A DNA stretch of 64,000 bases. It comes from Clostridiales bacterium (GTDB lineage Bacteria > Bacillota > Clostridia > Lachnospirales > Lachnospiraceae). The stretch is from NCBI GenBank assembly GCA_003343625.1, contig QAKV01000036.1, positions 28,141 to 92,140 of the forward strand, read 5' to 3'. Shown piece by piece: positions 1 to 64,000 of this stretch; position 1 is the stretch's first letter, and each line of letters begins with the position of its first letter. The notes beneath the pieces are model-generated. The model searched no databases. It was not told where the DNA came from and saw only the letters and a program-made list of their open reading frames with translations. The position numbers were made by a program, and so were the translations under genes.

Positions 1-1
1 C

Positions 2-1516
2 GACGTCAGTTTCAGCCCCCGTCTGGGGCTTTTGCTGCCCTATACCCCGCTCCATCTGCTCCTGATGGATCCGGACTTCGGCGGGCCGGATCTTCTGGTG
101 ATGACCAGCGCCAACGCTTCCGGCTGCCCCGTCCTCACCGACAACGAAGAAGCAGTTTCGATCCTTTCGGGGATCGCGGACGGATTTCTGCTCCACGACC
201 GCCCTATCGAAAACCGCTGTGACGATTCCCTCCTGATGGAAGTGGACGGAAGCCCCTACTTTTTCCGCCGCAGCAGAGGATATACCCCCCAGCCCCTTCA
301 GGCCGACCGGGATGTGTCCGGCATTTGCGCCCTGGGCGCCGAGCAGAAAGCGTCCTTCGCCCTGGGCAGGGAGCGATACATTTTTTTGTCGCCTCATATA
401 GGGGATTTAAAAAATCTGGAAACGCTGGATCATTACGAAACCACGCTGAAAACCTTTTACCGCCTGTTTCGGATTTCGCCCTCCCTTCTGGTCTGCGATC
501 TGCACCCGGACTATTTTTCCACCGGGATCGCCCGCAGCATGGCGCAAAAAAAGGGACTGCCCCTGCTGCAAGTCCAGCATCACTGGGCCCATATGGCCGC
601 CTGTATGGCGGACAACCGGCTGAAAGGGCCCGCCTTCGGCATCGTCTGGGACGGCGCCGGGCTGGGAACCGACGGCTCCATCTGGGGCGGGGAATTTCTG
701 GAGGGGGATTACCGCTCTTTCCACCGTCTGGGCAGTATCCGCCCGATCCGCCTCCCCGGAGGGGATCGATCCGTCATGGAAATCGGTCGGCTGGCCCTGT
801 CGCTGCTCTCGGATGCCGGACTGCTCTCTGCCGACAGCGGGCCTCGGCCCGGCGGGAGCTTTCGCTCCGGCGATGTCCCGTCAGCACAAAAGCGGCGGGC
901 CGCAGAGGAGTTCGTCCCGCTGGATGCCGACCGCTTTCAGGCGGTATGCGCCCTGCTCTCCTCCGGCCTGTCCTGTCCCGAAGCCAGCAGCATGGGGCGT
1001 CTGTTCGACGGCTTCTGCGCTCTCCTGCTGGGAACGGGCAACGTTTCCTATGAAGGAGAAGGGCCGGCGAGGCTGGAAGCGCTGTCCCTGCCAAACCGGT
1101 TTTCCGTTCCGGGTCGCCCTCTGCCGTCCTGCCCCTGGCCTCTGGAATTTTATCGGGAGGGAGAGCTGAGGCGATTCGATATCCGCCCCCTGGTGCGGGC
1201 CGCGGTTTCGGAACTCCTCTCGGGCTGTGAGCCCGGCGAAATCGCTTATCGCTTGCTTGTGACCCTCTGCCATATGGCGAAGGATCAATGTCTCGCTTTA
1301 AATCCCGGGCGGCTGCCCGTGGTTTTGTCCGGCGGTGTCTTCCAGAACCGTTTTCTTCTCGACGGCGTCACCGCTCTTTTGACCGATGCCGGATATCGGG
1401 TCTTCCATCACAGGCGGGTATCGCCGAACGACGAGGGACTCTGCCTGGGGCAGCTGTCCATCGCCGCCGAAAAAAGGAGGAATGAAGATGTGCCTTGCTA
1501 TACCTATGAAAATTAA
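2..1516 (+). CDS. hypF: Carbamoyltransferase HypF, C-terminal part (5' end outside window)
   Basis: HypF makes the thiocarbamate on HypE that becomes the CN ligands of the [NiFe]-hydrogenase active site. The frame is open from the window edge, so the acylphosphatase, zinc-finger and most of the YrdC-like domains lie upstream. The visible part starts in the end of the YrdC-like domain (LPYTPLHLLL, then VMTSANASG) and continues into the Kae1-like carbamoyltransferase domain. That domain shows QHHWAHMAA at about nt 572-600 (metal-binding His pair), GIVWDGAGLGTDGSIWGGE, and the C-terminal VVLSGGVFQNRFLL near nt 1320-1360. The 3' end overlaps hypC by 29 nt, which suggests translational coupling in a hyp operon. 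Identity is secure; only the missing 5' part limits the call. Confidence 0.95.
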   Translation, partial: DVSFSPRLGLLLPYTPLHLLLMDPDFGGPDLLVMTSANASGCPVLTDNEEAVSILSGIADGFLLHDRPIENRCDDSLLMEVDGSPYFFRRSRGYTPQPLQADRDVSGICALGAEQKASFALGRERYIFLSPHIGDLKNLETLDHYETTLKTFYRLFRISPSLLVCDLHPDYFSTGIARSMAQKKGLPLLQVQHHWAHMAACMADNRLKGPAFGIVWDGAGLGTDGSIWGGEFLEGDYRSFHRLGSIRPIRLPGGDRSVMEIGRLALSLLSDAGLLSADSGPRPGGSFRSGDVPSAQKRRAAEEFVPLDADRFQAVCALLSSGLSCPEASSMGRLFDGFCALLLGTGNVSYEGEGPARLEALSLPNRFSVPGRPLPSCPWPLEFYREGELRRFDIRPLVRAAVSELLSGCEPGEIAYRLLVTLCHMAKDQCLALNPGRLPVVLSGGVFQNRFLLDGVTALLTDAGYRVFHHRRVSPNDEGLCLGQLSIAAEKRRNEDVPCYTYEN

Positions 1517-1706
1517 AAAAATCGCCCGCCCTCTGGCCACCGCCGAAGCGGGCGGACTGGATCAGGAGGTTCGGGTGGATCTGATCGAAGATCTTTCGCC
1601 CGGCGATTACGTGATCGTCCACGCCGGGTTCGCCATTCAGAAAATGACGGAAGAGGAAGCCCGGGAAAATCTCAGGCTGCTGGAGGATATCAAAAATGCG
1701 CTGTGA
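1488..1706 (+). CDS. hypC: Hydrogenase assembly chaperone HypC/HybG
   Basis: Small chaperone of 72 residues that carries the Fe(CN)2CO unit with HypD and delivers it to the hydrogenase large subunit. The start is ATG 1488 rather than ATG 1482, because AGGAGG at 1475-1480 is 7 nt from 1488 but only 1 nt from 1482, and because the family requires the N-terminus Met-Cys-Leu-Ala-Ile-Pro with the catalytic Cys2. Length is normal for the family. It overlaps hypF upstream by 29 nt and hypD downstream by 11 nt, so the three are tightly coupled. Confidence 0.96.
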   Translation: MCLAIPMKIKKIARPLATAEAGGLDQEVRVDLIEDLSPGDYVIVHAGFAIQKMTEEEARENLRLLEDIKNAL

Positions 1707-2799
1707 TTCCGCTTTTAAAGATCCCAAAGACGCGGAACTGATCCTGGAAAAACTGTCCGGGCTGACGAGGGCTGCCGGTTCGGTTCGGCTCATGGAAGTC
1801 TGCGGCACTCATACCATGTCCATCGCCAGAACCGGCTTAAAAAGCCTGTTGCCTCCGGAAATTTCCCTTCTTTCCGGCCCCGGCTGCCCTGTCTGCGTCA
1901 CCCCTGCAGGGGCGATGGACGCGATTTTTTCTCTGGCCGAAGATCCCCGCATTCTGATCGCCAGCTATGGCGATCTCCTTCGGGTTCCCGGGACGCGGAG
2001 AGGAAACAGCCTGTTTTCCTTAAAGGCGACAGGCGCCCGGGTGGAATCCGTCTACTCCCCCGTCGATGCCCTGCAGCTGGCCGCCGCCCATCCGGAACTG
2101 GAGGTGGTCTTTTTAGGAGTCGGCTTTGAAACCACTGCCCCGGGAACCGCAGCCTGCATTCTGGAAGCCGCTTCCCGGAATCTGTCCAACTTTTCCGTCC
2201 TCTGCCTGCTCAAGCGCACGGAACCGGCGCTGCGTTCCCTGATCGAAGCGGATGATTTCAACGTCAACGGTTTTCTCTGCCCCGGCCATGTGGCCACCGT
2301 CATCGGTGCCGACGCCTTTTCCTTCCTGCCCAAAGACTACGGGCTTCCTGCGGTGATCGGCGGCTTCGAAGCTGCGGATCTTTTATATTCCGTAGCGGAT
2401 CTGATGCGGATGCTCGCAAAGGGCAGCCCTGCGCTGAAGAACGAATATGTCCGGGCGGTGCGCCCCGAAGGGAACCCCGCCGCCGTGAGGTTGATGGATC
2501 GCGTCTTTTCTCCCTGCGACGCCTGTTGGAGAGGGCTGGGCACAGTTTCGGGCGGAGGGTTTTCCATCCGCGAAGAATTCGCCTCCTGGGATGCCGCCCG
2601 AAAGTTCGGCTTTTCTTTCGCCGATGGCGCCGAGCCCCCCGGCTGTCGCTGCGCCCAGGTGATCCGCGGCGTGACGGCGCCTGCGGATTGCGCGCTGTTC
2701 GGCAAAGTCTGCACGCCTCAGGATCCGGTGGGGCCCTGCATGGTTTCCTCCGAAGGCGCCTGTGCGGCAGCATACCGGTATCAGCAGATCCCTTTATGA
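1696..2799 (+). CDS. hypD: Hydrogenase formation protein HypD
   Basis: Iron-sulfur scaffold (367 aa, full length) on which the Fe(CN)2CO moiety is built together with HypC and HypE. Conserved motifs are visible in order: CGTHTMSIARTGL near residue 36, GPGCPVCVTP near residue 64, FLCPGHVATVIG near residue 193, and the C-terminal cysteine cluster CRCAQVIRG, VCTPQDPVGPCMVSSEGAC that binds the 4Fe-4S cluster. It starts inside hypC and is followed after 54 nt by hypE. No key residue is missing. Confidence 0.96.
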   Translation: MRCDSAFKDPKDAELILEKLSGLTRAAGSVRLMEVCGTHTMSIARTGLKSLLPPEISLLSGPGCPVCVTPAGAMDAIFSLAEDPRILIASYGDLLRVPGTRRGNSLFSLKATGARVESVYSPVDALQLAAAHPELEVVFLGVGFETTAPGTAACILEAASRNLSNFSVLCLLKRTEPALRSLIEADDFNVNGFLCPGHVATVIGADAFSFLPKDYGLPAVIGGFEAADLLYSVADLMRMLAKGSPALKNEYVRAVRPEGNPAAVRLMDRVFSPCDACWRGLGTVSGGGFSIREEFASWDAARKFGFSFADGAEPPGCRCAQVIRGVTAPADCALFGKVCTPQDPVGPCMVSSEGACAAAYRYQQIPL

Positions 2800-2853
2800 A
2801 AGGGAACATTCCCCAAGGAAGGTTTTCGACCACAGAAAGGAGCTCAAACGAAC

Positions 2854-3870
2854 ATGGATGAAAGAATCACTCTGGACTACGGCAGCGGCGGCCAGAAAAC
2901 CGCCGATCTGATCGATTCCCTCCTCTTGCCCGCTCTTTCCAATCCGGCGTTGGACGATCTGGGGGACGGTGCGGTGCTGGCCGGCAGCGACCGGCTGGTC
3001 TTCTCCTCGGACAGCTTCGTGGTATCCCCCTGGAGATTTCCCGGCGGAGACATCGGACGGCTCTGCGTCTGCGGCACCATAAACGACCTTTGCATGGCCG
3101 GCGGCCTGCCCAAATATCTGAGCCTTTCCCTGATCCTGGAGGAGGGGTTCCCCGTTTCCGACCTGCGGGAAATCATCGCTTCCATCTCCGATGAAGCCAG
3201 TCGCGCCGGCGTCATCGTGGCCACCGGGGATACGAAAGTGGTGGAACGCGGAAAGGGGGACGGCATTTACATCAACACGGCCGGAATCGGTTTTCTGCGC
3301 GCTCCTTCTCTGGGAAAGGAACGGATTCAGGAAGGGGACCGGGTGCTTTTGAGCGGCAGCGCCGGCTGCCACGGCGCTGCGGTGATGATGGCCAGAGCGG
3401 GCCTGACTTCCGCAGGCTCCGGAAATCGTGGGAACGCGCTGATTTCCGACTGCGCTCCCCTGACGGAACTGTCCGCAGCCGCCCTGGCCTCCGGCCGTAT
3501 CCGCCTGATGCGGGATCCCACCAGGGGCGGCGTCGCTACCACCCTGAATGAATTCGTGGAAAACGGGCCCTTTGGCATCGAGCTGGATGAGGCGTCCGTG
3601 CCGGTGGATCCTCCCGTTTCGGCTGCCTGCGATCTCCTGGGGCTGGATCCTTTCTACTGCGCCTGTGAAGGAAGAATGCTGGCAGTCGTCGCCCCCGAAG
3701 ACGCGGACGCGGTTCTGGCCGCCCTGCGCCGCACGCCGGGCGGAGAACAGGCGGCCTGCATCGGTACCGTCACCGGAAAACGGCCGGGATGCGTACTGCT
3801 CAACACCCTCCTGGGCGGGAAACGGATGCTTCCGAAGCTGAGCGGCATGCAGCTGCCCCGCATCTGCTGA
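2854..3870 (+). CDS. hypE: Hydrogenase expression/formation protein HypE
   Basis: AIR-synthase-fold ATPase (338 aa) that dehydrates the carbamoyl group received from HypF on its C-terminal cysteine to a thiocyanate. N-terminal motif LDYGSGGQKTADLI, the AIRS motif LDDLGDGAVL near residue 33, GTINDLCMAGG near residue 75, and the functional C-terminus Pro-Arg-Ile-Cys are all present, so the enzyme should be active. The ribosome binding site AAAGGAG precedes ATG 2854. Last gene of the hyp operon here; hypA and hypB and the hydrogenase itself are not in the window, so they lie upstream or elsewhere. Confidence 0.96.
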   Translation: MDERITLDYGSGGQKTADLIDSLLLPALSNPALDDLGDGAVLAGSDRLVFSSDSFVVSPWRFPGGDIGRLCVCGTINDLCMAGGLPKYLSLSLILEEGFPVSDLREIIASISDEASRAGVIVATGDTKVVERGKGDGIYINTAGIGFLRAPSLGKERIQEGDRVLLSGSAGCHGAAVMMARAGLTSAGSGNRGNALISDCAPLTELSAAALASGRIRLMRDPTRGGVATTLNEFVENGPFGIELDEASVPVDPPVSAACDLLGLDPFYCACEGRMLAVVAPEDADAVLAALRRTPGGEQAACIGTVTGKRPGCVLLNTLLGGKRMLPKLSGMQLPRIC

Positions 3871-3906
3871 TCTGCAAACGGCCATCTTCATGCCGGATCG
3901 GACGCA

Positions 3907-4753
3907 TCAGATGAAAAGCGGCGGGGTTCCTTCCTTCGTCCATTCCGTGGCGCCCGCCGTTCCAACGGCCCGGGCGCCACAGCGATTCGCGAAGCGGGCG
4001 CATTCCACCGCATCTCTTCCTTTGGACAGGGCGAACAGAAAACCGGCGGCGAAGCTGTCCCCCGCCCCGGTAGTATCCATGCAGTTTTTCGCAGGAAAGG
4101 CGGGCACCGAAATCCGATGGGAACGATCCCGCAAGAAACATCCTTTCCCTCCCCTCTTGATGACAGCGCAGCGCTTTCCCCATCGCTTCCACGGTCTCCC
4201 CGTTTTTCGGCCGGGTCATGTCCGCGCACACCAGCATCCCCCTCCTCTTGCATTCGCCGAACAGCTCCTCCAGTTCCTCCGCCCCAAGAAGGGGAGAAAC
4301 GAAAATGCTGGCCATGCAGAAAATGTCCGCTTTTTGCGGCAGTTGGTCCAAAATATCCTCTTTGCTCAGCCGGCGCAGACTCCCGTTCGGATCGGTCAGG
4401 AAATTTCTTTCCCCGCCCTTTTGAACCAAAACCACGTTGATGCCTGTATCCATTTTCTTCCTGACCGCGCCTTCTCCAACGGAAATCCCGCATTCCCCGC
4501 AATGCCTCAGGATCAGCCTTCCGGCCATGTCATCGCCCAGCGCGGTCAGAAGCGATACCTGCAAAGAGCCCGCATCCATCGATCGGGCCAAATGAGCCAA
4601 TACAGTGGCCTCGTTGAGCGCATCCCCTCCTGTAGAAAGCCGGATCCCGTCCGTAGGGCTGGAGCCCGTCAAAAATACCTCCGGGCCGACAGAGACCGCC
4701 ACAACATCCAGAATGGCCGCTCCCGCTATAACGATCCCGGTTTTCTCTCCCAT
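3907..4753 (-). pseudogene. PfkB/ribokinase-family sugar kinase, internal deletion and frameshift
   Basis: The first ~194 codons (ATG 4753, preceded by GAGAAGGG) match the PfkB fold: IVIAGAAILDVV, STGGDALNEA substrate loop, and DMTRPKNGE before the lid/linker. Just after codon ~194 (nt ~4165-4172) the homology jumps to another frame, which reads AVIKRGGKGCFL and then the catalytic motif DTTGAGDSFAAGF to the normal end at 3907. The segment normally carrying DYxxPNxxEA and about 35-45 residues is absent. The lesion is therefore an out-of-frame internal deletion, not a simple base miscall. Alternative ATGs at 4771 and 4786 are less well placed. It is convergent with hypE. Substrate cannot be assigned. 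Confidence 0.85.
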
Positions 4754-4857
4754 ATCCCTTCTCTTTTCCATTTCTTTCCTTTCCATTCATATCCGCGTTT
4801 ACCGCAGAATAGGATAATGCATAATCATCCATTCATCCAAAGGAGTATCACGCATAC

Positions 4858-6672
4858 ATGGCTACAGGTTTTCTCATGATACAGGCCCGGACGGCGAACG
4901 ACGCGCTGCCCCTGCCCGGCGTTTCGGTAAAAATTCTGGACGCACAGAATCAGCTTCTGTACGATCTGATCACCGATGCGAACGGCCAGACCGAAACCGT
5001 TTCTCTCCCCACTGTAGAAAAAAACCTCTCCCTTCAGCCCGACTACGAAGGCTCTCCGTACACCGCTTATCGGGCCATCGCCCAGGCAGACGGTTTTCAG
5101 ACCCTGTACGTTTCCGGCATCAATATCTTCGACGGAATCACAGCCGTCCAGCCCGCTCCCCTGACCCCCATGGGGGAACGCCAGCAGACGCCTGGGCGGA
5201 CGGAAATCGTGATCGGAAAGCCGGCCATCCAGCAAAACGATCCCTGGAATCAGGAGGGCCCTGTGGTGGAACCCCTCATTCTGCGCCAGGTAGTGATCCC
5301 CAACCCCATTACGGTTCATCTGGGCCGCCCGTCTTCCGCTGCCGCGAACGTTCAGGTTTCCTTCCCCGACTACGTGAAAAACGTGGCCAGCAGCGAAATC
5401 TACCCCACCTGGCCTGCAGCTTCCCTCACCGCCAACATCTACGCCATCATTACCTTCGCCTTAAACCGGGTGTTCACCGAATGGTACCGGAGTCAGGGAT
5501 ATCCCTTCGATATCACGAACAGTACCTCTTACGACCAATACTTCGTCTACGGCAGAACGATCTATGATTCTATCAGCCGGATTGTGGATCAGATCTTCCA
5601 TCAATATGTCCGCCGGGAGGGGCACAATGTCCCGTACTTTACTTCCTTCTGCAACGGCACCACCGCTACCTGCAGGGGGCTGTCGCAGTGGGGGACGGTC
5701 AATCTGGCTCAGCAGGGGCTGGATCCCCTGCAGATCCTTCGCTATTATTATCCCGACGACGTGGAAATCGCCACGGCCGATGCCGTCACAGATGTTCTGG
5801 TTTCCTATCCTGGCACCGTCCTCCGTCCGGGAAGCTCCGGCCTGGATGTTCAAACCATCCAGACCTACTTAAACCGAATCCGTCAAAACTACCCCGCTAT
5901 TCCCGCTATCACGGATCCGGAAGGCACCTTCGGCAACAGCACCCTGGCGGCGGTGAAAAAATTCCAGAGCGTTTTCGGCCTGACCCCGGACGGTCTGGTG
6001 GGGCCCGCCACCTGGAACAAAATTTCCTATATTTATGCCGCTGTTACCAGGCTGGCCGATCTGGAAAGCGAAGGCACCTCTCTCGGAATCGGAACCGTAC
6101 CGCCCTCTTCCGTTCTCCGTTTAGGCTCCAGGGGGCAGGATGTGCTCACGCTGCAGGCGATTTTAAGCCTCATCAGCGAGTTTTATCCCTCCGTTCCCCG
6201 GCTCGCACAAAATGGCATTTTCGACACGCAGACCCAGCAGGCCGTGATCGCCTTTCAGCAGCTGATGCGGCTCAATCCGGATGGAATCGTCGGCCCCGCC
6301 ACCTGGAGTGCCCTGTATGATACTTATCTCGGGATTCTGGAAAACACGCCTTCCTCTCCGGACTCCGGAACGATCGAGTACACCGTCCAGCCCGGAGATA
6401 CGCTCTGGCTTCTCTCCCGGCGTTTCGGCACCACCGTGGATGCGATCAAAGCTCTCAACAACCTGACCTCCGATATGCTTTACATCGGGCAAAAGCTTCT
6501 GATCCCGGCGGACGGGGCAACGCCGTCCTTTTCCTACACGGTTCAGCCCGGAGATACGCTCTGGCTTCTCTCCCGGCGCTTCAATACCACCGTGGATGCG
6601 ATCAAGGCTCTCAACGGCCTGACCTCTGATCTTCTGTCCATCGGGCAGGTGCTGCAGATTCCGGAAAGCTGA
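4858..6672 (+). CDS. SleC-like spore cortex/cell-wall protein with SpoIID-like, PG-binding and LysM domains
   Basis: 604 aa, start ATG 4858 after AAAGGAG. Residues ~1-100 form a carboxypeptidase-regulatory-like beta domain (GFLMIQARTANDALPLPGV..). Residues ~190-305 resemble the SpoIID/LytB fold, ending in CRGLSQWGTVNLAQQGLDPLQILRYYYP, as in clostridial SleC cortex-lytic enzymes. Two PG_binding_1 domains follow (about 320-395 and 417-490, each ending PDGxVGPATW), then two LysM domains (about 507-550 and 559-603). No signal peptide is obvious, as in SleC-type proteins made inside the mother cell. Known SleC proteins are cortex lytic transglycosylases; the extra LysM pair is a less usual tail. 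Enzymatic activity is inferred from the fold only. Confidence 0.8.
   Translation: MATGFLMIQARTANDALPLPGVSVKILDAQNQLLYDLITDANGQTETVSLPTVEKNLSLQPDYEGSPYTAYRAIAQADGFQTLYVSGINIFDGITAVQPAPLTPMGERQQTPGRTEIVIGKPAIQQNDPWNQEGPVVEPLILRQVVIPNPITVHLGRPSSAAANVQVSFPDYVKNVASSEIYPTWPAASLTANIYAIITFALNRVFTEWYRSQGYPFDITNSTSYDQYFVYGRTIYDSISRIVDQIFHQYVRREGHNVPYFTSFCNGTTATCRGLSQWGTVNLAQQGLDPLQILRYYYPDDVEIATADAVTDVLVSYPGTVLRPGSSGLDVQTIQTYLNRIRQNYPAIPAITDPEGTFGNSTLAAVKKFQSVFGLTPDGLVGPATWNKISYIYAAVTRLADLESEGTSLGIGTVPPSSVLRLGSRGQDVLTLQAILSLISEFYPSVPRLAQNGIFDTQTQQAVIAFQQLMRLNPDGIVGPATWSALYDTYLGILENTPSSPDSGTIEYTVQPGDTLWLLSRRFGTTVDAIKALNNLTSDMLYIGQKLLIPADGATPSFSYTVQPGDTLWLLSRRFNTTVDAIKALNGLTSDLLSIGQVLQIPES
6379..6669 (+). 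repeat. Tandem LysM-coding repeat (two units, 156-nt offset)
   Basis: The LysM units starting at 6379 and 6535 are near-identical in DNA as well as protein: both encode TVQPGDTLWLLSRRF and TTVDAIKALN, and the stretch covering GDTLWLLSRR is identical at most third positions. This points to a recent in-gene duplication or gene conversion. Confidence 0.85.
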
Positions 6673-6686
6673 GGCTTCGGGTGCGG

Positions 6687-6740
6687 AAAGGGCAGATCGA
6701 AGGACTTTTCCATGTCGCTTTGACTGCCCTTTTCTTTCCG
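6687..6740 (+). terminator. Rho-independent terminator after the SleC-like gene
   Basis: AAAGGGCAG (6687-6695) pairs with CTGCCCTTT (6724-6732) 28 nt later, followed by a T-rich stretch (TTTCTTTCCGCTTTCGC then a run of T near 6748-6754). It lies 15 nt after the stop codon. Confidence 0.55.
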
Positions 6741-6902
6741 CTTTCGCTTTTTTTATTGTACCATAATTCCTTCCCTGTCGGAACGTCTTTTGCTCCGACC
6801 GTTTCCCATCTCCGCTTTCGCGCTTTCCTCCCCGAAATCTGTTGTGCTTTTTTCGAAAATCAGTTACACTTTTCATAGAATAACAAATAGGAGGGTTTTC
6901 CG

Positions 6903-8198
6903 ATGAAACAGGACATGATCGTCATTTTGGATCTGGGAAGCACACAGAATACCGTGTTGGCCAGAGAAATCAGGGATCTGGGAGTTTACAGCGAAATCTA
7001 TCCCCACGATATCGCTCCGCAGACGCTCAAAGAGCTCCCCAACGTCAGGGGCGTCATCCTTTTCGGCGGGGAAAACAGGGTTGTGGACGGGCAGGAAATC
7101 GATGTGGATCCGGCGCTTTACGATACCGGTCTGCCTTTTATGGCTATCGATCACGCGCCCGCGAAATGCAGTCTGACCTTTTCCGGCTGGGAGCAGGCGC
7201 AGCCCCATATCCGCGAATTCGTATTCGAAACCTGTCACGCCCGGGCCAACTGGAACATGAAAAACTTCATCGACGACCAGGTGGAAGCCATCCGCGCGCA
7301 GGTAGGGAACGGCAAAGTGCTTCTGGCCCTTTCCGGCGGCGTGGACAGCTCCGTGGTCGCCGCGCTTTTGGTCAAAGCCATCGGCAAACAGCTGGTCTGC
7401 GTCCACGTCAACCACGGTCTGATGCGCAAAGGCGAATCCGAAAGCGTCATCGAAGTGTTCAAAAACCAGATGGATGCCAACCTGATTTATGTGGACGCCA
7501 CGGATCGATATCTGGACAAGCTGGCCGGCGTAGCGGACCCGGAGCAAAAGCGCAAGATCATCGGAGCGGAATTCATCCGCATTTTCGAGGAAGAAGCGCG
7601 TAAACTGGACGGCATCGACTTTCTGGGACAGGGTACCATTTATCCCGACATCATCGAAAGCGGAACCAAGACCGCCAAAATGGTCAAATCCCATCACAAT
7701 GTGGGAGGGCTCCCCGAAGATCTGAAGTTCCGGTTGGTGGAGCCTTTAAAGCAGTTATTTAAGGATGAAGTCCGCCAGTGCGGTCTTCAGTTGGGCCTTC
7801 CCGAGAGCATGGTGTATCGCCAGCCTTTCCCGGGGCCCGGTTTGGGCGTTCGCTGTCTGGGGGCTATCACCAGAGAACGGCTGGAAGCGGTTCGCGAATC
7901 CGATGCCATTCTGCGGGAGGAATTCGAGCGGGCCGGCCTGAGCAGGAAGGTATGGCAGTATTTCACCGTGGTTCCGGATTTCAAGTCCGTCGGGGTGCGC
8001 GACAACGCCCGCTGTTTTGACTATCCCGTCATCATCCGCGCGGTCAACACCGTAGACGCCATGACGGCCACCGTCGAACGGCTGGATTGGGACGTTCTGG
8101 AACGCATCACTTCCCGGATCATGAAAGAAGTCAAAAATGTCAACCGGGTCTGCTACGATATCAGCCCGAAGCCCACGGCGACGATCGAGTGGGAGTGA
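6903..8198 (+). CDS. guaA: GMP synthase with truncated, triad-less glutamine amidotransferase domain
   Basis: Converts XMP to GMP with ATP and an amide donor. 431 aa against the usual 510-525. The ATP-pyrophosphatase domain is complete: LALSGGVDSSVVAALL at residues ~140-155, the FLGQGTIYPDIIES segment, RQPFPGPGLGVR, and the conserved C-terminus KPTATIEWE. The N-terminal class I glutaminase domain keeps its start (VILDLGSTQN, LFGGENRVV) and its end (FVFETCHARANW) but lacks the GxCYGMQ nucleophile segment and the region with the catalytic His-x-Glu; the equivalent position reads MAIDHAPAKC. About 80 residues are missing in frame. The enzyme is predicted to use free ammonia or a separate glutaminase subunit. 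RBS AGGAGGG is 7 nt from ATG 6903. It stands alone. Confidence 0.93.
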   Translation: MKQDMIVILDLGSTQNTVLAREIRDLGVYSEIYPHDIAPQTLKELPNVRGVILFGGENRVVDGQEIDVDPALYDTGLPFMAIDHAPAKCSLTFSGWEQAQPHIREFVFETCHARANWNMKNFIDDQVEAIRAQVGNGKVLLALSGGVDSSVVAALLVKAIGKQLVCVHVNHGLMRKGESESVIEVFKNQMDANLIYVDATDRYLDKLAGVADPEQKRKIIGAEFIRIFEEEARKLDGIDFLGQGTIYPDIIESGTKTAKMVKSHHNVGGLPEDLKFRLVEPLKQLFKDEVRQCGLQLGLPESMVYRQPFPGPGLGVRCLGAITRERLEAVRESDAILREEFERAGLSRKVWQYFTVVPDFKSVGVRDNARCFDYPVIIRAVNTVDAMTATVERLDWDVLERITSRIMKEVKNVNRVCYDISPKPTATIEWE

Positions 8199-8264
8199 GG
8201 GGCTGGCATCCGTTGTTGGATTCGTTTTCCGGCGGAGGATGCAGCGAAAGGATTGGATATAAAA

Positions 8265-8564
8265 ATGCGAGAAAAAGAAAAAGTGTTTTTGCGAACTATG
8301 AAATTTATTAAACCTTATCGCAGAACATTTGCAGCGCGCATTGTGCTCACAATTTTAAACGCTGTCATGGGGCTGGTAGCCAGTTATGGCACTTCGATGG
8401 TAATCCGGGCTGCGCAGGAGAAAAGCTCAGTTTGGCTTTTGCGTGGAAGCATTGTCTTAATAGTAAGTTTAACGGTAGAGGCAATATCTGTAGTCTCTGG
8501 CGCTTTTTTGATGTCCCGGGTGAGTTACGGGAGTCTCAGAGATATCCGGAACGAGGCTGCTTAA
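8265..8564 (+). pseudogene. ABC exporter N-terminal transmembrane fragment, truncated
   Basis: About 99 codons from ATG 8265 (or TTG 8253) resemble the start of a type IV ABC exporter: charged N-terminus, FIKPYRRTFAARIVLTIL and two hydrophobic segments, then the start of the first intracellular coupling region (VSYGSLRDIRNEAA). Reading then stops at 8564, where a full exporter would continue for about 480 more residues including the ATPase. Base composition is more AT-rich than the neighbours. The break lies within a few bases of the truncated end of the abiEii remnant on the other strand, so a deletion or rearrangement joined two incomplete genes. Confidence 0.7.
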
Positions 8565-8569
8565 ATTGC

Positions 8570-8941
8570 TCAAGCGTAAAGCTGTGATATTTGGCGCTTT
8601 TCCTGTTTCGGAACGATGACATCTCCCACACCAAAGTCAATCCTGAACGGTATTCTTGTGTTTTTGATATGGGCAACGATAATATCTTCCAAAATGGATT
8701 TTAATTGTTCCGGTGTATTCGGTATTTGTCGAAGCAGAAAGTCCACATCCACCGTTACCCGACTGTCAAAGTCAGTCAGAGAATGGAGAAACAATCCGCC
8801 TTTTAACACGAGGTTTTCAGCATATTTGGATTTTTCCAAGCGGCGGAGGAATTCTCCCTGACAAAAGAGCTGATAGCTCCCATCGCTTTCAGCAGCCTTA
8901 TTTTTCAGCTGTGCGAGCACGGAAGCAGCAATATCAGCCAT
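8570..8941 (-). pseudogene. AbiEii-type nucleotidyltransferase toxin remnant
   Basis: 123 codons starting MADIAASVLAQLKNKA. The AbiEii/AbiGii nucleotidyltransferase core is recognisable: LVLKGGLFLHSLT, then DFDSRVTVDVDFLLR, which carries the metal-binding acidic residues. The following segment appears shortened, jumping from LEDIIV to IKNTRIPFRIDFGVGDVIVP, and the protein ends right after KQEKRQISQL, where the family usually has another ~100 residues. It overlaps the abiEi remnant by 8 nt, the normal antitoxin-toxin arrangement of an abortive-infection pair. Judged non-functional because of the internal loss and missing C-terminal half. Confidence 0.75.
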
Positions 8942-9203
8942 TGAGCAGCGCCTCCATTACATCCATCAGTTTTTTATAAACCCGCATTTTCTTTGTACGG
9001 TATTTGAAACGGTCACATATGGTGCGTTCCCGATCATAAACGGCAAGCTGCACAGAATATACCTTTGTCGTAAGAGAGTCGATTTTCAGTTTTGTCCGTG
9101 AAAAGGTGCGGGGGACGGCAATCGACCATTGCCGGGGCGAAAAGTCGCTGTAACCATAATAAAACAGCGCCGATTCCACGCATACGATCTTCGGACAAGG
9201 TGG
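8934..9203 (-). pseudogene. AbiEi-type antitoxin C-terminal remnant
   Basis: The stretch reads CPKIVCVESALFYYGYSDFSP then WSIAVPR, SRTKLKI and VYDRERTICDRFKYRTKK, the typical AbiEi antitoxin C-terminal domain. The winged-helix N-terminus is missing, with an in-frame stop just upstream at about nt 9213-9216. The usual segment between KYR(N)K and the final helix also looks deleted, since KYRTKKMRVYKKLMDV follows immediately. No start codon with a Shine-Dalgarno is visible. Together with the truncated toxin it marks a dead abiE locus. Confidence 0.65.
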
Positions 9204-9215
9204 TATTGCTCCACG

Positions 9216-9408
9216 CTAAGAGCGGAAAGCCTTTCGAACGGCGCCGAAATAGTCCGCGGAGATGAGATAATTATCCCGTTTCAAAACATTACCGTGTGCC
9301 GTCAGGCGCAATATCGCCAGCTTCAGCTCATTTTTGTCCCCAGAACAGACTTTAAGGATCCCGACCCTGCGGTCAATTTTTCCGGCGGCCAGCGCCGGTA
9401 CGTCCCTC
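9216..9408 (-). pseudogene. Unassigned coding-like remnant
   Basis: One open frame on the minus strand ends at TAG 9216 and reads RDVPALAAGKIDRRVGILK, then LKLAILRLTAHGNVLKRDNY and LISADYFGAVRKAFRS. Its amino-acid composition looks like real protein, but no start codon or ribosome binding site is visible and I do not recognise the family. It may be the tail of another gene lost in the same rearrangements. Confidence 0.3.
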
Positions 9409-9544
9409 CCTCCCGTGCAACATATCCTGTTACATGACCGAAAAGAAACGCAAACGGTAGTGGGTGGCTTTTCCCCGTTTCGTCTGTTACAATAAAACCG
9501 TACAGGGGCGATCCGGCTGCCCCATCAATATGGAAATATATTGC

Positions 9545-9653
9545 GGAAAAAATAAGCCCGTCAGGTTATTTTTCTCAGGGCTATTTGTGTCGGAGCGTCG
9601 CAAATAGCTAGGATGGCATGTCCCGTCGCTTACGCTCCGGAGTGGAGGTTTTG
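9545..9653 (+). ncRNA. Dispersed structured 5'-leader element, copy 1 (XRE gene)
   Basis: Stem GCTATTTGTG (9580-9589) closes loop TCGGAGCGT (9590-9598) with CGCAAATAGC (9599-9608), including one G-T pair. ACGCTCCG (9632-9639) is complementary to CGGAGCGT of the loop. An A/T-rich hairpin (arms about 9546-9555 and 9566-9574) precedes it. GGAGG 9644-9648 directly follows and serves ATG 9654. No third hairpin in this copy. Confidence 0.6.
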
Positions 9654-10390
9654 ATGAGTCTGGGAAGCAATATCGCTTATCTGAGAAAGCAGAAAAGGGT
9701 AACGCAGGAACAATTTGCGGGGCAAATGGGGTTACCAGGCAGACGGTATCCCGCTGGGAATCCGACGAAGTGATCCCTGAACTGGCAAAGCTGATGAACA
9801 TGTGCTCTGTCTTCTCCTGTAAACTGGACGCCCTCGTCAGGGAAGATCTTCCGTCCCAAAGCGGAATATATTCCGAGGTTCAGATCAGAAGGATCGCTCC
9901 CTTCCGAATGGCCAGCTATACGATCGTTTCCCCGAATCCGGAAAACGACGCAAACGGATATATGCAGCGCTGGGCGGACAGCAGCGGTCTGAAAGCCGCT
10001 TATCCGAACGCGAACCTGATCGGATGGGATTTCCCTTTCGTCACCCAGGAGCAGCAACACCGTTTCCGCCTGCACGGCTATGTGGCAGCCTACGCGCTGC
10101 CGGAAGGATTCGAAACCGATTGTCCCGGCGTGCAGTATTCGGAAAACGAGGAAGCCGATTACGCGGTAATCACCGTGACGGACCCTTTCGCCCAGTCCTT
10201 CGAAAGGATCCCCAATGCTTACAAAAAAATCCTGGAATACATGCAGGCAAACAATCTGGCAGAACGGCATCGCGAACATGTCATCAGCTGTTTTGAGTAC
10301 GTGTATACGGATCGGGGCATAACCTATATGGACGTGCACGTCCATGCGGAAGGGGCGGCAAAACCCGACGCTTTCTCCAGATTTAATTAG
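9654..10390 (+). pseudogene. XRE-family regulator with GyrI-like effector domain, single-base frameshift
   Basis: Starts ATG 9654 after TGGAGG with SNIAYLRKQKRVTQEQFAGQMG, a helix-turn-helix N-terminus. After the G-run at 9728-9731 the next helix continues in another frame: VTRQTVSRWESDEVIPELAKL. One extra G would restore a single ~245-aa protein. The remainder (to TAG 10388-10390) matches a GyrI-like/AraC effector-binding domain (FRMASYTIVSPNPEND.., NANLIGWDFPF, YAVITVTDPF). Such proteins sense small molecules. The lesion is in a homopolymer, so a sequencing error is possible; a second homopolymer frameshift occurs in the nearby DUF2200 gene. Confidence 0.75.
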
Positions 10391-10503
10391 CTCGCCATTG
10401 TGACAGTCTCGCAGGTCGGAAAGAGAAATCGCAGGCCAAAGTTATTTCAACAAATAAGGAAAAAGGCATTATGGAGCGCTGAATTTCCGAGGTTTTGCCC
10501 CTT

Positions 10504-11601
10504 TCATCTCGCCTCCATATTTTTCCCGTGAATCCGATTCATCTGATACCAGGAAGGCGGATTGCAATTCTCGCACACATATAAAAATTTATGGCGGGCG
10601 GGTTCGCCTTTCTTCGTCTCGACCAGTTTCAGCGGTTTCCCGCACTCCGGGCACGCGGGCCTTTTCGAGCCGAACAGTTCTGAAGTCATGGAGCCCCGAT
10701 TCCAGTTTTTAAGCCTCGCGTCCCGATCCATGTCCGCCATTCCGGCGCCGAGCTTTATGGGATACATATAATAAATCGCATTTCCCGATTTCGGGGATGG
10801 CATTTTCCGGATTCTGGGCTCTTCGAAAAAACGGTCTTTCGTAACATATCCGGGAAGGATAATTTCATCGGAAAGGACATCGAAGAAAACCCGCGTATAA
10901 ATATCGCAGGCGTGATCCCATTCCGTCCGCATCAGCCGTCGCAGAAATTCCCCTGTGCTCCGGGTTTCGAATTCAGGATGGCTGCTTTTGACATAAGAAG
11001 CGTATTCGTAAAAATTGGTGATTCCGCGATGATCCCTGCAGTAGTGCGGGTAAACGAAGTAGTCGTAGGAATTCCGGATATGGGCACAGAGAGCCTCATA
11101 ATCTTTTTGTGAACGCCTTCCCTTCTCTTTTTGTCCCATCGCCCGGTAGTCCCTGGGGTCCTGCAGGAGGGAGGATTTGATCTCCACGGTGAAAACGCCT
11201 GAGTCCTCCAGAAATTCCCGGGTTCGGACTGCGATCGTCCCGCAGTCCCCCGGGCTTTCGTTCACATCCTCCCGGATGCGGTCAAACGCTTCCTTCAGGA
11301 TCACATCCGAAATCCGCGCGTCGAAAATCACGCCGTCAAACGGCGCATGCTTTTCGAAATGATCCCCCCGGATCGCGTCATAGGATCGGTACCGCAGGCT
11401 GCTGTTTTCTGCCATAAAGCGCTCGATCACCAGTTCCGCGCTCTTTCCCTGTACGGTGTTTTTCCGGATTTCCCACAGAGGCCTGTCGTGCTGCCATGTA
11501 TTGTGGGTGTGCCTGACGATATTTTCGATCTCCCCCATATCCAGCTCCGATGGATCCGGTACCGGGTAAATCAGCATCTCCCCGCATTTCTTCTCATTCA
11601 T
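10504..11601 (-). CDS. Uncharacterised protein, PD-(D/E)XK-like with C-terminal zinc ribbon
   Basis: 365 aa, start ATG 11601 behind GGGAGG; the reading frame extends to 11634 but without a Shine-Dalgarno. Family not recognised. Residues ~45-60 read [16 protein letters not shown], then [10 protein letters not shown] (~90-100), and [11 protein letters not shown] (~135-145). The order Glu ... Asp ... Glu-x-Lys matches the core of restriction-type PD-(D/E)XK nucleases (inference). Near the C-terminus CPECGKPLK and, about 20 residues later, CENC form a zinc ribbon. The start overlaps the 3' end of the DUF2200 gene by 8 nt, so the two were one transcript. No methyltransferase is adjacent. It could be a repair or defence nuclease, or an inactive relative. 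Confidence 0.6.
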
Positions 11602-11943
11602 AACCTGCCTCCCGTTTTCGCGCCAATTTTGCACATGTTTCCCTTTTTATATCCAGATGGCGAATATCCTGCATCAGCGGTTCTTCGATATTTTCCCCCC
11701 GGACGCCGCAGACAACTCCTGTAATCCGTTTCCTGTCCGGATTCATCGCCGGGGCGGAAGCAAAAAAGTCCTCATAAGAAATGGGACTTTTCAGCAAACC
11801 CTCCAGCGCCTCCCGGCTGTAGCCAGTCAGCCAGCGGATCACCTCGTCCACTTCCGCTTTCGACCGTCCCTTTTTTCCGCCTTTGTCACCAGAAGTGGAT
11901 ACACCCGGGTAAAGTCCATTTTATAAACTTTCTCGCCGGTCAT
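11594..11943 (-). pseudogene. DUF2200 family protein, single-base frameshift
   Basis: ATG 11943 opens [24 protein letters not shown]; the frame then breaks in a run of six A and resumes in another frame as [32 protein letters not shown], and [30 protein letters not shown], the standard DUF2200 signature. One additional A would restore an intact ~115-aa protein. The function of DUF2200 is unknown. Copy 2 of the dispersed leader element ends directly upstream of the start, and the PD-(D/E)XK-like gene overlaps the stop. Decay or homopolymer sequencing error cannot be told apart here. Confidence 0.7.
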
Positions 11944-12054
11944 CGTAACCTTCATTCCGGAGCGTCAGCGACGGGGCGTGCCATCATAGCTGTTTGTGAC
12001 GCTCCGGCACAAATAGCCGTGCGAAAAATAAGCTATCAGGCTTATTTTTCACAC
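11944..12054 (-). ncRNA. Dispersed structured 5'-leader element, copy 2 (DUF2200 gene)
   Basis: Read on the minus strand: A/T-rich hairpin with 14-nt arms (12041-12054 and 12019-12032); stem GCTATTTGTG with loop CCGGAGCGT and CACAAACAGC (12017-11989), one mismatch; then GATGGCACGCCCCGTCGC and GACGCTCCGG (11966-11957), the exact complement of CCGGAGCGTC. It ends next to GGAATGAAGG and ATG 11943. No third hairpin. Confidence 0.6.
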
Positions 12055-12065
12055 CACTCCCTCCT

Positions 12066-12695
12066 TTACCGGATGAAATGCGTGGGCGTCCAGACTTCCT
12101 TCTCCGGCAATCCGAACTGCTCCTTTCCCAAAGCGATGCTCTTCATCAGGAATACCATATTTCTCGCCAGTCCACGCATCGTCTGTTTTCCCTCTTCATC
12201 CATTTCGGCTTCTCCCCTCTCTCTGCCGTGAATGCTGTTCCAGTACTGGCCGGAGGCGATGGGCATATTGGAGATTGTGAAGTATTTGTTCAACTCGTCA
12301 AACGTCGCGGAACATCCGCCCCGTCTGGCGCACACCACGCTGGCGCCCACTTTCATCGTCTTATCGAAATGGGTGCTGTAGAACAGCCGGTCCAGACATG
12401 CGATCAGCGTCGCGTTGGCCGAAGCATAGTAGACGGGGCTGGCGATCACCAATCCATCGGCGGCTTCGAATTTAGGCGCCAGTTCGTTGACGATGTCATC
12501 GAAGACGCATTTTCCTCTCTCGAAGCAGGTGCCGCAGGCGATGCAGCCCCGGACGTCCAGCTGTCCGATCTGAACTGTTTCCGCTTCTACTCCGCTCTGT
12601 GCGAACACCTTCTCCATCTCGCCTATGGCGACGGATGTATTCCCGTTTTTGCGCGGGCTTCCGTTGAGAATCAGTACTTTCAATGTCTCTGCCAT
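12066..12695 (-). CDS. Flavodoxin-fold NAD(P)H-dependent FMN reductase / iron-sulfur flavoprotein-like
   Basis: 209 aa. N-terminal VLILNGSPRKNGNTSVAI is the FMN phosphate-binding loop of the NADPH-dependent FMN reductase family; CIACGTCFERGKCVFDDI at residues ~50-67 is the compact cysteine motif of iron-sulfur-flavoprotein relatives; ASPVYYASANATLIACLDR is the second flavin-contact segment. A cytosolic electron-transfer or quinone/nitro-reductase role is likely but the substrate is unknown. Start ATG 12695 follows CAGGAGGG. It has its own promoter overlapping the terminator of the upstream gene and is therefore probably a separate unit from the dehydrogenase operon. Confidence 0.8.
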   Translation of the reverse strand: MAETLKVLILNGSPRKNGNTSVAIGEMEKVFAQSGVEAETVQIGQLDVRGCIACGTCFERGKCVFDDIVNELAPKFEAADGLVIASPVYYASANATLIACLDRLFYSTHFDKTMKVGASVVCARRGGCSATFDELNKYFTISNMPIASGQYWNSIHGRERGEAEMDEEGKQTMRGLARNMVFLMKSIALGKEQFGLPEKEVWTPTHFIR

Positions 12696-12729
12696 AAAGA
12701 ATCCCTCCTGTACAATTCATTTCATTTCT

Positions 12730-12758
12730 ATTATAAATCAAAAAATGCGATCCGGCAA
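12730..12758 (-). promoter_or_regulatory. Promoter of the flavodoxin-fold reductase gene
   Basis: On the minus strand TTGCCG (12758-12753) and TATAAT (12735-12730) are separated by 17 nt, 35 nt before the start codon. The -35 lies inside the stem of the preceding gene's terminator. Confidence 0.5.
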
Positions 12759-12771
12759 AAAACTTGCCGGA
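12751..12771 (-). terminator. Terminator of the 2-hydroxyacid dehydrogenase operon
   Basis: TCCGGCAA (12751-12758) and TTGCCGGA (12764-12771) form an 8-bp stem with a 5-nt loop; on the minus strand it is followed by TCGCATTTTTTG. It lies 36 nt past the dehydrogenase stop. Confidence 0.65.
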
Positions 12772-12807
12772 CCGTATCAGGAAAACGGATGTGAAAATGG
12801 ATTCCCG

Positions 12808-13764
12808 TCAGAATTGGCAGACGTTTTCCGGGCTGCCATGCAGATATGCGCTGACGTTGCTAAACTCGATTTTCGCCCTTCTGACCATGGACTCCTTCGT
12901 GGCGAAAGCGATGTGGGGGGTCAGCAGCGCGTTCTTCGCATGCAGCAGCGGGTAATCTTCCGGCAGAGGGGGCTCCATATCGAACACGTCGATTCCGGCG
13001 GCGGAAAGCTTGCCGGAATTGAGGGCGTCCGCCAGGGCCTTATTGTCCACTACAGGCCCTCTCGCGCAGTTGATGAGGATGGCCCCGTCTTTCATCTGGG
13101 CGATCCTTTCCGCGCTCATGAAGCCTCTGGTGGTATCGTTGAGCGGTACATGCAGGGAAACGATGTCGCTCTGAGAAAGCAGCGTATCCAGATCCACAGC
13201 CTCGATCCCCGCCTCTTTCCATTCCGGACGCTCATGGCGGGCATAGGCCAGCACTTTCGCGCCGAATGCGGCGAACAGCTTCGCCGTGCGAAAGCCGATC
13301 TGCCCGCAGCCCACGATGCCTACGGTTTTTCCCGCGATCTCTTCCCCGGTCAGCCCCGCCCCGGTCAGCCCGGTTCTGGACGCTTCGTCGCATTTGCGGA
13401 ATTTGCGCAGCAGTTCGATGGTCATACCGATGGCCAGCTCCGCTACGGACTGGTTGGAATAGCCCGCGCAGTTACACACCGTCACGCCTTTGTCGCGGCA
13501 TGCTTTCAGGCCCACGTGATCGATCCCGGTGAAAGCCACCGCGATCATTTTCAGGCTGTCCACAGCTTCCACCACCTCATCGGGGTACGGATTGTTGGCG
13601 ATCATCACGATGTCCTGACCCGCGGATCTGCGCTTTAACTCCTCCACATCGGTCGTCTTCGTATCGTAGTACGCGAAGCTGTGGCCTTCCTGTTCGAAGC
13701 CGGCCGCCAGCTCTTTTACCATCTCTTCCGGAATCCCGATGGGCTCCAGCAAACTGATTTTCAT
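12808..13764 (-). CDS. D-isomer-specific 2-hydroxyacid dehydrogenase (NAD-binding)
   Basis: 318 aa cytosolic oxidoreductase. The Rossmann motif is VGIVGCGQIGFRTAKLF (residues ~150-166). The catalytic Arg lies in INCARGPVVDNKAL, the Glu in DVFDMEPPLPEDYPLL, and the His in LLTPHIAFATKES, all in normal order for the phosphoglycerate/hydroxypyruvate/lactate dehydrogenase superfamily. Start ATG 13764 follows CAGGAGGAAA. It overlaps the HAD gene by 4 nt at its 5' end and ends at a strong terminator. The exact 2-hydroxy acid cannot be read from the sequence. Confidence 0.88.
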   Translation of the reverse strand: MKISLLEPIGIPEEMVKELAAGFEQEGHSFAYYDTKTTDVEELKRRSAGQDIVMIANNPYPDEVVEAVDSLKMIAVAFTGIDHVGLKACRDKGVTVCNCAGYSNQSVAELAIGMTIELLRKFRKCDEASRTGLTGAGLTGEEIAGKTVGIVGCGQIGFRTAKLFAAFGAKVLAYARHERPEWKEAGIEAVDLDTLLSQSDIVSLHVPLNDTTRGFMSAERIAQMKDGAILINCARGPVVDNKALADALNSGKLSAAGIDVFDMEPPLPEDYPLLHAKNALLTPHIAFATKESMVRRAKIEFSNVSAYLHGSPENVCQF

Positions 13765-14522
13765 CGATTTTTCCTCCTGTTCGGTGCTTTGATTTCTTCT
13801 ATGATACCACATGGATAGGCTTTTTCGATCCACTTTGCCACCCCGTCTTCCAGACAGGCCCCGCAGACGAAGTCAGCGGCTGCTTTCACCGCGTCCGGGG
13901 CGTCTGCTACCGCCACGCCGATGCCGCAGGCTTTCAGCATTCCGATATCCCCGATATCATCCCCGAAGGCCGCTACCTGACTTAAGGGCACCTCCAGCAA
14001 ATCCGCCAGCGCCTTCACCGCCTCCGCCTTTCCGGCTCCTGCGGGCAGAAAGCTATAGCGATCCTCTCCCCGATAGCGGATCGCCCTGCATCCAAAAGTA
14101 TCCGCAATCTGAGCCGCATCTTTCTCGTCCCCCAGCGTGGCCACGATTTTCAGCGCTTCCTTTCCAAAAGGCGGCCTGCACTCGCGATACACCCCGTCCA
14201 ACGTCGGAATCGCGATGTCCGCTTCGGGATTTTCGGAGAGGATCGCCTTCAGAATCCGGTCGGTGCCATCGGCAGAGAAGAACCGTCGATGCAGAACGCG
14301 CCCGGCGGCGTCGGAAATCAGGGTACCGTCCGTACGGATCATATAGGGCACCCCAAGCTCCCGCGCCAGTTCCCGGGTATGAAATCTCGCCGTAGCAAAA
14401 GCGGCCGGAATCCCGGCCGCCCGCAAATGCTGAAATGCCCGTCTGGTAGCGTCGGAAAAGCTGCCGTCCGGGCGCAGGATGGTTCCGTCCAGATCGGTTA
14501 CCACCAGCCCGATTCGTCTCAA
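13761..14522 (-). CDS. HAD superfamily (Cof-type) phosphatase
   Basis: 253 aa. HAD motif I is VVTDLDGTIL (nucleophile Asp), motif II region FATAR, and motif III/IV GKAEAVKAL followed by AAFGDDIGDIGML, the Cof-type signature. These enzymes dephosphorylate sugar phosphates or cofactors such as pyridoxal phosphate or FMN. The start is TTG 14522, overlapping the TGA of the zinc-ribbon gene, with GGGGAA upstream, so translation is probably coupled. It overlaps the dehydrogenase gene by 4 nt. Substrate unknown. Confidence 0.85.
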   Translation of the reverse strand: MRRIGLVVTDLDGTILRPDGSFSDATRRAFQHLRAAGIPAAFATARFHTRELARELGVPYMIRTDGTLISDAAGRVLHRRFFSADGTDRILKAILSENPEADIAIPTLDGVYRECRPPFGKEALKIVATLGDEKDAAQIADTFGCRAIRYRGEDRYSFLPAGAGKAEAVKALADLLEVPLSQVAAFGDDIGDIGMLKACGIGVAVADAPDAVKAAADFVCGACLEDGVAKWIEKAYPCGIIEEIKAPNRRKNR

Positions 14523-15022
14523 GGAGTTTCCCCTTCCCCGGCGGTTTCCTCCTTTTGAGCGCCGTCGGGATCCGGTGCGCCTTCCTGGCCGCCGCAGCTC
14601 TTCTCCCCGTCTCCCTGGCAGCTGTCTGCGTCAGCTTCGCAGACGTCCTCATCCACAACCGTCCAGGGATCCTCCAGCTTCGCCCCGCATTTGGGGCAGA
14701 ACTGGGCGCTGTCCTCCACCTGCGCCTTGCAGGACGGGCATTCCTGAAGTCCCTTCAAAGCTGCGATCTGCTTTTTGATCGCGCCGATCTGGGCAAAGGC
14801 TTCCGTCACCATATCGAATTCCACTTCCAGCCCTGCGTGATCCTGATCTTTTTCGCGGTGATAGACCTTCTCACCGATCACCTGATACCAGGTCCTGATC
14901 TTGCCTTCCAGCTGTCCTACCTGGGCATTGAGCCTCGCCAGATCCGCCAGATCCTTCGCCTTCTGCGTGGCTGCCTTTCCCTTCGTGGAAAGGGTTTCTC
15001 CCATCTTCTCAAAAAAATCCAT
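14519..15022 (-). CDS. Coiled-coil zinc-ribbon protein
   Basis: 167 aa. Residues ~1-90 are helical and charged (DFFEKMGETLSTKGKAATQKAKDLADLARL.., then a coiled-coil-like EFDMVTEAFAQIGAIKKQIAALK). Residues ~92-115 form a zinc ribbon CPSCKAQ ... FCPKCGAKL. The C-terminal ~45 residues are acidic and low-complexity with further cysteines. Such proteins commonly sit beside TelA/XpaC genes. Start ATG 15022 follows AAGGAGGATGGAGC. Part of the xpaC-telA operon; its molecular role is not known. Confidence 0.75.
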   Translation of the reverse strand: MDFFEKMGETLSTKGKAATQKAKDLADLARLNAQVGQLEGKIRTWYQVIGEKVYHREKDQDHAGLEVEFDMVTEAFAQIGAIKKQIAALKGLQECPSCKAQVEDSAQFCPKCGAKLEDPWTVVDEDVCEADADSCQGDGEKSCGGQEGAPDPDGAQKEETAGEGETP

Positions 15023-15034
15023 GCTCCATCCTCC

Positions 15035-16207
15035 TTATCTTCTGCTCATTTCCATCAGTTTCGCCCGCATGGCGTCCTCGATCTGCACGAGCTCCGCTTC
15101 CGCCTCTTTCCTCTTGCTGCGCCCTTCTTCCTGAATCCTCATCACTTCGTCCAGAGTGGAAATCAACGTCTCGTTGGTCTGCTTCAGCGTCTCGATATCC
15201 ACGATGCCCCGCTCGGACTCCTTCGCCGTCTCCACGGTGGCCATCTTGAGCGTCTCCGCGTTCTTTTTGAGAAGCTGATTGGTCATGTCGCTCACTTCCC
15301 GCTGGGCTTTCGCCGCCTGGGCAGAATGCTCCACCCCGATGGCCAGGACCATCTGGCTCTTCCACAGCGGAATGGTATTTACCAGCGTGGACTGAATCTT
15401 CTCCGACATGGCGGTATCGTTGCTCTGTATCATCCGGATCTGCGGCGCCATCTGCATGGCTACGGTTCTCGTCAGCTCCAGATCATAGACCTTCTTTTCG
15501 AAACGGTTGCACAGCTCCGCCAGATCTTTTGCCTTCTGCGTATCCTCCGGAAGGCCGCTCTCCTCGGCGCGCTGCAGCAGCGCCGGAAGTTCCCGGGTTC
15601 GCACCTGCTCCAGCTTTTCCTTTCCGGCCAGGATGTACATGGACAACTCCTTGTAATAATTCAGGTTGAGCTGGTACATCTGATCCAGAAGTGCGGCATC
15701 TTTGAGCAGCTGGATCTGATGGCCTTCCAGCGTCCTGCAGATCCGATCCACATTGGCTTCCGCCTTTTCGTATTTCGCCTTCAGCGTGGCCAGCCGATTC
15801 GTACTCTTTTTGAAAAATCCCAGGAATCCTTTTTCCTCTTCCTCGTCTTCAAAGCTCTTCAGCTCGGTCACCACCCGGGTCAGCTCTTCGCCGATCTCTC
15901 CCAGATCTTTGGTTCGAACGTTGCCCAGAGCCGCCTCCGAAAAGTCCGCGATTTTTTTCTGGGATCCCGCTCCATACTGAAGCACCATCTGGGAATTGCC
16001 GATATCGATCTGACGGACGAACTCATCCACCTGCTTCTGCTCCGCAGGGGACAACACCGACTTCAGCTTTTCCCTCTCCTGCTGGGCGGCGGACTTCTCC
16101 GCGACTTCCTGCATCTCCTGGGCCACAGGGGGCTGTGTTTCCTGGGCGAAAGGCTCCAGCGTCAGAGACGGCGCTTCCTGCAGCAGTTTTTCCAAATCCT
16201 GGCTCAT
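15035..16207 (-). CDS. telA: TelA-family toxic anion resistance protein
   Basis: 390 aa, full length. Matches the TelA family throughout: FVRQIDIGNSQMVLQYGAGSQKKIADFS, FLGFFKKSTNRLATLKAKY, NLNYYKELSMYILAGKEKL and IPLWKSQMVLAIGVEHS are typical blocks, followed by a long coiled-coil C-terminus. Family members are linked to tellurite or cell-envelope stress resistance, though the mechanism is unclear. It lies between xpaC (49 nt upstream) and the zinc-ribbon gene, the usual gene neighbourhood in Firmicutes. Cytoplasmic; no signal peptide. Confidence 0.92.
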   Translation of the reverse strand: MSQDLEKLLQEAPSLTLEPFAQETQPPVAQEMQEVAEKSAAQQEREKLKSVLSPAEQKQVDEFVRQIDIGNSQMVLQYGAGSQKKIADFSEAALGNVRTKDLGEIGEELTRVVTELKSFEDEEEEKGFLGFFKKSTNRLATLKAKYEKAEANVDRICRTLEGHQIQLLKDAALLDQMYQLNLNYYKELSMYILAGKEKLEQVRTRELPALLQRAEESGLPEDTQKAKDLAELCNRFEKKVYDLELTRTVAMQMAPQIRMIQSNDTAMSEKIQSTLVNTIPLWKSQMVLAIGVEHSAQAAKAQREVSDMTNQLLKKNAETLKMATVETAKESERGIVDIETLKQTNETLISTLDEVMRIQEEGRSKRKEAEAELVQIEDAMRAKLMEMSRR

Positions 16208-16255
16208 GTCTTTTTCCTTCCTTCCTCGTGATTATCGAATTCCATCAACCCCGCC

Positions 16256-17506
16256 CTATTGTCCCGGGGTCTCCTCCCCGGACGGGCCGGAAAACGGGCT
16301 GTCCTGTGCCAAACCGTCCTGGGCCAACACGGTCTTCAGCACTTTTGCATCTGCGGCCGCCTCGAACGCCGCGTCCCGATACAGGTCGTCCAGCAGCTTT
16401 TCAAACGCCTGATTGATGGTGTCCATCGCCTTTTCGATCTCGGCTTTAGCGATTCGGATATTTTCCCCCTCCACGCCGGCGCGGTCGAAGTCCGCATAGG
16501 ACTCCACCAGCTTCACCGTGGTGGGCAGATAGTAGTCCATGAATTTGCGCATTTGAGGACGCTTTTCCGGATGCTCCCTCAACATCGAAAACGTCCTGGC
16601 CAGCAGTCCGTCCAGCTCATACAGCTTATTGGAGATCGCCTCGCCCGGGATCTCGTCGTTGAGCCTGCGCAAACGATCCATATACGCCTGTCCTTCCCGT
16701 TCGATCCGCTCTTCTTCCGGATCGGAAGACTCCGGAGCGACGTCCTTTTTCGCTTCTTCCAGACGCTTTTCGGCTTCCCACCGCTCCTCCAGCTTCAGAT
16801 ATTCTTCCCAGGTCTCGTCGTTTACCACCAAAGTAGTCTGCTTCGGATCCATGTGCCCCTGCGGAAGCATCCCTGACCGGAGCATCGTCCGGATGTCTTT
16901 GCGCACCTGCCTGACGCTTCTCCCGGTCCGGGCCGCCAGATCTTCGATCTCCATATACATCTTCTCGCCGATCAGCTTCAAATAGCGGTCCGCGATCCTG
17001 TAGCGTCCCAATACCCGGCACCCGTGGAAAAGCATTCCGCAAAAAATCCCCGTCAATCCCAGAAACAGCCCGGTCAGACTGAGGGATACCGTATGCGGCG
17101 CGATGAGCCACCAGAGGAAAAAGGCGAAAGAAAGGCTGGCGAACACGCCGATTCCGATGCCTCCGAACACGGTGTACAGGATTCCCCCCACTTTACCGCT
17201 CCGGTTCAGGCATTTTTCCGCTCTGGGCTTCATCGCCCGGACGTCCTGTTCTCCGTTTCCGGAATCCCGTCTGGGATAACGCGGCGTCCTGCGGCCCGGG
17301 GCCGCATTCCATCCGGGAGTCCTTCCCCGGTTTTGATTCAGGCTCTCCTGCACCCGGTTGACCTGACGCCTCACCTGATCCGCTGCATCTTCTGCCGTCT
17401 CGCTCACGGCCTGTCCGATCCCGCTGAAATCCCCGGTCTCCACCGCCTCGGAAATGGCCTCCCGTATCCTTCTTTCTATCTCTGAAAAATCGCGCTTTTC
17501 GTTCAT
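16256..17506 (-). CDS. xpaC: XpaC-like 5-bromo-4-chloroindolyl phosphate hydrolysis family protein
   Basis: 416 aa. After a polar N-terminal ~95 residues there are two membrane segments (GGILYTVFGGIGIGVFASLS.., and LSLTGLFLGLTGIFCGMLF), then a cytoplasmic helix-rich part with a winged-helix-like block (YMEIEDLAARTGRSVRQVRKDI) and the XpaC core ending in LYELDGLLARTF .. MRKFMDYYLPTTVKLVESY. XpaC and TelA are almost always adjacent. First gene of the operon; ATG 17506 follows AGGAAG. Biochemical role remains uncertain despite the family name. Confidence 0.85.
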   Translation of the reverse strand: MNEKRDFSEIERRIREAISEAVETGDFSGIGQAVSETAEDAADQVRRQVNRVQESLNQNRGRTPGWNAAPGRRTPRYPRRDSGNGEQDVRAMKPRAEKCLNRSGKVGGILYTVFGGIGIGVFASLSFAFFLWWLIAPHTVSLSLTGLFLGLTGIFCGMLFHGCRVLGRYRIADRYLKLIGEKMYMEIEDLAARTGRSVRQVRKDIRTMLRSGMLPQGHMDPKQTTLVVNDETWEEYLKLEERWEAEKRLEEAKKDVAPESSDPEEERIEREGQAYMDRLRRLNDEIPGEAISNKLYELDGLLARTFSMLREHPEKRPQMRKFMDYYLPTTVKLVESYADFDRAGVEGENIRIAKAEIEKAMDTINQAFEKLLDDLYRDAAFEAAADAKVLKTVLAQDGLAQDSPFSGPSGEETPGQ

Positions 17507-17542
17507 TTCTTCCTGCCCTCAAAAAATTGCTCTTCCTTCATA

Positions 17543-17584
17543 GAATAACACAAAACGCAGCGGTTGTAAAACCCAACCGCTGCG
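17543..17584 (-). terminator. Terminator of the ABC-ABC-MarR operon
   Basis: CGCAGCGGTTG (17556-17566) and CAACCGCTGCG (17574-17584) form a perfect 11-bp stem with a 7-nt loop; on the minus strand TTTTGTGTTATT follows. Confidence 0.8.
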
Positions 17585-17623
17585 CCCGCGCGTCCTTTCA
17601 AATCGCTTTGCAAATGCGCCATC

Positions 17624-18064
17624 TCAATCCTCCAGGTTTTTCTCCAGCCGTTTGAGCTTGCCGAGGAGATCTTCCAGCTCCTCTCCGGAAAATCCGCTGC
17701 AGAATCGCTCGTCAAACTTCCGGAAGTCCTCGGTGATCTTCTCCGCTTTTTCCCGTCCCAGAGGGGTGAGAAAGATCCGGAAGCTTCGGCGGCATTTCGG
17801 GTCCGTCCGCCGCTCGATCAGCCCGGCCTCCGCCATCCGGTCGAGGGTGCGGGACATGTTGGTCACGTCCAGTCCGCAAAGATCGGCCAGTTCCTTTTGT
17901 TTGAGAGGCTCCTGCGCAAACAGATATTTCAAAATCCTGGGCTGCCCCTGCCCCAAAGTCAGCCCCAACTCCAGAAACCCCGGACGCAGGATCTGTTTTC
18001 TCAGCTGTTCCAGGCGAACCAGTTGTTCCCGGATCCGTTCCTTTGGAAACCGTTTTTCTTCCAT
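17624..18064 (-). CDS. MarR-family transcriptional regulator
   Basis: 146 aa from ATG 18064. Winged-helix core: QGQPRILKYLFAQEPLKQKELADLCGLDVTNMSRTLDRMAEAGLIERRTDPKC with the wing RRSFRIFLTPLGREKAE. It is the third gene of the operon behind two ABC exporter subunits (20-nt gap). It probably represses the operon through the palindrome at 21694-21719, and is released by an exported compound (inference). An upstream in-frame ATG at 18097 would overlap the ABC gene and has no better ribosome site. Confidence 0.85.
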   Translation of the reverse strand: MEEKRFPKERIREQLVRLEQLRKQILRPGFLELGLTLGQGQPRILKYLFAQEPLKQKELADLCGLDVTNMSRTLDRMAEAGLIERRTDPKCRRSFRIFLTPLGREKAEKITEDFRKFDERFCSGFSGEELEDLLGKLKRLEKNLED

Positions 18065-18083
18065 AAAAATCGCCCTGCCTTTC

Positions 18084-19946
18084 TCACTCCAGCTCAAACT
18101 GTCCGGTATAGAGCTGATAATACCTTCCCTTCTGCTCCAGCAATTCTTCGTGACTGCCCCGCTCGATGATCGTTCCCTTTTCCAGCACCATGATGGCCTG
18201 GGAATTTCGGACAGTGGAAAGCCGGTGGGCGATGACGAACACGGTTCGGTTTTCCATCAGCCGATCCATTCCCTTTTCGATGAGGCGCTCCGTGCGGGTA
18301 TCGATGGAGCTGGTGGCCTCGTCCAGAATCAGCACCGGCGGCCGGGAAACCGCAGCCCGGGCTATGGCCAGAAGCTGTCTCTGTCCCTGGGACAGGTTGC
18401 TTCCATCCCCATAGAGAACGGTCTGATAACCGTTGGGCAGCCTGCGGATGAAGGAATCCGCATTGGCGATCTTCGCCGCTTCCAGCACTTCTCCGTCCGT
18501 CGCGTCCAGGCGGCCGTAGCGGATGTTGTCCGCGATGGTGCCCGTAAACAAATGGGTATCCTGGATGACCATGGATAAAGACCGCCTCAGATCCGGCTTG
18601 CGGATCCTGCGGATGTCGATGCCGTCATAGGTAATCTGCCCGCCTTGTATCTCATAAAACCGGTTGACCAGGTTGATGATGGTCGTCTTCCCCGCGCCTG
18701 TGGATCCCACGAAGGCGATCTTCTGTCCGGGCTTCGCATACAGGCTGATCCCGTCCAGAATTTTCTTCTCCGGCACATAGCCGAACACCACATCATGAAA
18801 CCGCACATCGCCCCGCAGGGGCACCAGCCCGTTCGCCTTTCCGGCCGTCTCCGGCACTTTCCAGGCGAACTTCCCGGTTTCCTCCTCGCATTCCTCCATT
18901 CCGCCGTCTTTTGTCTCCCTCACGTTTTTCAGCGTCACATCGCCTTCATCGACCTCAGGCCGCTCTTCCATCAGATCGAAAATCCGTTCCGCGCCGGAAA
19001 GGGCGGACAACAGGAAATTGGCCTGCTGGGTGAACTGGTTTAAAGGCATAGCGCTCTGCCTCACGTACACCAGGTAAGAGGCCAGCGACCCCAGATCCAA
19101 AAGGCCCGTCAGCGCGAAAATCCCTCCCACGCAGGCGGATACAGCATAGTTGACATAAGACAAACTTACGTTGGTGGGCACCATCATGCCCGAATAGGTC
19201 AGCGCCTTCGTGGACGCCTGTCGCAGCGCCTCGTTTCTCCTGCAGAATTCATCGAAGTCCTGTTTCTCGTGGTTGAATACCTTCTCCACCTTCTGGCCCG
19301 CCACCATCTCCTCCACGAATCCGTTGATAGAAGCCAGCGCCGCCTGCTGCCGGTTGAAATATTTTTTGCTCCGGCTGCCGTTATAGCGGATGAGGAAAAA
19401 CATCAGCATCAAAAACGCGATGACGATGGTGGAAAGCTGCGGGCTTAAGACCAGCAGCATGGCGATGGTACCGACGAGCATGAGAAAGCTCTGGATCAGC
19501 ATGGCGAAGCTGCCGTTGAGCGCTTCCTGCACGGTATCCACATCGTTGGTAAACCGGCTCATCAGCTCGCCGTGCGTGTGGGCATCGAAATAGGACAGGG
19601 GCAGGGTCTGCACATGATCGAACAGATCCCGCCGGATTTCCGATACCACTTTCTGGGCGGTGTGCACCATCAGCCGGTTATAGCCGAAGGTGGCCAGCAC
19701 TCCGCACCCATACATGATTCCCATGAAAATCAGCACCCGGATGAGCCCCGGTACATCCCCTTTCAGGGCGTAATCGTTGATCACCGGCTTGATCATGTAG
19801 GTGCCCAGGATATTGGCCCCGCTGCTGACCGTCACCATGATCGCCACAAACAGGAGCAGCCATTTATGGAATCCCAGATATTTCAACAGGTTTTTCAGGG
19901 CCTTCTTCGTGTCTTTCGGCCGTTTATATCCCACATATTTCGCCAT
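18084..19946 (-). CDS. ABC exporter subunit, catalytically intact NBD (heterodimer partner 2)
   Basis: 620 aa fused membrane-plus-ATPase subunit. Six membrane segments span residues ~30-320 with an insert before the NBD (~340-385). NBD motifs: Walker A VGSTGAGKTTI, signature LSQGQRQLLAIARA (Q for the second G), Walker B VLILDEATSSID with the catalytic Glu, and H-loop IAHRLST. The partner encoded upstream lacks the catalytic Glu and H-loop His, so this subunit supplies the competent ATP site motifs. ATG 19946 overlaps the partner's TAA (TAATG). Likely multidrug or lipid exporter in the inner membrane. Confidence 0.9.
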   Translation of the reverse strand: MAKYVGYKRPKDTKKALKNLLKYLGFHKWLLLFVAIMVTVSSGANILGTYMIKPVINDYALKGDVPGLIRVLIFMGIMYGCGVLATFGYNRLMVHTAQKVVSEIRRDLFDHVQTLPLSYFDAHTHGELMSRFTNDVDTVQEALNGSFAMLIQSFLMLVGTIAMLLVLSPQLSTIVIAFLMLMFFLIRYNGSRSKKYFNRQQAALASINGFVEEMVAGQKVEKVFNHEKQDFDEFCRRNEALRQASTKALTYSGMMVPTNVSLSYVNYAVSACVGGIFALTGLLDLGSLASYLVYVRQSAMPLNQFTQQANFLLSALSGAERIFDLMEERPEVDEGDVTLKNVRETKDGGMEECEEETGKFAWKVPETAGKANGLVPLRGDVRFHDVVFGYVPEKKILDGISLYAKPGQKIAFVGSTGAGKTTIINLVNRFYEIQGGQITYDGIDIRRIRKPDLRRSLSMVIQDTHLFTGTIADNIRYGRLDATDGEVLEAAKIANADSFIRRLPNGYQTVLYGDGSNLSQGQRQLLAIARAAVSRPPVLILDEATSSIDTRTERLIEKGMDRLMENRTVFVIAHRLSTVRNSQAIMVLEKGTIIERGSHEELLEQKGRYYQLYTGQFELE

Positions 19947-21673
19947 TACAAAAGCCCTCCTTCCTGCTGGGAATGATAGATTTCCTGATAGATCCGGTTG
20001 GAAGCCAGAAGTTCTTCATGGGTGCCCACCTGGTCGATCCGCCCGTTGTCCAGAATCACGATCTGATCCGCGTGCCGGACGGAAGAAATCCTCTGGGCGA
20101 TGATGATCTTCGTCATGTCAGGAAGCTTCTCTGCCAGGCCCTGCCGGATTTTCGCTTCCGTGGCCGTATCCACGGCGCTGGTGGAATCATCCAGAATCAG
20201 CACCTTCGGGCTCTTCAGAATAGCGCGGGCGATGCAAAGGCGCTGTTTCTGGCCGCCGGAAACGTTTACGCCGCCCTGCCCCATTTCCGTATCGTATCCC
20301 TTTTCCAGCCGGTCGATGAACTCATCCACGCAGGCGATATGGCAGGCTTCCTCGATCTCTTCCTGTGTTGCGTCCTCTTTCCCCCAGCGCAGGTTATCCC
20401 GCACCGTGCCGGAAAACAACGTGTTTTTCTGCAACACCATGGCCACCGCATCCCGCAAATGAACCAGGGGGTAATCCTGCACGGGTATGCCGTCCACGTA
20501 CACGCAGCCTCTGGAAGCCTGATAGAGCCGGGGGATCAACTGCACCAGGGTGGTTTTTGCCGCGCCGGTCTGGCCGATAATGCCCACGGTCTGCCCCGCC
20601 TTAATGTCCAGATTGATATCGGAAAGCACATATTCCTCGGCGTTGGCCCGATACTTAAAATACACGTGTTCGAACCGGATGTCCCCCCTCTTTACTTCGA
20701 TGGGCCTGGCTTCTTCGTCCGTGATCTCCACCGACTCGTCCATCACTTCCAGAATCCTTCTCCCGCTGGCCATGGAGCGGGTAAGCATCATGAAAACGTT
20801 GGAGATCATCATCAGGGAGTTTAACACCTGGAGCACATAGCTCAAAAACCCGGTCAGTTCCCCCACCTGCAGATCGCCGACGCCCACCCGTCCGCCGCCG
20901 AACCACAGGATCGCCAGGATCGTGGAGTACATGACCAGCTGCATGGCCGGCATATTCAGCGCTGAGAGCTTGAACGCCCGCTCGGACTGCCCCTGGAGAT
21001 TTCCGTTCACTTCGGCGAATTTCGCCTTTTCGTAGTCCTCCCTCACATACGCCTTCACCACCCGGATCGCCGTCAGATTTTCCTGGACGATGCGGTTGAC
21101 CAGGTCGATAGCCGTCTGCATCCGGGTATAGAGAGGCCGCACGTGGCTCACGATCAGGAACAGCATGATTCCCAGCGCCGGCAGGGCAATCAGAAAGACC
21201 ACCGCCAGTTCCCTGTCGATCACAAAGGAGGCGCCCACCGCCATCACCATCATCACCGGCGCCCGACAGACCGGCCGGATGCCCGTGGAAACCGAGTTCT
21301 GAATCACGGTCACGTCGCTGGTCAGCCGGGTGACCAGCGAAGAAATCCGGAAATGGTCGATGTTGGAAAAAGAAAAGGACTGTAGCTTTCTGTACTCCGC
21401 CTCCCGCAGATTGGCGCCCAGCCCCTGGCCGCACATCGCGGAAAATTTCGCGCTCCCCATACCGAGAAACAGCGCCAGCAGCGCGCAGAAAACCATCAGT
21501 CCACCCTTTTGGAATATGTAAGCCCGATCCCCGTTGGCCACGCCCACATCCACCATGTCGGCCATGATCAGCGGAATTACCAGCTCAAAAACGCATTCCA
21601 CCATTACGCAAAACATCGCCAGATACGCGTATATGGTATACTGCTTCATGTAGGAAAATAACTTTCGGAGCAT
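19946..21673 (-). CDS. ABC exporter subunit, degenerate NBD (heterodimer partner 1)
   Basis: 575 aa fused membrane-plus-ATPase subunit. The NBD departs from consensus in three places: Walker A is GQTGAAKTTLV (Ala instead of the last Gly), the residue after Walker B is Asp (VLILDDSTSAVD), and the H-loop is IIAQRISSV (Gln for His). The signature VSGGQKQRLCIARA is normal. This is the pattern of heterodimeric exporters with one degenerate ATP site. First gene of the operon, with GGGAGG before ATG 21673 and a palindromic operator just upstream. Confidence 0.9.
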   Translation of the reverse strand: MLRKLFSYMKQYTIYAYLAMFCVMVECVFELVIPLIMADMVDVGVANGDRAYIFQKGGLMVFCALLALFLGMGSAKFSAMCGQGLGANLREAEYRKLQSFSFSNIDHFRISSLVTRLTSDVTVIQNSVSTGIRPVCRAPVMMVMAVGASFVIDRELAVVFLIALPALGIMLFLIVSHVRPLYTRMQTAIDLVNRIVQENLTAIRVVKAYVREDYEKAKFAEVNGNLQGQSERAFKLSALNMPAMQLVMYSTILAILWFGGGRVGVGDLQVGELTGFLSYVLQVLNSLMMISNVFMMLTRSMASGRRILEVMDESVEITDEEARPIEVKRGDIRFEHVYFKYRANAEEYVLSDINLDIKAGQTVGIIGQTGAAKTTLVQLIPRLYQASRGCVYVDGIPVQDYPLVHLRDAVAMVLQKNTLFSGTVRDNLRWGKEDATQEEIEEACHIACVDEFIDRLEKGYDTEMGQGGVNVSGGQKQRLCIARAILKSPKVLILDDSTSAVDTATEAKIRQGLAEKLPDMTKIIIAQRISSVRHADQIVILDNGRIDQVGTHEELLASNRIYQEIYHSQQEGGLL

Positions 21674-21693
21674 ACCGTTCCTCCCTGTCTTTT

Positions 21694-21719
21694 ACAATAA
21701 TTGTATCAGCAACTATTGT
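21694..21719. promoter_or_regulatory. Inverted-repeat operator upstream of the ABC-MarR operon
   Basis: ACAATAATTG (21694-21703) and CAACTATTGT (21710-21719) are inverted repeats with 9 of 10 positions matching and a 6-nt spacer, 21 nt before the first start codon. Length and AT-rich symmetry suit a MarR-family dimer. Confidence 0.65.
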
Positions 21720-21843
21720 ATTCGTATCCGCGTGTGCTGTCAAGCGAATTCGCTTTGTCCGCCACGAAAAAGAACGGGCGCCTCGGCGTATCATAAAACC
21801 GCGCCGTCAGCCGGGGGAAATTCCCCGGCCGCGGCGCGGTTGC

Positions 21844-22806
21844 TCAACGCTTCAGCCAGCCTTTCGGGAGGCGCTCAAGCGGTTCCGGAAGGTGCAGATG
21901 TTCCCCGATCCGGGCGAATTCCGCCTCCAGGTTTTCGTCGATCCTGCCGTCGGGACGCGGGGAGAGATTCAGCATGAAGTTCACGTTCATGGGGAAATAC
22001 TCCTCCATCTTTTCTGCGGCCCACTCCGCCGTTTTCAGAGTTGCGGACGGATCGCCCTTCCGCCAAAACCAGGCGTCCGTCAGCTTGTTGCAGCTGACCC
22101 CGGGCCCGTAAAAAGTCCCGCTGACTTCCTGTCCGGCCGCGTTTTCGAAAAATACCACGTCCGTGCCCTTTATCCCGCTGTCGCAGCCGATGTTCATCAG
22201 CAGGCAGTCCGGCTGCAGCGATTTTACCAGGCTGTCGATCTCCTCGAAGGGGAGCATCTCATAGGTAGGGCCTCCCCACATGGCGTTCCAGCCGTCCACG
22301 ATCAGGAACGGGATTTTCCCGTAACGGGTCAGCAGTTCAGCGATCTGTCCCTTGATGATTTCCTTTTGCTTCTGCGTGCAGCTCTTCCTGCCGATCCCCT
22401 CCGTCAGGTCCAGAATCGAAAAATATAGCCCGGCTTCGATCCCTTCCCGCCGGAAAGCGTCGAGATATTGCGCCACCACATCCGTCCGGATCGAAGCGTT
22501 TTTCACGGAGTGCTCCGTATAGGCGGAAGGCCAGAGATCGAATCCCTCATGGTGTTTTGTGGTCAGCGCCGCAAAACGGCAGCCCGCGCTTTTGGCGGCA
22601 CGGGCCCACTGGGCGCAGTCCAGATGCACGGGATTCCAGTCCTTTTCCGAAAAGGGGAACCGTCTGGGCTGTCCCCCGTTTTCGCAATCATACTCCCAGT
22701 CCACCACGTCTCCTTCCGGAAACTGAACGGTGGCGCTGTTGAAGTGAATGAAAGTGCCAAATCTCAAATCGATAAATTTTTTCTGATTTTCCTGCAATCT
22801 GTCCAT
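21844..22806 (-). CDS. GH29 alpha-L-fucosidase family protein
   Basis: 320 aa, cytoplasmic (no signal peptide), start ATG 22806 after GGGAG. GH29 landmarks: RFGTFIHFNSAT near the N-terminus, CRFAALTTKHHEGFDLWPS (~70-90), LDAFRREGIEAGLYFSILD, and FLIVDGWNAMWGG (~170), where Asp is the likely nucleophile. The protein ends after the catalytic domain, near FMLNLSPRPDGRID, so it lacks the C-terminal beta-sandwich of many fucosidases. It follows the GH38 gene by 39 nt and probably shares its transcript. A truncated piece of the dispersed leader element lies in that gap. Confidence 0.85.
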   Translation of the reverse strand: MDRLQENQKKFIDLRFGTFIHFNSATVQFPEGDVVDWEYDCENGGQPRRFPFSEKDWNPVHLDCAQWARAAKSAGCRFAALTTKHHEGFDLWPSAYTEHSVKNASIRTDVVAQYLDAFRREGIEAGLYFSILDLTEGIGRKSCTQKQKEIIKGQIAELLTRYGKIPFLIVDGWNAMWGGPTYEMLPFEEIDSLVKSLQPDCLLMNIGCDSGIKGTDVVFFENAAGQEVSGTFYGPGVSCNKLTDAWFWRKGDPSATLKTAEWAAEKMEEYFPMNVNFMLNLSPRPDGRIDENLEAEFARIGEHLHLPEPLERLPKGWLKR

Positions 22807-22845
22807 AGCGATCTCCCTTCCCGAACGGCACAAATAGCCGTCCTC

Positions 22846-25236
22846 TCATCCGTTGATAAACGCGACCACGCTCATATCATTTTCTTCCAGCCGCATAAGA
22901 TCCTGCTCCAGCGTCGTCCCTTCCGCCAGTTCCAGCGAATATTGAAATTCTCCAAATCCGGAAAGGTCCATCTTGAAGTTGGTTTCCCAGGTATTGTTCA
23001 TGATCCAGCTATAGACTGGGCGACGGTTGTTTTCCGGCCGATTGTCGCACAATACGATGGGATGATGCCGCATTTCCCCCATATAAAGGAGCGGAGTATC
23101 CAGGGTATTGACCAGCACGCTCTGTCCGCTCTGACGATACAGCAGTCCCTGATCCGCAATATAGTATTCCATATTGCTGCCGGGCAGCTGATCCACTCCG
23201 GGCCGCATGGGCACGCCGCCGTTTCTGAGATAGATTTCCGCCTCCGGCAGATTCAGCGCAAGGGGCAGATAAACGCTCTCGATCTCTTCGCTCAGGCTTT
23301 TCGCAATCCGATACGTGAATTCGATCCTGGGGAGCCCTCTGTACAGTTTGATCAGCACGCTGCTGTGATGGGTTCCCTCCAGATCGAAGATCAGCTCGGT
23401 CCTGGTGAAGATGGGGCCATGATCCAGCACCTTCACTTCTCTCAGTTTCCCCTGAAACTGCTGCGCGTGCTGCCCCCGGATATTGCGCCCCAGCAGACGG
23501 CGTTCTTCGTAAACGCCCCTCCTGATTTCCGTCCGTTCGTAAACAGGGGTGAAAAATTTTGCCAGTCCATCCAGCAGCATTTCTGCCCCCGTCCGCTTAT
23601 TGCAAAAGGAAGTGATCCCCTCTCCGATCCTCCAGCGGATGGAAAACCAGTCGTTTTCCATTCCATACGGCAGCCTGTAGCTTTCCGGATCATACGCGTT
23701 TACGATATCCCGTACCCGCTCCGCTCCCACCCAGGCCGTTCGGGTGTAGAGGGTTTCTTCCCGCGCGGGCTGCTCTTCATAAAGGAACTCCTTTTCCTCC
23801 ATGGGTTCAAACTCGGACAAAAAGCTGATCAACACGCCGCGGGGATGAGATGACAGCTGGGCCGGGATCACTTCTCCGGTTTTTAGATCCGTCACCTTTA
23901 CCGCGGGCAGGCTGACGGTCTCCACATAGAATTCTACCGGAAAAATTCTCTTCTCCCTGCTGACGGAAACCGCTTTCACCTTTCCGGACAGATTATAATA
24001 GCGCAGAATATCCCCCAACAGATGGCACTGCCTGTTTTTGCGCAGCGCAGCCGCCTCGTGGGCTTTGGACGCGTAGGAAGTCTTTCGGATATCCAGGTTG
24101 GTGACCATGGTGTCATACGGGTTCGTGATTGTGGAAGAATGTCCCCAGGTATGTTCCGCGTAGAGCAGGACGTTCTCCTCCGTCCGGTTCACCAGCTCTT
24201 CATCGCGTTCCCCTGTCTTTTCCTCCAGCCGGTCGCAGATATGAGACAGGCGCAACGCCTCTTTATAATGCTTTACCGCCCAGGGCGTGCTGCCGGCGCC
24301 GTTGCCCCACCAGTCGTTGATGGCCCCCCGATACACCGGGGCGTCCGCCGTCTCCTCCCGGATCAGATCGAAGAGCTCCTGCAGCGTCACCATCTGCAGC
24401 CTGACCTCTTCCCCGTACCGGGCGTTGAATTCTTCGGCAACAGCCGCGATAGCAGGATTCACCGGCGCGTTATCCGAAAAAACGCCGGAGACGCTGGTGA
24501 TATAGAAGTCATACGGATAGCTGCTCTCCTCGTATTCCCTGATGCTGGCCGTCAGATTCCGGTAAAGGCGATGCATGGGCTCGTCGCTTCCGTTCTTTCC
24601 AAAATAATTTTCCGTCATGAAATTCACGTTTTTCGAAAAGACGATGCCCAGGGCATTGCCCAGGTTATAATGCTCGCCGTTCCATACCAACATCCGTTTT
24701 CCGTCCTCATTTTCCCAGAAGAACGGACGCTGGTTCTGATACAGCGGATACATCCCGTGATGGGTATGGATGTTCATATAAAGAAATTCGATGCCGTTTC
24801 GAAGCATGGCGTCTCTGGCCCCCAGGGAAATGCCGTTGATATCCGCATGCATGGCGGTCTTCACGCAAATCCCTTCCCGCGCGAAAGCGCTTACGAATTC
24901 CGCAGTCTTATGCTCCAGCATCCCGCAATCCACCAGATCGTTGAAGTTCAGCCAGTTTGCAGAAATCCCGATAGCGCCCGCTTTCACCAGATCGAAAAAA
25001 TCCCTCTTTTCTTCCGGCGATGCGATCTCCCAGAACCGCTCCACACAATAGGCTGTCTCGCAATTCCATTTCAAATTTTTCCAGGGGAGCCCCTCCGCTC
25101 TTCCCTTTCTGATCAGCTCCACCGCCGTACGGATATTCTGGGCCTGGCTGTAAATCACCCGCTCCTGAAGATCGGTATACCCCACATCCGTGTGGGAATG
25201 GTGCACGATGTAGACATTTCGAATCCGTTTTCCCAT
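22846..25236 (-). CDS. GH38-like alpha-mannosidase family protein
   Basis: 796 aa, no signal peptide. The N-terminus VYIVHHSHTDVGYTD carries the His-x-Asp zinc ligands typical of GH38. The region ISANWLNFNDLVDCGML and AMHADINGISLGARDAML contains the likely catalytic Asp, and HTWGHSS supplies a further His. The C-terminal half is beta-rich, as in family 38. The exact glycosidic bond is uncertain, since divergent GH38 members act on varied mannosides. It is divergent from the AraC regulator and upstream of the GH29 gene, suggesting inducible intracellular breakdown of a fucose/mannose-containing glycan (inference). Confidence 0.8.
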   Translation of the reverse strand: MGKRIRNVYIVHHSHTDVGYTDLQERVIYSQAQNIRTAVELIRKGRAEGLPWKNLKWNCETAYCVERFWEIASPEEKRDFFDLVKAGAIGISANWLNFNDLVDCGMLEHKTAEFVSAFAREGICVKTAMHADINGISLGARDAMLRNGIEFLYMNIHTHHGMYPLYQNQRPFFWENEDGKRMLVWNGEHYNLGNALGIVFSKNVNFMTENYFGKNGSDEPMHRLYRNLTASIREYEESSYPYDFYITSVSGVFSDNAPVNPAIAAVAEEFNARYGEEVRLQMVTLQELFDLIREETADAPVYRGAINDWWGNGAGSTPWAVKHYKEALRLSHICDRLEEKTGERDEELVNRTEENVLLYAEHTWGHSSTITNPYDTMVTNLDIRKTSYASKAHEAAALRKNRQCHLLGDILRYYNLSGKVKAVSVSREKRIFPVEFYVETVSLPAVKVTDLKTGEVIPAQLSSHPRGVLISFLSEFEPMEEKEFLYEEQPAREETLYTRTAWVGAERVRDIVNAYDPESYRLPYGMENDWFSIRWRIGEGITSFCNKRTGAEMLLDGLAKFFTPVYERTEIRRGVYEERRLLGRNIRGQHAQQFQGKLREVKVLDHGPIFTRTELIFDLEGTHHSSVLIKLYRGLPRIEFTYRIAKSLSEEIESVYLPLALNLPEAEIYLRNGGVPMRPGVDQLPGSNMEYYIADQGLLYRQSGQSVLVNTLDTPLLYMGEMRHHPIVLCDNRPENNRRPVYSWIMNNTWETNFKMDLSGFGEFQYSLELAEGTTLEQDLMRLEENDMSVVAFING

Positions 25237-25270
25237 TTGCTCTTTCTCCTCACATGCATTCTTCGTTTTG

Positions 25271-25279
25271 TGCTATAAT
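25271..25279 (+). promoter_or_regulatory. Extended -10 promoter for the AraC gene
   Basis: TGCTATAAT, an extended -10, lies about 50 nt before copy 3 of the leader element. No good -35 is visible, which suits an extended -10 or activator dependence. Confidence 0.4.
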
Positions 25280-25330
25280 ACTTGCGGCGGTATCTTCCGC
25301 CTGCAAAAGATCCTGTCCCGATGGAGGCCA

Positions 25331-25464
25331 GTGTGAAAAATAAGCCTGATAGCTTATTTTTCACACGGCTATTTGTGCCGGAGCGTCACAAATAGCTATG
25401 ATGGCATCAGAAAAATCGCATTTTCGATTTCTCTTCGCCCCGTCGCTGACGCTCCTGAATGGAG
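25331..25464 (+). ncRNA. Dispersed structured 5'-leader element, copy 3 (AraC gene; most complete)
   Basis: Hairpin 1: GTGTGAAAAATAAGC (25331-25345) and its perfect complement at 25352-25366. Hairpin 2: GCTATTTGTG (25368-25377), loop CCGGAGCGT (25378-25386), CACAAATAGC (25387-25396). Hairpin 3: AGAAAAATCG (25409-25418) with CGATTTCTCT (25425-25434). Then CCCCGTCGC and TGACGCTCC (25447-25455), the complement of GGAGCGTCA in hairpin 2. GGAG 25461-25464 is the Shine-Dalgarno of ATG 25471. Confidence 0.7.
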
Positions 25465-25470
25465 ATTTTT

Positions 25471-26304
25471 ATGACCGACTCTCTGCTTCTGCAAACCCGG
25501 CTTCGGGAAATCACCGTCAATCTGGAACGGGCCCATCTGCTCTGTTGCGATGCGTCCTGGGGCTGCGACAGGTTCGTGGCTCCCTACAGCAGCATCGGAC
25601 TGATTCTGGAAGGGGAAGGCACTATGCGCGCCGACGGCATGGAAATTCATCCGTCCAGAGGGCAGCTGTACCTGTTGCCTGCAAAAACCACCCAGTCCTT
25701 TTTCACGGACGCCGATCATCCTTACCGGAAATACTACTGCCACTTCGAGGCCTGCTGTCAGGGCAGCGAGCTGTTCGATCTGCTGCGCCTGCCTCTCTGC
25801 GTGGATGCGGCGGATTTTTCCACCGCTGTCTCGCTGTTTCAACGGATGATATCGGCCAGCAGCGAACAGGATCCGCTCTCCTGCATCAAATCCGGTCAAT
25901 CCGTCCTGGATCTGCTGGTCTATTATATGGAATGCTGTCCTCCGGGAAGCATCCGGCTGTCCCACAGCGACGTCGATTCCCCCTTAAGCCGGGCCGCCCG
26001 ATTCGCCGAAAACAGCCTGGATCAGTCCGTCACCGTAGCGAAAATGGCCGAGATCGCCGGGTATCATCCCGCCCACTTCACCAAGCTGTTCCAGCAGCGG
26101 ATGGGGATTTCACCCGTGCAATTCCTCATTCACAAAAAGACGGAAGCCGCCATCGAACAGCTGACGGCCACTTCTCTGCCCATCTCTTCCATCGCGGAAT
26201 CCCTGGGATTCGGGAGTCAGTTTTATTTCAGCAATTTCTTCAAAAAGCAGACCGGCATGACCCCTTCGGAATATCGCAAAGCGTTCTCACGTCCGCACGC
26301 CTGA
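25471..26304 (+). CDS. AraC-family transcriptional regulator with cupin-type N-terminus
   Basis: 277 aa from ATG 25471 (GGAG 7 nt upstream; ATG 25459 has no ribosome site). Residues ~1-110 are a cupin-like sensing domain (SIGLILEGEGTMRADGMEIHP, GQLYLLPAKTTQSFF). Residues ~175-277 are the double helix-turn-helix: VTVAKMAEIAGYHPAHFTKLF.QRMGISPVQFL and ISSIAESLGFGSQFYFSNFF.KQTGMTPSEYRK. It is divergent from the GH38-GH29 operon and very likely its sugar-responsive regulator. The mRNA leader contains the best-preserved copy of the dispersed structured element. Confidence 0.9.
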   Translation: MTDSLLLQTRLREITVNLERAHLLCCDASWGCDRFVAPYSSIGLILEGEGTMRADGMEIHPSRGQLYLLPAKTTQSFFTDADHPYRKYYCHFEACCQGSELFDLLRLPLCVDAADFSTAVSLFQRMISASSEQDPLSCIKSGQSVLDLLVYYMECCPPGSIRLSHSDVDSPLSRAARFAENSLDQSVTVAKMAEIAGYHPAHFTKLFQQRMGISPVQFLIHKKTEAAIEQLTATSLPISSIAESLGFGSQFYFSNFFKKQTGMTPSEYRKAFSRPHA

Positions 26305-26422
26305 CCGGTTCCATCCAGCACAGTGTAGCACCCCCTTTTCCGGATGAACATGCGATTTTCTGGCCGGAATATATGTTTTTTTCACATGCAGGCACGGCCG
26401 CCGCCCGCCGGGTGCACACCAC

Positions 26423-26462
26423 AAAAAGGGGCTCCGCATCGAGCGGACGCCCCCCTCTTTTC
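26423..26462. terminator. Bidirectional terminator between AraC and the DUF1934 gene
   Basis: An A-rich start followed by GGGGCTCCGC, a short loop, then GCGGACGCCCCC and TCTTTT forms an imperfect stem with A/T tracts on both sides, between convergent genes. Nothing else is evident in 26305-26472. Confidence 0.55.
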
Positions 26463-26472
26463 CTTCATTTGA

Positions 26473-26958
26473 TCAGGAACCGATCCATTCCTCCGATTCC
26501 CCTTTCTCCTCATCGAAAAAGTCAAACCGTTCCCCGCCCTTTTCCCTGACCTCGATCTGAATGCGGCAATCCGCCACATACTGATAATTGGCTTCCAGGG
26601 CATAGTCTACCTCTATGCTCAACCCGCTTTCCGATACCTGACATTCGACCCGATCCGTATCCAGGCCGATGGTCATGACCCCATAGGGCGTCTGGTACCG
26701 GGTGAGCGTTTTTTTCCCCTGCGCGAAGTTCATCTGCACATTCATAGGCCCTCTCCTGGTCAGCGTCAGCTCCCTGCCCCTGATACGGATCACGCTTTTC
26801 ACCGGTTCCCGGAAATCCTCCAGATATTCGTCGTAGAGCAGGAAATGGCTGCCGCTGCGGAAAAAATATTGCCCCTGCTGTACGGTTTCGATATCGTCAT
26901 CCATCCCGTCCTCCAGAAACTGCAGGCCGCAAATTGAGATCATCACATCTCTTGTCAT
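26473..26958 (-). CDS. DUF1934 (YwiB-like) beta-barrel protein
   Basis: 161 aa. Pattern ISICGLQFLEDGMDDDIETVQQGQYFFRSGSHFLLYDEYLED, GRELTLTRRGPMNVQMNFAQGKKTLTRYQTPYG and GLSIEVDYALEANYQYVADCRIQIEV is typical of DUF1934, which has a lipocalin-like fold and unknown function. It starts 4 nt after the murI stop, so it is cotranscribed with murI. The acidic C-terminal tail is not part of the family core. Confidence 0.85.
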   Translation of the reverse strand: MTRDVMISICGLQFLEDGMDDDIETVQQGQYFFRSGSHFLLYDEYLEDFREPVKSVIRIRGRELTLTRRGPMNVQMNFAQGKKTLTRYQTPYGVMTIGLDTDRVECQVSESGLSIEVDYALEANYQYVADCRIQIEVREKGGERFDFFDEEKGESEEWIGS

Positions 26959-26962
26959 CTTT

Positions 26963-27796
26963 TCAATATTCCTCTATATGTATCACTTTCGCGCTCAGCA
27001 CTCCGTATTTCATGATGGAGTTGGCGATGTGGATGAACTTTTCCGCCGCGTCGCTGACGAAGAAGCGGTACTGGTTCGTCCCGAGGCCGGGCGCTACCGG
27101 GTTGTACAGTTCCTTTTCCATCAGGAGTTCCTTCAATTCCCGCGCCGTCTCGTAGGCAGGATTGACCAACCTGACGCCTTCCCCCATAATCCGTCCCACG
27201 GTGGAGCGGATCAGCGGATAATGGGTGCATCCCAGGACCAGCGTATCGATACCGCTGTCGATCAGGCCATTCAGGTAGCGCATGGCGATTTCATCGGTCA
27301 CCGGATCCTGCCAGAGCCCCTCTTCCACCAACGGGACGAAGAGGGGACAGGCTTTTCCGATCACTTCGGCGTCCGGCCGGATTTTGCGGATATATTCGGT
27401 ATAAATGCCGCTGCCGATCGTTCCCTCCGTCCCGATCACGCCGATTTTTCCATTTTTCGTCTCATCCGCCGCTACCTTTGCGCCGGGTTTGATCACCCCG
27501 ATCACCGGGATCTCGATTTCCTTTTCCAGCTCATCCAGGGCGTAGGCGCTGGCCGTATTGCAGGCCACCACGATGGCTTTCACCTGCATCGTCTGCAAGA
27601 ACCGGACGATCTGTCTGGAATAGCGGATCACGGTTTCTTTCGACTTGCTCCCGTAAGGCGTCCGGGCCGTATCCCCGAAGTAGACCATCTTCTCATTGGG
27701 GATCTGCCGCATGATTTCCCTGGCCACTGTCAGGCCGCCCACCCCCGAGTCGAAGACTCCGATGGGCATCTGACGATTCATTTCCACTTTGTTCAT
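26963..27796 (-). CDS. murI: Glutamate racemase
   Basis: 277 aa; makes D-glutamate for peptidoglycan. MPIGVFDSGVGGLTVAREI contains the catalytic-site Asp/Ser, VVACNTASAYA (~85) the first catalytic Cys, and LVLGCTHYPLI (~195) the second Cys with the adjacent His. Start chosen at ATG 27796 (AAAGGA 5 nt upstream) rather than TTG 27814. Its 5' end overlaps a small membrane-protein gene in another frame. The gene is followed closely by DUF1934, a common clostridial arrangement. Confidence 0.95.
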   Translation of the reverse strand: MNKVEMNRQMPIGVFDSGVGGLTVAREIMRQIPNEKMVYFGDTARTPYGSKSKETVIRYSRQIVRFLQTMQVKAIVVACNTASAYALDELEKEIEIPVIGVIKPGAKVAADETKNGKIGVIGTEGTIGSGIYTEYIRKIRPDAEVIGKACPLFVPLVEEGLWQDPVTDEIAMRYLNGLIDSGIDTLVLGCTHYPLIRSTVGRIMGEGVRLVNPAYETARELKELLMEKELYNPVAPGLGTNQYRFFVSDAAEKFIHIANSIMKYGVLSAKVIHIEEY

Positions 27797-28064
27797 AGGT
27801 TTCCTTTTCTCCAAACCATTCTTCTATTTCATCCGGCAGCGCGAACCGGATTTCGATTTCTCCGGGCTCTGCAGTCAGAAGTTCTGCATAATCTTTCAGG
27901 CTGTCCCCCTCCGGACACAAACTTCCATCTTCCGCCGGCACTGCCCGGTAAGTATCCCGGGTCAGGGCGAACTGGGGATACAGAAGTCCCCAGAACATCA
28001 GGACGGCGAGGAAAACCGCTCCCGATCCGTTCTTTCCGCCCGTTCTTCGTTCCCGTCTTTTTTG
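27693..28064 (-). CDS. Small putative membrane/exported protein overlapping murI
   Basis: 123 aa from ATG 28064. A basic N-terminus (MQKRRERRTGGKNG) precedes one hydrophobic segment (AVFLAVLMFWGLLYPQFAL), then an exported-looking acidic part (SLKDYAELLTAEPGEIEIRFALPDEIEEWF). The last ~35 codons run inside murI in another frame, so the original stop may have been lost or the gene naturally overlaps murI by about 100 nt. I do not recognise the family with certainty. Confidence 0.45.
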   Translation of the reverse strand, partial: QKRRERRTGGKNGSGAVFLAVLMFWGLLYPQFALTRDTYRAVPAEDGSLCPEGDSLKDYAELLTAEPGEIEIRFALPDEIEEWFGEKETYEQSGNESSDAHRSLRLGGGRPDSGQGNHAADPQ

Positions 28065-28135
28065 CATCAGCCACACATCCTCTCCCTGTTTTCTCTCAGA
28101 AAAAGCATGGCCCCTGCGGCTGGTTTCTATACATT

Positions 28136-28816
28136 CTATTTCTTCTTCCGGTCGGAAATCATCTGGATCACCGTTTTTTCCTGGTTGTCGATATGTGCCT
28201 TGATGGTTCTGGCTCCCGTTTCGGGATCCTTGTCCCGGATGGACTCATAAATAGTGCGGTGTTCCCGGATCAGCCGTTCGTAACTGCCCTCGTCCTTGAC
28301 GTATTCCAGCCGGTAACGATACATCTGCTGGGACAGATTGCTGACCATCTGCATCAATCTGGTGTTTCCGCTGGCCACGAGGATAATATCGTGCAAGGCC
28401 ACATCCGCCCTGGCCATCTGGTTTGCATCTCCTCTCTTCGTCTCCCGTTCGAAGGCATCGCAGGCTTCTCTCAGCTGCTCCAGCTGCTGGGGAGTGATCC
28501 GCTCGCAGGCCAGCTCCACGGCCAACGCATCCAGCGCCCGCCGGACCTCCAGCACATCCCGCAGGCTCTTTTCCGTGATCTGAGCCACTTCCGCCCCCCG
28601 CCTGGGGATCATGGTCACCAAACCCTCCAGCTCCAGCTTGCGAATCGCCTCCCGGATGGGCGTTCTGGAAACGCCCAGTTTATCCGCCAGATGAATCTCC
28701 ATCAGCCGCTCCCCGGGCTTTAGCTCCCCTGTCAGAATGCTCTGGCGCAGGGTATTGAATACCACATCCCGCAAAGGCAGGTATTCATAATCCTTCTCTT
28801 TCCCAAATTCATTCAT
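28136..28816 (-). CDS. GntR-family (FadR subfamily) transcriptional regulator
   Basis: 226 aa from ATG 28816 (GGGAGAGAAGC upstream). Winged helix: VVFNTLRQSILTGELKPGERLMEIHLADKLGVSRTPIREAIRKLELEGLVTMIPRRGAEVAQIT. The C-terminal FCD effector domain has the metal/ligand pattern D(VALHDIILVASGN), H(REHRTIYESI) and H(IKAHIDNQEKTV). Located 36 nt after ispE in the same direction. FadR-type regulators usually sense carboxylic acids; the target here is unknown. Confidence 0.9.
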   Translation of the reverse strand: MNEFGKEKDYEYLPLRDVVFNTLRQSILTGELKPGERLMEIHLADKLGVSRTPIREAIRKLELEGLVTMIPRRGAEVAQITEKSLRDVLEVRRALDALAVELACERITPQQLEQLREACDAFERETKRGDANQMARADVALHDIILVASGNTRLMQMVSNLSQQMYRYRLEYVKDEGSYERLIREHRTIYESIRDKDPETGARTIKAHIDNQEKTVIQMISDRKKK

Positions 28817-28852
28817 GCTTCTCTCCCGTTTTCCCCGGCCGGATCTCATCCT

Positions 28853-29716
28853 TCATTCCGCAAATCCGGTCAGAAACACCTGTCCTGCCAGCCCCCGCGC
28901 TTTCAGATCCCCGAAAGCCCTTCTGGCGGTTTCCTCCTCCTCATAAATTCCAAATACCGTAGGACCGCTGCCGCTCATCAGCGCATTGAGCGCTCCTCGC
29001 TCCTTTAAGAATGCCTTGATCTCCTCTACCACAGGATACCGCGTGATCGTCACCGTTTCCAGCACATTTTCCATCCTGGCCGCGATTCCCTTCAAATCCC
29101 CTTCCCGAATGCAGCGCACCATGCCGTCGATATCAGGATGTTCCTTCAGGGTATCCGCATGCAGGTTTCCATAGACGAAAGCCGTGGAAACGTCGATATC
29201 CGGTTTTGCGATGACGAGGAAGGCCGCCGGCGGCTTTGGCAGAGGGGTCAGCCGTTCCCCGATCCCTTCCGCCAAAGCCGTCCCGCCCATCAGGCAGTAG
29301 GGAACATCCGCGCCGATCTTCACGCCCAGGTTCTGCTTCTCTTCCAGGGAAAGCCCCAGGGAAAAGAGCCGATCCATCCCGTGGATGGCAGCCGCCGCAT
29401 CCGCGCTGCCCCCGGCCATTCCGGCCGCCATGGGGATCCGCTTCTTCAGCGCTGCGGCCACTCCCTCCCGGATCCCGAAGATATCCTTCATGAGTTTGAT
29501 CGCTTTATAGATCAGGTTGTTCTCGTCTCCCGGAAGTTCTTCTTTGTCCGTCGAAACGAGGATGCGGTCTTCCTCCAGCTTCCGGAATGACAGGACATCG
29601 CAGATATCCACCGTCTGCATTACCATCTTCACCTCGTGATACCCGTCTTCCCGGCGGCGCAGCACATCCAGGCCGAGGTTGATCTTCGCCCTGGCTTCCA
29701 GTCTGATTTCGTCCAT
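28853..29716 (-). CDS. ispE: 4-diphosphocytidyl-2-C-methyl-D-erythritol kinase
   Basis: 287 aa GHMP kinase of the MEP isoprenoid pathway. N-terminal RLEARAKINLGLDVLRRREDGYHEV, the ATP-binding IPMAAGMAGGSADAAAAI (~90-107), IGADVPYCLMGGTALAEGIGE, and C-terminal LMSGSGPTVFGIY are all canonical. Start ATG 29716 follows AAAGGAGCGGAGAA. Cytosolic. It heads an ispE-gntR pair. Confidence 0.95.
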   Translation of the reverse strand: MDEIRLEARAKINLGLDVLRRREDGYHEVKMVMQTVDICDVLSFRKLEEDRILVSTDKEELPGDENNLIYKAIKLMKDIFGIREGVAAALKKRIPMAAGMAGGSADAAAAIHGMDRLFSLGLSLEEKQNLGVKIGADVPYCLMGGTALAEGIGERLTPLPKPPAAFLVIAKPDIDVSTAFVYGNLHADTLKEHPDIDGMVRCIREGDLKGIAARMENVLETVTITRYPVVEEIKAFLKERGALNALMSGSGPTVFGIYEEEETARRAFGDLKARGLAGQVFLTGFAE

Positions 29717-29793
29717 TTCTCCGCTCCTTTTGTACTTTGTATACACTGATTGTACTTAATTTTATACAATCCGGCAGGGTTTGTCAATGCAGC

Positions 29794-29851
29794 TCAGAAC
29801 AAGAGGAGGCCATCTCTGAAATACTCAGCTCATAGCCTCCTCTTGTTCTGA
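29794..29851. terminator. Perfect 17-bp inverted repeat
   Basis: TCAGAACAAGAGGAGGC (29794-29810) and its exact complement (29835-29851) flank a 24-nt loop, followed by ATTCTCTTTCTTT on the plus side. It lies just past the normal end of the GH13 remnant and ~80 nt upstream of ispE, and probably terminated the former GH13 gene on the minus strand. Confidence 0.55.
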
Positions 29852-29872
29852 ATTCTCTTTCTTTCCGGATGG

Positions 29873-30156
29873 TCAGATGCCGGTCTCCCGATACCATACT
29901 GCCGCTTCATATGGTTGAGCCGCACGACCCCGTCTTTCTCTTCCGCAGGCTCGGGGTAATTTCCAATCACCTGCGAGAATCCGTCCAGACAGGGAGCTCC
30001 TTTCCATTCGCAGTCCCTGCCGTAGAAGTTCGCCGCCACGATCAGCTCCTGATCCCCATAAGTCCTGCGATAGGCGAAGACGGAGGGGTGTTTTGGATCC
30101 AGCGGACGAACGTCGCCGCAGGCGATTACGTCCAGCTCCTTGCGCAGGGCGATCAG
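29873..30156 (-). pseudogene. GH13 alpha-glucosidase (oligo-1,6-glucosidase type) C-terminal remnant
   Basis: After an in-frame TAG at 30157-30159 the minus strand reads LIALRKELDVIACGDVRPLD, HPSVFAYRRTYGDQELIVAANFYG, a typical GH13 C-terminal domain. Near 29915 a one-base loss shifts the frame; the other frame gives PYEAAVWYRETGI and a stop at 29873, the expected family terminus. The catalytic barrel is missing. Upstream, 30160-30292, carries a short open stretch (VLFYSAIPREAEILRLVATS) that I cannot assign. Confidence 0.7.
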
Positions 30157-30292
30157 CTACTTTCGGTTCCAGGACGTGGCCACCAGACGCAGGATTTCCG
30201 CCTCCCTGGGGATCGCGGAATAAAAGAGCACAAAAAGGGGGTGCGCACAGGCTGCCGACAGCTCAGCAGTATGCAGCATCCCCTTGCGATTT

Positions 30293-31852
30293 TCAGTTCC
30301 ACCCTTTTACCACCAGAATTTTATCCCCGGCCTTCACCTCCTCCGAGGTCAGATCATTCATCTCCTTCATCCGCGCCACCGGCACATAGTATTTCTTCCC
30401 GATGCTCCACAGGCTATCCCCATCCTTGACGATGTAAGCCACGATCCCGGGCAGGGCGGACAGTTTTTCCGGATCCAGATCCGAAACGTTCACAGATGTC
30501 ACCATGGGTTCTTCGTGCACTTCGCAGACCATCCCCTGAAAGGACAGCATAGCCTTTCCGTCCGCTTCCTCCGAGTCCAGCATGGAGATGGTCAGCTGCT
30601 CCAGCGCGGGTTCGATCTCATATCGGCAGTCCTGACGGGCCTGAGGCACTTCCATAATGTAGGAGAAGGGCAGCGAATCCTTCAGACAGTAAAAGGGAAG
30701 ATCCGGATCCTGGGTGGTATAGAGTGCGCGCACCGAAATCGCTCCGGTCAGCTTTAATCCCTCCGGACAGGGTTCCACAGCGCCCATCTGGATTTCCCCA
30801 AAGCTGCCGCAGATCTGCTGCATTTTCGGCAAACCGGTTCCCACCGAAAACCGTCCGGACACTTTCGTCTTCCCCGTGTTTTTCGTCAGAAGCTGCTTGC
30901 AGCAGCCCGGCTGACGAACCGCTTCGATTTCCCGATCCACTCCGTACAGGTCGGATATCGTCTCCACCCGGATCTCCTCGTACAGTTTCATGTCCAGATC
31001 CAACACCAGATCCAGCGAAATTTTCCGTTCTTCCCCATCCGCATCCGCCTTCACTTCGAGTTCCTGATGCCCGATTCCGAATCGGATGTTTTCCAGCATT
31101 CCTTCCCGCATCCCCTGGCATTCCACCGCGCCCCTCACGGGTACCGAAGCCTCATACCAGACATCCGGCCGCTCCTCTCCTTCCCCTTCATACAGGATAA
31201 AGAGGGAAATCTCGCCCTCGAGAGCCAGCTTTTCGTCCTGCGCGCGACATGACATCTCCTTCAACGAACAGGTCTGCCAAAGCAGGTGGAATACGTTGGG
31301 CATTCCTCCCGGAAGCTCCAGATCCTGACGCACCCGGAAAATGTCCTTCTTGGCGATAACCAGATCCAACGCCTGAAGGGGAGCCGTTTTCATCTCCACG
31401 GTCTCCTCCCCGTCGATCCCCACCGCCGCCTCTATTTCCTCCACCTTTTCCACAGACAGATTCAGATCCACCAACGCCTGCACGGACAGCTTTCTGGAAT
31501 TGATCATGCCCACGCTGAGATCCTCCAGCATCGCCCGAACCGTCACGCTGTCGCTGGAGCTCACGCCGTTTAAATAAACCTGTTCCTCAAAGGGCAGGCT
31601 TCCCTCCATGCAGGCGGGCCGGTGTATTTCCTCATCCGAGATATAGAGTACCTGAAACTTCAACGTCCCTTTAATGCGCACATGGTCTTCCACGGCGCGC
31701 ATTTCTTCCACGTCCACATTTCCCTGCTCCGTCACCAGCTGATATACATCCGGCCTGGAATCCGTGATATTGATATCATCTTCGATGGTCATCTGTGCGT
31801 TTGCGCTGCATTTGACCTGATCCATATGTATGGTCCTTTTCACTAAATCCAT
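30293..31852 (-). CDS. SPOCS (DUF3794) domain protein with C-terminal LysM
   Basis: 519 aa from ATG 31852 (GGGAGGG upstream). Repeated DUF3794/SPOCS beta domains cover most of the chain, e.g. VDVEEMRAVEDHVRIKGTLKFQVLYISD and KLTGAISVRALYTTQDPDLPFYCLKDSLPFSY. The last ~50 residues are a LysM domain (IVAYIVKDGDSLWSIGKKYYVPVARMKEMNDLTSEEVKAGDKILVV). The architecture matches the clostridial sporulation-associated SPOCS-LysM proteins, thought to be spore coat or envelope components. No signal peptide. Transcribed alone; 31853-31938 holds an imperfect hairpin only. Confidence 0.85.
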   Translation of the reverse strand: MDLVKRTIHMDQVKCSANAQMTIEDDINITDSRPDVYQLVTEQGNVDVEEMRAVEDHVRIKGTLKFQVLYISDEEIHRPACMEGSLPFEEQVYLNGVSSSDSVTVRAMLEDLSVGMINSRKLSVQALVDLNLSVEKVEEIEAAVGIDGEETVEMKTAPLQALDLVIAKKDIFRVRQDLELPGGMPNVFHLLWQTCSLKEMSCRAQDEKLALEGEISLFILYEGEGEERPDVWYEASVPVRGAVECQGMREGMLENIRFGIGHQELEVKADADGEERKISLDLVLDLDMKLYEEIRVETISDLYGVDREIEAVRQPGCCKQLLTKNTGKTKVSGRFSVGTGLPKMQQICGSFGEIQMGAVEPCPEGLKLTGAISVRALYTTQDPDLPFYCLKDSLPFSYIMEVPQARQDCRYEIEPALEQLTISMLDSEEADGKAMLSFQGMVCEVHEEPMVTSVNVSDLDPEKLSALPGIVAYIVKDGDSLWSIGKKYYVPVARMKEMNDLTSEEVKAGDKILVVKGWN

Positions 31853-31938
31853 AAAAAATCCCTCCCTGCTGTCACTTAACCATATGCAGCAGAGAGGGAG
31901 ATTATGATAGCCGGTTTCCAAAATCAGAGGGGCCTCCG

Positions 31939-32844
31939 CTATTTTACGCAGCCGATGATTTCCCGAATATCCGAAATCCCGTGGTTTTCCAGAAACGTTT
32001 CCAACCCCTCGGCGATTTCGAGGGTGGCGTAAGGATTCACGAAGTTCATGGCGCCCACCGCTACCGCCGTGGCTCCTGCCATGAGAAATTCTACGGCGTC
32101 TTCCGCCGTGGCTATGCCGCCCATGCCGATGATGGGAATGCTCACCGCGTTGGCACACTGCCATACCATGCGCACCGCCACCGGCTTGACAGCGGGTCCG
32201 GACATTCCCCCAGTTTTATTGGCCAGCGCGAAACGTCTGCGCTCGATATCGATTTTCATGCCCGTGAGTGTATTGATCAGCGAAATCGCATCCGCTCCTG
32301 CAGCCTCCGCTGCCCTGGCCATCTCGGCAATATCCGTCACATTGGGGCTCAGTTTCATGATGACGGGCTGCCTGGCGATTTTTTTAATCCGCGAGGTGAT
32401 GTCGAACAGAGCGTCCGCCTTCTGCCCGAAGGCGATGGCCCCTTCCTTCACATTGGGGCAGGAAACGTTGATCTCCAGCATGTCCACCCGCTTCTGATCC
32501 CCCAGCTTTTCCACCACTTCCAGGTAGTCTTCCACCGTCTTGCCGCAAACGTTGACGATCACCTTCGTATCGAACTGTTTCAGAAATTCCAGGTCCCGTT
32601 GGATGAACACGTCCACGCCGGGGTTCTGCAGACCGATAGCGTTGAGCATCCCTCCGTATACCTCTGCCACCCTGGGAGTGGGATTGCCGGGCCAGGGTAC
32701 ATTGGCCACGCCCTTCGCCACCACCGCTCCCAGGCGGTTCAAATCCACGAATTCGCTGTATTCCATCCCGGAGCCGAACGTCCCGGAACCGGTCATCACC
32801 GGGTTTTTGAATTCCACTCCGGCTATTGTCACACTGGTATTCAT
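31939..32844 (-). CDS. pyrD: Dihydroorotate dehydrogenase B, catalytic subunit
   Basis: 301 aa FMN-binding TIM barrel of pyrimidine synthesis. Motifs: NPVMTGSGTFGSGMEY, VNVCGKTVEDYLEVVEKL, LEINVSCPNVKEGAIAFGQ (catalytic Cys in the type 1B NVSCPN motif), IMKLSPNVTDI, and the phosphate-binding GMGGIATAEDAVEFLMAGATAVAVG. The ATG at 32844 overlaps the pyrK stop (TGATG), so the two subunits are translationally coupled. Works with PyrK to pass electrons to NAD. Confidence 0.95.
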   Translation of the reverse strand: MNTSVTIAGVEFKNPVMTGSGTFGSGMEYSEFVDLNRLGAVVAKGVANVPWPGNPTPRVAEVYGGMLNAIGLQNPGVDVFIQRDLEFLKQFDTKVIVNVCGKTVEDYLEVVEKLGDQKRVDMLEINVSCPNVKEGAIAFGQKADALFDITSRIKKIARQPVIMKLSPNVTDIAEMARAAEAAGADAISLINTLTGMKIDIERRRFALANKTGGMSGPAVKPVAVRMVWQCANAVSIPIIGMGGIATAEDAVEFLMAGATAVAVGAMNFVNPYATLEIAEGLETFLENHGISDIREIIGCVK

Positions 32845-33623
32845 CAGATTTCCACCTCCCGCGCTTCGAAAACCGGCCCGTCCGTGCAGATGCGGGCGTT
32901 ATGAACATGGGAGTGATGATCCACGGCGGCTGTCTTACAGACGCATCCCAGGCATGCGCCCACGCCGCAGGCCATCCTCTCCTCCAGGGAAATGTAGGCC
33001 AAAATACCCTTTTCCATCGCGTAGCTGCGAATCGCTTTCAGCATTGGCATCGGGCCGCAGGCATAGAGGATGTCGGGTTCGATCCCGCCCTCTTTCAGCG
33101 CGTCCATGACATTTCCTTTCGTCCCCACGCTTCCGTCTTCGGTCGCGATGATCGTTTCCCCGTATTTTTCAAAATCTTCTTTTAAAAAGCACTGGCCGTC
33201 CCTGTAGCCGACCACAATGGTCTTTTCGCAGTCCAGCTCCTTCGCCAGCTGGAGAATGGGCGGAACGCCAATGCCCCCTCCCATCAGAACCGCCCGCATG
33301 CCGGGCCGGGCCTTTTCGACAGGAAAACCGTTTCCCAAAATGCCCAGCACCTCCACGGTATCGCCCTCTTTCAGGCCGGAAAACTCCGCAGTCCCTTTTC
33401 CCACCACGCGGTAGACCAACCGCAGCGTTTCTTCCTGCGCGTCCGCCTCGCAGATGCTGATGGGCCGGGGTAAAAGGGCGCTCTTATCTTCGGGATACAC
33501 GCCCACGAACTGTCCGCAGCGCGCCTCTTTCGCCAGATCCGTCTGCAGCCGCAGGTCGAAGACTCCATCCGCGAGCCGCTCCTGGCTCAACACCCGGGCG
33601 CAGGTCTTTTTCTTCTGTGCCAT
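32844..33623 (-). CDS. pyrK: Dihydroorotate dehydrogenase B, electron-transfer subunit
   Basis: 259 aa. FAD-binding part: LLPRPISICEAD (RPxS flavin motif), GMRAVLMGGGIGVPPILQLAKEL for NAD binding, and ILYACGPMPMLKAI. The C-terminal 2Fe-2S site reads LEERMACGVGACLGCVCKT with four cysteines. Start ATG 33623 follows CAGGAGG. Located between pyrC and pyrD. Confidence 0.95.
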   Translation of the reverse strand: MAQKKKTCARVLSQERLADGVFDLRLQTDLAKEARCGQFVGVYPEDKSALLPRPISICEADAQEETLRLVYRVVGKGTAEFSGLKEGDTVEVLGILGNGFPVEKARPGMRAVLMGGGIGVPPILQLAKELDCEKTIVVGYRDGQCFLKEDFEKYGETIIATEDGSVGTKGNVMDALKEGGIEPDILYACGPMPMLKAIRSYAMEKGILAYISLEERMACGVGACLGCVCKTAAVDHHSHVHNARICTDGPVFEAREVEI

Positions 33624-33643
33624 TTTCTGTCAACCTCCTGTAT

Positions 33644-34930
33644 TCATTCCGTTTTATCTTCGTAAACGATCCGTCCTCTGCAGACGGTATATTTCACCTT
33701 CCCGGTCATCTTCTTCCCCAGGAAGGGGGAATTCTGGGATTTGGAGTGAAACTTCCCCGGAATCCATTCCTCCTTTTCGTCGAACAGGATCAGATCCGCC
33801 GGTCCACCCTCGTAAATCCTCCCGGCATCCAGACCGTAGAGCGAGGCCGGATTGACGGTCATACAGGCCAAAAGCCGCTGCATGGACAACGCTCCGGTAT
33901 GCACCAGGTTCATGATCCCCAGGCTCAAGGAAGTTTCCAGCCCGATGATCCCGCTGGGCGCTTCCGTCAACGGCCGCGCCTTTTCTTCCGCGCTGTGAGG
34001 CGCGTGATCCGTAGCGATCAGGTCGATGGTTCCATCCGCAAGCCCTGCGATAATGGCCTGCCGATCCGCCTCTTCCCGCAACGGCGGGTTCATTTTCGCC
34101 ATAGTTCCGTATTCGATGACCGCCTCCTCGGTCAGCGAAAAATGATGGGGCGTTGCCTCCGCATGGATCCGGCCGCTTTTTCTCCTGGCCTGCCGTACCA
34201 GCTCCACCGCCTCCTTCGCGCTGATATGCTGGATGACGATCCGGGCTCCGGTCTCCAGCGCCATGGAAAGATCCCTCCGCACCATGGAGATCTCCGCCTG
34301 CCGATCCGAACCTCCGATGCCGAAGAATTCAGCCGCCTTTCCCGCGTTGACCCCATTGTTGACGATATAGGCCGGATCCTCCTCATGAAAGCTGACCGGC
34401 ACGTGGAGCCGGGCAGCTTCCTGCATGGCCTTTCTGGCGATCCCGTCGTCCAAAAGCGGCTTCCCGTCGTCGGTAAAGCCCACGGCTCCGGCCCTCAGCA
34501 GGCTGTCCATATCCGTCAGCTCGTCCCCGGCCATGTCCATCGTCACGTTGGCGCAGGTATACACCCGGATGCCGGTCTGCTCCCCTCTTTCCATCACGTA
34601 GCGCAGCGTGTCTTCGTTGTCCACGCGCGGCGTGGTATTGGCCATCAGCACCACGCTGGTCACCCCGCCCGCTGCCGCAGATGCGGCGCCCGTGAAAATA
34701 TCCTCCTTATATTCCGCTCCCGGATCCCGGAAATGCACGTGGGTATCCACCAGTCCCGGGGCCGCGATCAGGCCGTCGGCGTGAATGACCCGTCCGCCGC
34801 CTTCTTCCGGAAGCGGAAGTTCTCCCGGACGGGCCACGCTGCGGATCTGTTCCCCTTCCACCAGGATATCCCTCATGCCATCCGTCCCCGAGGCGGGATC
34901 GATCAAATGACAATTTCGAATCAGCAACAT
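33644..34930 (-). CDS. pyrC: Dihydroorotase
   Basis: 428 aa type I dihydroorotase. Zinc-binding GLVDTHVHFRDPGAEYKED near residue 55, the His-containing LHVPVSFHEEDP and RIVIQHISAKEAVELV, and LIATDHAPHSAEEKARPL with the catalytic Asp. Start ATG 34930 (GAGGG 7 nt upstream). First gene of pyrC-pyrK-pyrD, with 20 nt to pyrK. Cytosolic. Confidence 0.95.
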   Translation of the reverse strand: MLLIRNCHLIDPASGTDGMRDILVEGEQIRSVARPGELPLPEEGGGRVIHADGLIAAPGLVDTHVHFRDPGAEYKEDIFTGAASAAAGGVTSVVLMANTTPRVDNEDTLRYVMERGEQTGIRVYTCANVTMDMAGDELTDMDSLLRAGAVGFTDDGKPLLDDGIARKAMQEAARLHVPVSFHEEDPAYIVNNGVNAGKAAEFFGIGGSDRQAEISMVRRDLSMALETGARIVIQHISAKEAVELVRQARRKSGRIHAEATPHHFSLTEEAVIEYGTMAKMNPPLREEADRQAIIAGLADGTIDLIATDHAPHSAEEKARPLTEAPSGIIGLETSLSLGIMNLVHTGALSMQRLLACMTVNPASLYGLDAGRIYEGGPADLILFDEKEEWIPGKFHSKSQNSPFLGKKMTGKVKYTVCRGRIVYEDKTE

Positions 34931-34991
34931 TCCTTTTCCCTCTGCTTTCGTATGCTGGTCAACTTCTGGTTTTTCTATCATAGCATGAATT

Positions 34992-35417
34992 TCAGTCGAA
35001 CACTACTGTTTTGTCCATAAACGGCGTTTTTATGACCAGATAAGGATAGGAAGGATTTCCATTTTTCCCGTCCGCCTCTTTGGGACCGATCAGGCTTGTA
35101 TCCAGATAGATCGCGTTCGCCGTCTCATACAAATCGTTCACCGCGATGCTGTAGCCTCCGGTTTCCTGCTTTCCGTAACCGATGCACAGATACAGATATC
35201 CTCCGTCCGCATAGGTGAGTTTGAACGCGTTCGCTTTCTTTTCTCCCACCAGTCTGGCCAGCTCCTCCGGCAGCCGATCCTCATCCACCACAGTGAACTC
35301 CAGATTCGTCCTCTCTTCCTGCTTTTTTCCCAGACCGCAACCGCCCAGAAGGGCGAACACGAGCAGCAGCGCTGCCAGCCGGATCGTTTTGCCGCCCCCG
35401 ATTTCCGGAATTTTCAT
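34992..35417 (-). CDS. Lipoprotein with PrcB-like domain
   Basis: 141 aa. Signal peptide with lipobox LLGGC (Cys at ~27), so it is anchored outside the membrane. The mature part, LEFTVVDEDRLPEELARLVGEKKANAFKLTYADGGYLYLCIGYGKQETGGYSIAVNDLYETANAIYLDT, matches the PrcB C-terminal domain, which in other species assists a protease. It ends 61 nt before pyrC on the same strand; a functional link is not implied. Confidence 0.75.
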   Translation of the reverse strand: MKIPEIGGGKTIRLAALLLVFALLGGCGLGKKQEERTNLEFTVVDEDRLPEELARLVGEKKANAFKLTYADGGYLYLCIGYGKQETGGYSIAVNDLYETANAIYLDTSLIGPKEADGKNGNPSYPYLVIKTPFMDKTVVFD

Positions 35418-35480
35418 GATCTTTCATCGCTCCCGTTTTTTACAACTTATGAAAAAGACGTCCTGTCCTATGCTCGCGCC

Positions 35481-35509
35481 TTGCTTTTTGCGGCTAAAAA
35501 AGCTATACT
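35481..35509 (+). promoter_or_regulatory. Sigma-A promoter of plsC
   Basis: TTGCTT (35481-35486), 17-nt spacer, TATACT (35504-35509), about 38 nt before the start codon. Confidence 0.7.
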
Positions 35510-35546
35510 GACATTAAATCTACGCAAAAGAAAAGGAGCAGGTTCC

Positions 35547-36281
35547 ATGATTCGCTTCATCTGCATCGTTATCTTCGTCATCCTCTTTCTGGTTTTGAGC
35601 ATCCCTCTCCTCATCGCCGAATGGATCATCGGCAGGTTTAATCCGGAGTTAAAGAGCAGGAGCTCCCTGGCCATCGTCAACTGGGCTTTCCGCGTCTGTC
35701 TGTGGCTTGCGGGCACGCAGATCACCTATCTGGGCGAGGACAGAGTGCCTAAAGATGTCGCCGTTTTGTACATCGGCAACCATAGAAGCTATTTCGACAT
35801 CCTCATGACCTACGTGCGCGTGCCCCGTCCCACCGGCTACATCGCCAAAAAGGAAATGCTGCGTTATCCCCTTTTGGTCAACTGGATGAAAAATCTGCAC
35901 TGTCTGTTTTTGGATCGCAAGGATATCAAGGAGGGGATGAAGACGATCCTGGCCGCCATCGAGAAGATCAGGAGCGGCATTTCCATCTGCATTTTTCCGG
36001 AGGGCACCCGGAACCGTGTCGCCGATACCTTCCTTCCGTTTCACGCGGGCAGTTTCAAGATCGCGGAAAAGACCGGATGTCCCATCGTCCCCATGGCCAT
36101 CGTCAACGCCGGAGACATCTTCGAGGATCATCTTCCCCGCGTCAAAAAGACGAAGGTCATCATCGAATACGGTGAACCCATCCACACCGGCCGGCTGGAT
36201 CGAAACGCCAAAAAGAACCTTCCCGATACGGTATTGAAGGAAATCCAGTCCATGTACTGGAAAAACAAAGAACTGCTGTAA
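35547..36281 (+). CDS. plsC: 1-acyl-sn-glycerol-3-phosphate acyltransferase (PlsC family)
   Basis: 244 aa; converts lysophosphatidate to phosphatidate at the membrane. Start ATG 35547 after AAAGGAGCAGG. An N-terminal membrane segment (FICIVIFVILFLVLSIPLLIA) is followed by the acyltransferase motifs: I GNHRSYFD (His-x4-Asp), III ICIFPEGTRNR, and IV IVPMAIVNAG. Monocistronic with its own promoter and a terminator beyond the stop. Confidence 0.92.
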   Translation: MIRFICIVIFVILFLVLSIPLLIAEWIIGRFNPELKSRSSLAIVNWAFRVCLWLAGTQITYLGEDRVPKDVAVLYIGNHRSYFDILMTYVRVPRPTGYIAKKEMLRYPLLVNWMKNLHCLFLDRKDIKEGMKTILAAIEKIRSGISICIFPEGTRNRVADTFLPFHAGSFKIAEKTGCPIVPMAIVNAGDIFEDHLPRVKKTKVIIEYGEPIHTGRLDRNAKKNLPDTVLKEIQSMYWKNKELL

Positions 36282-36354
36282 AGTCCGATCGTTTCAACAG
36301 GGACATATCGTGTAAAAAAGTGTGCGCCGTGGTGCGCATCCTCAGCGGAGCGTC

Positions 36355-36399
36355 TTTTTTATACGATTAGGAAATGAAATTTCCTAATCGTATAAAAAA
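36355..36399. terminator. Perfect 21-bp hairpin with A/T tracts, plsC/spoVG boundary
   Basis: Arms 36355-36375 and 36379-36399 are exact complements around a GAA loop; the outer bases are six T and six A, giving T-tracts on either strand. It is a strong bidirectional terminator between convergent plsC and spoVG. Confidence 0.8.
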
Positions 36400-36400
36400 A

Positions 36401-36443
36401 GGCCGCCCTGCAGCGGGTGGTGATTCCCCGCAGCAGGGCGGCC
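36401..36443. terminator. Second terminator hairpin before spoVG end
   Basis: GGCCGCCCTGC (36401-36411) and GCAGGGCGGCC (36433-36443) form a perfect 11-bp GC-rich stem with a 21-nt loop; on the minus strand a run of seven T follows. Confidence 0.7.
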
Positions 36444-36493
36444 TTTCCGCGGGGGGCCGGTTAAGGACGGTTCCCCGCTTGTGCTGTGTCAGT

Positions 36494-36763
36494 CTATATA
36501 ACAGGCTCTTCCAAAACCCTGTTATAAGCTTCTAAAATGGTTCCTTGAATGTTTTCCCGAGTGGTCTGGCTGATCGGATGAGCGATATCCCTGTATTCCC
36601 CGTCCGTCGCCTTCTTGCTCGGCATCGCGATGAAAAGTCCTTTGTCGCCCTCAATTACTTTGATGTCATGTACAACAAACTCGTCGTCAATCGTAATGGA
36701 AACAATTGCCTTCATTTTGCCTTCTTTGGCGATTTTTCTAACCCGTACATCGGTGATCTTCAT
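36494..36763 (-). CDS. spoVG: Septation/stage V sporulation protein SpoVG
   Basis: 89 aa. [35 protein letters not shown] and the RNA/DNA-binding block [23 protein letters not shown] are the standard SpoVG sequence. Start ATG 36763 with AAGGGGG 8 nt upstream; the GTG just before is less likely. SpoVG is a small nucleic-acid-binding regulator of sporulation, division and surface products. Confidence 0.95.
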
Positions 36764-36821
36764 CACATTTTCCCCCTTAAGCCGTATTTTTTGAATCAGG
36801 ATCTTTTTGATCCTGGCATTC

Positions 36822-37940
36822 TCAGATTATATATCTGTCATTTTTCTCAATGACGATTTTGATCTCATTCTCTCCTTTGTAGAAGGAGTTCGCCCGGATC
36901 GTATCACGGCTTTCTACGATGCAGTTTTCAATATGGGTGTTATCGCCGATATATACGTCATTCAAAATGATCGAATTTTTTATGTAACAGTTGTTCCCGA
37001 TAAAGGTCTTCTTGAAGATGACGGAATCCTCCACCGTTCCGTTGATGATACAACCGCTGGAAATCAGGCTGTTGCTCACCTTCGCTCCCACATTGTACTT
37101 CGCGGGCGGAAGGTCGTCCACCTTCGAGTAAACATCCGGATACTGGCGGAAGAAATAGTTGCGGATCTCCGGCTTCAGGAAATCCATATTGGTGAAGAAA
37201 TAATCTTCCACTGTGGCGATATTTCTCCAATACTCCTTGATCTTATATCCGAAAATCCTCTTCTGGTTTTTGTATCGGATCAGGATATCCTTCACGAAAT
37301 CGTATCGATCCTCCAGCGCGCATCTTTCGATCATCTCGATCAAAAGCCTTCTGCGGATCACATAGATCCCGCAGGAAATAGTGCTTGATCTGGCTACGAC
37401 GGGCTTCTCTTCGAAGTCTTCGATCCGGCTCTCCTCGTTCATCTTCAGCGTGCCATAGCGTTCCACGCTCATCCCGGACGGCATGTCCTTGCATACCACC
37501 GTCACGTCCGCTTTTTTCTCGATGTGGTATTCCAGCACCTTGTTATAGTCCATCTTATAGACGCAATCCCCGGACGTGATCACCACATAGGGCTCGTGGC
37601 TGTTCTTCAAAAAGGACAGATTCTGATAGATCGCATCCGCTGTTCCCCTGTACCAGGAACTGTTCTCCGCAGTCACCGCAGGGGTAAAGACGAACAGACC
37701 GCCCTGCTTTCGCCCGAAATCCCACCACTTTGATGAACTCAGGTGCTCGTTTAAGCTCCTGGCATTGTACTGGGTCAGAACCCCGACCTTCTGGATATGG
37801 GAGTTGCTCATGTTGCTCAGCGCGAAATCGATGCTCCTGTAGCTGCCGGCTATCGGCATGGCGCCGATGGCGCGCTTCTGGGACAGTTCCTTCATTTTGC
37901 GGTTGTTGCCGCCTGCTAAAATAATACCGATCGCTCTCAA
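36822..37940 (-). CDS. glgD: Glucose-1-phosphate adenylyltransferase regulatory subunit GlgD
   Basis: 372 aa. [41 protein letters not shown] resembles GlgC but with the altered nucleotide-binding residues typical of GlgD, and the C-terminal left-handed beta helix is present ([35 protein letters not shown]). Start TTG 37940 overlaps the glgC TGA, giving coupling. GlgD partners with GlgC in Firmicutes and modulates ADP-glucose formation for glycogen synthesis. Confidence 0.92.
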
Positions 37941-39211
37941 TGTTCGTCACCTGCCTTAATCAAAGTTTTTCCGCTGGCAAGACACCCTTCCGGATAGTCC
38001 TGCGCTGATGTGATGCCGAATACGACGGAGTTCTTTCCGACGGAAACGCCCCTGGGGATCACGCTCTTCTCCCCGACGGTCACCAGGCCGCTGTTGTAAA
38101 TGTGCGGCGCGGTATCGTTCTCCGCCTCTTCGCCGATGCCCAGGCTCACGTTGTCTTCGATGGTGGCGTTCTCCGCGACGATCGCCTTGTTCAGCTCGCA
38201 TCCGCAGCCGATCACCGTATTATTCATGATGATGGAATCCCGCACTACGGTATCCTTTCCGATGACGACGCCGCAGCCGATCACGGAATTGTAAACTTTC
38301 CCGGCGATTTCAGCCCCTTCGCCGATGATGCTGCGCTCGATCACACCTTCCGGCGCGATATACTGCGGAGGCAAAATCTCGCTTTTGGTGTAGATCTTCC
38401 AATATTCTTCGTATAAATTGAACTCGGGAACGATATCGATCAGCTCCATATTCGCTTCCCAGTAGGAGCTCAAAGTTCCTACATCCTTCCAGTAGCCGTT
38501 GAATTCATAGGCGTACATGGGCGCCCCCTGCTCATGACAGTAGGGAATCACGTGCTTGCCGAAATCCAGATTCGGCTGGGAAGCTTTGGCGATCAGCGCC
38601 TCTTTAAGCGTCTTCCAGTTGAAGATGTAGATGCCCATGGAAGCCAGATTACTCCTCGGGTTCGCCGGTTTCTCCTCGAAATCGGTGATCCGCTTATTCT
38701 CGTCCGTGATCATAATGCCGAAACGCTTCGCCTCTTCCATGGGAACGGGCATGACCGCAATGGTGCACTCCGATCCGTTTTGCTTATGGAAGTCCAGCAT
38801 GACCTCATAGTCCATCTTATAAATATGGTCTCCGGAAAGGATCAGCACATAATCCGGATGAAAGCTCTCCATATAGTCGATATTTTGATAGATTGCATTC
38901 GCTGTACCTGTGTACCATTCGCTGTTCTCGCTCTTCTCGTAGGGTGGCAACACCGTAACGCCGCCGATATTCCTGTCCAAGTCCCACGGAATCCCGATTC
39001 CGATGTGCGTATTCAGCCGAAGGGGCTGGTACTGCGTCAAAACGCCGACCGTATCAACGCCCGAATTGATACAGTTGCTCAGCGGGAAATCGATAATCCG
39101 GTATTTTCCCCCGAATGATACCGCAGGTTTGGCAACCTTGGATGTGAGAACTCCAAGCCTGCTTCCCTGGCCTCCTGCCAGCAACATGGCAATCATCTCT
39201 TTCTTAATCAT
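37937..39211 (-). CDS. glgC: Glucose-1-phosphate adenylyltransferase
   Basis: 424 aa catalytic subunit. [43 protein letters not shown] holds the nucleotidyltransferase loop; [12 protein letters not shown] the catalytic Asp; ITDFEEKP the glucose-1-phosphate Glu-Lys; then a beta helix ([25 protein letters not shown]). First gene of glgC-glgD; GAGGTG precedes ATG 39211. Confidence 0.95.
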
Positions 39212-39270
39212 GTCATCACCTCATCTGCTTATAATATAGACTGCATAGCACTGCGTTTCCACGCAAAAAG

Positions 39271-39299
39271 ATTATATCACACAAACCGGTAAAAGTGAA
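39271..39299 (-). promoter_or_regulatory. Promoter of glgC-glgD
   Basis: On the minus strand TTCACT (39299-39294), 17-nt spacer, TATAAT (39276-39271), about 60 nt before the glgC start. The remaining intergenic DNA up to 39500 is AT-rich with no gene evident. Confidence 0.6.
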
Positions 39300-39500
39300 T
39301 AATTATTTTCCCCCTCCATAAGTTGTACCGGCGCTTTTCTTGTATAAATCATCTATAATTTTTTTCTCTTTTTCTCTTTTTTTATCCATTTCATCCAACT
39401 GATTTCTACAGTCCGCCGTGATAATTTCGAATATTTTTCACAAAAACCGCATTTTCTGCATCTATTCCCCCTTTTCCCCATTCCTTTTTCCAATTTTCTA

Positions 39501-39529
39501 TTGGTTTTTCGCCACCGTTTGCGTATAAT
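39501..39529 (+). promoter_or_regulatory. Promoter of murC
   Basis: TTGGTT (39501-39506), 17-nt spacer, TATAAT (39524-39529), 55 nt before ATG 39585. Confidence 0.65.
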
Positions 39530-39584
39530 AAAGCAGGAATAAAACCATTCGTATTGAATTTTAAAAGTCAGGAAGTGTATATTC

Positions 39585-40970
39585 ATGTATCATGTAGATT
39601 TTCAGCATCCCATTCACGTTTACTTCATCGGCATCGGCGGGATCAGCATGTCCGGTCTGGCCGAAATCCTCCTTTCGGAAGGATTCACCGTTTCCGGCTC
39701 GGACTGGAACCGTTCCCCCCTCACCCGGATGTTGGAGGAGCAGGGCGCCCGGATTCACTACGGCAAGCCCCAGCGGGCCGAGAATATCACGGACGATATC
39801 GATCTCGTGGTCTATACGGCCGCCGTCCATGAGGACAATCCGGAGTTCGCCGAAGCGATGCGGAGAAAAATCCCCTCTCTCACACGGGCCCAGTTTCTGG
39901 GGCAGCTCATGCGCAACTACAAAATTCCGATCGCCGTAAGCGGAACCCACGGCAAAACCACCACCACCTCCATGATTTCCGAAATCCTGCTGCAGGCAGA
40001 CACGGATCCCACCCTGTCCATCGGCGGAATCCTGCGTTCCATTCACGGCAACATCCGGGTGGGCAAGTCCGATCTTTTCGTGGTGGAAGCCTGTGAATAC
40101 ACCAACAGCTTTTTGAGTTTCTTTCCAAAAGTCGGAATCATCTTAAATATAGAAGAAGACCATCTCGATTTCTTCCGCGATATCGATGAGATCCGGGCAT
40201 CCTTCAGGCGTTTCGCGCAGCTTATCCCAGCCGACGGCTGCCTCATTATCAACGCCGGCATCGATCGCTGGCAGGAAATTACGTCCGGCCTGCCCTGCCG
40301 GATCATCACCTTCGGTCTGGATGAAGAAGCAGACTATCATCCTTCGGATATCACCTACAACGAATTCGCGGACGCCACTTTTCTGGCTCACCGGAAGGGA
40401 TCCGATTCTCTTTCCGTCACCCTGGGCGTCCCCGGGGAGCACAACATCTTAAACGCTCTGGCGGCCATAGCCCTGTCCGATCTTCTGGGCCTTTCCCCCG
40501 CCGACGCGCAGAAGGCGCTGCGCTCTTTCAGGGGCACGGATCGGCGCTTCGAGTATAAGGGAACCGTAAACGGGATCACTATAATAGATGATTATGCGCA
40601 TCACCCCACTGAAATTACCGCCACCTTAAAAGCGGCCCGAAATTATCCGCATAAAACCCTGTGGTGTGTCTTCCAGCCACATACTTACAGCCGCACGAAA
40701 GCGTTTCTGGACGATTTTGCCTCCTCTCTGTGCCTGGCGGATCGGGTGATCCTGGCCGATATTTATGCCGCGCGGGAAACGGATACTCTGGGCATCAGCT
40801 CCGCGGATATCCGGGATCGAATCGTACAGGCCGGAACGGAATGTTATTATTTTCATACCTTCGAAGAAATTGAAAAATTTATTTTGGCAAATTGCATCAA
40901 CGGCGATCTGTTGATAACTATGGGGGCCGGAGATGTTGTAAATATCGGAGAAAAGCTCCTCTCCCTCTGA
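39585..40970 (+). CDS. murC: UDP-N-acetylmuramate--L-alanine ligase
   Basis: 461 aa Mur ligase, first amino-acid addition in peptidoglycan synthesis. N-terminal UDP-binding FIGIGGISMSGLAEILL, ATP P-loop AVSGTHGKTTTTSMI (~110-124), EACEYTNSFL, NIEEDHLDFF, and C-terminal DDYAHHPTEI and FQPHTYSRTKAF are canonical. Monocistronic with its own promoter; followed by a terminator that overlaps a cluster of DnaA-box-like sequences. Confidence 0.96.
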   Translation: MYHVDFQHPIHVYFIGIGGISMSGLAEILLSEGFTVSGSDWNRSPLTRMLEEQGARIHYGKPQRAENITDDIDLVVYTAAVHEDNPEFAEAMRRKIPSLTRAQFLGQLMRNYKIPIAVSGTHGKTTTTSMISEILLQADTDPTLSIGGILRSIHGNIRVGKSDLFVVEACEYTNSFLSFFPKVGIILNIEEDHLDFFRDIDEIRASFRRFAQLIPADGCLIINAGIDRWQEITSGLPCRIITFGLDEEADYHPSDITYNEFADATFLAHRKGSDSLSVTLGVPGEHNILNALAAIALSDLLGLSPADAQKALRSFRGTDRRFEYKGTVNGITIIDDYAHHPTEITATLKAARNYPHKTLWCVFQPHTYSRTKAFLDDFASSLCLADRVILADIYAARETDTLGISSADIRDRIVQAGTECYYFHTFEEIEKFILANCINGDLLITMGAGDVVNIGEKLLSL

Positions 40971-40971
40971 C

Positions 40972-41099
40972 TTATCCACAATATCCACAGAAAGGACGTG
41001 GAAAACTTTCCTCCTGGTCTGTGGATATTTTTTTGTCGAAAAAGGCCGGATTTTAGGGCATTTTGTACTCCCTTCCACAGTTTCCACAATTTCCACATC
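40972..41099. promoter_or_regulatory. Cluster of DnaA-box-like 9-mers
   Basis: TTATCCACA (40972-40980, a consensus DnaA box) is followed directly by ATATCCACA (40981-40989); TGTGGATAT (41020-41028) is the second box inverted; then three 9-bp units TTCCACAGT, TTCCACAAT, TTCCACATC run in tandem at 41073-41099. Six CCACA boxes in 128 nt lie directly upstream of the dnaD-helicase-loader operon. Confidence 0.55.
40980..41034 (+). terminator. Terminator of murC
   Basis: AATATCCACAG (40980-40990) pairs perfectly with CTGTGGATATT (41019-41029), followed by TTTTTG. The stem arms are themselves DnaA-box-like. Confidence 0.6.
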
Positions 41100-41166
41100 C
41101 CCCTCTGCGACCACGGTGTTTAACGGGTTTTCCGGCAATTTGACGGTTTCTTTTTTAAAATGGCTA

Positions 41167-41175
41167 TGCTATAAT
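41167..41175 (+). promoter_or_regulatory. Extended -10 promoter of the dnaD operon
   Basis: TGCTATAAT, about 50 nt before ATG 41226; TTTCTT 17 nt upstream is a weak -35. Confidence 0.5.
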
Positions 41176-41225
41176 GAGCGCATTCGAATTACGGAAATGA
41201 TTACAACACAGAGCAGGAAACGCAA

Positions 41226-42278
41226 ATGGGAAGCATTACTTTAACCGGGGACGGGGGTTCGCAGGTCACCGTCCTGTCCAACCTCTTTATCGATGAATAT
41301 ATGAAGGACGCCAACGACGCGCAGCTGAAGGTCTACCTCTATCTGGCCCGCGCGCTGCAGGCGCATGCCCCCGTGAGCATTTCCGAGATCGCAGACCGCT
41401 TCAATCATACGGAGAAAGATGTAATGCGCGCTCTCCGCTACTGGGAGGGCAAAGGCCTTCTTTCCCTGGAGTACGCCCCCGACCGCTCCCTGAGCGGAAT
41501 TCAGCTGTATGCCCCCGGATCCGGGCGCGGTGAGGAATTCGGGCAGGAGCAGATACGCCCGCAGGAACCGGTGGCGGTGATTTCGCACCAGACCGTCCCT
41601 TCCGCCGATCCCTTCGAAAAACCCTCCTATACGGCGGATGAGCTACAGGCATTCGGCAGGCAGGAGAACGCGGCACAGCTGTTTTTCATTGCAGAGCAGT
41701 ATTTGGGGCGCACGCTGAGCCCCTCGGACATGAAGTCCATTTTGTTCTTCACGGACAGGCTCCACTTCTCGGACGACCTAATCGACTATCTTCTCCAGTA
41801 TTGCGTGGAGCGCGGAAAAAAAGATTTTCGCTACATCGAAAAGGTTGCGATCGGATGGGCGGAAGCCGGGATCGCCACGCCGGCCGATGCGGAAAAGCAC
41901 GCGGCGCGATACGATAAAACCGTATATTCCATCATGAACGCCCTGGGAAAGACCAATGCCCCCGCCAGAAGCGAACTGGCTTACATTCAGCGTTGGACCG
42001 TCGAATATGGCTTTGAACTGGACGTTATCCTGGAAGCCTGCGGCCGCACCGTTCTGGCCACGGATCGGCATCGTTTCGCCTACGCGGATCGCATACTCGC
42101 TTCCTGGTTTCAGTCGGGCGTCCACCACCTTTCGGATATTTCCGGCCTGGACAACTCATTCCGCCGGGAAAAGGCCGCGCAGCCCGCGCGCGCCGGTTCC
42201 ACCGCCGAGTACAACCGCTTTATGCATTCCAGCTATGACTTCGACGCGCTGGAGCAGGAGCTCTTAAAGAACGGTTAA
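41226..42278 (+). CDS. dnaD: DnaD-domain replication protein
   Basis: 350 aa. The N-terminal winged helix (VYLYLARALQAHAPVSISEIADRFNHTEKDVMRALRYWEGKGLLSL) is the DnaD_N-type oligomerisation fold. Two DnaB_2/DnaD C-terminal domains follow (LGRTLSPSDMKSILFFTDRLHFSDDLIDYLLQYCVERGKKDFRYIEKVAIGWAEAGI and ELAYIQRWTVEYGFELDVILEACGRTV.. RFAYADRILASW), each with the YxxxIxxxW motif. DnaD proteins recruit the replicative helicase loader. It is 29 nt upstream of the loader gene. Confidence 0.88.
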   Translation: MGSITLTGDGGSQVTVLSNLFIDEYMKDANDAQLKVYLYLARALQAHAPVSISEIADRFNHTEKDVMRALRYWEGKGLLSLEYAPDRSLSGIQLYAPGSGRGEEFGQEQIRPQEPVAVISHQTVPSADPFEKPSYTADELQAFGRQENAAQLFFIAEQYLGRTLSPSDMKSILFFTDRLHFSDDLIDYLLQYCVERGKKDFRYIEKVAIGWAEAGIATPADAEKHAARYDKTVYSIMNALGKTNAPARSELAYIQRWTVEYGFELDVILEACGRTVLATDRHRFAYADRILASWFQSGVHHLSDISGLDNSFRREKAAQPARAGSTAEYNRFMHSSYDFDALEQELLKNG

Positions 42279-42307
42279 AGAACCGCTTTGCATAAAGGAG
42301 AATTGAC

Positions 42308-43300
42308 GTGGCACTGACAGTTTCTCAATACAATTCCATCATGCGCCAGTACGAAGAGCGGCAGACGCGCAACCGCCATCTTCAGGAGGAAAGGCTCCGC
42401 CATATTTACGATACCGTGGAGGGATATCGGGCCATCGACGAATCGGTCGCCTCGGTTTCCGTCGCCCAGGGCAAGAAAATGCTGGCGGGGGACAGTTCCG
42501 CCCTGGATGCGCTGCGCGAGAAGCTGCGCTCCCTTTCGGCTGATCGGGCCCGCCTTCTGGCGGAAAACGGCTATCCCGCCGACTTTTTGAAGCCGGTTTA
42601 CGACTGTCCCGACTGCCATGATACCGGATATATCAACGGCAAGAAGTGCCATTGTTTTCGGCAGGCTGAAATCTCTCTTCTCTATGAGCAGTCCAATCTG
42701 AAACAGATTCTGGAGAAAGAGAATTTCTCCACCCTGTCCTATTCGTGGTTTCAGGGTGACGCGCTCACCTCTTATCGCCATACTGTCGAAAGGTGCAAAA
42801 AATTTGCGGAGAATTTCAAAACCAACTACCAAAATTTATTTTTTTATGGTACAGTGGGATCGGGGAAGACTTTTCTTTCCAACTGCATCGCGAAGGAATG
42901 TCTGGAAAAGGGTTGTTCCGTCATCTATTTCAGCGCGACCAGTCTCTTTGACGCCCTGTCCCGCAACGCATACAGCTTTCGGAATCAGGATGAGGCGTCC
43001 TCCCTTTGCAGCGATCTCTATACCTGCGATCTGCTAATCATCGACGATCTGGGAACTGAGACGGCTTCCGCTTTCACTCTCTCCCATTTTTTTACTTGCA
43101 TCAATGAGCGCTTGCTGCGTAAGAAATCCATTTTGATTTCCACCAATCTTTCTCTGGAGGATTTCAGAAACAGATATCAGGATCGTATTTTTTCGAGAAT
43201 TACCGGCAATTTCGAGTTTTGCAAGCTGACGGGTCCCGATATCCGAATGTACCGGAAAGTGCCCGGCGCGCTTTCCACCACACCGCTTGCCAGAAAGTGA
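42308..43300 (+). CDS. DnaC/DnaI-like helicase loader ATPase
   Basis: 330 aa, start GTG 42308 after AAGGAG. The N-terminal region contains a zinc-binding block YDCPDCHDTGYINGKKCHCF, as in DnaI-type loaders. The AAA+ core has Walker A FFYGTVGSGKTFLSNCIA, Walker B LLIIDDLGTETA and sensor ILISTNLSLEDFRNRY. Together with the DnaD-domain protein it should load the replicative helicase at the origin or at restart sites. Confidence 0.9.
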   Translation: MALTVSQYNSIMRQYEERQTRNRHLQEERLRHIYDTVEGYRAIDESVASVSVAQGKKMLAGDSSALDALREKLRSLSADRARLLAENGYPADFLKPVYDCPDCHDTGYINGKKCHCFRQAEISLLYEQSNLKQILEKENFSTLSYSWFQGDALTSYRHTVERCKKFAENFKTNYQNLFFYGTVGSGKTFLSNCIAKECLEKGCSVIYFSATSLFDALSRNAYSFRNQDEASSLCSDLYTCDLLIIDDLGTETASAFTLSHFFTCINERLLRKKSILISTNLSLEDFRNRYQDRIFSRITGNFEFCKLTGPDIRMYRKVPGALSTTPLARK

Positions 43301-43309
43301 GGATACTAT

Positions 43310-44509
43310 ATGACTGAACGCGAAGAAACCAGAAATCTTGAGACCATTCCCGTCGGATCTCTGGGAATCATTCCTTTAAGAGGCTGTGAATCCATGGCGC
43401 AGCGCATCGATTCCTTCCTCGTCCGCTGGAGGACGCAGCGCGAAAGCGAGCATAAAAACAGTCTCGCCTTTTCAGGCTATCAGCGCCCCTCCTATCTTCT
43501 CAAGAGCAAGGTGCCCCGCTTCGGTTCCGGAGAAGCCAAAGGCGTCATCCTCGAATCCGTCCGCGGCACGGATCTGTATCTGCTCGTCGACGTCACCAAT
43601 TACAGCGAAACCTATTCCCTGTGCGGGCATGAGAACCACATGTCCCCGGACGATCACTATCAGGATTTAAAGCGCATCATCTCCGCAGTGGGCGGCAAAG
43701 CCAGACGGATTACCGTCATCATGCCTTTCCTGTACGAAAGCCGCCAGCATAAGCGCACTTCCAGAGAATCCCTGGATTGCGCCATCGCCCTGCAGGAGCT
43801 GGTGAAGATGGGAGTGGACAACATCCTTACCTTCGATGCCCACGATCCTAGGGTTCAGAATTCCATCCCTTTAAATGGATTCGAAACCGTACAGCCTGCC
43901 TATCAGTTCATCAAAAATCTGCTGCGCGTGGAGCCCGACCTCCAGCTGGACGCCGATCACATGATGGTAATCAGTCCCGACGAAGGCGGCATGACGCGTG
44001 CGATCTATATTGCCAATGTGCTCGGCCTTGATATGGGTATGTTCTATAAGAGAAGGGACTATACCCGCATCGTCAACGGGCGCAATCCTATCGTGGCCCA
44101 TGAATTTCTGGGAACCAGCGTAAAGAACAAGGACATGATCGTCATCGACGATATGATTTCCTCCGGCGAAAGCGTCCTGGAAGTGGCTGCCGCCTTGAAG
44201 AAGCGCGGCGCCCGCAAGATCTTCATCTGTACGACTTTCGGTCTGTTCACCAACGGGCTTGATAAATTCGACAAGGCATATGAGAACGGAAAGATCGACC
44301 GCGTTCTCACCACCAACCTGATCTATCAGACGCCTGAGCTTTTGCAGCGCGATTGGTATGTCAACTGCGACATGAGCAAATATATCGCCTACCTGATCGA
44401 TACTTTAAATCACGATACTTCCATCAGCGATCTGCTCAATCCCAGCGACAGGATCCAGAACGCGGTGTTCAAGTACAAGCAGGGACAGGCGCAGGAAAGC
44501 GACGATTGA
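43310..44509 (+). CDS. prs: Ribose-phosphate pyrophosphokinase
   Basis: 399 aa, longer than the usual ~315 because of an N-terminal extension and C-terminal tail seen in clostridial homologues. Recognisable blocks: MPFLYESRQHKRTSRESLDCAIAL, VDNILTFDAHDPRVQNSIPLNGFE, MVISPDEGGMTRAIYIANVLG (ATP/metal site) and the PRPP motif DMIVIDDMISSGESVLEVA. Makes PRPP for nucleotides. Starts 9 nt after the loader gene, ends before a strong terminator. Confidence 0.9.
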   Translation: MTEREETRNLETIPVGSLGIIPLRGCESMAQRIDSFLVRWRTQRESEHKNSLAFSGYQRPSYLLKSKVPRFGSGEAKGVILESVRGTDLYLLVDVTNYSETYSLCGHENHMSPDDHYQDLKRIISAVGGKARRITVIMPFLYESRQHKRTSRESLDCAIALQELVKMGVDNILTFDAHDPRVQNSIPLNGFETVQPAYQFIKNLLRVEPDLQLDADHMMVISPDEGGMTRAIYIANVLGLDMGMFYKRRDYTRIVNGRNPIVAHEFLGTSVKNKDMIVIDDMISSGESVLEVAAALKKRGARKIFICTTFGLFTNGLDKFDKAYENGKIDRVLTTNLIYQTPELLQRDWYVNCDMSKYIAYLIDTLNHDTSISDLLNPSDRIQNAVFKYKQGQAQESDD

Positions 44510-44555
44510 AATTCTGACGCATAGAATTTTCCTGATCCATTTTCTTCAACTATAT

Positions 44556-44590
44556 CAGGGAACCGCCGATAACGGTTCCCTGTTTCTGTC
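44556..44590 (+). terminator. Terminator of the dnaD-loader-prs operon
   Basis: CAGGGAACCG (44556-44565) and CGGTTCCCTG (44573-44582) form a perfect 10-bp stem followed by TTTCTGT. Confidence 0.8.
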
Positions 44591-44609
44591 CTCAGATCTC
44601 CCTAAAAGC

Positions 44610-44638
44610 TTGCTTTTCTCCCCTTCCCATGCTATACT
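44610..44638 (+). promoter_or_regulatory. Promoter of queT
   Basis: TTGCTT (44610-44615), 17-nt spacer, extended -10 TGCTATACT ending 44638. A hairpin with arms AAGCCCG / CGGGCTT follows in the leader (about 44651-44683). Confidence 0.7.
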
Positions 44639-44710
44639 AGCAGACGTCGCAAAGCCCGTTAAAAATAAGGTCTTTTCGGGCTTGCCGCCGATTCCCGGCG
44701 TTAAATGAAT

Positions 44711-44753
44711 CGAGTGTTCGAGACCTTCCACTCGTAAAACAAAACTAAAGGAG
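44711..44753 (+). ncRNA. PreQ1-I riboswitch
   Basis: Stem CGAGTG (44711-44716) with CACTCG (44729-44734), then an A-rich tail ending AAAACTAAAGGAG, the class I preQ1 signature. Loop bases CCTT can pair with AAGG of the Shine-Dalgarno to form the H-type pseudoknot, so ligand binding would hide the queT ribosome site. The position directly before a queuosine-precursor transporter supports the call. Confidence 0.75.
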
Positions 44754-44760
44754 ACAAAAA

Positions 44761-45345
44761 ATGAAAAACAAAAATGTTCTGTACCTCACTCAGGCGGCGA
44801 TGATCGCCGCTCTCTACGTCGTGCTCACGCTGATCGCCAACGCTTTGGGGCTGGCCAGCGGCAGCATTCAGGTTCGCTTCTCCGAAGCTCTCACCGTCCT
44901 TCCCTTTTTTACTCCTGCTGCCATTCCGGGCCTGTATATTGGCTGTCTGCTGGGAAATATCGCTGCCGGCTGCGCTCTTCCGGATATCGTTTTCGGGCCT
45001 TTGGCCACGCTGATAGGCGCCCTGGGCACCTGGGGGCTCTCCAAAGCCGCTTCCCGCGCCCTCTCCCTGCGCTCTTCCGATTCTCCCCGCAGCGCAAAGC
45101 GGGCGAACCTGTTCGTCTGGTTGTCCCCGCTCCCGCCCATCACCGCAAATGGGATTGTGATTCCGCCTGTTTTGAAATACGCTTATGGCGTAGGCCCCAT
45201 CTGGCTTTCCGCCGTCACAGTCACCCTCGGCGAAGTGATTTCCTGCGGGATTTTCGGTTTGATTCTGCTGTTCGCTCTCCGCAGATACAGGGGGAACCTG
45301 TTCCCCACAGCGGATTTTTCCCGCGCGGCGGCGCAGAAAAACTGA
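44761..45345 (+). CDS. queT: Queuosine precursor transporter QueT
   Basis: 194 aa ECF S-component-like membrane protein. TQAAMIAALYVVLTLIANALG, IQVRFSEALTVLPFFTPAAIPGLYIGCLLGNI and GPLATLIGALGTWGL are the QueT family blocks; about five to six membrane segments. A charged loop (SSDSPRSAKRAN) sits in the middle. It imports preQ1/queuine with the shared ECF module. Controlled by the preQ1 riboswitch 8 nt upstream. Confidence 0.92.
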   Translation: MKNKNVLYLTQAAMIAALYVVLTLIANALGLASGSIQVRFSEALTVLPFFTPAAIPGLYIGCLLGNIAAGCALPDIVFGPLATLIGALGTWGLSKAASRALSLRSSDSPRSAKRANLFVWLSPLPPITANGIVIPPVLKYAYGVGPIWLSAVTVTLGEVISCGIFGLILLFALRRYRGNLFPTADFSRAAAQKN

Positions 45346-45349
45346 TAGC

Positions 45350-45555
45350 TTCTGATAAATAAGACGAAGCTTTCGACTTCTATAAAGTGTGTGCCAGGCC
45401 ACATGGCTCAGGAGATGGGCGGGAAATTCAGAGGTGAATTTTCCGCCGTCTCTGTATCCCCACAGCAGTTCGGCAGCCTGACCGTCCGGGGAAATACGGA
45501 CGATTCCCAGGTTGGTTTCCGGATCGGCCTCCACATTTAATGTCTTCCATCGCAA
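45350..45555 (-). pseudogene. Unassigned truncated coding remnant
   Basis: The minus strand reads LRWKTLNVEADPETNLGIVR, ISPDGQAAELLWGYRDGGKF and TSEFPAHLLSHVAWHTLYRS, strongly protein-like, but it has no ribosome site and dissolves into the antisense of queT. I do not recognise the family. Probably the leftover of a gene lost between queT and the large exported-protein gene. Confidence 0.3.
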
Positions 45556-45576
45556 TCACACTCTCTTCCCCATGTT

Positions 45577-48108
45577 CTACCAGTAAGCGATAAAGCGGTT
45601 CCCGTTTTCCGCAAACCATTCCCGGGCATCGTTCATCCCCATCTTGTATACCGTTCCCGTCTGAGGGTTCATGAGCACAACGTTCTGCTCGTTAAATCCC
45701 GTGATCAATACCGCGCTGCCATCGTTTTGTACCGCCAGCACCGGAATCTCGCGATCCGGATAGTACAGAACGATGTCCAGGCTGCACCCGCGCAGATCCA
45801 GAATCCTGCGGCCCTCCAGATTTTGCTCCAGAATAGAGAGCACGTCCATTCCCTGATCCAGCAGATGCTGGCTGTCCCGCATCAATCCTTCGAACCGGAA
45901 AATGGCATCCAGACAGACCGCCAGAGAACTCTCGCCGTCTTCCGCCAAAATTCCCTCTATGGCCATGATCTGATTGGAAGAATGCAGCCGATCCCGTTTC
46001 AGCACATAACTGCCGTCCTCGGCCGCTGCGGTTCCCAGATTTTCATAAGCCAGTTCGGCCGCCTTTGCCGGCGAGGAAAGGATATCCACCACCCCGTTTT
46101 TGCCATATACATAATAGCGTTCCGGATGCTCCGCCTTCTCCAGCGCGACCTCCCTGCTGCCCTCGAACAAAACCTCGCCCGGCGTGAGGATTTTGACCTT
46201 TTTGCTGTCCGCCTGACTTCTCAGGGAAATCCTCACGATCGTTTCCAGTTCTTCCGTGACCGCAGTTTCCACGCCGTTCTGACTCTCCGCGATCTCATCG
46301 CTGTAGAGGATCTGCTCCGCGCCCGCTTCCGCAAGCCCTTCCGTCGCTGCGCTGACCCGCTCCAGGTTGATCTGATTTCCCTCGATGGTACATCCCGTCA
46401 CGTAAAAGCCGTCCTGCTGCCAGGTCTTATAGATCTCCCCGTTGAAATCCCGGATTTCCACGCGAAACATAGGGAAAACCGTATAACCCAGATCGTCTTC
46501 CTGAATGTCTTCCTGTCTGGCAATTCCGTAGATCAGATCCTGGCCCATAAATCCCAGGGGGCGAATGAAATTCCCTTCCCCCGCCTCGATGGATTCGCTC
46601 TCTCCGGTATTCAGGTTCATCAGCACCAGGGATCGTGCGAAGTCCGCCTGTCCGGCCTCCTCCCAGACGAGCATACTGCCGTCTTCCGACACCCGGTATC
46701 CGTCTTCATCCAGCCCTTCCGCCACTATTTCAGCGCTCTGATCTTCCAGGCCGATCCGGTAAATGCTTCCATCCAGCATCAGATAGAGGTCATTTTTTCC
46801 ATTTGCAAAGGACAGATTTTCCATCTCCGCCTCCAGGATATCCGGAGATTTTGTATACGGGAGAAAAGCCAGTTCCTCCATCACGTTCAGCGTGCTGCTG
46901 TAATAGCAGACCTGAATCCCGCAGTATCCTTCATGGCGTCCCCGGTTCATATAGCCGTGAACCAGAAACATTACGTTTCCCGTTTCATCCACATGGAGGA
47001 TCCGGAATCCGTGGCGATCGTTCAGCGTACGGGAATCCTCTTTCCCGGCGTCATAGAAAGAAAAGAGGCGGGCCAGACTGCTGTCGGCCCCGTTGTAACT
47101 GTAGAGCGAACCGGCCTGAGAAAAGGCCAGCACAGTCCCTCCGTCGCTCTCCTTCATTTCCACATCGGAATCCGCAACGCCCAGGTCGATATTTCCGCTG
47201 GAGAAACTGTCTGAAGTTTCCGCAAAAATCTGCTCGGCTCTGCGCTCATAATCCAGCAGGTACATCGTATCTCCGGTGTAGCGAACCCGGAAATATTCCT
47301 CCACCTGTGCGAATGCCCTCTCCCCGTCTTTGGGATAGCTGACCAGATAGGAAAGCGTTGCCGAAGCTGTCTGCGCGGCGATTTCCCTGATCTGGATCTC
47401 CGCGTCAGATTCCTTTTGAACATCTACTCCGGCCCAGGCCACCTGGGAAGCGGTACTGTGAATATCCACTCTGGCCAGAGTGGAGTTGTCTCCCTCCGCG
47501 CCAGGCTCCAACTTGGAGGCATAGTCCCCCATAGGCTGTTCTTCCCCGGCGCCGCCAGCGTTCAGCGTCGCATTCGAAAACCCCGTGATAAACGCGAGTT
47601 TTTCTTCCAGATCGTAATCCGCCTGAATAATTCTGGTATAGTACCGCGCTTCCCGCCCGTCTTCCAGATTCAGTATGAAAATCAGGCTGTACTCCCTTCC
47701 CTCTTCGATCAGGTCTTTCAGGCGGAAACTGGCCAGAAGCTGCGTCTCGTTTTGTTCCAGTCCGGTCAGCTCCGTTTTTTCAACCAGACGTTGCCCGTCC
47801 ACGCTGCGCACTTCAAATCCCGCCGACTCGATCTTTTGCCCGTATGTCTCTATGACCGCCTCCACCTGCCTCTGTTCTCCCACAGGAGTGATGCTCTCCC
47901 GCATTCCGGCCGGTTCCATCTCATGGGAATAACCATACATCTGGTTGATCTGCGTTTCCCCGCATCGGATGGAAATCGTGGGCAGAGTGGCCGCCCCCAT
48001 CTGCGACGTCATGTCCCGGTTCCCCTGGTTCATAAAAAAGCTGATCACGACCAGAGAAATCAGAAAGACCCCTGCAAAGACACTCAGCTTGATGATCGCT
48101 TTTTTCAA
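45577..48108 (-). CDS. Large membrane-anchored exported protein, propeller-like with C39-like C-terminus
   Basis: 843 aa, start TTG 48108 with AAAGGAGAT upstream, overlapping the methyltransferase stop. One N-terminal membrane anchor (IIKLSVFAGVFLISLVVISFF), the rest extracytoplasmic. Residues ~300-560 contain repeated short strands typical of a beta-propeller (VLAFSQAGSLYSYNGADSSL.., LYLMLDGSIYRIGLEDQSA..). The last ~80 residues (RGCSLDIVLYYPDREIPVLAVQNDGSAVLITGFNEQNVVLMNPQTGTVYKM) resemble a peptidase C39-like papain fold, but the usual His after Gly is Ser, so it is probably non-catalytic. Function unknown; possibly cell-surface sensing or binding. Confidence 0.7.
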   Translation of the reverse strand: MKKAIIKLSVFAGVFLISLVVISFFMNQGNRDMTSQMGAATLPTISIRCGETQINQMYGYSHEMEPAGMRESITPVGEQRQVEAVIETYGQKIESAGFEVRSVDGQRLVEKTELTGLEQNETQLLASFRLKDLIEEGREYSLIFILNLEDGREARYYTRIIQADYDLEEKLAFITGFSNATLNAGGAGEEQPMGDYASKLEPGAEGDNSTLARVDIHSTASQVAWAGVDVQKESDAEIQIREIAAQTASATLSYLVSYPKDGERAFAQVEEYFRVRYTGDTMYLLDYERRAEQIFAETSDSFSSGNIDLGVADSDVEMKESDGGTVLAFSQAGSLYSYNGADSSLARLFSFYDAGKEDSRTLNDRHGFRILHVDETGNVMFLVHGYMNRGRHEGYCGIQVCYYSSTLNVMEELAFLPYTKSPDILEAEMENLSFANGKNDLYLMLDGSIYRIGLEDQSAEIVAEGLDEDGYRVSEDGSMLVWEEAGQADFARSLVLMNLNTGESESIEAGEGNFIRPLGFMGQDLIYGIARQEDIQEDDLGYTVFPMFRVEIRDFNGEIYKTWQQDGFYVTGCTIEGNQINLERVSAATEGLAEAGAEQILYSDEIAESQNGVETAVTEELETIVRISLRSQADSKKVKILTPGEVLFEGSREVALEKAEHPERYYVYGKNGVVDILSSPAKAAELAYENLGTAAAEDGSYVLKRDRLHSSNQIMAIEGILAEDGESSLAVCLDAIFRFEGLMRDSQHLLDQGMDVLSILEQNLEGRRILDLRGCSLDIVLYYPDREIPVLAVQNDGSAVLITGFNEQNVVLMNPQTGTVYKMGMNDAREWFAENGNRFIAYW

Positions 48109-49340
48109 TCCATATCTCCTTTCATCCCGCTGCGGCAAATCCGTTTGGGCACTGCGTTCTCCTTTTCATCGCCGGACGTTTCCAGCAATCTCTGCAAAGT
48201 CGTATGCACGTGCAGGAATTCCGCGAGCCGACCGCTTTCCGCTCCCTTTTCCAGGCTTTTCCCCCTTTTGCCCTCCCCTCGCTTCACCGCCCGGATCAGA
48301 ACGTTCTTCGGCGTATGTTCCATATCGATAAACTCCAGTATCTGGGTATCGTACCCCTGTTCTTCCAACAGATCCGCCCGCAGCGCATCCGTAAACAGCG
48401 CCGACAGACGCTCCCTGATCAGGCCATAACGCAGGGCTCCTTCCAGCTGCTCGCACCGGATCTGACCGTTGACTTCATGCTGGCAACAGGGCACGGACAA
48501 AATGGCCCGGGCCTGCCACCGGATAGCCTGATAAAGGGCATAATCCGTAGCCGTATCGCAGGCATGCAGCGTCACCACCATGTCCGCCCGATCCGCGCCC
48601 GTATAGTCCGCGATATCCCCGCAGCAAAACCTGAGATGTTCATACCCGTATTTTTCGGCCAGGCGGCTGCAATGTTCGATGACTTCCCGCTTCAGATCCA
48701 GTCCGGTCACCCGCAGCTCCAACCCCTGCATGGTATGCAGATAGTGATACATGGCGAAGGTGAGATAGGATTTCCCGCACCCGAAATCGATGATGTGAAC
48801 GGGCCTGTCCTTGGGAAGTATGGGCAAAATATCCTCGATGAATTCCAGAAAGCGGTTGATCTGCCGGAATTTATCATAGTAACGCCGCACGACTTTACCA
48901 TCCTGCGTCTGTACTCCCAAATCGATCAGAAACGGAACCGGCGTCCCCTCTTCCAGAATGTAGTTCCTGGTTCGGTTATGGGACAGATCCGGCCCTTTTT
49001 CTCCTTCCCTGTGATTCGGTTTCTTTTTGATCGTCACCTTTCCCTTTTTGCTCACCAGCACCGTGGCGGAAAACGTCACCGTATCCGCCTGCAGCTGCGC
49101 GAACCTTTCCCTCATATCCTCCGCCAGCTGATCCCCTGCCTCCACGGCGGACAGATTTTCATGAAAAACCTGTTTTCCCGCGTAGCTGGTAATCTGAAAT
49201 AAAAGAGTCCCCTTCATCATCACCGGCCGGACTTTTTTCTTGAAAATTCCGTCCTCTCCGGGATGCAGCGCTTTGCTCACCGTTATCTGATACAGTCCCT
49301 CATCGAGGATTTCCTGCAACAGCATTCTGACTTCATCCAT
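48105..49340 (-). CDS. Class I SAM-dependent methyltransferase
   Basis: 411 aa. The central SAM motif is VHIIDFGCGKSYLTFAMYHYL (~190-210), then LRVTGLDLKREVIEHC, and DMVVTLHACDTATDYALYQAI, a pattern seen in METTL25/Trm13-like and related families. The N-terminal ~130 residues are a separate domain (ITVSKALHPGEDGIFKKKVRPVMMKGTLLFQI..) and the C-terminus is basic. Substrate, RNA or protein, is not determinable. It overlaps the next gene's TTG start. Confidence 0.75.
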   Translation of the reverse strand: MDEVRMLLQEILDEGLYQITVSKALHPGEDGIFKKKVRPVMMKGTLLFQITSYAGKQVFHENLSAVEAGDQLAEDMRERFAQLQADTVTFSATVLVSKKGKVTIKKKPNHREGEKGPDLSHNRTRNYILEEGTPVPFLIDLGVQTQDGKVVRRYYDKFRQINRFLEFIEDILPILPKDRPVHIIDFGCGKSYLTFAMYHYLHTMQGLELRVTGLDLKREVIEHCSRLAEKYGYEHLRFCCGDIADYTGADRADMVVTLHACDTATDYALYQAIRWQARAILSVPCCQHEVNGQIRCEQLEGALRYGLIRERLSALFTDALRADLLEEQGYDTQILEFIDMEHTPKNVLIRAVKRGEGKRGKSLEKGAESGRLAEFLHVHTTLQRLLETSGDEKENAVPKRICRSGMKGDMD

Positions 49341-49390
49341 TCCGTTCTCTCCCGTATTCGAGCTGATCCTTTTTCTCCGTTCTGTTCATA

Positions 49391-49438
49391 CAGTTCAGCC
49401 ATGCGGAGTCTACACGCCATCCCCGCATGGCTGAACTG
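49391..49438. terminator. Perfect 16-bp hairpin between 49473 gene and methyltransferase
   Basis: CAGTTCAGCCATGCGG (49391-49406) and its exact complement (49423-49438) with a 16-nt loop. On the minus strand it lies after the stop of the small conserved gene and 51 nt before the methyltransferase start; no strong T-tract follows, so it may be an attenuator or mRNA-stabilising hairpin. Confidence 0.5.
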
Positions 49439-49472
49439 ATCCCATTTTATCGCTTTCATCCGCTCTCTACAA

Positions 49473-49859
49473 CTAAAATTTCAATATTCCGTCTTTGGAC
49501 CGGCGTCGGCGCCGATAAATTTCCTGGCACAAAAGGACGTGGATCAGTTCTTTCATCTCCGGAAGTTTCTCCGCCGCAATCCCGCGTCCATCCTCCTTTT
49601 CTTCCCGGCAAATGACCGCGGTCATATCATCGGCCATCTTATAGATCGCCAGCCGATCCGGATATTCATCGTAGATCACGCTTCCCGCATAGTCCAGCCG
49701 ATCCAGCAGCCGCGCGATTTTCCTCTGAAACCTGCGCGCCTCCCTGGGATACATTTCCTGCAGATATTCCAGATCCCGCATAGCGGTGTCTTCTTCTTCA
49801 TAAAAAAGAGGCAGGGGATAACTCATGTAAAACGGAAGCACTTTCGGGCGATGGTTCAT
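49473..49859 (-). CDS. Conserved hypothetical protein of Clostridia
   Basis: 128 aa, soluble. FYMSYPLPLFYEEEDTAMRDLEYLQEMYPREARRFQRKIARLLDRLDYAGSVIYDEYPDRLAIYKMADDM is a pattern I associate with small Lachnospiraceae proteins of unknown function, sometimes near coat or sporulation genes. The C-terminal part is helical and ends in a basic stretch RRRRRSKDG. ATG 49859 follows GGAAGGAACG. It is 22 nt after the large membrane-protein gene on the same strand, so it may belong to the MoxR operon. Confidence 0.65.
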   Translation of the reverse strand: MNHRPKVLPFYMSYPLPLFYEEEDTAMRDLEYLQEMYPREARRFQRKIARLLDRLDYAGSVIYDEYPDRLAIYKMADDMTAVICREEKEDGRGIAAEKLPEMKELIHVLLCQEIYRRRRRSKDGILKF

Positions 49860-49881
49860 AGTCGTTCCTTCCGATAACTCT

Positions 49882-51165
49882 TTATCTTATAATATGCAGA
49901 ATCCGTCGGGAAAGTTTACCCGCTTCCCGCACATCTTCCCGGGTAATCCGCTCTCTGGAGTACCGGGCCCGTTCATAGAGAGCGGCCAGCGATTTCCATT
50001 CTTCCTTCGCCCCTTCCGGAGCCAGGTCGATCAGTTCCCTCGCAGTGCTCCTGCGCAGCCGGGCCGCCCCATCTTTCCCGCAGACCGACACCGCGGTTTT
50101 AAAGAAGATACGTCTCACCCTGATATCCGAAGTCCCGCCCACAGGCAGAAGCCTTCTGCCGCGCTTTTCTCCGGAGAGGCCCAGAAACTCTTCCTCTTCC
50201 ACAACCCCTTCCCGGACGAATTCTTTTTTCTTCCCTTCCCTCCCGTAAAACGCCCGGATCAGGAAGCGGACGAACAAAACGATCAGCGCAACAGCGCCCG
50301 CGACCATGGCCAACGCTGCCGCTGTGGTCAAAATTTTCTCCAGAACCTCCAGCCAGACCGGAGGCTGCGTCCGCTGAATCATACCGGCGAAATCGGGGCC
50401 TGCCCCCTGGGCCTGTTGGACGGTTTCTTCCCCTTCCCCCTCTCCGATCAGGGAAATCAGCAGTCCGAAAAAAAGGCGAAGGCACTCTCCGGCCAGCGTT
50501 CCGATGGCTTCCGCGATCCTGTCCAGCAAAGGGGTGCGCGTCAACACAAAGAGCAAAAGAATGCTGCCGGCGATGTAGACAAGCACCAGCCGCATCCCGG
50601 CAGAAAAAATGCTCTTCTCCGGCATGGCTCCGGTGCCGCGCCTGCTCATACCCACATAGGCCTGAAAGTTCCCAAAATATTTTTTCAACAGGTAACCGCA
50701 CAGCCAGAGGAAACACAGCCCGATAATCCGCGCAGTTCCTTTTTCCTGTCCTGCATAACCACAGACAAAACTCGCGGCTACCGCCAGTACAGCCGCAGCC
50801 GCCGGAGGGATTTCCCCCTCTCCGTCCCGCTGCCCGGCAAGTCGGATCTTCAGCGAATGTACGGCATAAATGACGCCCAAAACCGCGAAAGCGATCTGCC
50901 ATAAGAGCGGCAGGGGCGTTTCCTTCCCCAGGGAGAAGAGCGCCCATACGATCCCTGCATGGGCCAGCAAAAACAGCGGAAGATTCCCGACCGTTCTCCG
51001 TACCAGGTAGAGCAAAAGCGCCGCTCCAAACGGCGCCCACAGCCATACTGCGGGCGTACTCGCGCCGGTGACCAACGCGTCCAGCGCGGTCTCCAGGCAG
51101 AGCACCGCCAGGAAATTCAGGAATATTTCCAACAGATCTTCCATGAATTCCAGACTCCATCCCAT
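49882..51165 (-). CDS. DUF4129-type multi-pass membrane protein of the MoxR/DUF58 operon
   Basis: 427 aa from ATG 51165 (AAGGAG 7 nt upstream, 2 nt after the DUF58 stop). About nine hydrophobic segments in residues ~10-325, then a cytoplasmic C-terminal domain with RRIFFKTAVSVCGKDGAARLRRSTARELIDLAPEGAKEEWKSLAALYERARYSRERITREDVREAG, which matches the DUF4129 tail (Y-E-R-A-R-Y-S). These proteins accompany MoxR ATPases and DUF58 proteins; function is unclear, possibly cell-envelope assembly. Confidence 0.75.
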   Translation of the reverse strand: MGWSLEFMEDLLEIFLNFLAVLCLETALDALVTGASTPAVWLWAPFGAALLLYLVRRTVGNLPLFLLAHAGIVWALFSLGKETPLPLLWQIAFAVLGVIYAVHSLKIRLAGQRDGEGEIPPAAAAVLAVAASFVCGYAGQEKGTARIIGLCFLWLCGYLLKKYFGNFQAYVGMSRRGTGAMPEKSIFSAGMRLVLVYIAGSILLLFVLTRTPLLDRIAEAIGTLAGECLRLFFGLLISLIGEGEGEETVQQAQGAGPDFAGMIQRTQPPVWLEVLEKILTTAAALAMVAGAVALIVLFVRFLIRAFYGREGKKKEFVREGVVEEEEFLGLSGEKRGRRLLPVGGTSDIRVRRIFFKTAVSVCGKDGAARLRRSTARELIDLAPEGAKEEWKSLAALYERARYSRERITREDVREAGKLSRRILHIIR

Positions 51166-51167
51166 GC

Positions 51168-52307
51168 TCATTCTCCTTCCCGAACCCGAATCTTCTGCGC
51201 ATACGGCTCCAGCGCTTTTCGTATTTTCTCTTCCCCATGCTCCATGATCGGGCAGATCCAGCAAAAATCTGTTCCCTGCCGCACGCATTCCTCCAACAAT
51301 TCCTGAAAATCTTCCTGCGCGTCGGAAGAGATGAAAACCGTAAACAGAGTTCCGGCGGCCTCGTTCTGCCCCAACGCCGCTTCTTTCAGAGACCGGACGA
51401 AGGAAGGGGCGCGTTTTGACAGATCGATTCTGGCCAGCCCCCGATTGATCGTTTCCATATGCCAGGAGGCGCTGGCCGCTTCCATCCCGACCAGTTCCCC
51501 GGTGACGATATCCGGGCCGTTGGTATACACCGAGGTACGGATGCCCTGGGCCAGGAAATCTGCGGCCGCCCCTGCGGCCATACGGATGGATGCCTCCAGC
51601 AGCTCCTCATGGCGCATCACGGCCCCGTCTTCCAGATTCACGAAAATTCGCACCGCTTTCTGGGCCGTATAGTTCTTCATGTTCACTTTCAGATCGCCGG
51701 TTCTGGCCGTGGCTTTCCAGTTGATATCCCGCATCGTATCCCATGGGCTGTATTCCCGAATCCCCCGAAATTCGAAGGGATCCTCCAACATATGCCGGCG
51801 GCTTAAAATCTCGCCGTTGAGCCGCTGCAGCAAACGCGAAAATTCGGGGCTACGCCAGAGCCTGGGGTAGACGTACAGCCGGGTCTCGCTCTCCAGACTC
51901 CTGGGGAGTTCTCCGGAAAGGAACAGGGTTCCCGCAACCACGTCCAGGCCGTTGATCCAGTAGTATCCCCTCTTTTTGCAGCGAAACCGGAGTCTGCGTA
52001 CATGACGCATAAACGGGCGCACGGAGAGGACGTCATTGCGGTAATACTGGTCTGTCACGCTGCTGACGCCCTCTTCGTCCTCAAACTGCAGCTCTCTGGA
52101 TACCTGGAACTTCACCTTCAGCGCGGGAAGCGGCAGGAGCTTTCTGTTTTCCACCCGCTCGCACAGCTCGCATTCCTCGCCCTCCACCGCCGCTTTCCTG
52201 GAAAATTCCAGACTGACGGACAGATTTTTGTCCCAGAAACGGCAGTATAGCCTGTCCTGGAGATAGAAGAGGAGGAATGCCCCCAGAATGATTCCTATCA
52301 GGCTCAT
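51168..52307 (-). CDS. DUF58 domain protein
   Basis: 379 aa from ATG 52307 (GGGAGG 8 nt upstream; TTG 52313 less likely). One N-terminal hydrophobic segment, a beta-rich middle part (CKKRGYYWINGLDVVAGTLFLSGELPR), then the DUF58 signature RHMLEDPFEFRGIREYSPWDTMRDINWKATARTGDLKVNMKNY, and a von Willebrand A-like C-terminal region (RIFVNLEDGA). DUF58 proteins are usual partners of MoxR ATPases. Middle gene of the operon, 15 nt after moxR. Confidence 0.9.
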   Translation of the reverse strand: MSLIGIILGAFLLFYLQDRLYCRFWDKNLSVSLEFSRKAAVEGEECELCERVENRKLLPLPALKVKFQVSRELQFEDEEGVSSVTDQYYRNDVLSVRPFMRHVRRLRFRCKKRGYYWINGLDVVAGTLFLSGELPRSLESETRLYVYPRLWRSPEFSRLLQRLNGEILSRRHMLEDPFEFRGIREYSPWDTMRDINWKATARTGDLKVNMKNYTAQKAVRIFVNLEDGAVMRHEELLEASIRMAAGAAADFLAQGIRTSVYTNGPDIVTGELVGMEAASASWHMETINRGLARIDLSKRAPSFVRSLKEAALGQNEAAGTLFTVFISSDAQEDFQELLEECVRQGTDFCWICPIMEHGEEKIRKALEPYAQKIRVREGE

Positions 52308-52322
52308 CCGCAAATCCTCCCG

Positions 52323-53261
52323 TCATTTTTCGAACTCTTCCGTTGGCGCCGGCACGCTGTCCAGAATCTCTTCGATCAGCTTCACCGCCTCTTCGTATCG
52401 GCTCTGCCCATAGGAGAGCACCAGTCTGTGGGCCAACACTGCAGGCGCAACGGCTTTCACGTCGTCCGGAATCAGATAGGATCTGTCTTGGATACAGGCC
52501 CATGCCTTTGCGCTCCTCTGAAGGGCTAGGGTTCCCCTGGGGCTGACCCCCATCACGGTCTTCTGGCTGCTCCGGGTGGCCTGCACCAGATCCACGATAT
52601 ATCCTGCCACTGCAGGATGGACATATACCCGCGTCGCTTCTTCCTTCAGTCTGGACAACGTCTTGCGATCCAGCACTGCCGTCAGCCCTTTCAGAGGATC
52701 TTCGGTTTGATAAGCATCCAGGATCTGCAATTCTTCCTCCCTCCGGGGCATCCCCATCTCCACCTTCATCAAAAAGCGATCCAGCTGGGCTTCCGGCAAC
52801 GGAAACGTTCCCGCCGTTTCCACCGGATTTTCAGTCGCCACCACGAAAAACGGCGCATTCAGTTCACTGGTTTTCCCGTCGATGGTCACCTGTCCCTCTT
52901 CCATGCATTCCAGCAGGCCGGCCTGAGTCCTGGGCGTAGCCCGGTTGATCTCGTCCGCCAGAAGGATGTTGGTGAAAACAGGCCCCTTCTTGAGTTCGAA
53001 TTCATTGGTCTGCCGATTGTACACGTGCAGGCCGGTGATATCCGACGGCAGCATATCCGGCGTGAACTGTATCCTCCCGAAGGACAGGCCCAGGCTGGCA
53101 GCCAAAGCCCGGGCCAGCCTGGTCTTCCCCGTGCCGGGCACATCCTCCAGGAGCACATGACCGTCGGCCAACATGGCCGTCAGCATCAGCTTCGTCACCC
53201 GCTCCTTCCCGATGATCACCTTTTCCGTATTTTCCAATACCGCTTTGATCGCATCCTTCAT
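52323..53261 (-). CDS. MoxR-family AAA+ ATPase
   Basis: 312 aa from ATG 53261 (GGGGAGG 9 nt upstream). AAA+ motifs: Walker A HVLLEDVPGTGKTRLARALA, Walker B NILLADEINRATPRTQAGLLECMEEGQV, sensor 1 FFVVATENPVETAGTFPLPEAQLDRFLMK, and sensor 2 GVSPRGTLALQRSAKA. MoxR proteins act as chaperone-like ATPases. First gene of the MoxR-DUF58-DUF4129 operon. The 147 nt before it hold no gene. Confidence 0.93.
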   Translation of the reverse strand: MKDAIKAVLENTEKVIIGKERVTKLMLTAMLADGHVLLEDVPGTGKTRLARALAASLGLSFGRIQFTPDMLPSDITGLHVYNRQTNEFELKKGPVFTNILLADEINRATPRTQAGLLECMEEGQVTIDGKTSELNAPFFVVATENPVETAGTFPLPEAQLDRFLMKVEMGMPRREEELQILDAYQTEDPLKGLTAVLDRKTLSRLKEEATRVYVHPAVAGYIVDLVQATRSSQKTVMGVSPRGTLALQRSAKAWACIQDRSYLIPDDVKAVAPAVLAHRLVLSYGQSRYEEAVKLIEEILDSVPAPTEEFEK

Positions 53262-53408
53262 CTGTTCGGCCTCCCCGTCAGTAATCGAAAATTTCTCCCT
53301 GCTGAATATCTCCAGTATACTCCCAACCCTTTCCCGGGGCAAGGAGATTGCATCTGAGGGTTTTCCCATTACAAGGAGTTCCCGTGAAAATGTTTGCGAT
53401 CATGGCCC

Positions 53409-54062
53409 TCATTCGCTCTTTTTCAGGGAGAATCGATTTCTCTCATATTCGATCAGCCCTTCCCTCCGCATCCGGGAGAGCTCGTTGCACATGGCGCTTC
53501 TGTCCACGCTGAGGTAATCCGCCAGCTGTTGTCGGTTATAGGGGATCCGGAAGGCGCTGCTGCCCGATTTTTTTGCACATTCTGAAAAATAGGACAACAG
53601 ACGCCCTCTGATGGATTTGGATCCCGTATGCAGAATCCTTCGCGACAGCTGCAGGCTCTTTTGGGCGCATACTTCGAGAAGATTCCGCACCAGCTTCCCA
53701 TGAAACGGACAGGCGTTGGTGCAAACCGACAACACTTTGCCTACATTTAAAAACAATACTTCCGTCTCTTCGGCGGCTATGGCGGAAATCAGGAGCGGCT
53801 CACCCGGTATGCACGCATACGCTTCAGCGAACACGGCTCCCGGCGCAGCGCTCCCCAAAACGCTGCGGTTTCCCCATAAATCGTCGCTTTCGATCAGCAC
53901 CATGCCGGACAGCACCACTCCAATCTGTTCTGTGGGCTCCCCTTCCCGCAGAATCGCTTCTCCCTTTCGATATTTCTTTCTGGCAGCAGACAGGCACTGC
54001 AAAAGATCCTGAATGTCTTTTTCTTCCATTCCCCGAAAAATCCGCATATCGGATAAGTTCAT
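53409..54062 (-). CDS. Crp/Fnr-family transcriptional regulator
   Basis: 217 aa from ATG 54062 (GGAG 54071-54068, 5 nt from the start codon; ATG 54074 abuts it). Cyclic-nucleotide-binding-like barrel (ARKKYRKGEAILREGEPTEQIGVVLSGMVLI, AAPGAVFAEAYACIPGEPLLISAIAAEETEVLFLN) and a winged helix (IPYNRQQLADYLSVDRSAMCNELSRMRREGLIEYE). CTNACPFHGK in the linker might be redox-active, but no Fnr-type four-cysteine set is present. Divergent from the ferredoxin-like gene; a TGTTGTT palindrome lies between them. A copy of the dispersed element ends at its ribosome site. Confidence 0.88.
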   Translation of the reverse strand: MNLSDMRIFRGMEEKDIQDLLQCLSAARKKYRKGEAILREGEPTEQIGVVLSGMVLIESDDLWGNRSVLGSAAPGAVFAEAYACIPGEPLLISAIAAEETEVLFLNVGKVLSVCTNACPFHGKLVRNLLEVCAQKSLQLSRRILHTGSKSIRGRLLSYFSECAKKSGSSAFRIPYNRQQLADYLSVDRSAMCNELSRMRREGLIEYERNRFSLKKSE

Positions 54063-54067
54063 TTCAA

Positions 54068-54166
54068 TCTCCATTCCGGAGCGTCAGCGACGGGGCGAAG
54101 AGAAATCGAGAATGCGATTTCTCTGATGCCATCCTAGCTATTTGTGACGCTCCGGCACAAATAGCC
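54068..54166 (-). ncRNA. Dispersed structured 5'-leader element, copy 4 (Crp/Fnr gene)
   Basis: On the minus strand: GCTATTTGTG, loop CCGGAGCGT, CACAAATAGC (54165-54137); hairpin 3 AGAGAAATCG / CGATTTCTCT, perfect 10 bp (54124-54099); then GACGCTCCGG (54085-54076), complement of CCGGAGCGTC; ends GAATGGAG with the ribosome site for ATG 54062. Hairpin 1 is absent. Confidence 0.65.
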
Positions 54167-54171
54167 CTTTT

Positions 54172-54187
54172 TGTTGTTCTAACAACA
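54172..54187. promoter_or_regulatory. Palindromic operator between Crp/Fnr and ferredoxin-like genes
   Basis: TGTTGTT (54172-54178), CT, AACAACA (54181-54187): a perfect 7-bp inverted repeat of Crp/Fnr-site size, between divergent genes. Likely the regulator's own site. Confidence 0.6.
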
Positions 54188-54297
54188 GACTTTCATTTCA
54201 AATGATATTATATTGATTTCACGAGGTCAAGGATGCGATGGAAGAACGCTCCCATCGTACCCATCATTTATTATCGCACGAAATCAGGAGGACGATT

Positions 54298-55050
54298 ATG
54301 ATTCGGAAAATTATCCAGATCGACGAAGAGAAATGCAATGGCTGCGGCGCCTGCGCCGATGCCTGCCACGAAGGCGCCATCGGTATGGTGGACGGCAAAG
54401 CGAAACTGTTGCGGGACGATTACTGTGATGGCCTGGGAGACTGTCTTCCCGCCTGTCCGACCGGTGCCATTTCTTTTGTGGAGCGCGAAGCGGCTGAATA
54501 TGATGAAAAAGCAGTACTGGCGAACAAGCAGAAAAAAATGCAGACATCCGGCATGAGCTTTGCTCATCATGGTTGCCCCGGGAGTCAGATGCGCCGGCTT
54601 TCCCGCCCGGAAGCGCAGAACGCTTCTGCCGCGCAGGACGATCGGAACGTTTCGGCTGCCAGAGCGTCAGGGCTCTCCTCTCAGCTGGGGCAATGGCCCT
54701 GCCAGATCAAGCTCGTCCCGATCAACGCTCCCTATTTTCAGGGCGCGAAGCTGCTCATCGCCGCAGACTGTACGGCCTTCGCCTATGCCGGTCTCCACGG
54801 CGACTTCATGAAAGGGAAAATCACCCTGATCGGCTGCCCGAAGCTGGACAATGAAGACTATAGCGAAAAGCTGACCGAAATCCTCAAAAATAACGATATC
54901 GAGAGTGTAACCGTCATCCGGATGGAAGTGCCCTGCTGCGGAGGGCTGGAATTGGCTGCCAAAAAGGCTCTGCAGGCCAGCGGAAAATTCATCCCCTGGC
55001 AGGTAGTCACCATCTCCATTGACGGAACCGTCAAATCCATGGTGCCGTGA
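54298..55050 (+). CDS. 4Fe-4S dicluster ferredoxin-like protein
   Basis: 250 aa from ATG 54298 (AGGAGG upstream). Cluster 1 ligands: CNGCGACADACHEGA (Cx2Cx2Cx3C). The second site reads CDGLGDCLPACPTGA, where the usual second Cys is Leu, as is typical for this clostridial family. The C-terminal ~130 residues contain ADCTAFAY, GKITLIGCPKLDN and MEVPCCGGLELAAKKAL, additional conserved cysteines. Likely a redox carrier or metal/cluster-linked sensor partner controlled by the divergent Crp/Fnr regulator. Confidence 0.85.
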   Translation: MIRKIIQIDEEKCNGCGACADACHEGAIGMVDGKAKLLRDDYCDGLGDCLPACPTGAISFVEREAAEYDEKAVLANKQKKMQTSGMSFAHHGCPGSQMRRLSRPEAQNASAAQDDRNVSAARASGLSSQLGQWPCQIKLVPINAPYFQGAKLLIAADCTAFAYAGLHGDFMKGKITLIGCPKLDNEDYSEKLTEILKNNDIESVTVIRMEVPCCGGLELAAKKALQASGKFIPWQVVTISIDGTVKSMVP

Positions 55051-55077
55051 CGGGATGAGAAACGGAGAAAGACCGGG

Positions 55078-55201
55078 AAATGCGTTCGATAACGCATTTT
55101 TCAATCAGGAGTTGTGCCGGAGCGTCACAACTCCTGTTACCGTAGCGCCGAATTGAAAATTTGGCGCGCGTTCCTCAACGGAAAACGCTTCGGAATGGAG
55201 G
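55078..55201 (+). ncRNA. Dispersed structured 5'-leader element, copy 5 (variant stems)
   Basis: Hairpin 1 AAATGCGTT / AACGCATTT (55078-55099); hairpin 2 CAGGAGTTGTG (55106-55116), loop CCGGAGCGT (55117-55125), CACAACTCCTG (55126-55136); hairpin 3 GCGCC / GGCGC (55145-55167); ACGCTTCGG (55185-55193) pairs with the loop through one G-T. GGAGG 55197-55201 serves ATG 55207. The stems differ from the other copies but remain paired. Confidence 0.65.
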
Positions 55202-55206
55202 AAAAA

Positions 55207-55737
55207 ATGGAAAACCAACAGTTCCGTTGCGAAGCGGATCGGATCGCCGAATTGCGGAATGCGCTGACCGGCGCCCTGATCGGTCTCGCCCGGGCCACAG
55301 ACGGGAACTCACTGTATACTGAAAACACCTGGCCGTTGATGATCGAAAGCCTGCGGCTCACCTCTCCCGACACCGTTTCGGGAGAATCGGAACTTCAGAC
55401 CTTTCTCGGCCGCATCCGCGAAGAAAAGCGCAGCCTGGCGCCTATGTGCGCCGGTTGCGCCTCTCCCTGCGGGAAAAATAACGACTATGATCTGTCCCGG
55501 ATCGCCGATGCCGATGCCCAAATCCGCAGCCTTAAATTTCTCATTTTGTCAAAACTCCGGGACATCGCTTCCCGGATTCACCCTGTGACGATGTCGGATT
55601 CCTCTCTTCGGGAAATGGGTTTCCTTCTCTGCAAAGCGCTCTTTTCCATCGGCGAAGACTGGGAAGCGGAAGATTTCCTTTCCGTCGCGGTCGAGCTGGA
55701 TGCCGGAATATCCGATCTGCACGGTTTGCAGGCATAA
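55207..55737 (+). CDS. Hypothetical protein with CxxCxxxC motif
   Basis: 176 aa from ATG 55207 (GGAGG 5 nt upstream; ATG 55195 has no ribosome site). Helical; ALTGALIGLARATDGN at ~20-35, then MCAGCASPCGKNNDYDL at ~82-98, a tight three-cysteine motif that could bind a metal or iron-sulfur cluster. The CGKNNDYD context is reminiscent of proteins accompanying hybrid-cluster enzymes, but I cannot place the family. Downstream of the ferredoxin-like gene; likely part of the same redox regulon. Confidence 0.65.
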   Translation: MENQQFRCEADRIAELRNALTGALIGLARATDGNSLYTENTWPLMIESLRLTSPDTVSGESELQTFLGRIREEKRSLAPMCAGCASPCGKNNDYDLSRIADADAQIRSLKFLILSKLRDIASRIHPVTMSDSSLREMGFLLCKALFSIGEDWEAEDFLSVAVELDAGISDLHGLQA

Positions 55738-55759
55738 ACGCGATCTGCCGACCGTTCCG

Positions 55760-56926
55760 CTATTTTATTCCTTTCCTTTCGGTCTCTTTCTTCAGGCACC
55801 GCCAGACCGTATCCCGCAAAGCGGGATGCAGCTTCTGATACACGATGGGACAGCTGTAAACCTGTTGGGCGTAATATAGCGCGATGTGATTTATGGGCTC
55901 CACCAGGGCATACGCGCCCGCCGCACCGTCCCAGCCAAATTCCCCCGGCGGGGAAGCGATGCCCCTGCCATCCACCAACACCCGAACCCCCAGACCGTAG
56001 TTATAGCCTTTCATAGCCGCGCTGCGGTTCCAGAAATCTTCCAGCGCAACGCCCTCCAATCGGGGCGTTGCCATTTTTTTTACGCTTTCCGACCGCAGAA
56101 TCCTCTCTCCGCCGGGCAGGGCGCCGCCCAGGCTGAGGGCAGACAACAGCCGGATATAATCTTCTACGGTGCTCATGAGCCCGGCGCCGCCGGAATCATA
56201 CTCGTCTCCAAAGCGCCATTCGTTGTCCTGATTCCAGTCCGTCAGCGTGCCTCTATCGTCGCTGTGGGCATACTGTTTCACCATCCGCGCCCTTTGTCTC
56301 GGGTTCGGATGAAAAGTCGTGTCCTCCATCCCCAGGGGTGCGAAGATGAATTCCCGCATATAATCGCAGAGCCGTTGCCCCGCCGCCACCTCTATCACCG
56401 CCCCCAGTACGTCGTGACAGAAGCTGTAGCGAAAACGCGTCCCTGGCTCGAACAGAAGCGGATCTTCGGACAGGGCCCTCACGATGCGCTGCGTTGTGCG
56501 TTCCCGCTCCGGCAGGGCGAGTGCCGCTCTCAGCCCCGGGCGGGACAGGTCGTAGTCCAAACCTCCCGTCATGGTCATCAAATGCAGCACTGTCATTTTC
56601 CGTCCGGCAGGATAAATGCTACCGTCCGTCCGGCGGACGCGCAGGGCTTCAAATTCCGGCAAATACTTTCCTACAGGATCGTCCAGTCCCAGCCTTCCCC
56701 GCTCCATCAGCTGCATGGCTGCGGTACAGGTTGCGATCTTCGTCGCCGAGTAAAGCCAGTAAGTTTCCTTTCCGGTCTCTCCGCTGTTTTTCAAAGACCC
56801 CGCCCGATGGCGATAGAGGATCTCTCCATCTTTTGCGAGGATACAATCGCAGGCCGGAACCCCGAAAGCTTTTTCGACCCCATCCAGAAACTCCGTCAAT
56901 TCCTGAAAGTTCCCTTTTCCCGTCAT
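55760..56926 (-). CDS. Serine hydrolase, class C beta-lactamase/esterase VIII fold
   Basis: 388 aa, no signal peptide. Catalytic SATK (Ser-x-x-Lys) in YWLYSATKIATCTAAM (~60), second motif YSF in FRYSFCHDVLGAVIEVAA (~165, Tyr in the Y-x-N position), and GEFGWDGAAGAYALV near the C-terminus as the third active-site strand. Intracellular members are esterases or peptidases, often acting on cell-wall or amide substrates. It is adjacent to the MurK-NagZ-MurQ cluster and may process related muropeptides, which is inference. Confidence 0.85.
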   Translation of the reverse strand: MTGKGNFQELTEFLDGVEKAFGVPACDCILAKDGEILYRHRAGSLKNSGETGKETYWLYSATKIATCTAAMQLMERGRLGLDDPVGKYLPEFEALRVRRTDGSIYPAGRKMTVLHLMTMTGGLDYDLSRPGLRAALALPERERTTQRIVRALSEDPLLFEPGTRFRYSFCHDVLGAVIEVAAGQRLCDYMREFIFAPLGMEDTTFHPNPRQRARMVKQYAHSDDRGTLTDWNQDNEWRFGDEYDSGGAGLMSTVEDYIRLLSALSLGGALPGGERILRSESVKKMATPRLEGVALEDFWNRSAAMKGYNYGLGVRVLVDGRGIASPPGEFGWDGAAGAYALVEPINHIALYYAQQVYSCPIVYQKLHPALRDTVWRCLKKETERKGIK

Positions 56927-57044
56927 TTTCTCTTCTCCCGTCTCATTTTTCGCAGTTAGGTCTCATTCAGCCTATCGCTTTCCTTTCGGAGCTTCGTTAT
57001 CCGAAAACGGCTCCTTCATCGTTGGACTTTCCATTTCCCCAAAC

Positions 57045-57941
57045 TCATTTCACCAGTTCCAGCGCCATCAGCGCCGCCCCGATTTCCGGCGGTTCTTTCG
57101 GCGCGACGCACCGCAGGGCGGGCTCCACCCGCCCCAACTGATCGCGAAATGCCCTGCGCAGGCCGGTGTCTGAGGTGAGCAGACCTCCCAGCAGAGCTAC
57201 CTCCCGATCGGTGATGTGCAGACGATGTGTCACGGCTTCCACCAGCCGCACCAGGGCAGCCGCATTTTCCTCCAGAATCCGACAGGATACCGGATCTCCG
57301 GCAGCGGCCTGCGCTTCCACCAAAGGGGCCAAAGCCGCGATCCTGCTCTTATCGCCGCCATAGACATAGGCGATCATTTCTTCCCTGGTTCGCAGATTTT
57401 TCTTCTTCGCCAACGCTTCCGTCAATCCAGTGGATTCCCCGTATCCGTCGTGCCAACGGGCCACGGCTGTCAGGGCATCCCGTCCCAACGCATATCCGCT
57501 CCCCTCATCTCCCAGCAAATGTCCCCAGCCTCCTGCCCGGGCCGTTTTTCCCTCCGCATTTCGTCCGAAACAGACGGAACCCGTCCCTGCTACCAACGCG
57601 CAGCCCGGCGCTCCCACAAGGGCGCCGTACAGTGCGGTTTCGCAGTCTCCGACGAGTTCCCAGCAGGGAATCTCCGCAGCCTGCATGGCCTGACTCACCA
57701 GTTTTCTCATCTCGGGATTGCTGCTCCCCGCAGCGCCGATGCAGATCGCCTCGCATCGTCCCTGCTCTCTTAGAAATGCTGTGATCTCCTTTAAAATGGC
57801 GGAAAATCCTTCCTCCCCGATACTGTTTAAGTTGAAAGGCCCGAGTGTCAACCGGCTCAAAAGCGTACCGTCCGGGTTCAGACAGGCCAGAGCAGTCTTC
57901 GTCCCGCCGCCGTCTACTCCCGCCACATAGGTTTTTTCCAT
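57045..57941 (-). CDS. murK: N-acetylmuramate/N-acetylglucosamine kinase (MurK type, BadF/BcrA fold)
   Basis: 298 aa from ATG 57941 (AAAGGG upstream). ASKHA kinase motifs: phosphate-1 AGVDGGGTKTALACL, GAAGSSNPEMRKLV, phosphate-2 GCALVAGTGSVCFGRNAEG, GGWGHLLGDEGSGYALGRDAL, and adenosine motif EVALLGGLL. The neighbours NagZ-type GH3 and MurQ point to phosphorylation of MurNAc and GlcNAc released from peptidoglycan, the role of clostridial MurK. The symbol is assigned from family plus context. Confidence 0.8.
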   Translation of the reverse strand: MEKTYVAGVDGGGTKTALACLNPDGTLLSRLTLGPFNLNSIGEEGFSAILKEITAFLREQGRCEAICIGAAGSSNPEMRKLVSQAMQAAEIPCWELVGDCETALYGALVGAPGCALVAGTGSVCFGRNAEGKTARAGGWGHLLGDEGSGYALGRDALTAVARWHDGYGESTGLTEALAKKKNLRTREEMIAYVYGGDKSRIAALAPLVEAQAAAGDPVSCRILEENAAALVRLVEAVTHRLHITDREVALLGGLLTSDTGLRRAFRDQLGRVEPALRCVAPKEPPEIGAALMALELVK

Positions 57942-57956
57942 TTCCATCCCTTTCCG

Positions 57957-59486
57957 TCAACCCAGACATACCGGAATCCGACCTGTGGGAATCTTTTTCC
58001 CGGCCAGTACCGGTACAAGCGCCTCCAGCGTCATGGGCGAATAGTCCCAGGCCGCGATGCCCGCAACGTGGGCGGGAAGCTCCCGCAAATCGTAAGGGTT
58101 GCGCAAAGCCACCACCGCCATAGGCGCTTTCGTCCTGCCCAATTCCCGGATCAGCGCCCTTTGTCCCGGGGACAGATGACCGTTATAGGTTCCCAGAACC
58201 ACACAGCTGTGTTCGGGTACCGCCTCCAGTACCGCTGCGATCTCGCCTTCATCGGGGTCTTTCGCTATGGCGATTCCCCGACCGCCCAGGCGGTCTGCCA
58301 TAAACCAGGCGAAATTTTTCTCCTGCTCCACCTCGTTCGACACCTGCCCCGCCTGATATTCCGGGCACCCCACAAACAGAGGGTTATCTCCCAACGGCGG
58401 CATCTTCGCGGATATCGCGGCGATGGTTTTTTCCCGGAGCGCCCGCGCCTCCGCCATCGCTTCCGGCGTTCCGGCCCGCCCCACGGGTTCCCTGCAATAC
58501 AGCGCTTTATACCTCAGGATCTTCTCCACCGACTCGTCCAACTCCGCGGGATCCATTTCTCCTTTTTCCACGGTTTCTTTCATATACCGGGCCGCTTCTT
58601 CCGCAAGCGATTCCGTGTGACTGACATTGATCAGATCCACTCCGGCCTTCATCGCCATCGCTGCTCCTGCGGCCGTGCCATAGTTCGCCCTGATCGCCCC
58701 CATCTCCATACAGTCGCTGACGACGAGCCCCCGAAACCCCATTTCCTTTTTCAACAAATCCGTAATGATGCGACGGGACATGGTCGCCGGAAAGTTCTCC
58801 TGCGTCAGTTTCGGAAACAGAATATGTGTCGTCATAATTGCGGGACACCCTGCGTCGATCAGAGCCTGAAAAGGTTTCAACTCCATCTCTCTCATCTGTT
58901 CCAACGATTTCGCGACTCTCGGAAGGCTGATATGGGTATCCAGATCCGTGTCACCGTGCCCCGGAAAATGCTTGGCCGACACCAGCAGGCGGTTTTCCCG
59001 GTAACCTTCCAGCGCCTCCAGCGCATAAGATGTCACCGTTTCCGGCGTATCTCCAAAACAGCGGGCACCGATGATGGGATTATCGGGATTGTTATTGATA
59101 TCCGCCACCGGTGCATAATTGAAATTCACCCCGAGCGCATGGAGCTCCCGGGCTGTGATCCCCGCTGCGATGCGGGCGTTTTTGGGATCCCCCGTAGCCG
59201 ACAGCGCCATTTCTCCCGGAACATTAGCCGCGTCTTCCGGCAGCCGGGTGACGCAACCTCCCTCCTGATCAATGCAGATAAAGGCTGGATATCCCGTTTC
59301 CCGCCGCACCAGCGACTGGATCTCGCCGCACAGCTTTCCGATTTGCTCGCAATTCTCTATATTATGTCGGAATAAAACCACATTGCCGATTTTATAAGTC
59401 TTCACCAGCCGGATGAACTCCCCGTCCAGTTCCTTGCCTGGAAAGCCGACCACAAGTTTCTGACCGATTTTTTCCTGTAATGTCAT
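57957..59486 (-). CDS. nagZ: GH3 beta-N-acetylglucosaminidase (NagZ type), two-domain
   Basis: 509 aa from ATG 59486 (GGAAGGG upstream). GH3 barrel: FICIDQEGGCVTRLPE, ALGVNFNYAPVADINNNPDNPIIGARCFG, LLVSAKHFPGHGDTDLDTH with the catalytic KHFPGHGDT His/Asp loop of NagZ enzymes, and GLVVSDCMEMGAI, whose Asp is the nucleophile. A second alpha/beta domain follows (residues ~370-509, VVLGTYNGHLSPGQRALI), as in Gram-positive NagZ. No signal peptide, so it acts on imported muropeptide sugars. Between murK and the esterase gene. Confidence 0.9.
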   Translation of the reverse strand: MTLQEKIGQKLVVGFPGKELDGEFIRLVKTYKIGNVVLFRHNIENCEQIGKLCGEIQSLVRRETGYPAFICIDQEGGCVTRLPEDAANVPGEMALSATGDPKNARIAAGITARELHALGVNFNYAPVADINNNPDNPIIGARCFGDTPETVTSYALEALEGYRENRLLVSAKHFPGHGDTDLDTHISLPRVAKSLEQMREMELKPFQALIDAGCPAIMTTHILFPKLTQENFPATMSRRIITDLLKKEMGFRGLVVSDCMEMGAIRANYGTAAGAAMAMKAGVDLINVSHTESLAEEAARYMKETVEKGEMDPAELDESVEKILRYKALYCREPVGRAGTPEAMAEARALREKTIAAISAKMPPLGDNPLFVGCPEYQAGQVSNEVEQEKNFAWFMADRLGGRGIAIAKDPDEGEIAAVLEAVPEHSCVVLGTYNGHLSPGQRALIRELGRTKAPMAVVALRNPYDLRELPAHVAGIAAWDYSPMTLEALVPVLAGKKIPTGRIPVCLG

Positions 59487-59509
59487 TCTTCTCGTCCCTT
59501 CCGATCTCT

Positions 59510-60259
59510 TTACTCCTTTTTCACAGACAGCAACGCCTCCATCGCCTGTCTCAACGACCTGTCCCAGAAATCCCAGCTGTGATCCCCCGACCAATGAAGA
59601 AACTCCATGCCGATATTCCGCTGCCTCAAAAGCTTCGCGAAAGCCAGGTTTTCCTCATACAGCGCATCCTGCTCCCCACAGGTCAGATAAAAAGCCGGAA
59701 GAATTGCCGGATCCGCTTTCCGGGCCAATGCGAATAAATCGCAATTCTCCGGCACGAGCTTTTCTGTCCCGAAAATGGCGCAGAATTCTCTTCCCTCCCC
59801 GGCATTGGCCCTTTCCCACCGTCCGGCTACGTCCGTCACGGCCGAAAACGCAGCGCAGCCCGCATATTGCGAAGGCGCAGTCAACGCGCATTTGATCGCT
59901 CCATAGCCGCCCATGGACAAACCCATGATGTAATTTTTCTCTCTGTCGGAAGACAGCCCGAACAATCTCCCGCAGACCTCCGGCAGTTCCTGGCGGATGT
60001 AGCTGAAATAATCCACTCCCAGCGCCATATCCGTGTAGAAACTCCTCTGAACCTCCGGCATAACTACTGCCGCCTCCAACTCCCTGGCGTAGCGTTCCAC
60101 CGAGGTATATCTGGTCCACCCCGTGCAGTTATCCGTCAGACCGTGAAGCAGATAAATGACCGGCGCCTGGGCGGGCGGCCTTTTCTCCGGTAAAAGCACG
60201 ATCATGGACGTATTCATTTTCAGGAAGTCCGAACTGTAGTCACAACGTATGTAAGCCAT
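59510..60259 (-). CDS. Esterase D/tributyrin-esterase family hydrolase
   Basis: 249 aa. N-terminal FLKMNTSMIVLLPE and VIYLLHGLTDNCTGWTRYTSVERYA, nucleophile elbow YIMGLSMGGYGAIKCAL (Ser ~119), Asp in YLTCGEQDALYEEN, and His in WSGDHSWDFWDRSL. The pattern is the EstA/FGH acetyl-esterase family. Its position between nagZ and murQ suggests de-O-acetylation of MurNAc or similar sugars before cleavage (inference). Confidence 0.85.
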   Translation of the reverse strand: MAYIRCDYSSDFLKMNTSMIVLLPEKRPPAQAPVIYLLHGLTDNCTGWTRYTSVERYARELEAAVVMPEVQRSFYTDMALGVDYFSYIRQELPEVCGRLFGLSSDREKNYIMGLSMGGYGAIKCALTAPSQYAGCAAFSAVTDVAGRWERANAGEGREFCAIFGTEKLVPENCDLFALARKADPAILPAFYLTCGEQDALYEENLAFAKLLRQRNIGMEFLHWSGDHSWDFWDRSLRQAMEALLSVKKE

Positions 60260-60271
60260 TCCTGTTCCTCT

Positions 60272-61168
60272 TTATCCCTCTTTGATCACCCGGGCGATCT
60301 GCCCGTCGCATTTTTCCAGCATCTTCTGCGCCTGCACGGCATCTACTCCCCGCAGGAGCATGACGATAGCCACCTTCGGCCGGTATTCGCACTGATTTAA
60401 GCTTTCATCCGCTTTTTCCTCGCTGACTCCGGTGGCCTCGCTGACAATCCGTCTGCAACGGTGAATCAGCTTCTGATTGGAAGCTTTCACATCCACCATC
60501 AGATTGCCGTAAACTTTTCCGAGTTTGATCATGGCGCAGGTGGAGAGCATATTGAGCACCATTTTCTGAGCGGTCGCGCTCTTCATTCGGGTGGATCCGG
60601 TAATGACTTCCGGCCCCGGCATGGGCACGATTGCGATCTCCGCCGCTTTCTCCACCTCCGATCCGGTACAGCAGGCGACTCCGATCACATGGGCGCCGCA
60701 GGACTTCGCATATTCCATCGCCCTTACCACATAAGGGGTTCTGCCGGAAGCGGCGATTCCCACCAGCACGTCCCGACTGTCAAAATCGATGGCTTTTAAA
60801 TCCCTCTCTCCCATTTCGGCATCGTCCTCCGCGCCCTCCACCGCCCTGAACATGGCGTTGGGGCCACCCGCGATCAGACCGATCACCTGTCCGGGATCGG
60901 TGGAATAAGTGGGAGGACATTCCGCCGCATCAAGTACGCCCAGGCGACCGGAAGTCCCGCATCCAATATAAACCAGGCGGCCGTTTTGCCTCAGCTGCTC
61001 CGTGATGACGTCTACCGCCGCCGCGATCTGTTCCAGCTGCGCTTCCACCGCATAGGCCACCTTTTTATCCTCGTCATTGATCAGCTTCACCATTTCCAGC
61101 GTGCTCAGCGTATCGATATTCGCCGAATGCTGATTTCTATCCTCTGTTTTGATCTGATCCCATTCCAT
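60272..61168 (-). CDS. murQ: N-acetylmuramic acid 6-phosphate etherase
   Basis: 298 aa. Cleaves the lactyl ether of MurNAc-6-P to GlcNAc-6-P and D-lactate. SIS-domain motifs: TEDRNQHSANIDTLSTLEMVKLINDEDKKVAYAV, LVYIGCGTSGRLGVLDAAECPPTYS, VEGAEDDAEMGERDL (catalytic Glu), GIAASGRTPYVVRAMEYAK and TGSTRMKSATAQKMVLNML. Together with murK and nagZ it forms the MurNAc salvage route. Sits between the esterase gene and the sugar ABC transporter. Confidence 0.95.
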   Translation of the reverse strand: MEWDQIKTEDRNQHSANIDTLSTLEMVKLINDEDKKVAYAVEAQLEQIAAAVDVITEQLRQNGRLVYIGCGTSGRLGVLDAAECPPTYSTDPGQVIGLIAGGPNAMFRAVEGAEDDAEMGERDLKAIDFDSRDVLVGIAASGRTPYVVRAMEYAKSCGAHVIGVACCTGSEVEKAAEIAIVPMPGPEVITGSTRMKSATAQKMVLNMLSTCAMIKLGKVYGNLMVDVKASNQKLIHRCRRIVSEATGVSEEKADESLNQCEYRPKVAIVMLLRGVDAVQAQKMLEKCDGQIARVIKEG

Positions 61169-61215
61169 ACGTTTTTATTCTCCTGTCAGATTAAAGTAGA
61201 TTTTTCCGCGTCCGC

Positions 61216-62085
61216 TCACCCCTTTACAGCGCCCACCGTAACTCCCTCCAGAAAATATTTTTGCAGGGCGAAAAACAGAATAAAAATCGGCAGTGCAGAA
61301 ACCGTCGCGCCTGCCATCATGGGAGACAGCAGCGTCCAGCTGGAAGATTTGAAGGTTTTCAGCGCCACCTGTATGGTGAACATGGACTCCTTTGAGGTGA
61401 CCAGAAACGGCCAGAAAAACGTATTCCAGTTGGCTACAAAGGTATTGATCGCCATGACCGCCAGGATCGTTTTGGACAACGGCAGCACGATATTGGCAAA
61501 AATTCGGATGTGCGAAGCTCCTTCCACTTTCGCGCTCTCGATCAGGGCCGTCGGAAGGCCTGAAAAAAACTGCTTTGCCAGAAAAATGTTATATGCAGTG
61601 GCACAACCGGGCAAAATCAACGCCGCATAGGTATCGTTCATCTGAAACTTATTGACGATAAGAATATATAAGGGCACCTGCGTTACCTGATAAGGAATCA
61701 TCATCGCCACCAAAATCAGGAAGAACAGAAAGGTATTGCCTTTAAATCTTATTTTTGCAAACGCATATCCCGCCATACTGGCGAATATCACGTTGCAGAC
61801 CGCCGTGCAGGCCGCTACCACGAAACTGTTCCACAGCCATTTCACGGAATACTCGCTGAAAGCGAAGAATGCCTGATAGGATTCCAGCGTCCATGTCTTT
61901 GGGAAAACTGTGTACAGGCTGGAAGACATCTGAACATTTGGCCCGAAGGACCAGGCCACCATATAAACCAGTGGAAACAGCACCAACGCAGAGAAAAAGA
62001 TCAGAACGGCTGCGATCAGCCCGTTGCGGATAATCCGCACCTTCGGGTTGGATAGATGTTCCGAATATAAGCTGCTCTTCGTCAT
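61216..62085 (-). CDS. Carbohydrate ABC transporter permease (MalG/LacG type)
   Basis: 289 aa from ATG 62085 (GAGGAGG upstream). Six membrane segments; the EAA-loop sequence FFSGLPTALIESAKVEGASHIRIFANIVLPLSKTILAVM is typical of MalG-like permeases, and the protein ends in the usual ...FLEGVTVGAVKG. It is cotranscribed with murQ and the salvage genes, so it likely imports a cell-wall-derived aminosugar or muropeptide sugar. Its partner permease upstream is truncated. Confidence 0.9.
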   Translation of the reverse strand: MTKSSLYSEHLSNPKVRIIRNGLIAAVLIFFSALVLFPLVYMVAWSFGPNVQMSSSLYTVFPKTWTLESYQAFFAFSEYSVKWLWNSFVVAACTAVCNVIFASMAGYAFAKIRFKGNTFLFFLILVAMMIPYQVTQVPLYILIVNKFQMNDTYAALILPGCATAYNIFLAKQFFSGLPTALIESAKVEGASHIRIFANIVLPLSKTILAVMAINTFVANWNTFFWPFLVTSKESMFTIQVALKTFKSSSWTLLSPMMAGATVSALPIFILFFALQKYFLEGVTVGAVKG

Positions 62086-62100
62086 ATCCACACCTCCTCT

Positions 62101-62460
62101 TCAATATTCCACATCGTCGCCGGAGACTTTGAACTGAATCGCAGTCAGGGCAGCGATGATGATCGCCAGCACAATCGCTTCCGCACAGGCCAGCCCGTAT
62201 TTTCCATATTTAAACGCGTTATTGAAAATCAGCAGCCCGATCATGGTCGTATTGTTGTCCGGCCCGCCGCCGGTCATCATATAGGCGTTGATGAAAACCT
62301 GAAACGAATTGATGATGCCTGTGATCATCAGAAACAGCGTGGTGGGCTTGCACAAAGGCAAAACGATATACCATACCTTCTGCCGAAAGCATGCCCCGTC
62401 GATTTCAGCGGCTTCGTAGTAGGAATTGTCGATTCCCATCAGTGCGGCAATATAAATGAT
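62101..62460 (-). pseudogene. Carbohydrate ABC transporter permease (MalF type), 5'-truncated
   Basis: The reading frame opens abruptly at about 62460 with SIIYIAALMGIDNSYYEAAEIDGACFRQKVWYIVLPLCKPTTLFLM, the EAA region of a MalF-type permease, and runs to its normal C-terminus. About 180 N-terminal residues (four membrane segments) are missing and there is a stop codon immediately upstream. The 5' part is replaced by AT-rich DNA with phage-like fragments, so an insertion or deletion has broken this transporter. The solute-binding protein gene is not visible. Confidence 0.85.
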
Positions 62461-62481
62461 AGAATTTTAGAATTTACTACA

Positions 62482-62856
62482 CCTATAATTTCGAATGTTT
62501 TTTTGCTTTTTGTTTTAAATGGCAAGACGGAAGAACTTGAAGAACTTTTAGACAGTAGCTCGCAAGTCCCTGGCGTAACGAGCGGCGAAAAATTTGTGGG
62601 GTATTCCAATTTATATAAATTCGGGAATATATATGTGCTTGATATCCTTGTTGTCGCCAATAACGGCTATGCTGTCAATGACGTGGTAGCCTCACTCCCA
62701 GTTACAATCAAAAATAATATGGCCGCCGGTAGATTTTAAACGAGCAGTAATGGTGCTGCAATGCAGATAGCCGCCATTGGCAATCAAGTGACGGCGCAAA
62801 ACGCAAACTCTACCCCTGGAACGTATGGGGGGATTGTCGTGTTTTTTGCGAACTGA
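62482..62856 (+). pseudogene. Phage-structural-like protein fragment with internal stop
   Basis: The plus strand reads NGKTEELEELLDSSSQVPGV, YSNLYKFGNIYVLDILVVAN and VVASLPVTIKNNMAAGRF, then a TAA, then continues in frame as QIAAIGNQVTAQNANSTPGTYGGIVVFFAN to TGA at 62854. The composition and the end resemble C-termini of phage tail or baseplate proteins. No convincing start codon and ribosome site. Low-GC relative to the flank. Confidence 0.45.
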
Positions 62857-63200
62857 CTATCTGTAAGAAACCCTCGTTGTTATACTGCTCAAAACATCGC
62901 TTCCGTCCTTAATTGCAGCGGTAAACGAAAAGGGATTTGAGGCCCATATATTATACACATAGTCTATATATGTATTATTGTTTGCGCCATACGCGCGGCT
63001 CCGGATAACGTAATATGTATTTTTTCGGAACATCAAACTGTATCCGGAAAATCCATCCGAGATCTCATATAAAACGTCGACTGCGTCTGGATCAGAGACA
63101 GCTGGGACCGAATTTCCGGTATACTCGCCCTGTTCGGTCCATTGCCTCTTGCCATTTAACGGAAAAAGAACCAGGGCCCTTGTACGCCCCGGCTCTTCTT
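62857..63200 (-). pseudogene. Phage- or surface-protein-like C-terminal fragment
   Basis: A minus-strand frame of about 115 codons with stop at 62857 reads LVLFPLNGKRQWTEQGEYTG, VSDPDAVDVLYEISDGFSGY, FRKNTYYVIRSRAYGANNNT and ending SSITTRVSYR. It looks like a beta-rich structural domain. No good start codon; the first ATG (63033) leaves 58 residues. It abuts the plus-strand fragment with stops only 1 nt apart. Family not recognised. Confidence 0.4.
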
Positions 63201-63205
63201 GTTGT

Positions 63206-63550
63206 TTAGTAAATACTTTCTTTGTATAATTTATACAGAAAATCTTGAGTTTCGCTTGTCAGATTCCCACTATTACCCAATTTTATTGACGCATCGCATA
63301 CCATTTCCAATGATCTTACCCGCAACTCCAACTCTCTCACCTTTATCTCCCGTTCTCTTATCTGTTGTATGATCCAAAGAACTTCTAAAACTTGAATCAT
63401 TTCTTGCGCATCCAGATTACTTCGCTTTTTACCCGGAAAAAGATTTCGAACAATATAGGATACTACTTCTCTCGTTGGCGCGAAAAGTCTACCCGTATCT
63501 TGCATTTTATCAAAGATATCAATGCCCGTTTCGATAATATTTCTATTCAT
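63206..63550 (-). CDS. Hypothetical coiled-coil protein in AT-rich segment
   Basis: 114 aa from ATG 63550, with a strong AAAGGAGG ribosome site 8 nt upstream, so it is a real gene. The first half reads like a small helical DNA- or protein-binding domain (FAPTREVVSYIVRNLFPGKKRSNLDAQEMIQVLEVLWIIQQIRE); residues ~65-90 form a short coiled coil (IREREIKVRELELRVRSLEM). Not recognised. It is in DNA of clearly lower GC than the chromosome and is probably part of a mobile element. Confidence 0.6.
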   Translation of the reverse strand: MNRNIIETGIDIFDKMQDTGRLFAPTREVVSYIVRNLFPGKKRSNLDAQEMIQVLEVLWIIQQIREREIKVRELELRVRSLEMVCDASIKLGNSGNLTSETQDFLYKLYKESIY

Positions 63551-63625
63551 TGATAGACCTCCTTTGTATTTTGCTACCTACCCACTTATTTCATCCTCCT
63601 CTCTTAATTTTTTTGCAAAAAAGTA

Positions 63626-63654
63626 TTGACTACACTTTCTCTATTTGCTATAAT
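63626..63654 (+). promoter_or_regulatory. Strong sigma-A promoter of the putative small RNA
   Basis: TTGACT (63626-63631), exactly 17 nt, TATAAT (63649-63654), no coding frame of note downstream before a terminator. Confidence 0.7.
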
Positions 63655-63660
63655 CTCACT

Positions 63661-63786
63661 GTCTGTAATTTGGTGCACTAATATATGTGCAACATTATTA
63701 CGCACTAAAATATGCAAATATTTTAGCAATAGATATGGCGATTCGTTACTTTTGGGAGGGTAGGGTGATCGCCATATCCTTTTTTG
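63661..63786 (+). ncRNA. Putative small RNA of ~125 nt
   Basis: Bounded by the promoter at 63626-63654 and an intrinsic terminator: ATATGGCGAT (63733-63742) pairs with ATCGCCATAT (63767-63776), then CC and a run of T. Upstream hairpins are TGCAC / GTGCA (about 63693-63708) and CTAAAATAT / ATATTTTAG (about 63714-63736). The terminator loop carries GGGAGGGTAGGG. It contains no open frame longer than a few codons with a ribosome site. Confidence 0.55.
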
Positions 63787-64000
63787 CGTGTCCATTATAT
63801 CACAACGTTTCGATAAACGAAAGAGCATATTCTTTACAATTCTTTACAATTTTTTATTAAAGCTTTTATCTTTTTTATACACTCTTCCGAAATGCTTTTA
63901 ATGGAAATTTATATGTTCTCTATAGGCGGACATTCTCTCTTTTTTCATTCCAAAATCTGTACTTTATGCACCACGCCCCGGATTCCGATAGACGCCAGCT

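Follow-up and report, generated by a model that had tools for sequence, protein, structure and literature searches.

The window analysed here, a 64,000-nt stretch of DNA from a Lachnospiraceae genome, carries five copies of one structured element, each of which ends at the ribosome binding site of a gene (Table 1). The five places, the common plan and its optional parts had been described in a first-pass annotation made from the letters alone, and all of them were found again: copy 4 is without the A/T-rich first hairpin, copies 1 and 2 are without the third, and all five lie in sense orientation to the next gene, with its ATG 13 nt past the 3' arm. The arm of copy 5 has CTTC, which amounts to one G-U pair. 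A GGAGG immediately upstream of copies 2 and 3 had been overlooked in that annotation. Pfam matches downstream of the window copies comprise an AraC-type and a Crp/Fnr-type regulator together with two pieces, one GyrI-like and one of DUF2200. The record shows frameshifts in the genes behind copies 1 and 2 (9654-10390 and 11594-11943), where a short first frame is followed by the GyrI-like or the DUF2200 piece in another frame, and sequencing error and decay are indistinguishable here.

Table 1. The five copies of the element in the window, with their parts given in the direction of the downstream gene (SD, Shine-Dalgarno sequence)
Copy	Positions	Strand	Hairpins	3' arm	SD at right end	Upstream flank	Downstream start
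1	9546..9653	+	P1 (A/T-rich) ~9546-9575; P2 9579-9608; then linker	TACGCTCCGG 9631-9640	GGAGG 9644-9648		ATG 9654, frameshifted regulator-type gene
2	11944..12054	-	P1; P2 12018-11989	GACGCTCCGG 11966-11957	GAAGG (SD-like)	GGAGGG	ATG 11943-11941, frameshifted gene, DUF2200 piece downstream
3	25331..25470	+	P1 25331-25366; P2 25367-25396; P3/P4 ~25400-25440	GACGCTCC 25448-25455	GGAG inside 25458-25464	SD GGAGG 25323-25327	ATG 25471, AraC-type regulator
4	54063..54166	-	no P1; P2 54166-54137; P3/P4	GACGCTCCGG 54085-54076	GGAG		ATG 54062-54060, Crp/Fnr-type regulator
5 (diverged)	55078..55206	+	short first hairpin; P2 55106-55135; P4	AACGCTTCGG 55184-55193	GGAGG		ATG 55207, 176-aa protein without Pfam match

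The recurrence that the annotation had pointed out also held when it was counted. The core-loop motif CCGGAGCGTC, searched on both strands with at most one mismatch, has 19 matches in the window against 6.7 expected and a shuffle maximum of 12, and the 3' motif GACGCTCCGGAATGGAG, allowing up to three mismatches, has five against 0.36 expected, solely at the five copies. With these counts, and with a chance of 0.66% that a random position falls 10-17 nt before the start of a same-strand ORF of at least 100 aa, chance was rejected as an explanation. A covariance model (R1), made from 32 training copies picked after de-replication, four of them from the window, recovers all five places, and copy 4, which was outside the training set, scores 110 bits; other R1 matches in the window, at 28.9 bits or less, are reverse-strand or partial and lie at the same places. 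P2 varies little in the training set because the training copies mostly have one exact core in common. Rfam 15 gave no match in the window at the gathering score and none around copy 3 up to an E value of 5, and at ten further loci returned SRP, 6S, fluoride and tRNA only, all away from the copies, so that membership of a family known to Rfam 15 was also rejected.

Scanned once for the exact 30-nt core, the GTDB species collection returned 104 stretches. Their titles name Lachnospiraceae, Eisenbergiella, Acetatifactor, Eubacterium and Candidatus Fimimorpha, the other genomes being named no further than Eubacteriaceae, Eubacteriales or Clostridiales. In nine whole genomes R1 counted at least 4, 7, 15, 23, 36, 49, 67, 67 and 97 copies, all lower bounds from scoring 150 candidates per genome. 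Several contigs of genome G002 (C3, C23, C25, C34, C45, C79 and C81) have copies inside their first 140 bases, as if the repeat broke the assembly, and copy numbers are therefore probably underestimated. Carriers were 26 of the 150 genomes in a sample of G002's family (Lachnospiraceae), 35 of 39 in a sample of G004's genus, and 2 of 291 in a class-level sample, where the two, G002 and G031, had been counted in the family sample too; stricter scoring filters applied to samples of more than 40 genomes. Judged by the family and class-level samples, the element thus seems to be restricted, or almost so, to Lachnospiraceae. Plasmids yielded no match and neither did two exact-pattern scans of viral contigs, and cargo on phages or plasmids was therefore rejected as the main reservoir. 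Three unannotated fecal records titled "Bacteriophage sp." (L225, L226 and L227; MT836788, MT837007 and MT838414) carry copies with the loop CCGCAGGCG before bacterial-looking genes, including what appears by eye to be an enolase-like ORF in one, and are possibly bacterial DNA in a virome.

Proximity to gene starts, claimed earlier for the five copies, extends to copies that were gathered through the element and not through genes, the first set having been drawn with the fixed core. After dropping 7 of 114 core hairpins that had no near match of the arm, and 3 of the resulting 107 copies that had too little sequence past it, an ATG was found 8-17 nt past the arm in 97 of the 104 evaluable copies, at exactly 13 nt in 75. 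Among 177 distinct copies, diverged ones included, 158 are followed by the start of an ORF that either has 60 aa or more or runs past the end of the locus; of the 19 exceptions, six (L004, L069, L122, L140, L215 and one in L243) have a further copy, or the left end of one, behind them, and the rest include the two frameshifted window genes, very short genes and absent genes. Placement at random positions and in random orientations was also sought, and was not found: in 383 kb of genome G263, a sample not tied to the fixed core, on contigs selected for known copies and then taken as full stretches, all 14 clear copies (at least 29.7 bits) are in sense, 13 of them directly 5' of an ORF start and one before the next copy. 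Two weaker matches that were examined there are both remnants before an ATG, and the other weaker ones, which are outside the count of 14, consist of reverse-strand matches at the same places and of several matches below 19 bits. In 1.21 Mb of genome G001, four of four copies stand before an ATG.

The genes downstream are mostly unrelated to one another and, as judged by eye from their N-termini and not by profile, include dnaA, enolase, alaS, glyS, hisS, metG, tyrS, pyk, efp and others. A single downstream gene family, as an autonomous version would have, was not seen among the 158 copies, which yielded 12 small clusters of two to four genes, several of them orthologues in different genomes and none transposase-like by eye. 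The distance between SD and ATG is 5-6 nt in 127 of the 158 copies, whereas it varies widely among 1332 other genes at these loci, chosen for an SD-like word, and TA occupies positions -4/-3 in 94 copies (59%) but in 9% of the comparison genes.

A second SD is often found on the other side of the element. Of 216 tail matches, 111 had distinct flanks and a recognised P1 start and entered this comparison; in 81 of these, an SD-like word (GGAG, GAGG, GGGG or AGGA) is found in the 14 nt upstream of P1, against 11-21 in each of six 14-nt windows farther upstream; for GGAGG, the figures are 42 copies against 1-3. TA immediately precedes P1 in 69 of 99 copies, these 99 being the ones with a recognisable P1 among the 150 of 158 with enough upstream sequence. 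One guess is that the preference for an SD comes from pairing of the SD-like tail of the element with its target. In tandem copies (L005, L006, L140, L215:4409-4651 and L230:8674-8825), the second element begins right after the SD-like tail of the first.

Empty sites could also be found. The pyk leader carries the element in 1 of 30 loci (G003), and the other 29, all from the sample of G003's genus, are without it (leaders read over 60 nt, R1 at 14 bits or less). A clean empty site is given by G001 (empty, ...AAAGTGGAGGATTAATATG...) and G258 (occupied, ...AAAGTGGAGGATTA-element ending CGGAA-TGGAGGATTAATATG...), whose flanks are 91% identical, and here a 10-bp duplication, TGGAGGATTA, contains the SD. 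At trkA, G240 is without the element and its flanks are 99% identical to those of G001; its leader cannot be obtained by simply deleting the insert from the occupied leader, since that allele seems to retain, in addition, the remnant of an earlier element. Several further occupied and empty pairs that were compared were too diverged for the junction to be read, as were the alignable leaders in the genus of G263, where an aldo/keto-reductase-type leader is occupied in G263 and L249-L254 are without an R1 match.

In 112 copies selected likewise from the 216 tail matches, flanks sharing at least 10 nt occur in 12 (shuffle mean 3.9, maximum 11 in 1000 shuffles) and junction-anchored recurrence of at least 8 nt in 9 (mean 3.75, maximum 12), the latter within the shuffles, with 61 of the 112 rows shuffled as one mixed group, "other". 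In an earlier test with free shuffling, for which 23 of 107 copies without a recognised P1 start were dropped and 80 of the remaining 84 were used, both similarity measures were beyond all 1000 shuffles. One fixed target duplication as a rule is weakened by the low number of sharing copies and by the anchored measure. Most copies are in fact without an exact flank duplication, and the right end of most reads like a tail borne by the element (AATGGAGATTA); the junctions may come from a duplication that later decayed, from a tail carried over from the donor, or from both. By eye, the left end GTGTGAAAAAT and the right end ...CGGAATGGAG are not inverted repeats of each other, unlike the ends of a MITE.

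The pairing of the core loop with the downstream arm, proposed at first from the five copies, is now backed by covariation, which supports P2, P3/P4 and the loop-to-3'-arm pseudoknot together. In an alignment of 50 diverse copies, this structure has a covariation score of 0.458 against 0.161 +/- 0.009 in shuffles, a control inflated by kinship among the copies, with 88.7% of paired cells against 71.0, and 27 pairs changed on both sides against 20.2; no shuffle out of 500 reaches the observed value in any of the three measures. Versions of the structure that were slid along the alignment score 0.126 or less, a comparison that favours the tested structure because it was named from one window copy. 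The pseudoknot helix alone has 82.8% of its cells paired, and six of its nine pairs changed on both sides. Independently, loops paired with their own arms score 13.1, against 10.06 +/- 0.28 and a maximum of 10.96 in 500 exchanges of arms among 47 distinct loops; 90 of 95 matches were used here, three being cut by contig ends and two being reverse-strand rows. Loop and arm changed together in GGAGCGT/ACGCTCC, TCTGAGCGA/TCGCTCAGA, CGCAGGCG/CGCCTGCG, GACGAGCAC/GTGCTCGTC, CGAGAACG/CGTTCTCG and CCGAAGCGC/GCGCTTCGG, and a few copies (e.g. L131, L149:3294 and L122:1641) have little or no such pairing. Orthologous loci with unlike element types (L075/L104, L302/L364 and L002/L255) may represent independent insertions, and were therefore left out of the covariation claims. 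Among the orthologous copies of three genomes at L282, L293 and L294, two have an extra hairpin of 18-19 nt in the P2 loop and keep the GGAGCG pairing segment.

In species comparisons at three orthologous loci, 0-2 substitutions were counted over 123-149 nt of the element, whereas flanks that aligned well differ by 5-14% (one badly aligned upstream flank was excluded); compared with the downstream gene alone, the difference gave Fisher P values from 0.02 to 3e-6 in five comparisons. Purifying selection on the leader is the simplest reading of such low divergence, which suggests that the leader has a function at these fixed loci. Recent exchange between species could also lower divergence. Homogenisation by ordinary copies is disfavoured by the pair with the extra P2-loop hairpin, which is identical over 149 nt. 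Decayed copies that have lost P1, P2 or P3/P4 stand before intact-looking genes, which counts against a need for the whole fold. In the trkA copy of G258, P1 and P2 are lost and the gene start is unchanged; minimal copies of this kind (L139:6801, L210:359, L231:5822 and L305, the last being that of trkA) lack P2 or both P1 and P2 and keep the 3' arm, the SD and the start codon.

Folding predictions by ViennaRNA lend weak support to the idea that the pseudoknot may keep the SD open. In 142 of the 158 copies, those with an SD and a loop-arm helix of at least 6, the SD is unpaired with a mean of 0.28 when the leader folds freely and 0.41 is paired to the arm; when loop and arm are kept from any other pairing, which mimics the pseudoknot, the unpaired mean is 0.43. 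The gain in access exceeds 0.2 in 61 copies, 17 copies show a fall, and in the three window copies that were scored access goes from 0.12 to 0.13, from 0.03 to 0.28 and from 0.56 to 0.70. The gain is modest. An anti-SD switch as a universal rule is weakened by subfamilies without CTC in the arm.

Taking as given what the sequences themselves document, namely the dispersal, position and orientation of the copies, the SD on either side, the covariation and the low divergence of orthologous copies, we consider it probable that the element is a non-autonomous mobile element that targets the interval between SD and start codon, leaves the gene an SD, and is then retained as a selected RNA leader. 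According to this model, an element of roughly 75-200 nt in full copies would insert in sense between the SD and the start codon of a gene, so that an SD would lie on each side, the old one upstream and another at the right end (typically AATGGAG-ATTA-NN-ATG); the latter is presumably the one used, and housekeeping genes would therefore tolerate the element. The insertion process would itself select the SD-start interval. In the mRNA, optional P1, P2 and P3/P4 would form, and the P2 loop would form about 9 bp with the arm that lies immediately 5' of the SD. This arm often has CTCC or CTCA, which could pair with the SD, and the pseudoknot would hold the arm off and leave the SD free, tuning access to it. 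The structure would thus act as RNA, beyond any role as single-stranded DNA in transposition, and the resident leader would be maintained by purifying selection. Of the two descriptions offered in the first-pass annotation, that of a mobile repeat aimed at ribosome sites is well supported, with near-identical copies dispersed before unrelated genes, an SD on both sides, empty sites and restriction to start codons; of the other, a translational control RNA, the fold with its pseudoknot is supported by covariation, a function of the leader is suggested by the low divergence at three loci, and control itself is a prediction.

Other readings share part of this evidence. It is possible, although we favour it clearly less, that the element is a portable ribosome-site cassette of benefit to its host, whose structure insulates or strengthens initiation so that carriers gain expression; its presence before housekeeping genes (named by eye), the narrowing of the SD-ATG spacing to 5-6 nt and the low divergence would all fit, but the toleration of internal deletions speaks against it. 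Purely selfish DNA, where the fold is needed only by the mobilising machinery as single-stranded DNA or RNA, placement results from target choice and purging, and no gene is controlled, seems to us unlikely. Such a parasite would agree with the near-identity of copies that precede unrelated genes, with insertions into the tail of the element itself and with the lack of any common pathway seen among the downstream genes; an element more conserved than the adjacent genes at three orthologous loci, however, is not what a functionless one would be expected to show, and 14 of 14 copies at starts would be hard to obtain by purging alone. A little further from what we would defend is a mobile translational regulon, in which insertions, guided to the SD-start interval by pairing of the SD-like tail, would place genes under a shared pseudoknot-gated ribosome site and a common trans-acting signal. 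If true, such a regulon would rewire scores of unrelated genes per genome, each insertion being harmless with its SD preserved or duplicated.

Mobilisation by an IS200/IS605-type Y1 transposase, as in the REP/RAYT systems, with hairpin ends and one-strand insertion after a short target ending in TTA, is improbable in our opinion. Subterminal hairpins, the lack of inverted repeats, the fixed orientation to the target and the TA at the left flank would suit it. Of 14 copy-rich genomes, however, only 4 gave a match to the Y1 transposase domain PF01797, as did 5 of 10 copy-free genomes, several of these assemblies being incomplete, and a Y1/RAYT protein as a required resident partner was rejected on this basis. 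The Y1 mechanism, furthermore, is not expected to give a 10-bp duplication such as that at the one clean site. A search of G004 for a long, autonomous relative, through 14 odd or unmatched ends, found minimal, decayed or doubtful copies and no end of such a relative. Lastly, a classical riboswitch-like leader, immobile and inherited with its genes, would explain the covariation, the strict position before starts and the conservation at orthologous loci, but is very hard to reconcile with at least 97 copies in one genome before unrelated genes, with 29 empty pyk leaders out of 30, and with a two-sided SD and a clean empty site.

A structured RNA that belongs to a mobile element and lies just before a start codon is known in HEARO, the omega RNA of IscB. 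The element differs from it in having no Rfam match and no recurrent downstream protein family as a candidate nuclease. The bcr1 repeat of the Bacillus cereus group is likewise mobile, measures about 150-170 nt and has a conserved fold by prediction, but the available text on bcr1 describes no SD-specific insertion. The pneumococcal BOX, RUP and SPRITE repeats are likewise small, high-copy, folded, probably non-autonomous and near genes, and BOX can be transcribed within leaders and alter expression (PMC3049150). BOX, however, has terminal inverted repeats, which the element lacks, and the accessible parts of that paper do not describe insertion between SD and start, a fixed sense orientation or a loop-arm pseudoknot for any of the three (PMC3049150). 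The GTAG- and CGTC-tagged REPs are also high-copy palindromic repeats, and those tagged CGTC are said to be without a dedicated transposase (PMC3733652), but REPs measure 20-40 bp, and the words "ribosome" and "start codon" are absent from the available text (PMC3733652). Unlike REP/RAYT systems, Y1 genes were not found in 10 of the 14 copy-rich genomes, some of them incomplete. A published description of the element was not found in the portions of the literature searched, which included PMC3733652, PMC2267715, PMC3049150 and PMC10969869. As far as these partial descriptions go, the family would be placed in kind beside BOX, REP and other small interspersed repeats, and what sets it apart is insertion between SD and start, a fixed orientation and an arm beside the SD.

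Mobile repeats are usually viewed as tolerated in the gaps between genes, but this one appears to aim at the start of translation. Because it would leave an SD behind and then be conserved, it could offer a route to study how selfish elements turn into regulatory RNAs and how unrelated genes of one genome come to share one structured leader, and it raises the question of which process recognises the SD-start interval, in DNA or in RNA. The element also bears on the annotation of gene starts in an abundant gut family. Its tail, AATGGAG..ATG (e.g. at 25459 and 54074 in the window), places an extra in-frame ATG 12 nt before that of the gene in 103 of 158 copies, which could add four residues or serve as a second start. 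At the other end, some copies (e.g. L031, L040 and L084) begin with GTGTGA behind the upstream SD, readable as a start codon with an immediate stop, in a manner that resembles a gene start such as ATGAAAAAT; other subfamilies begin with GTATG or GATTG.
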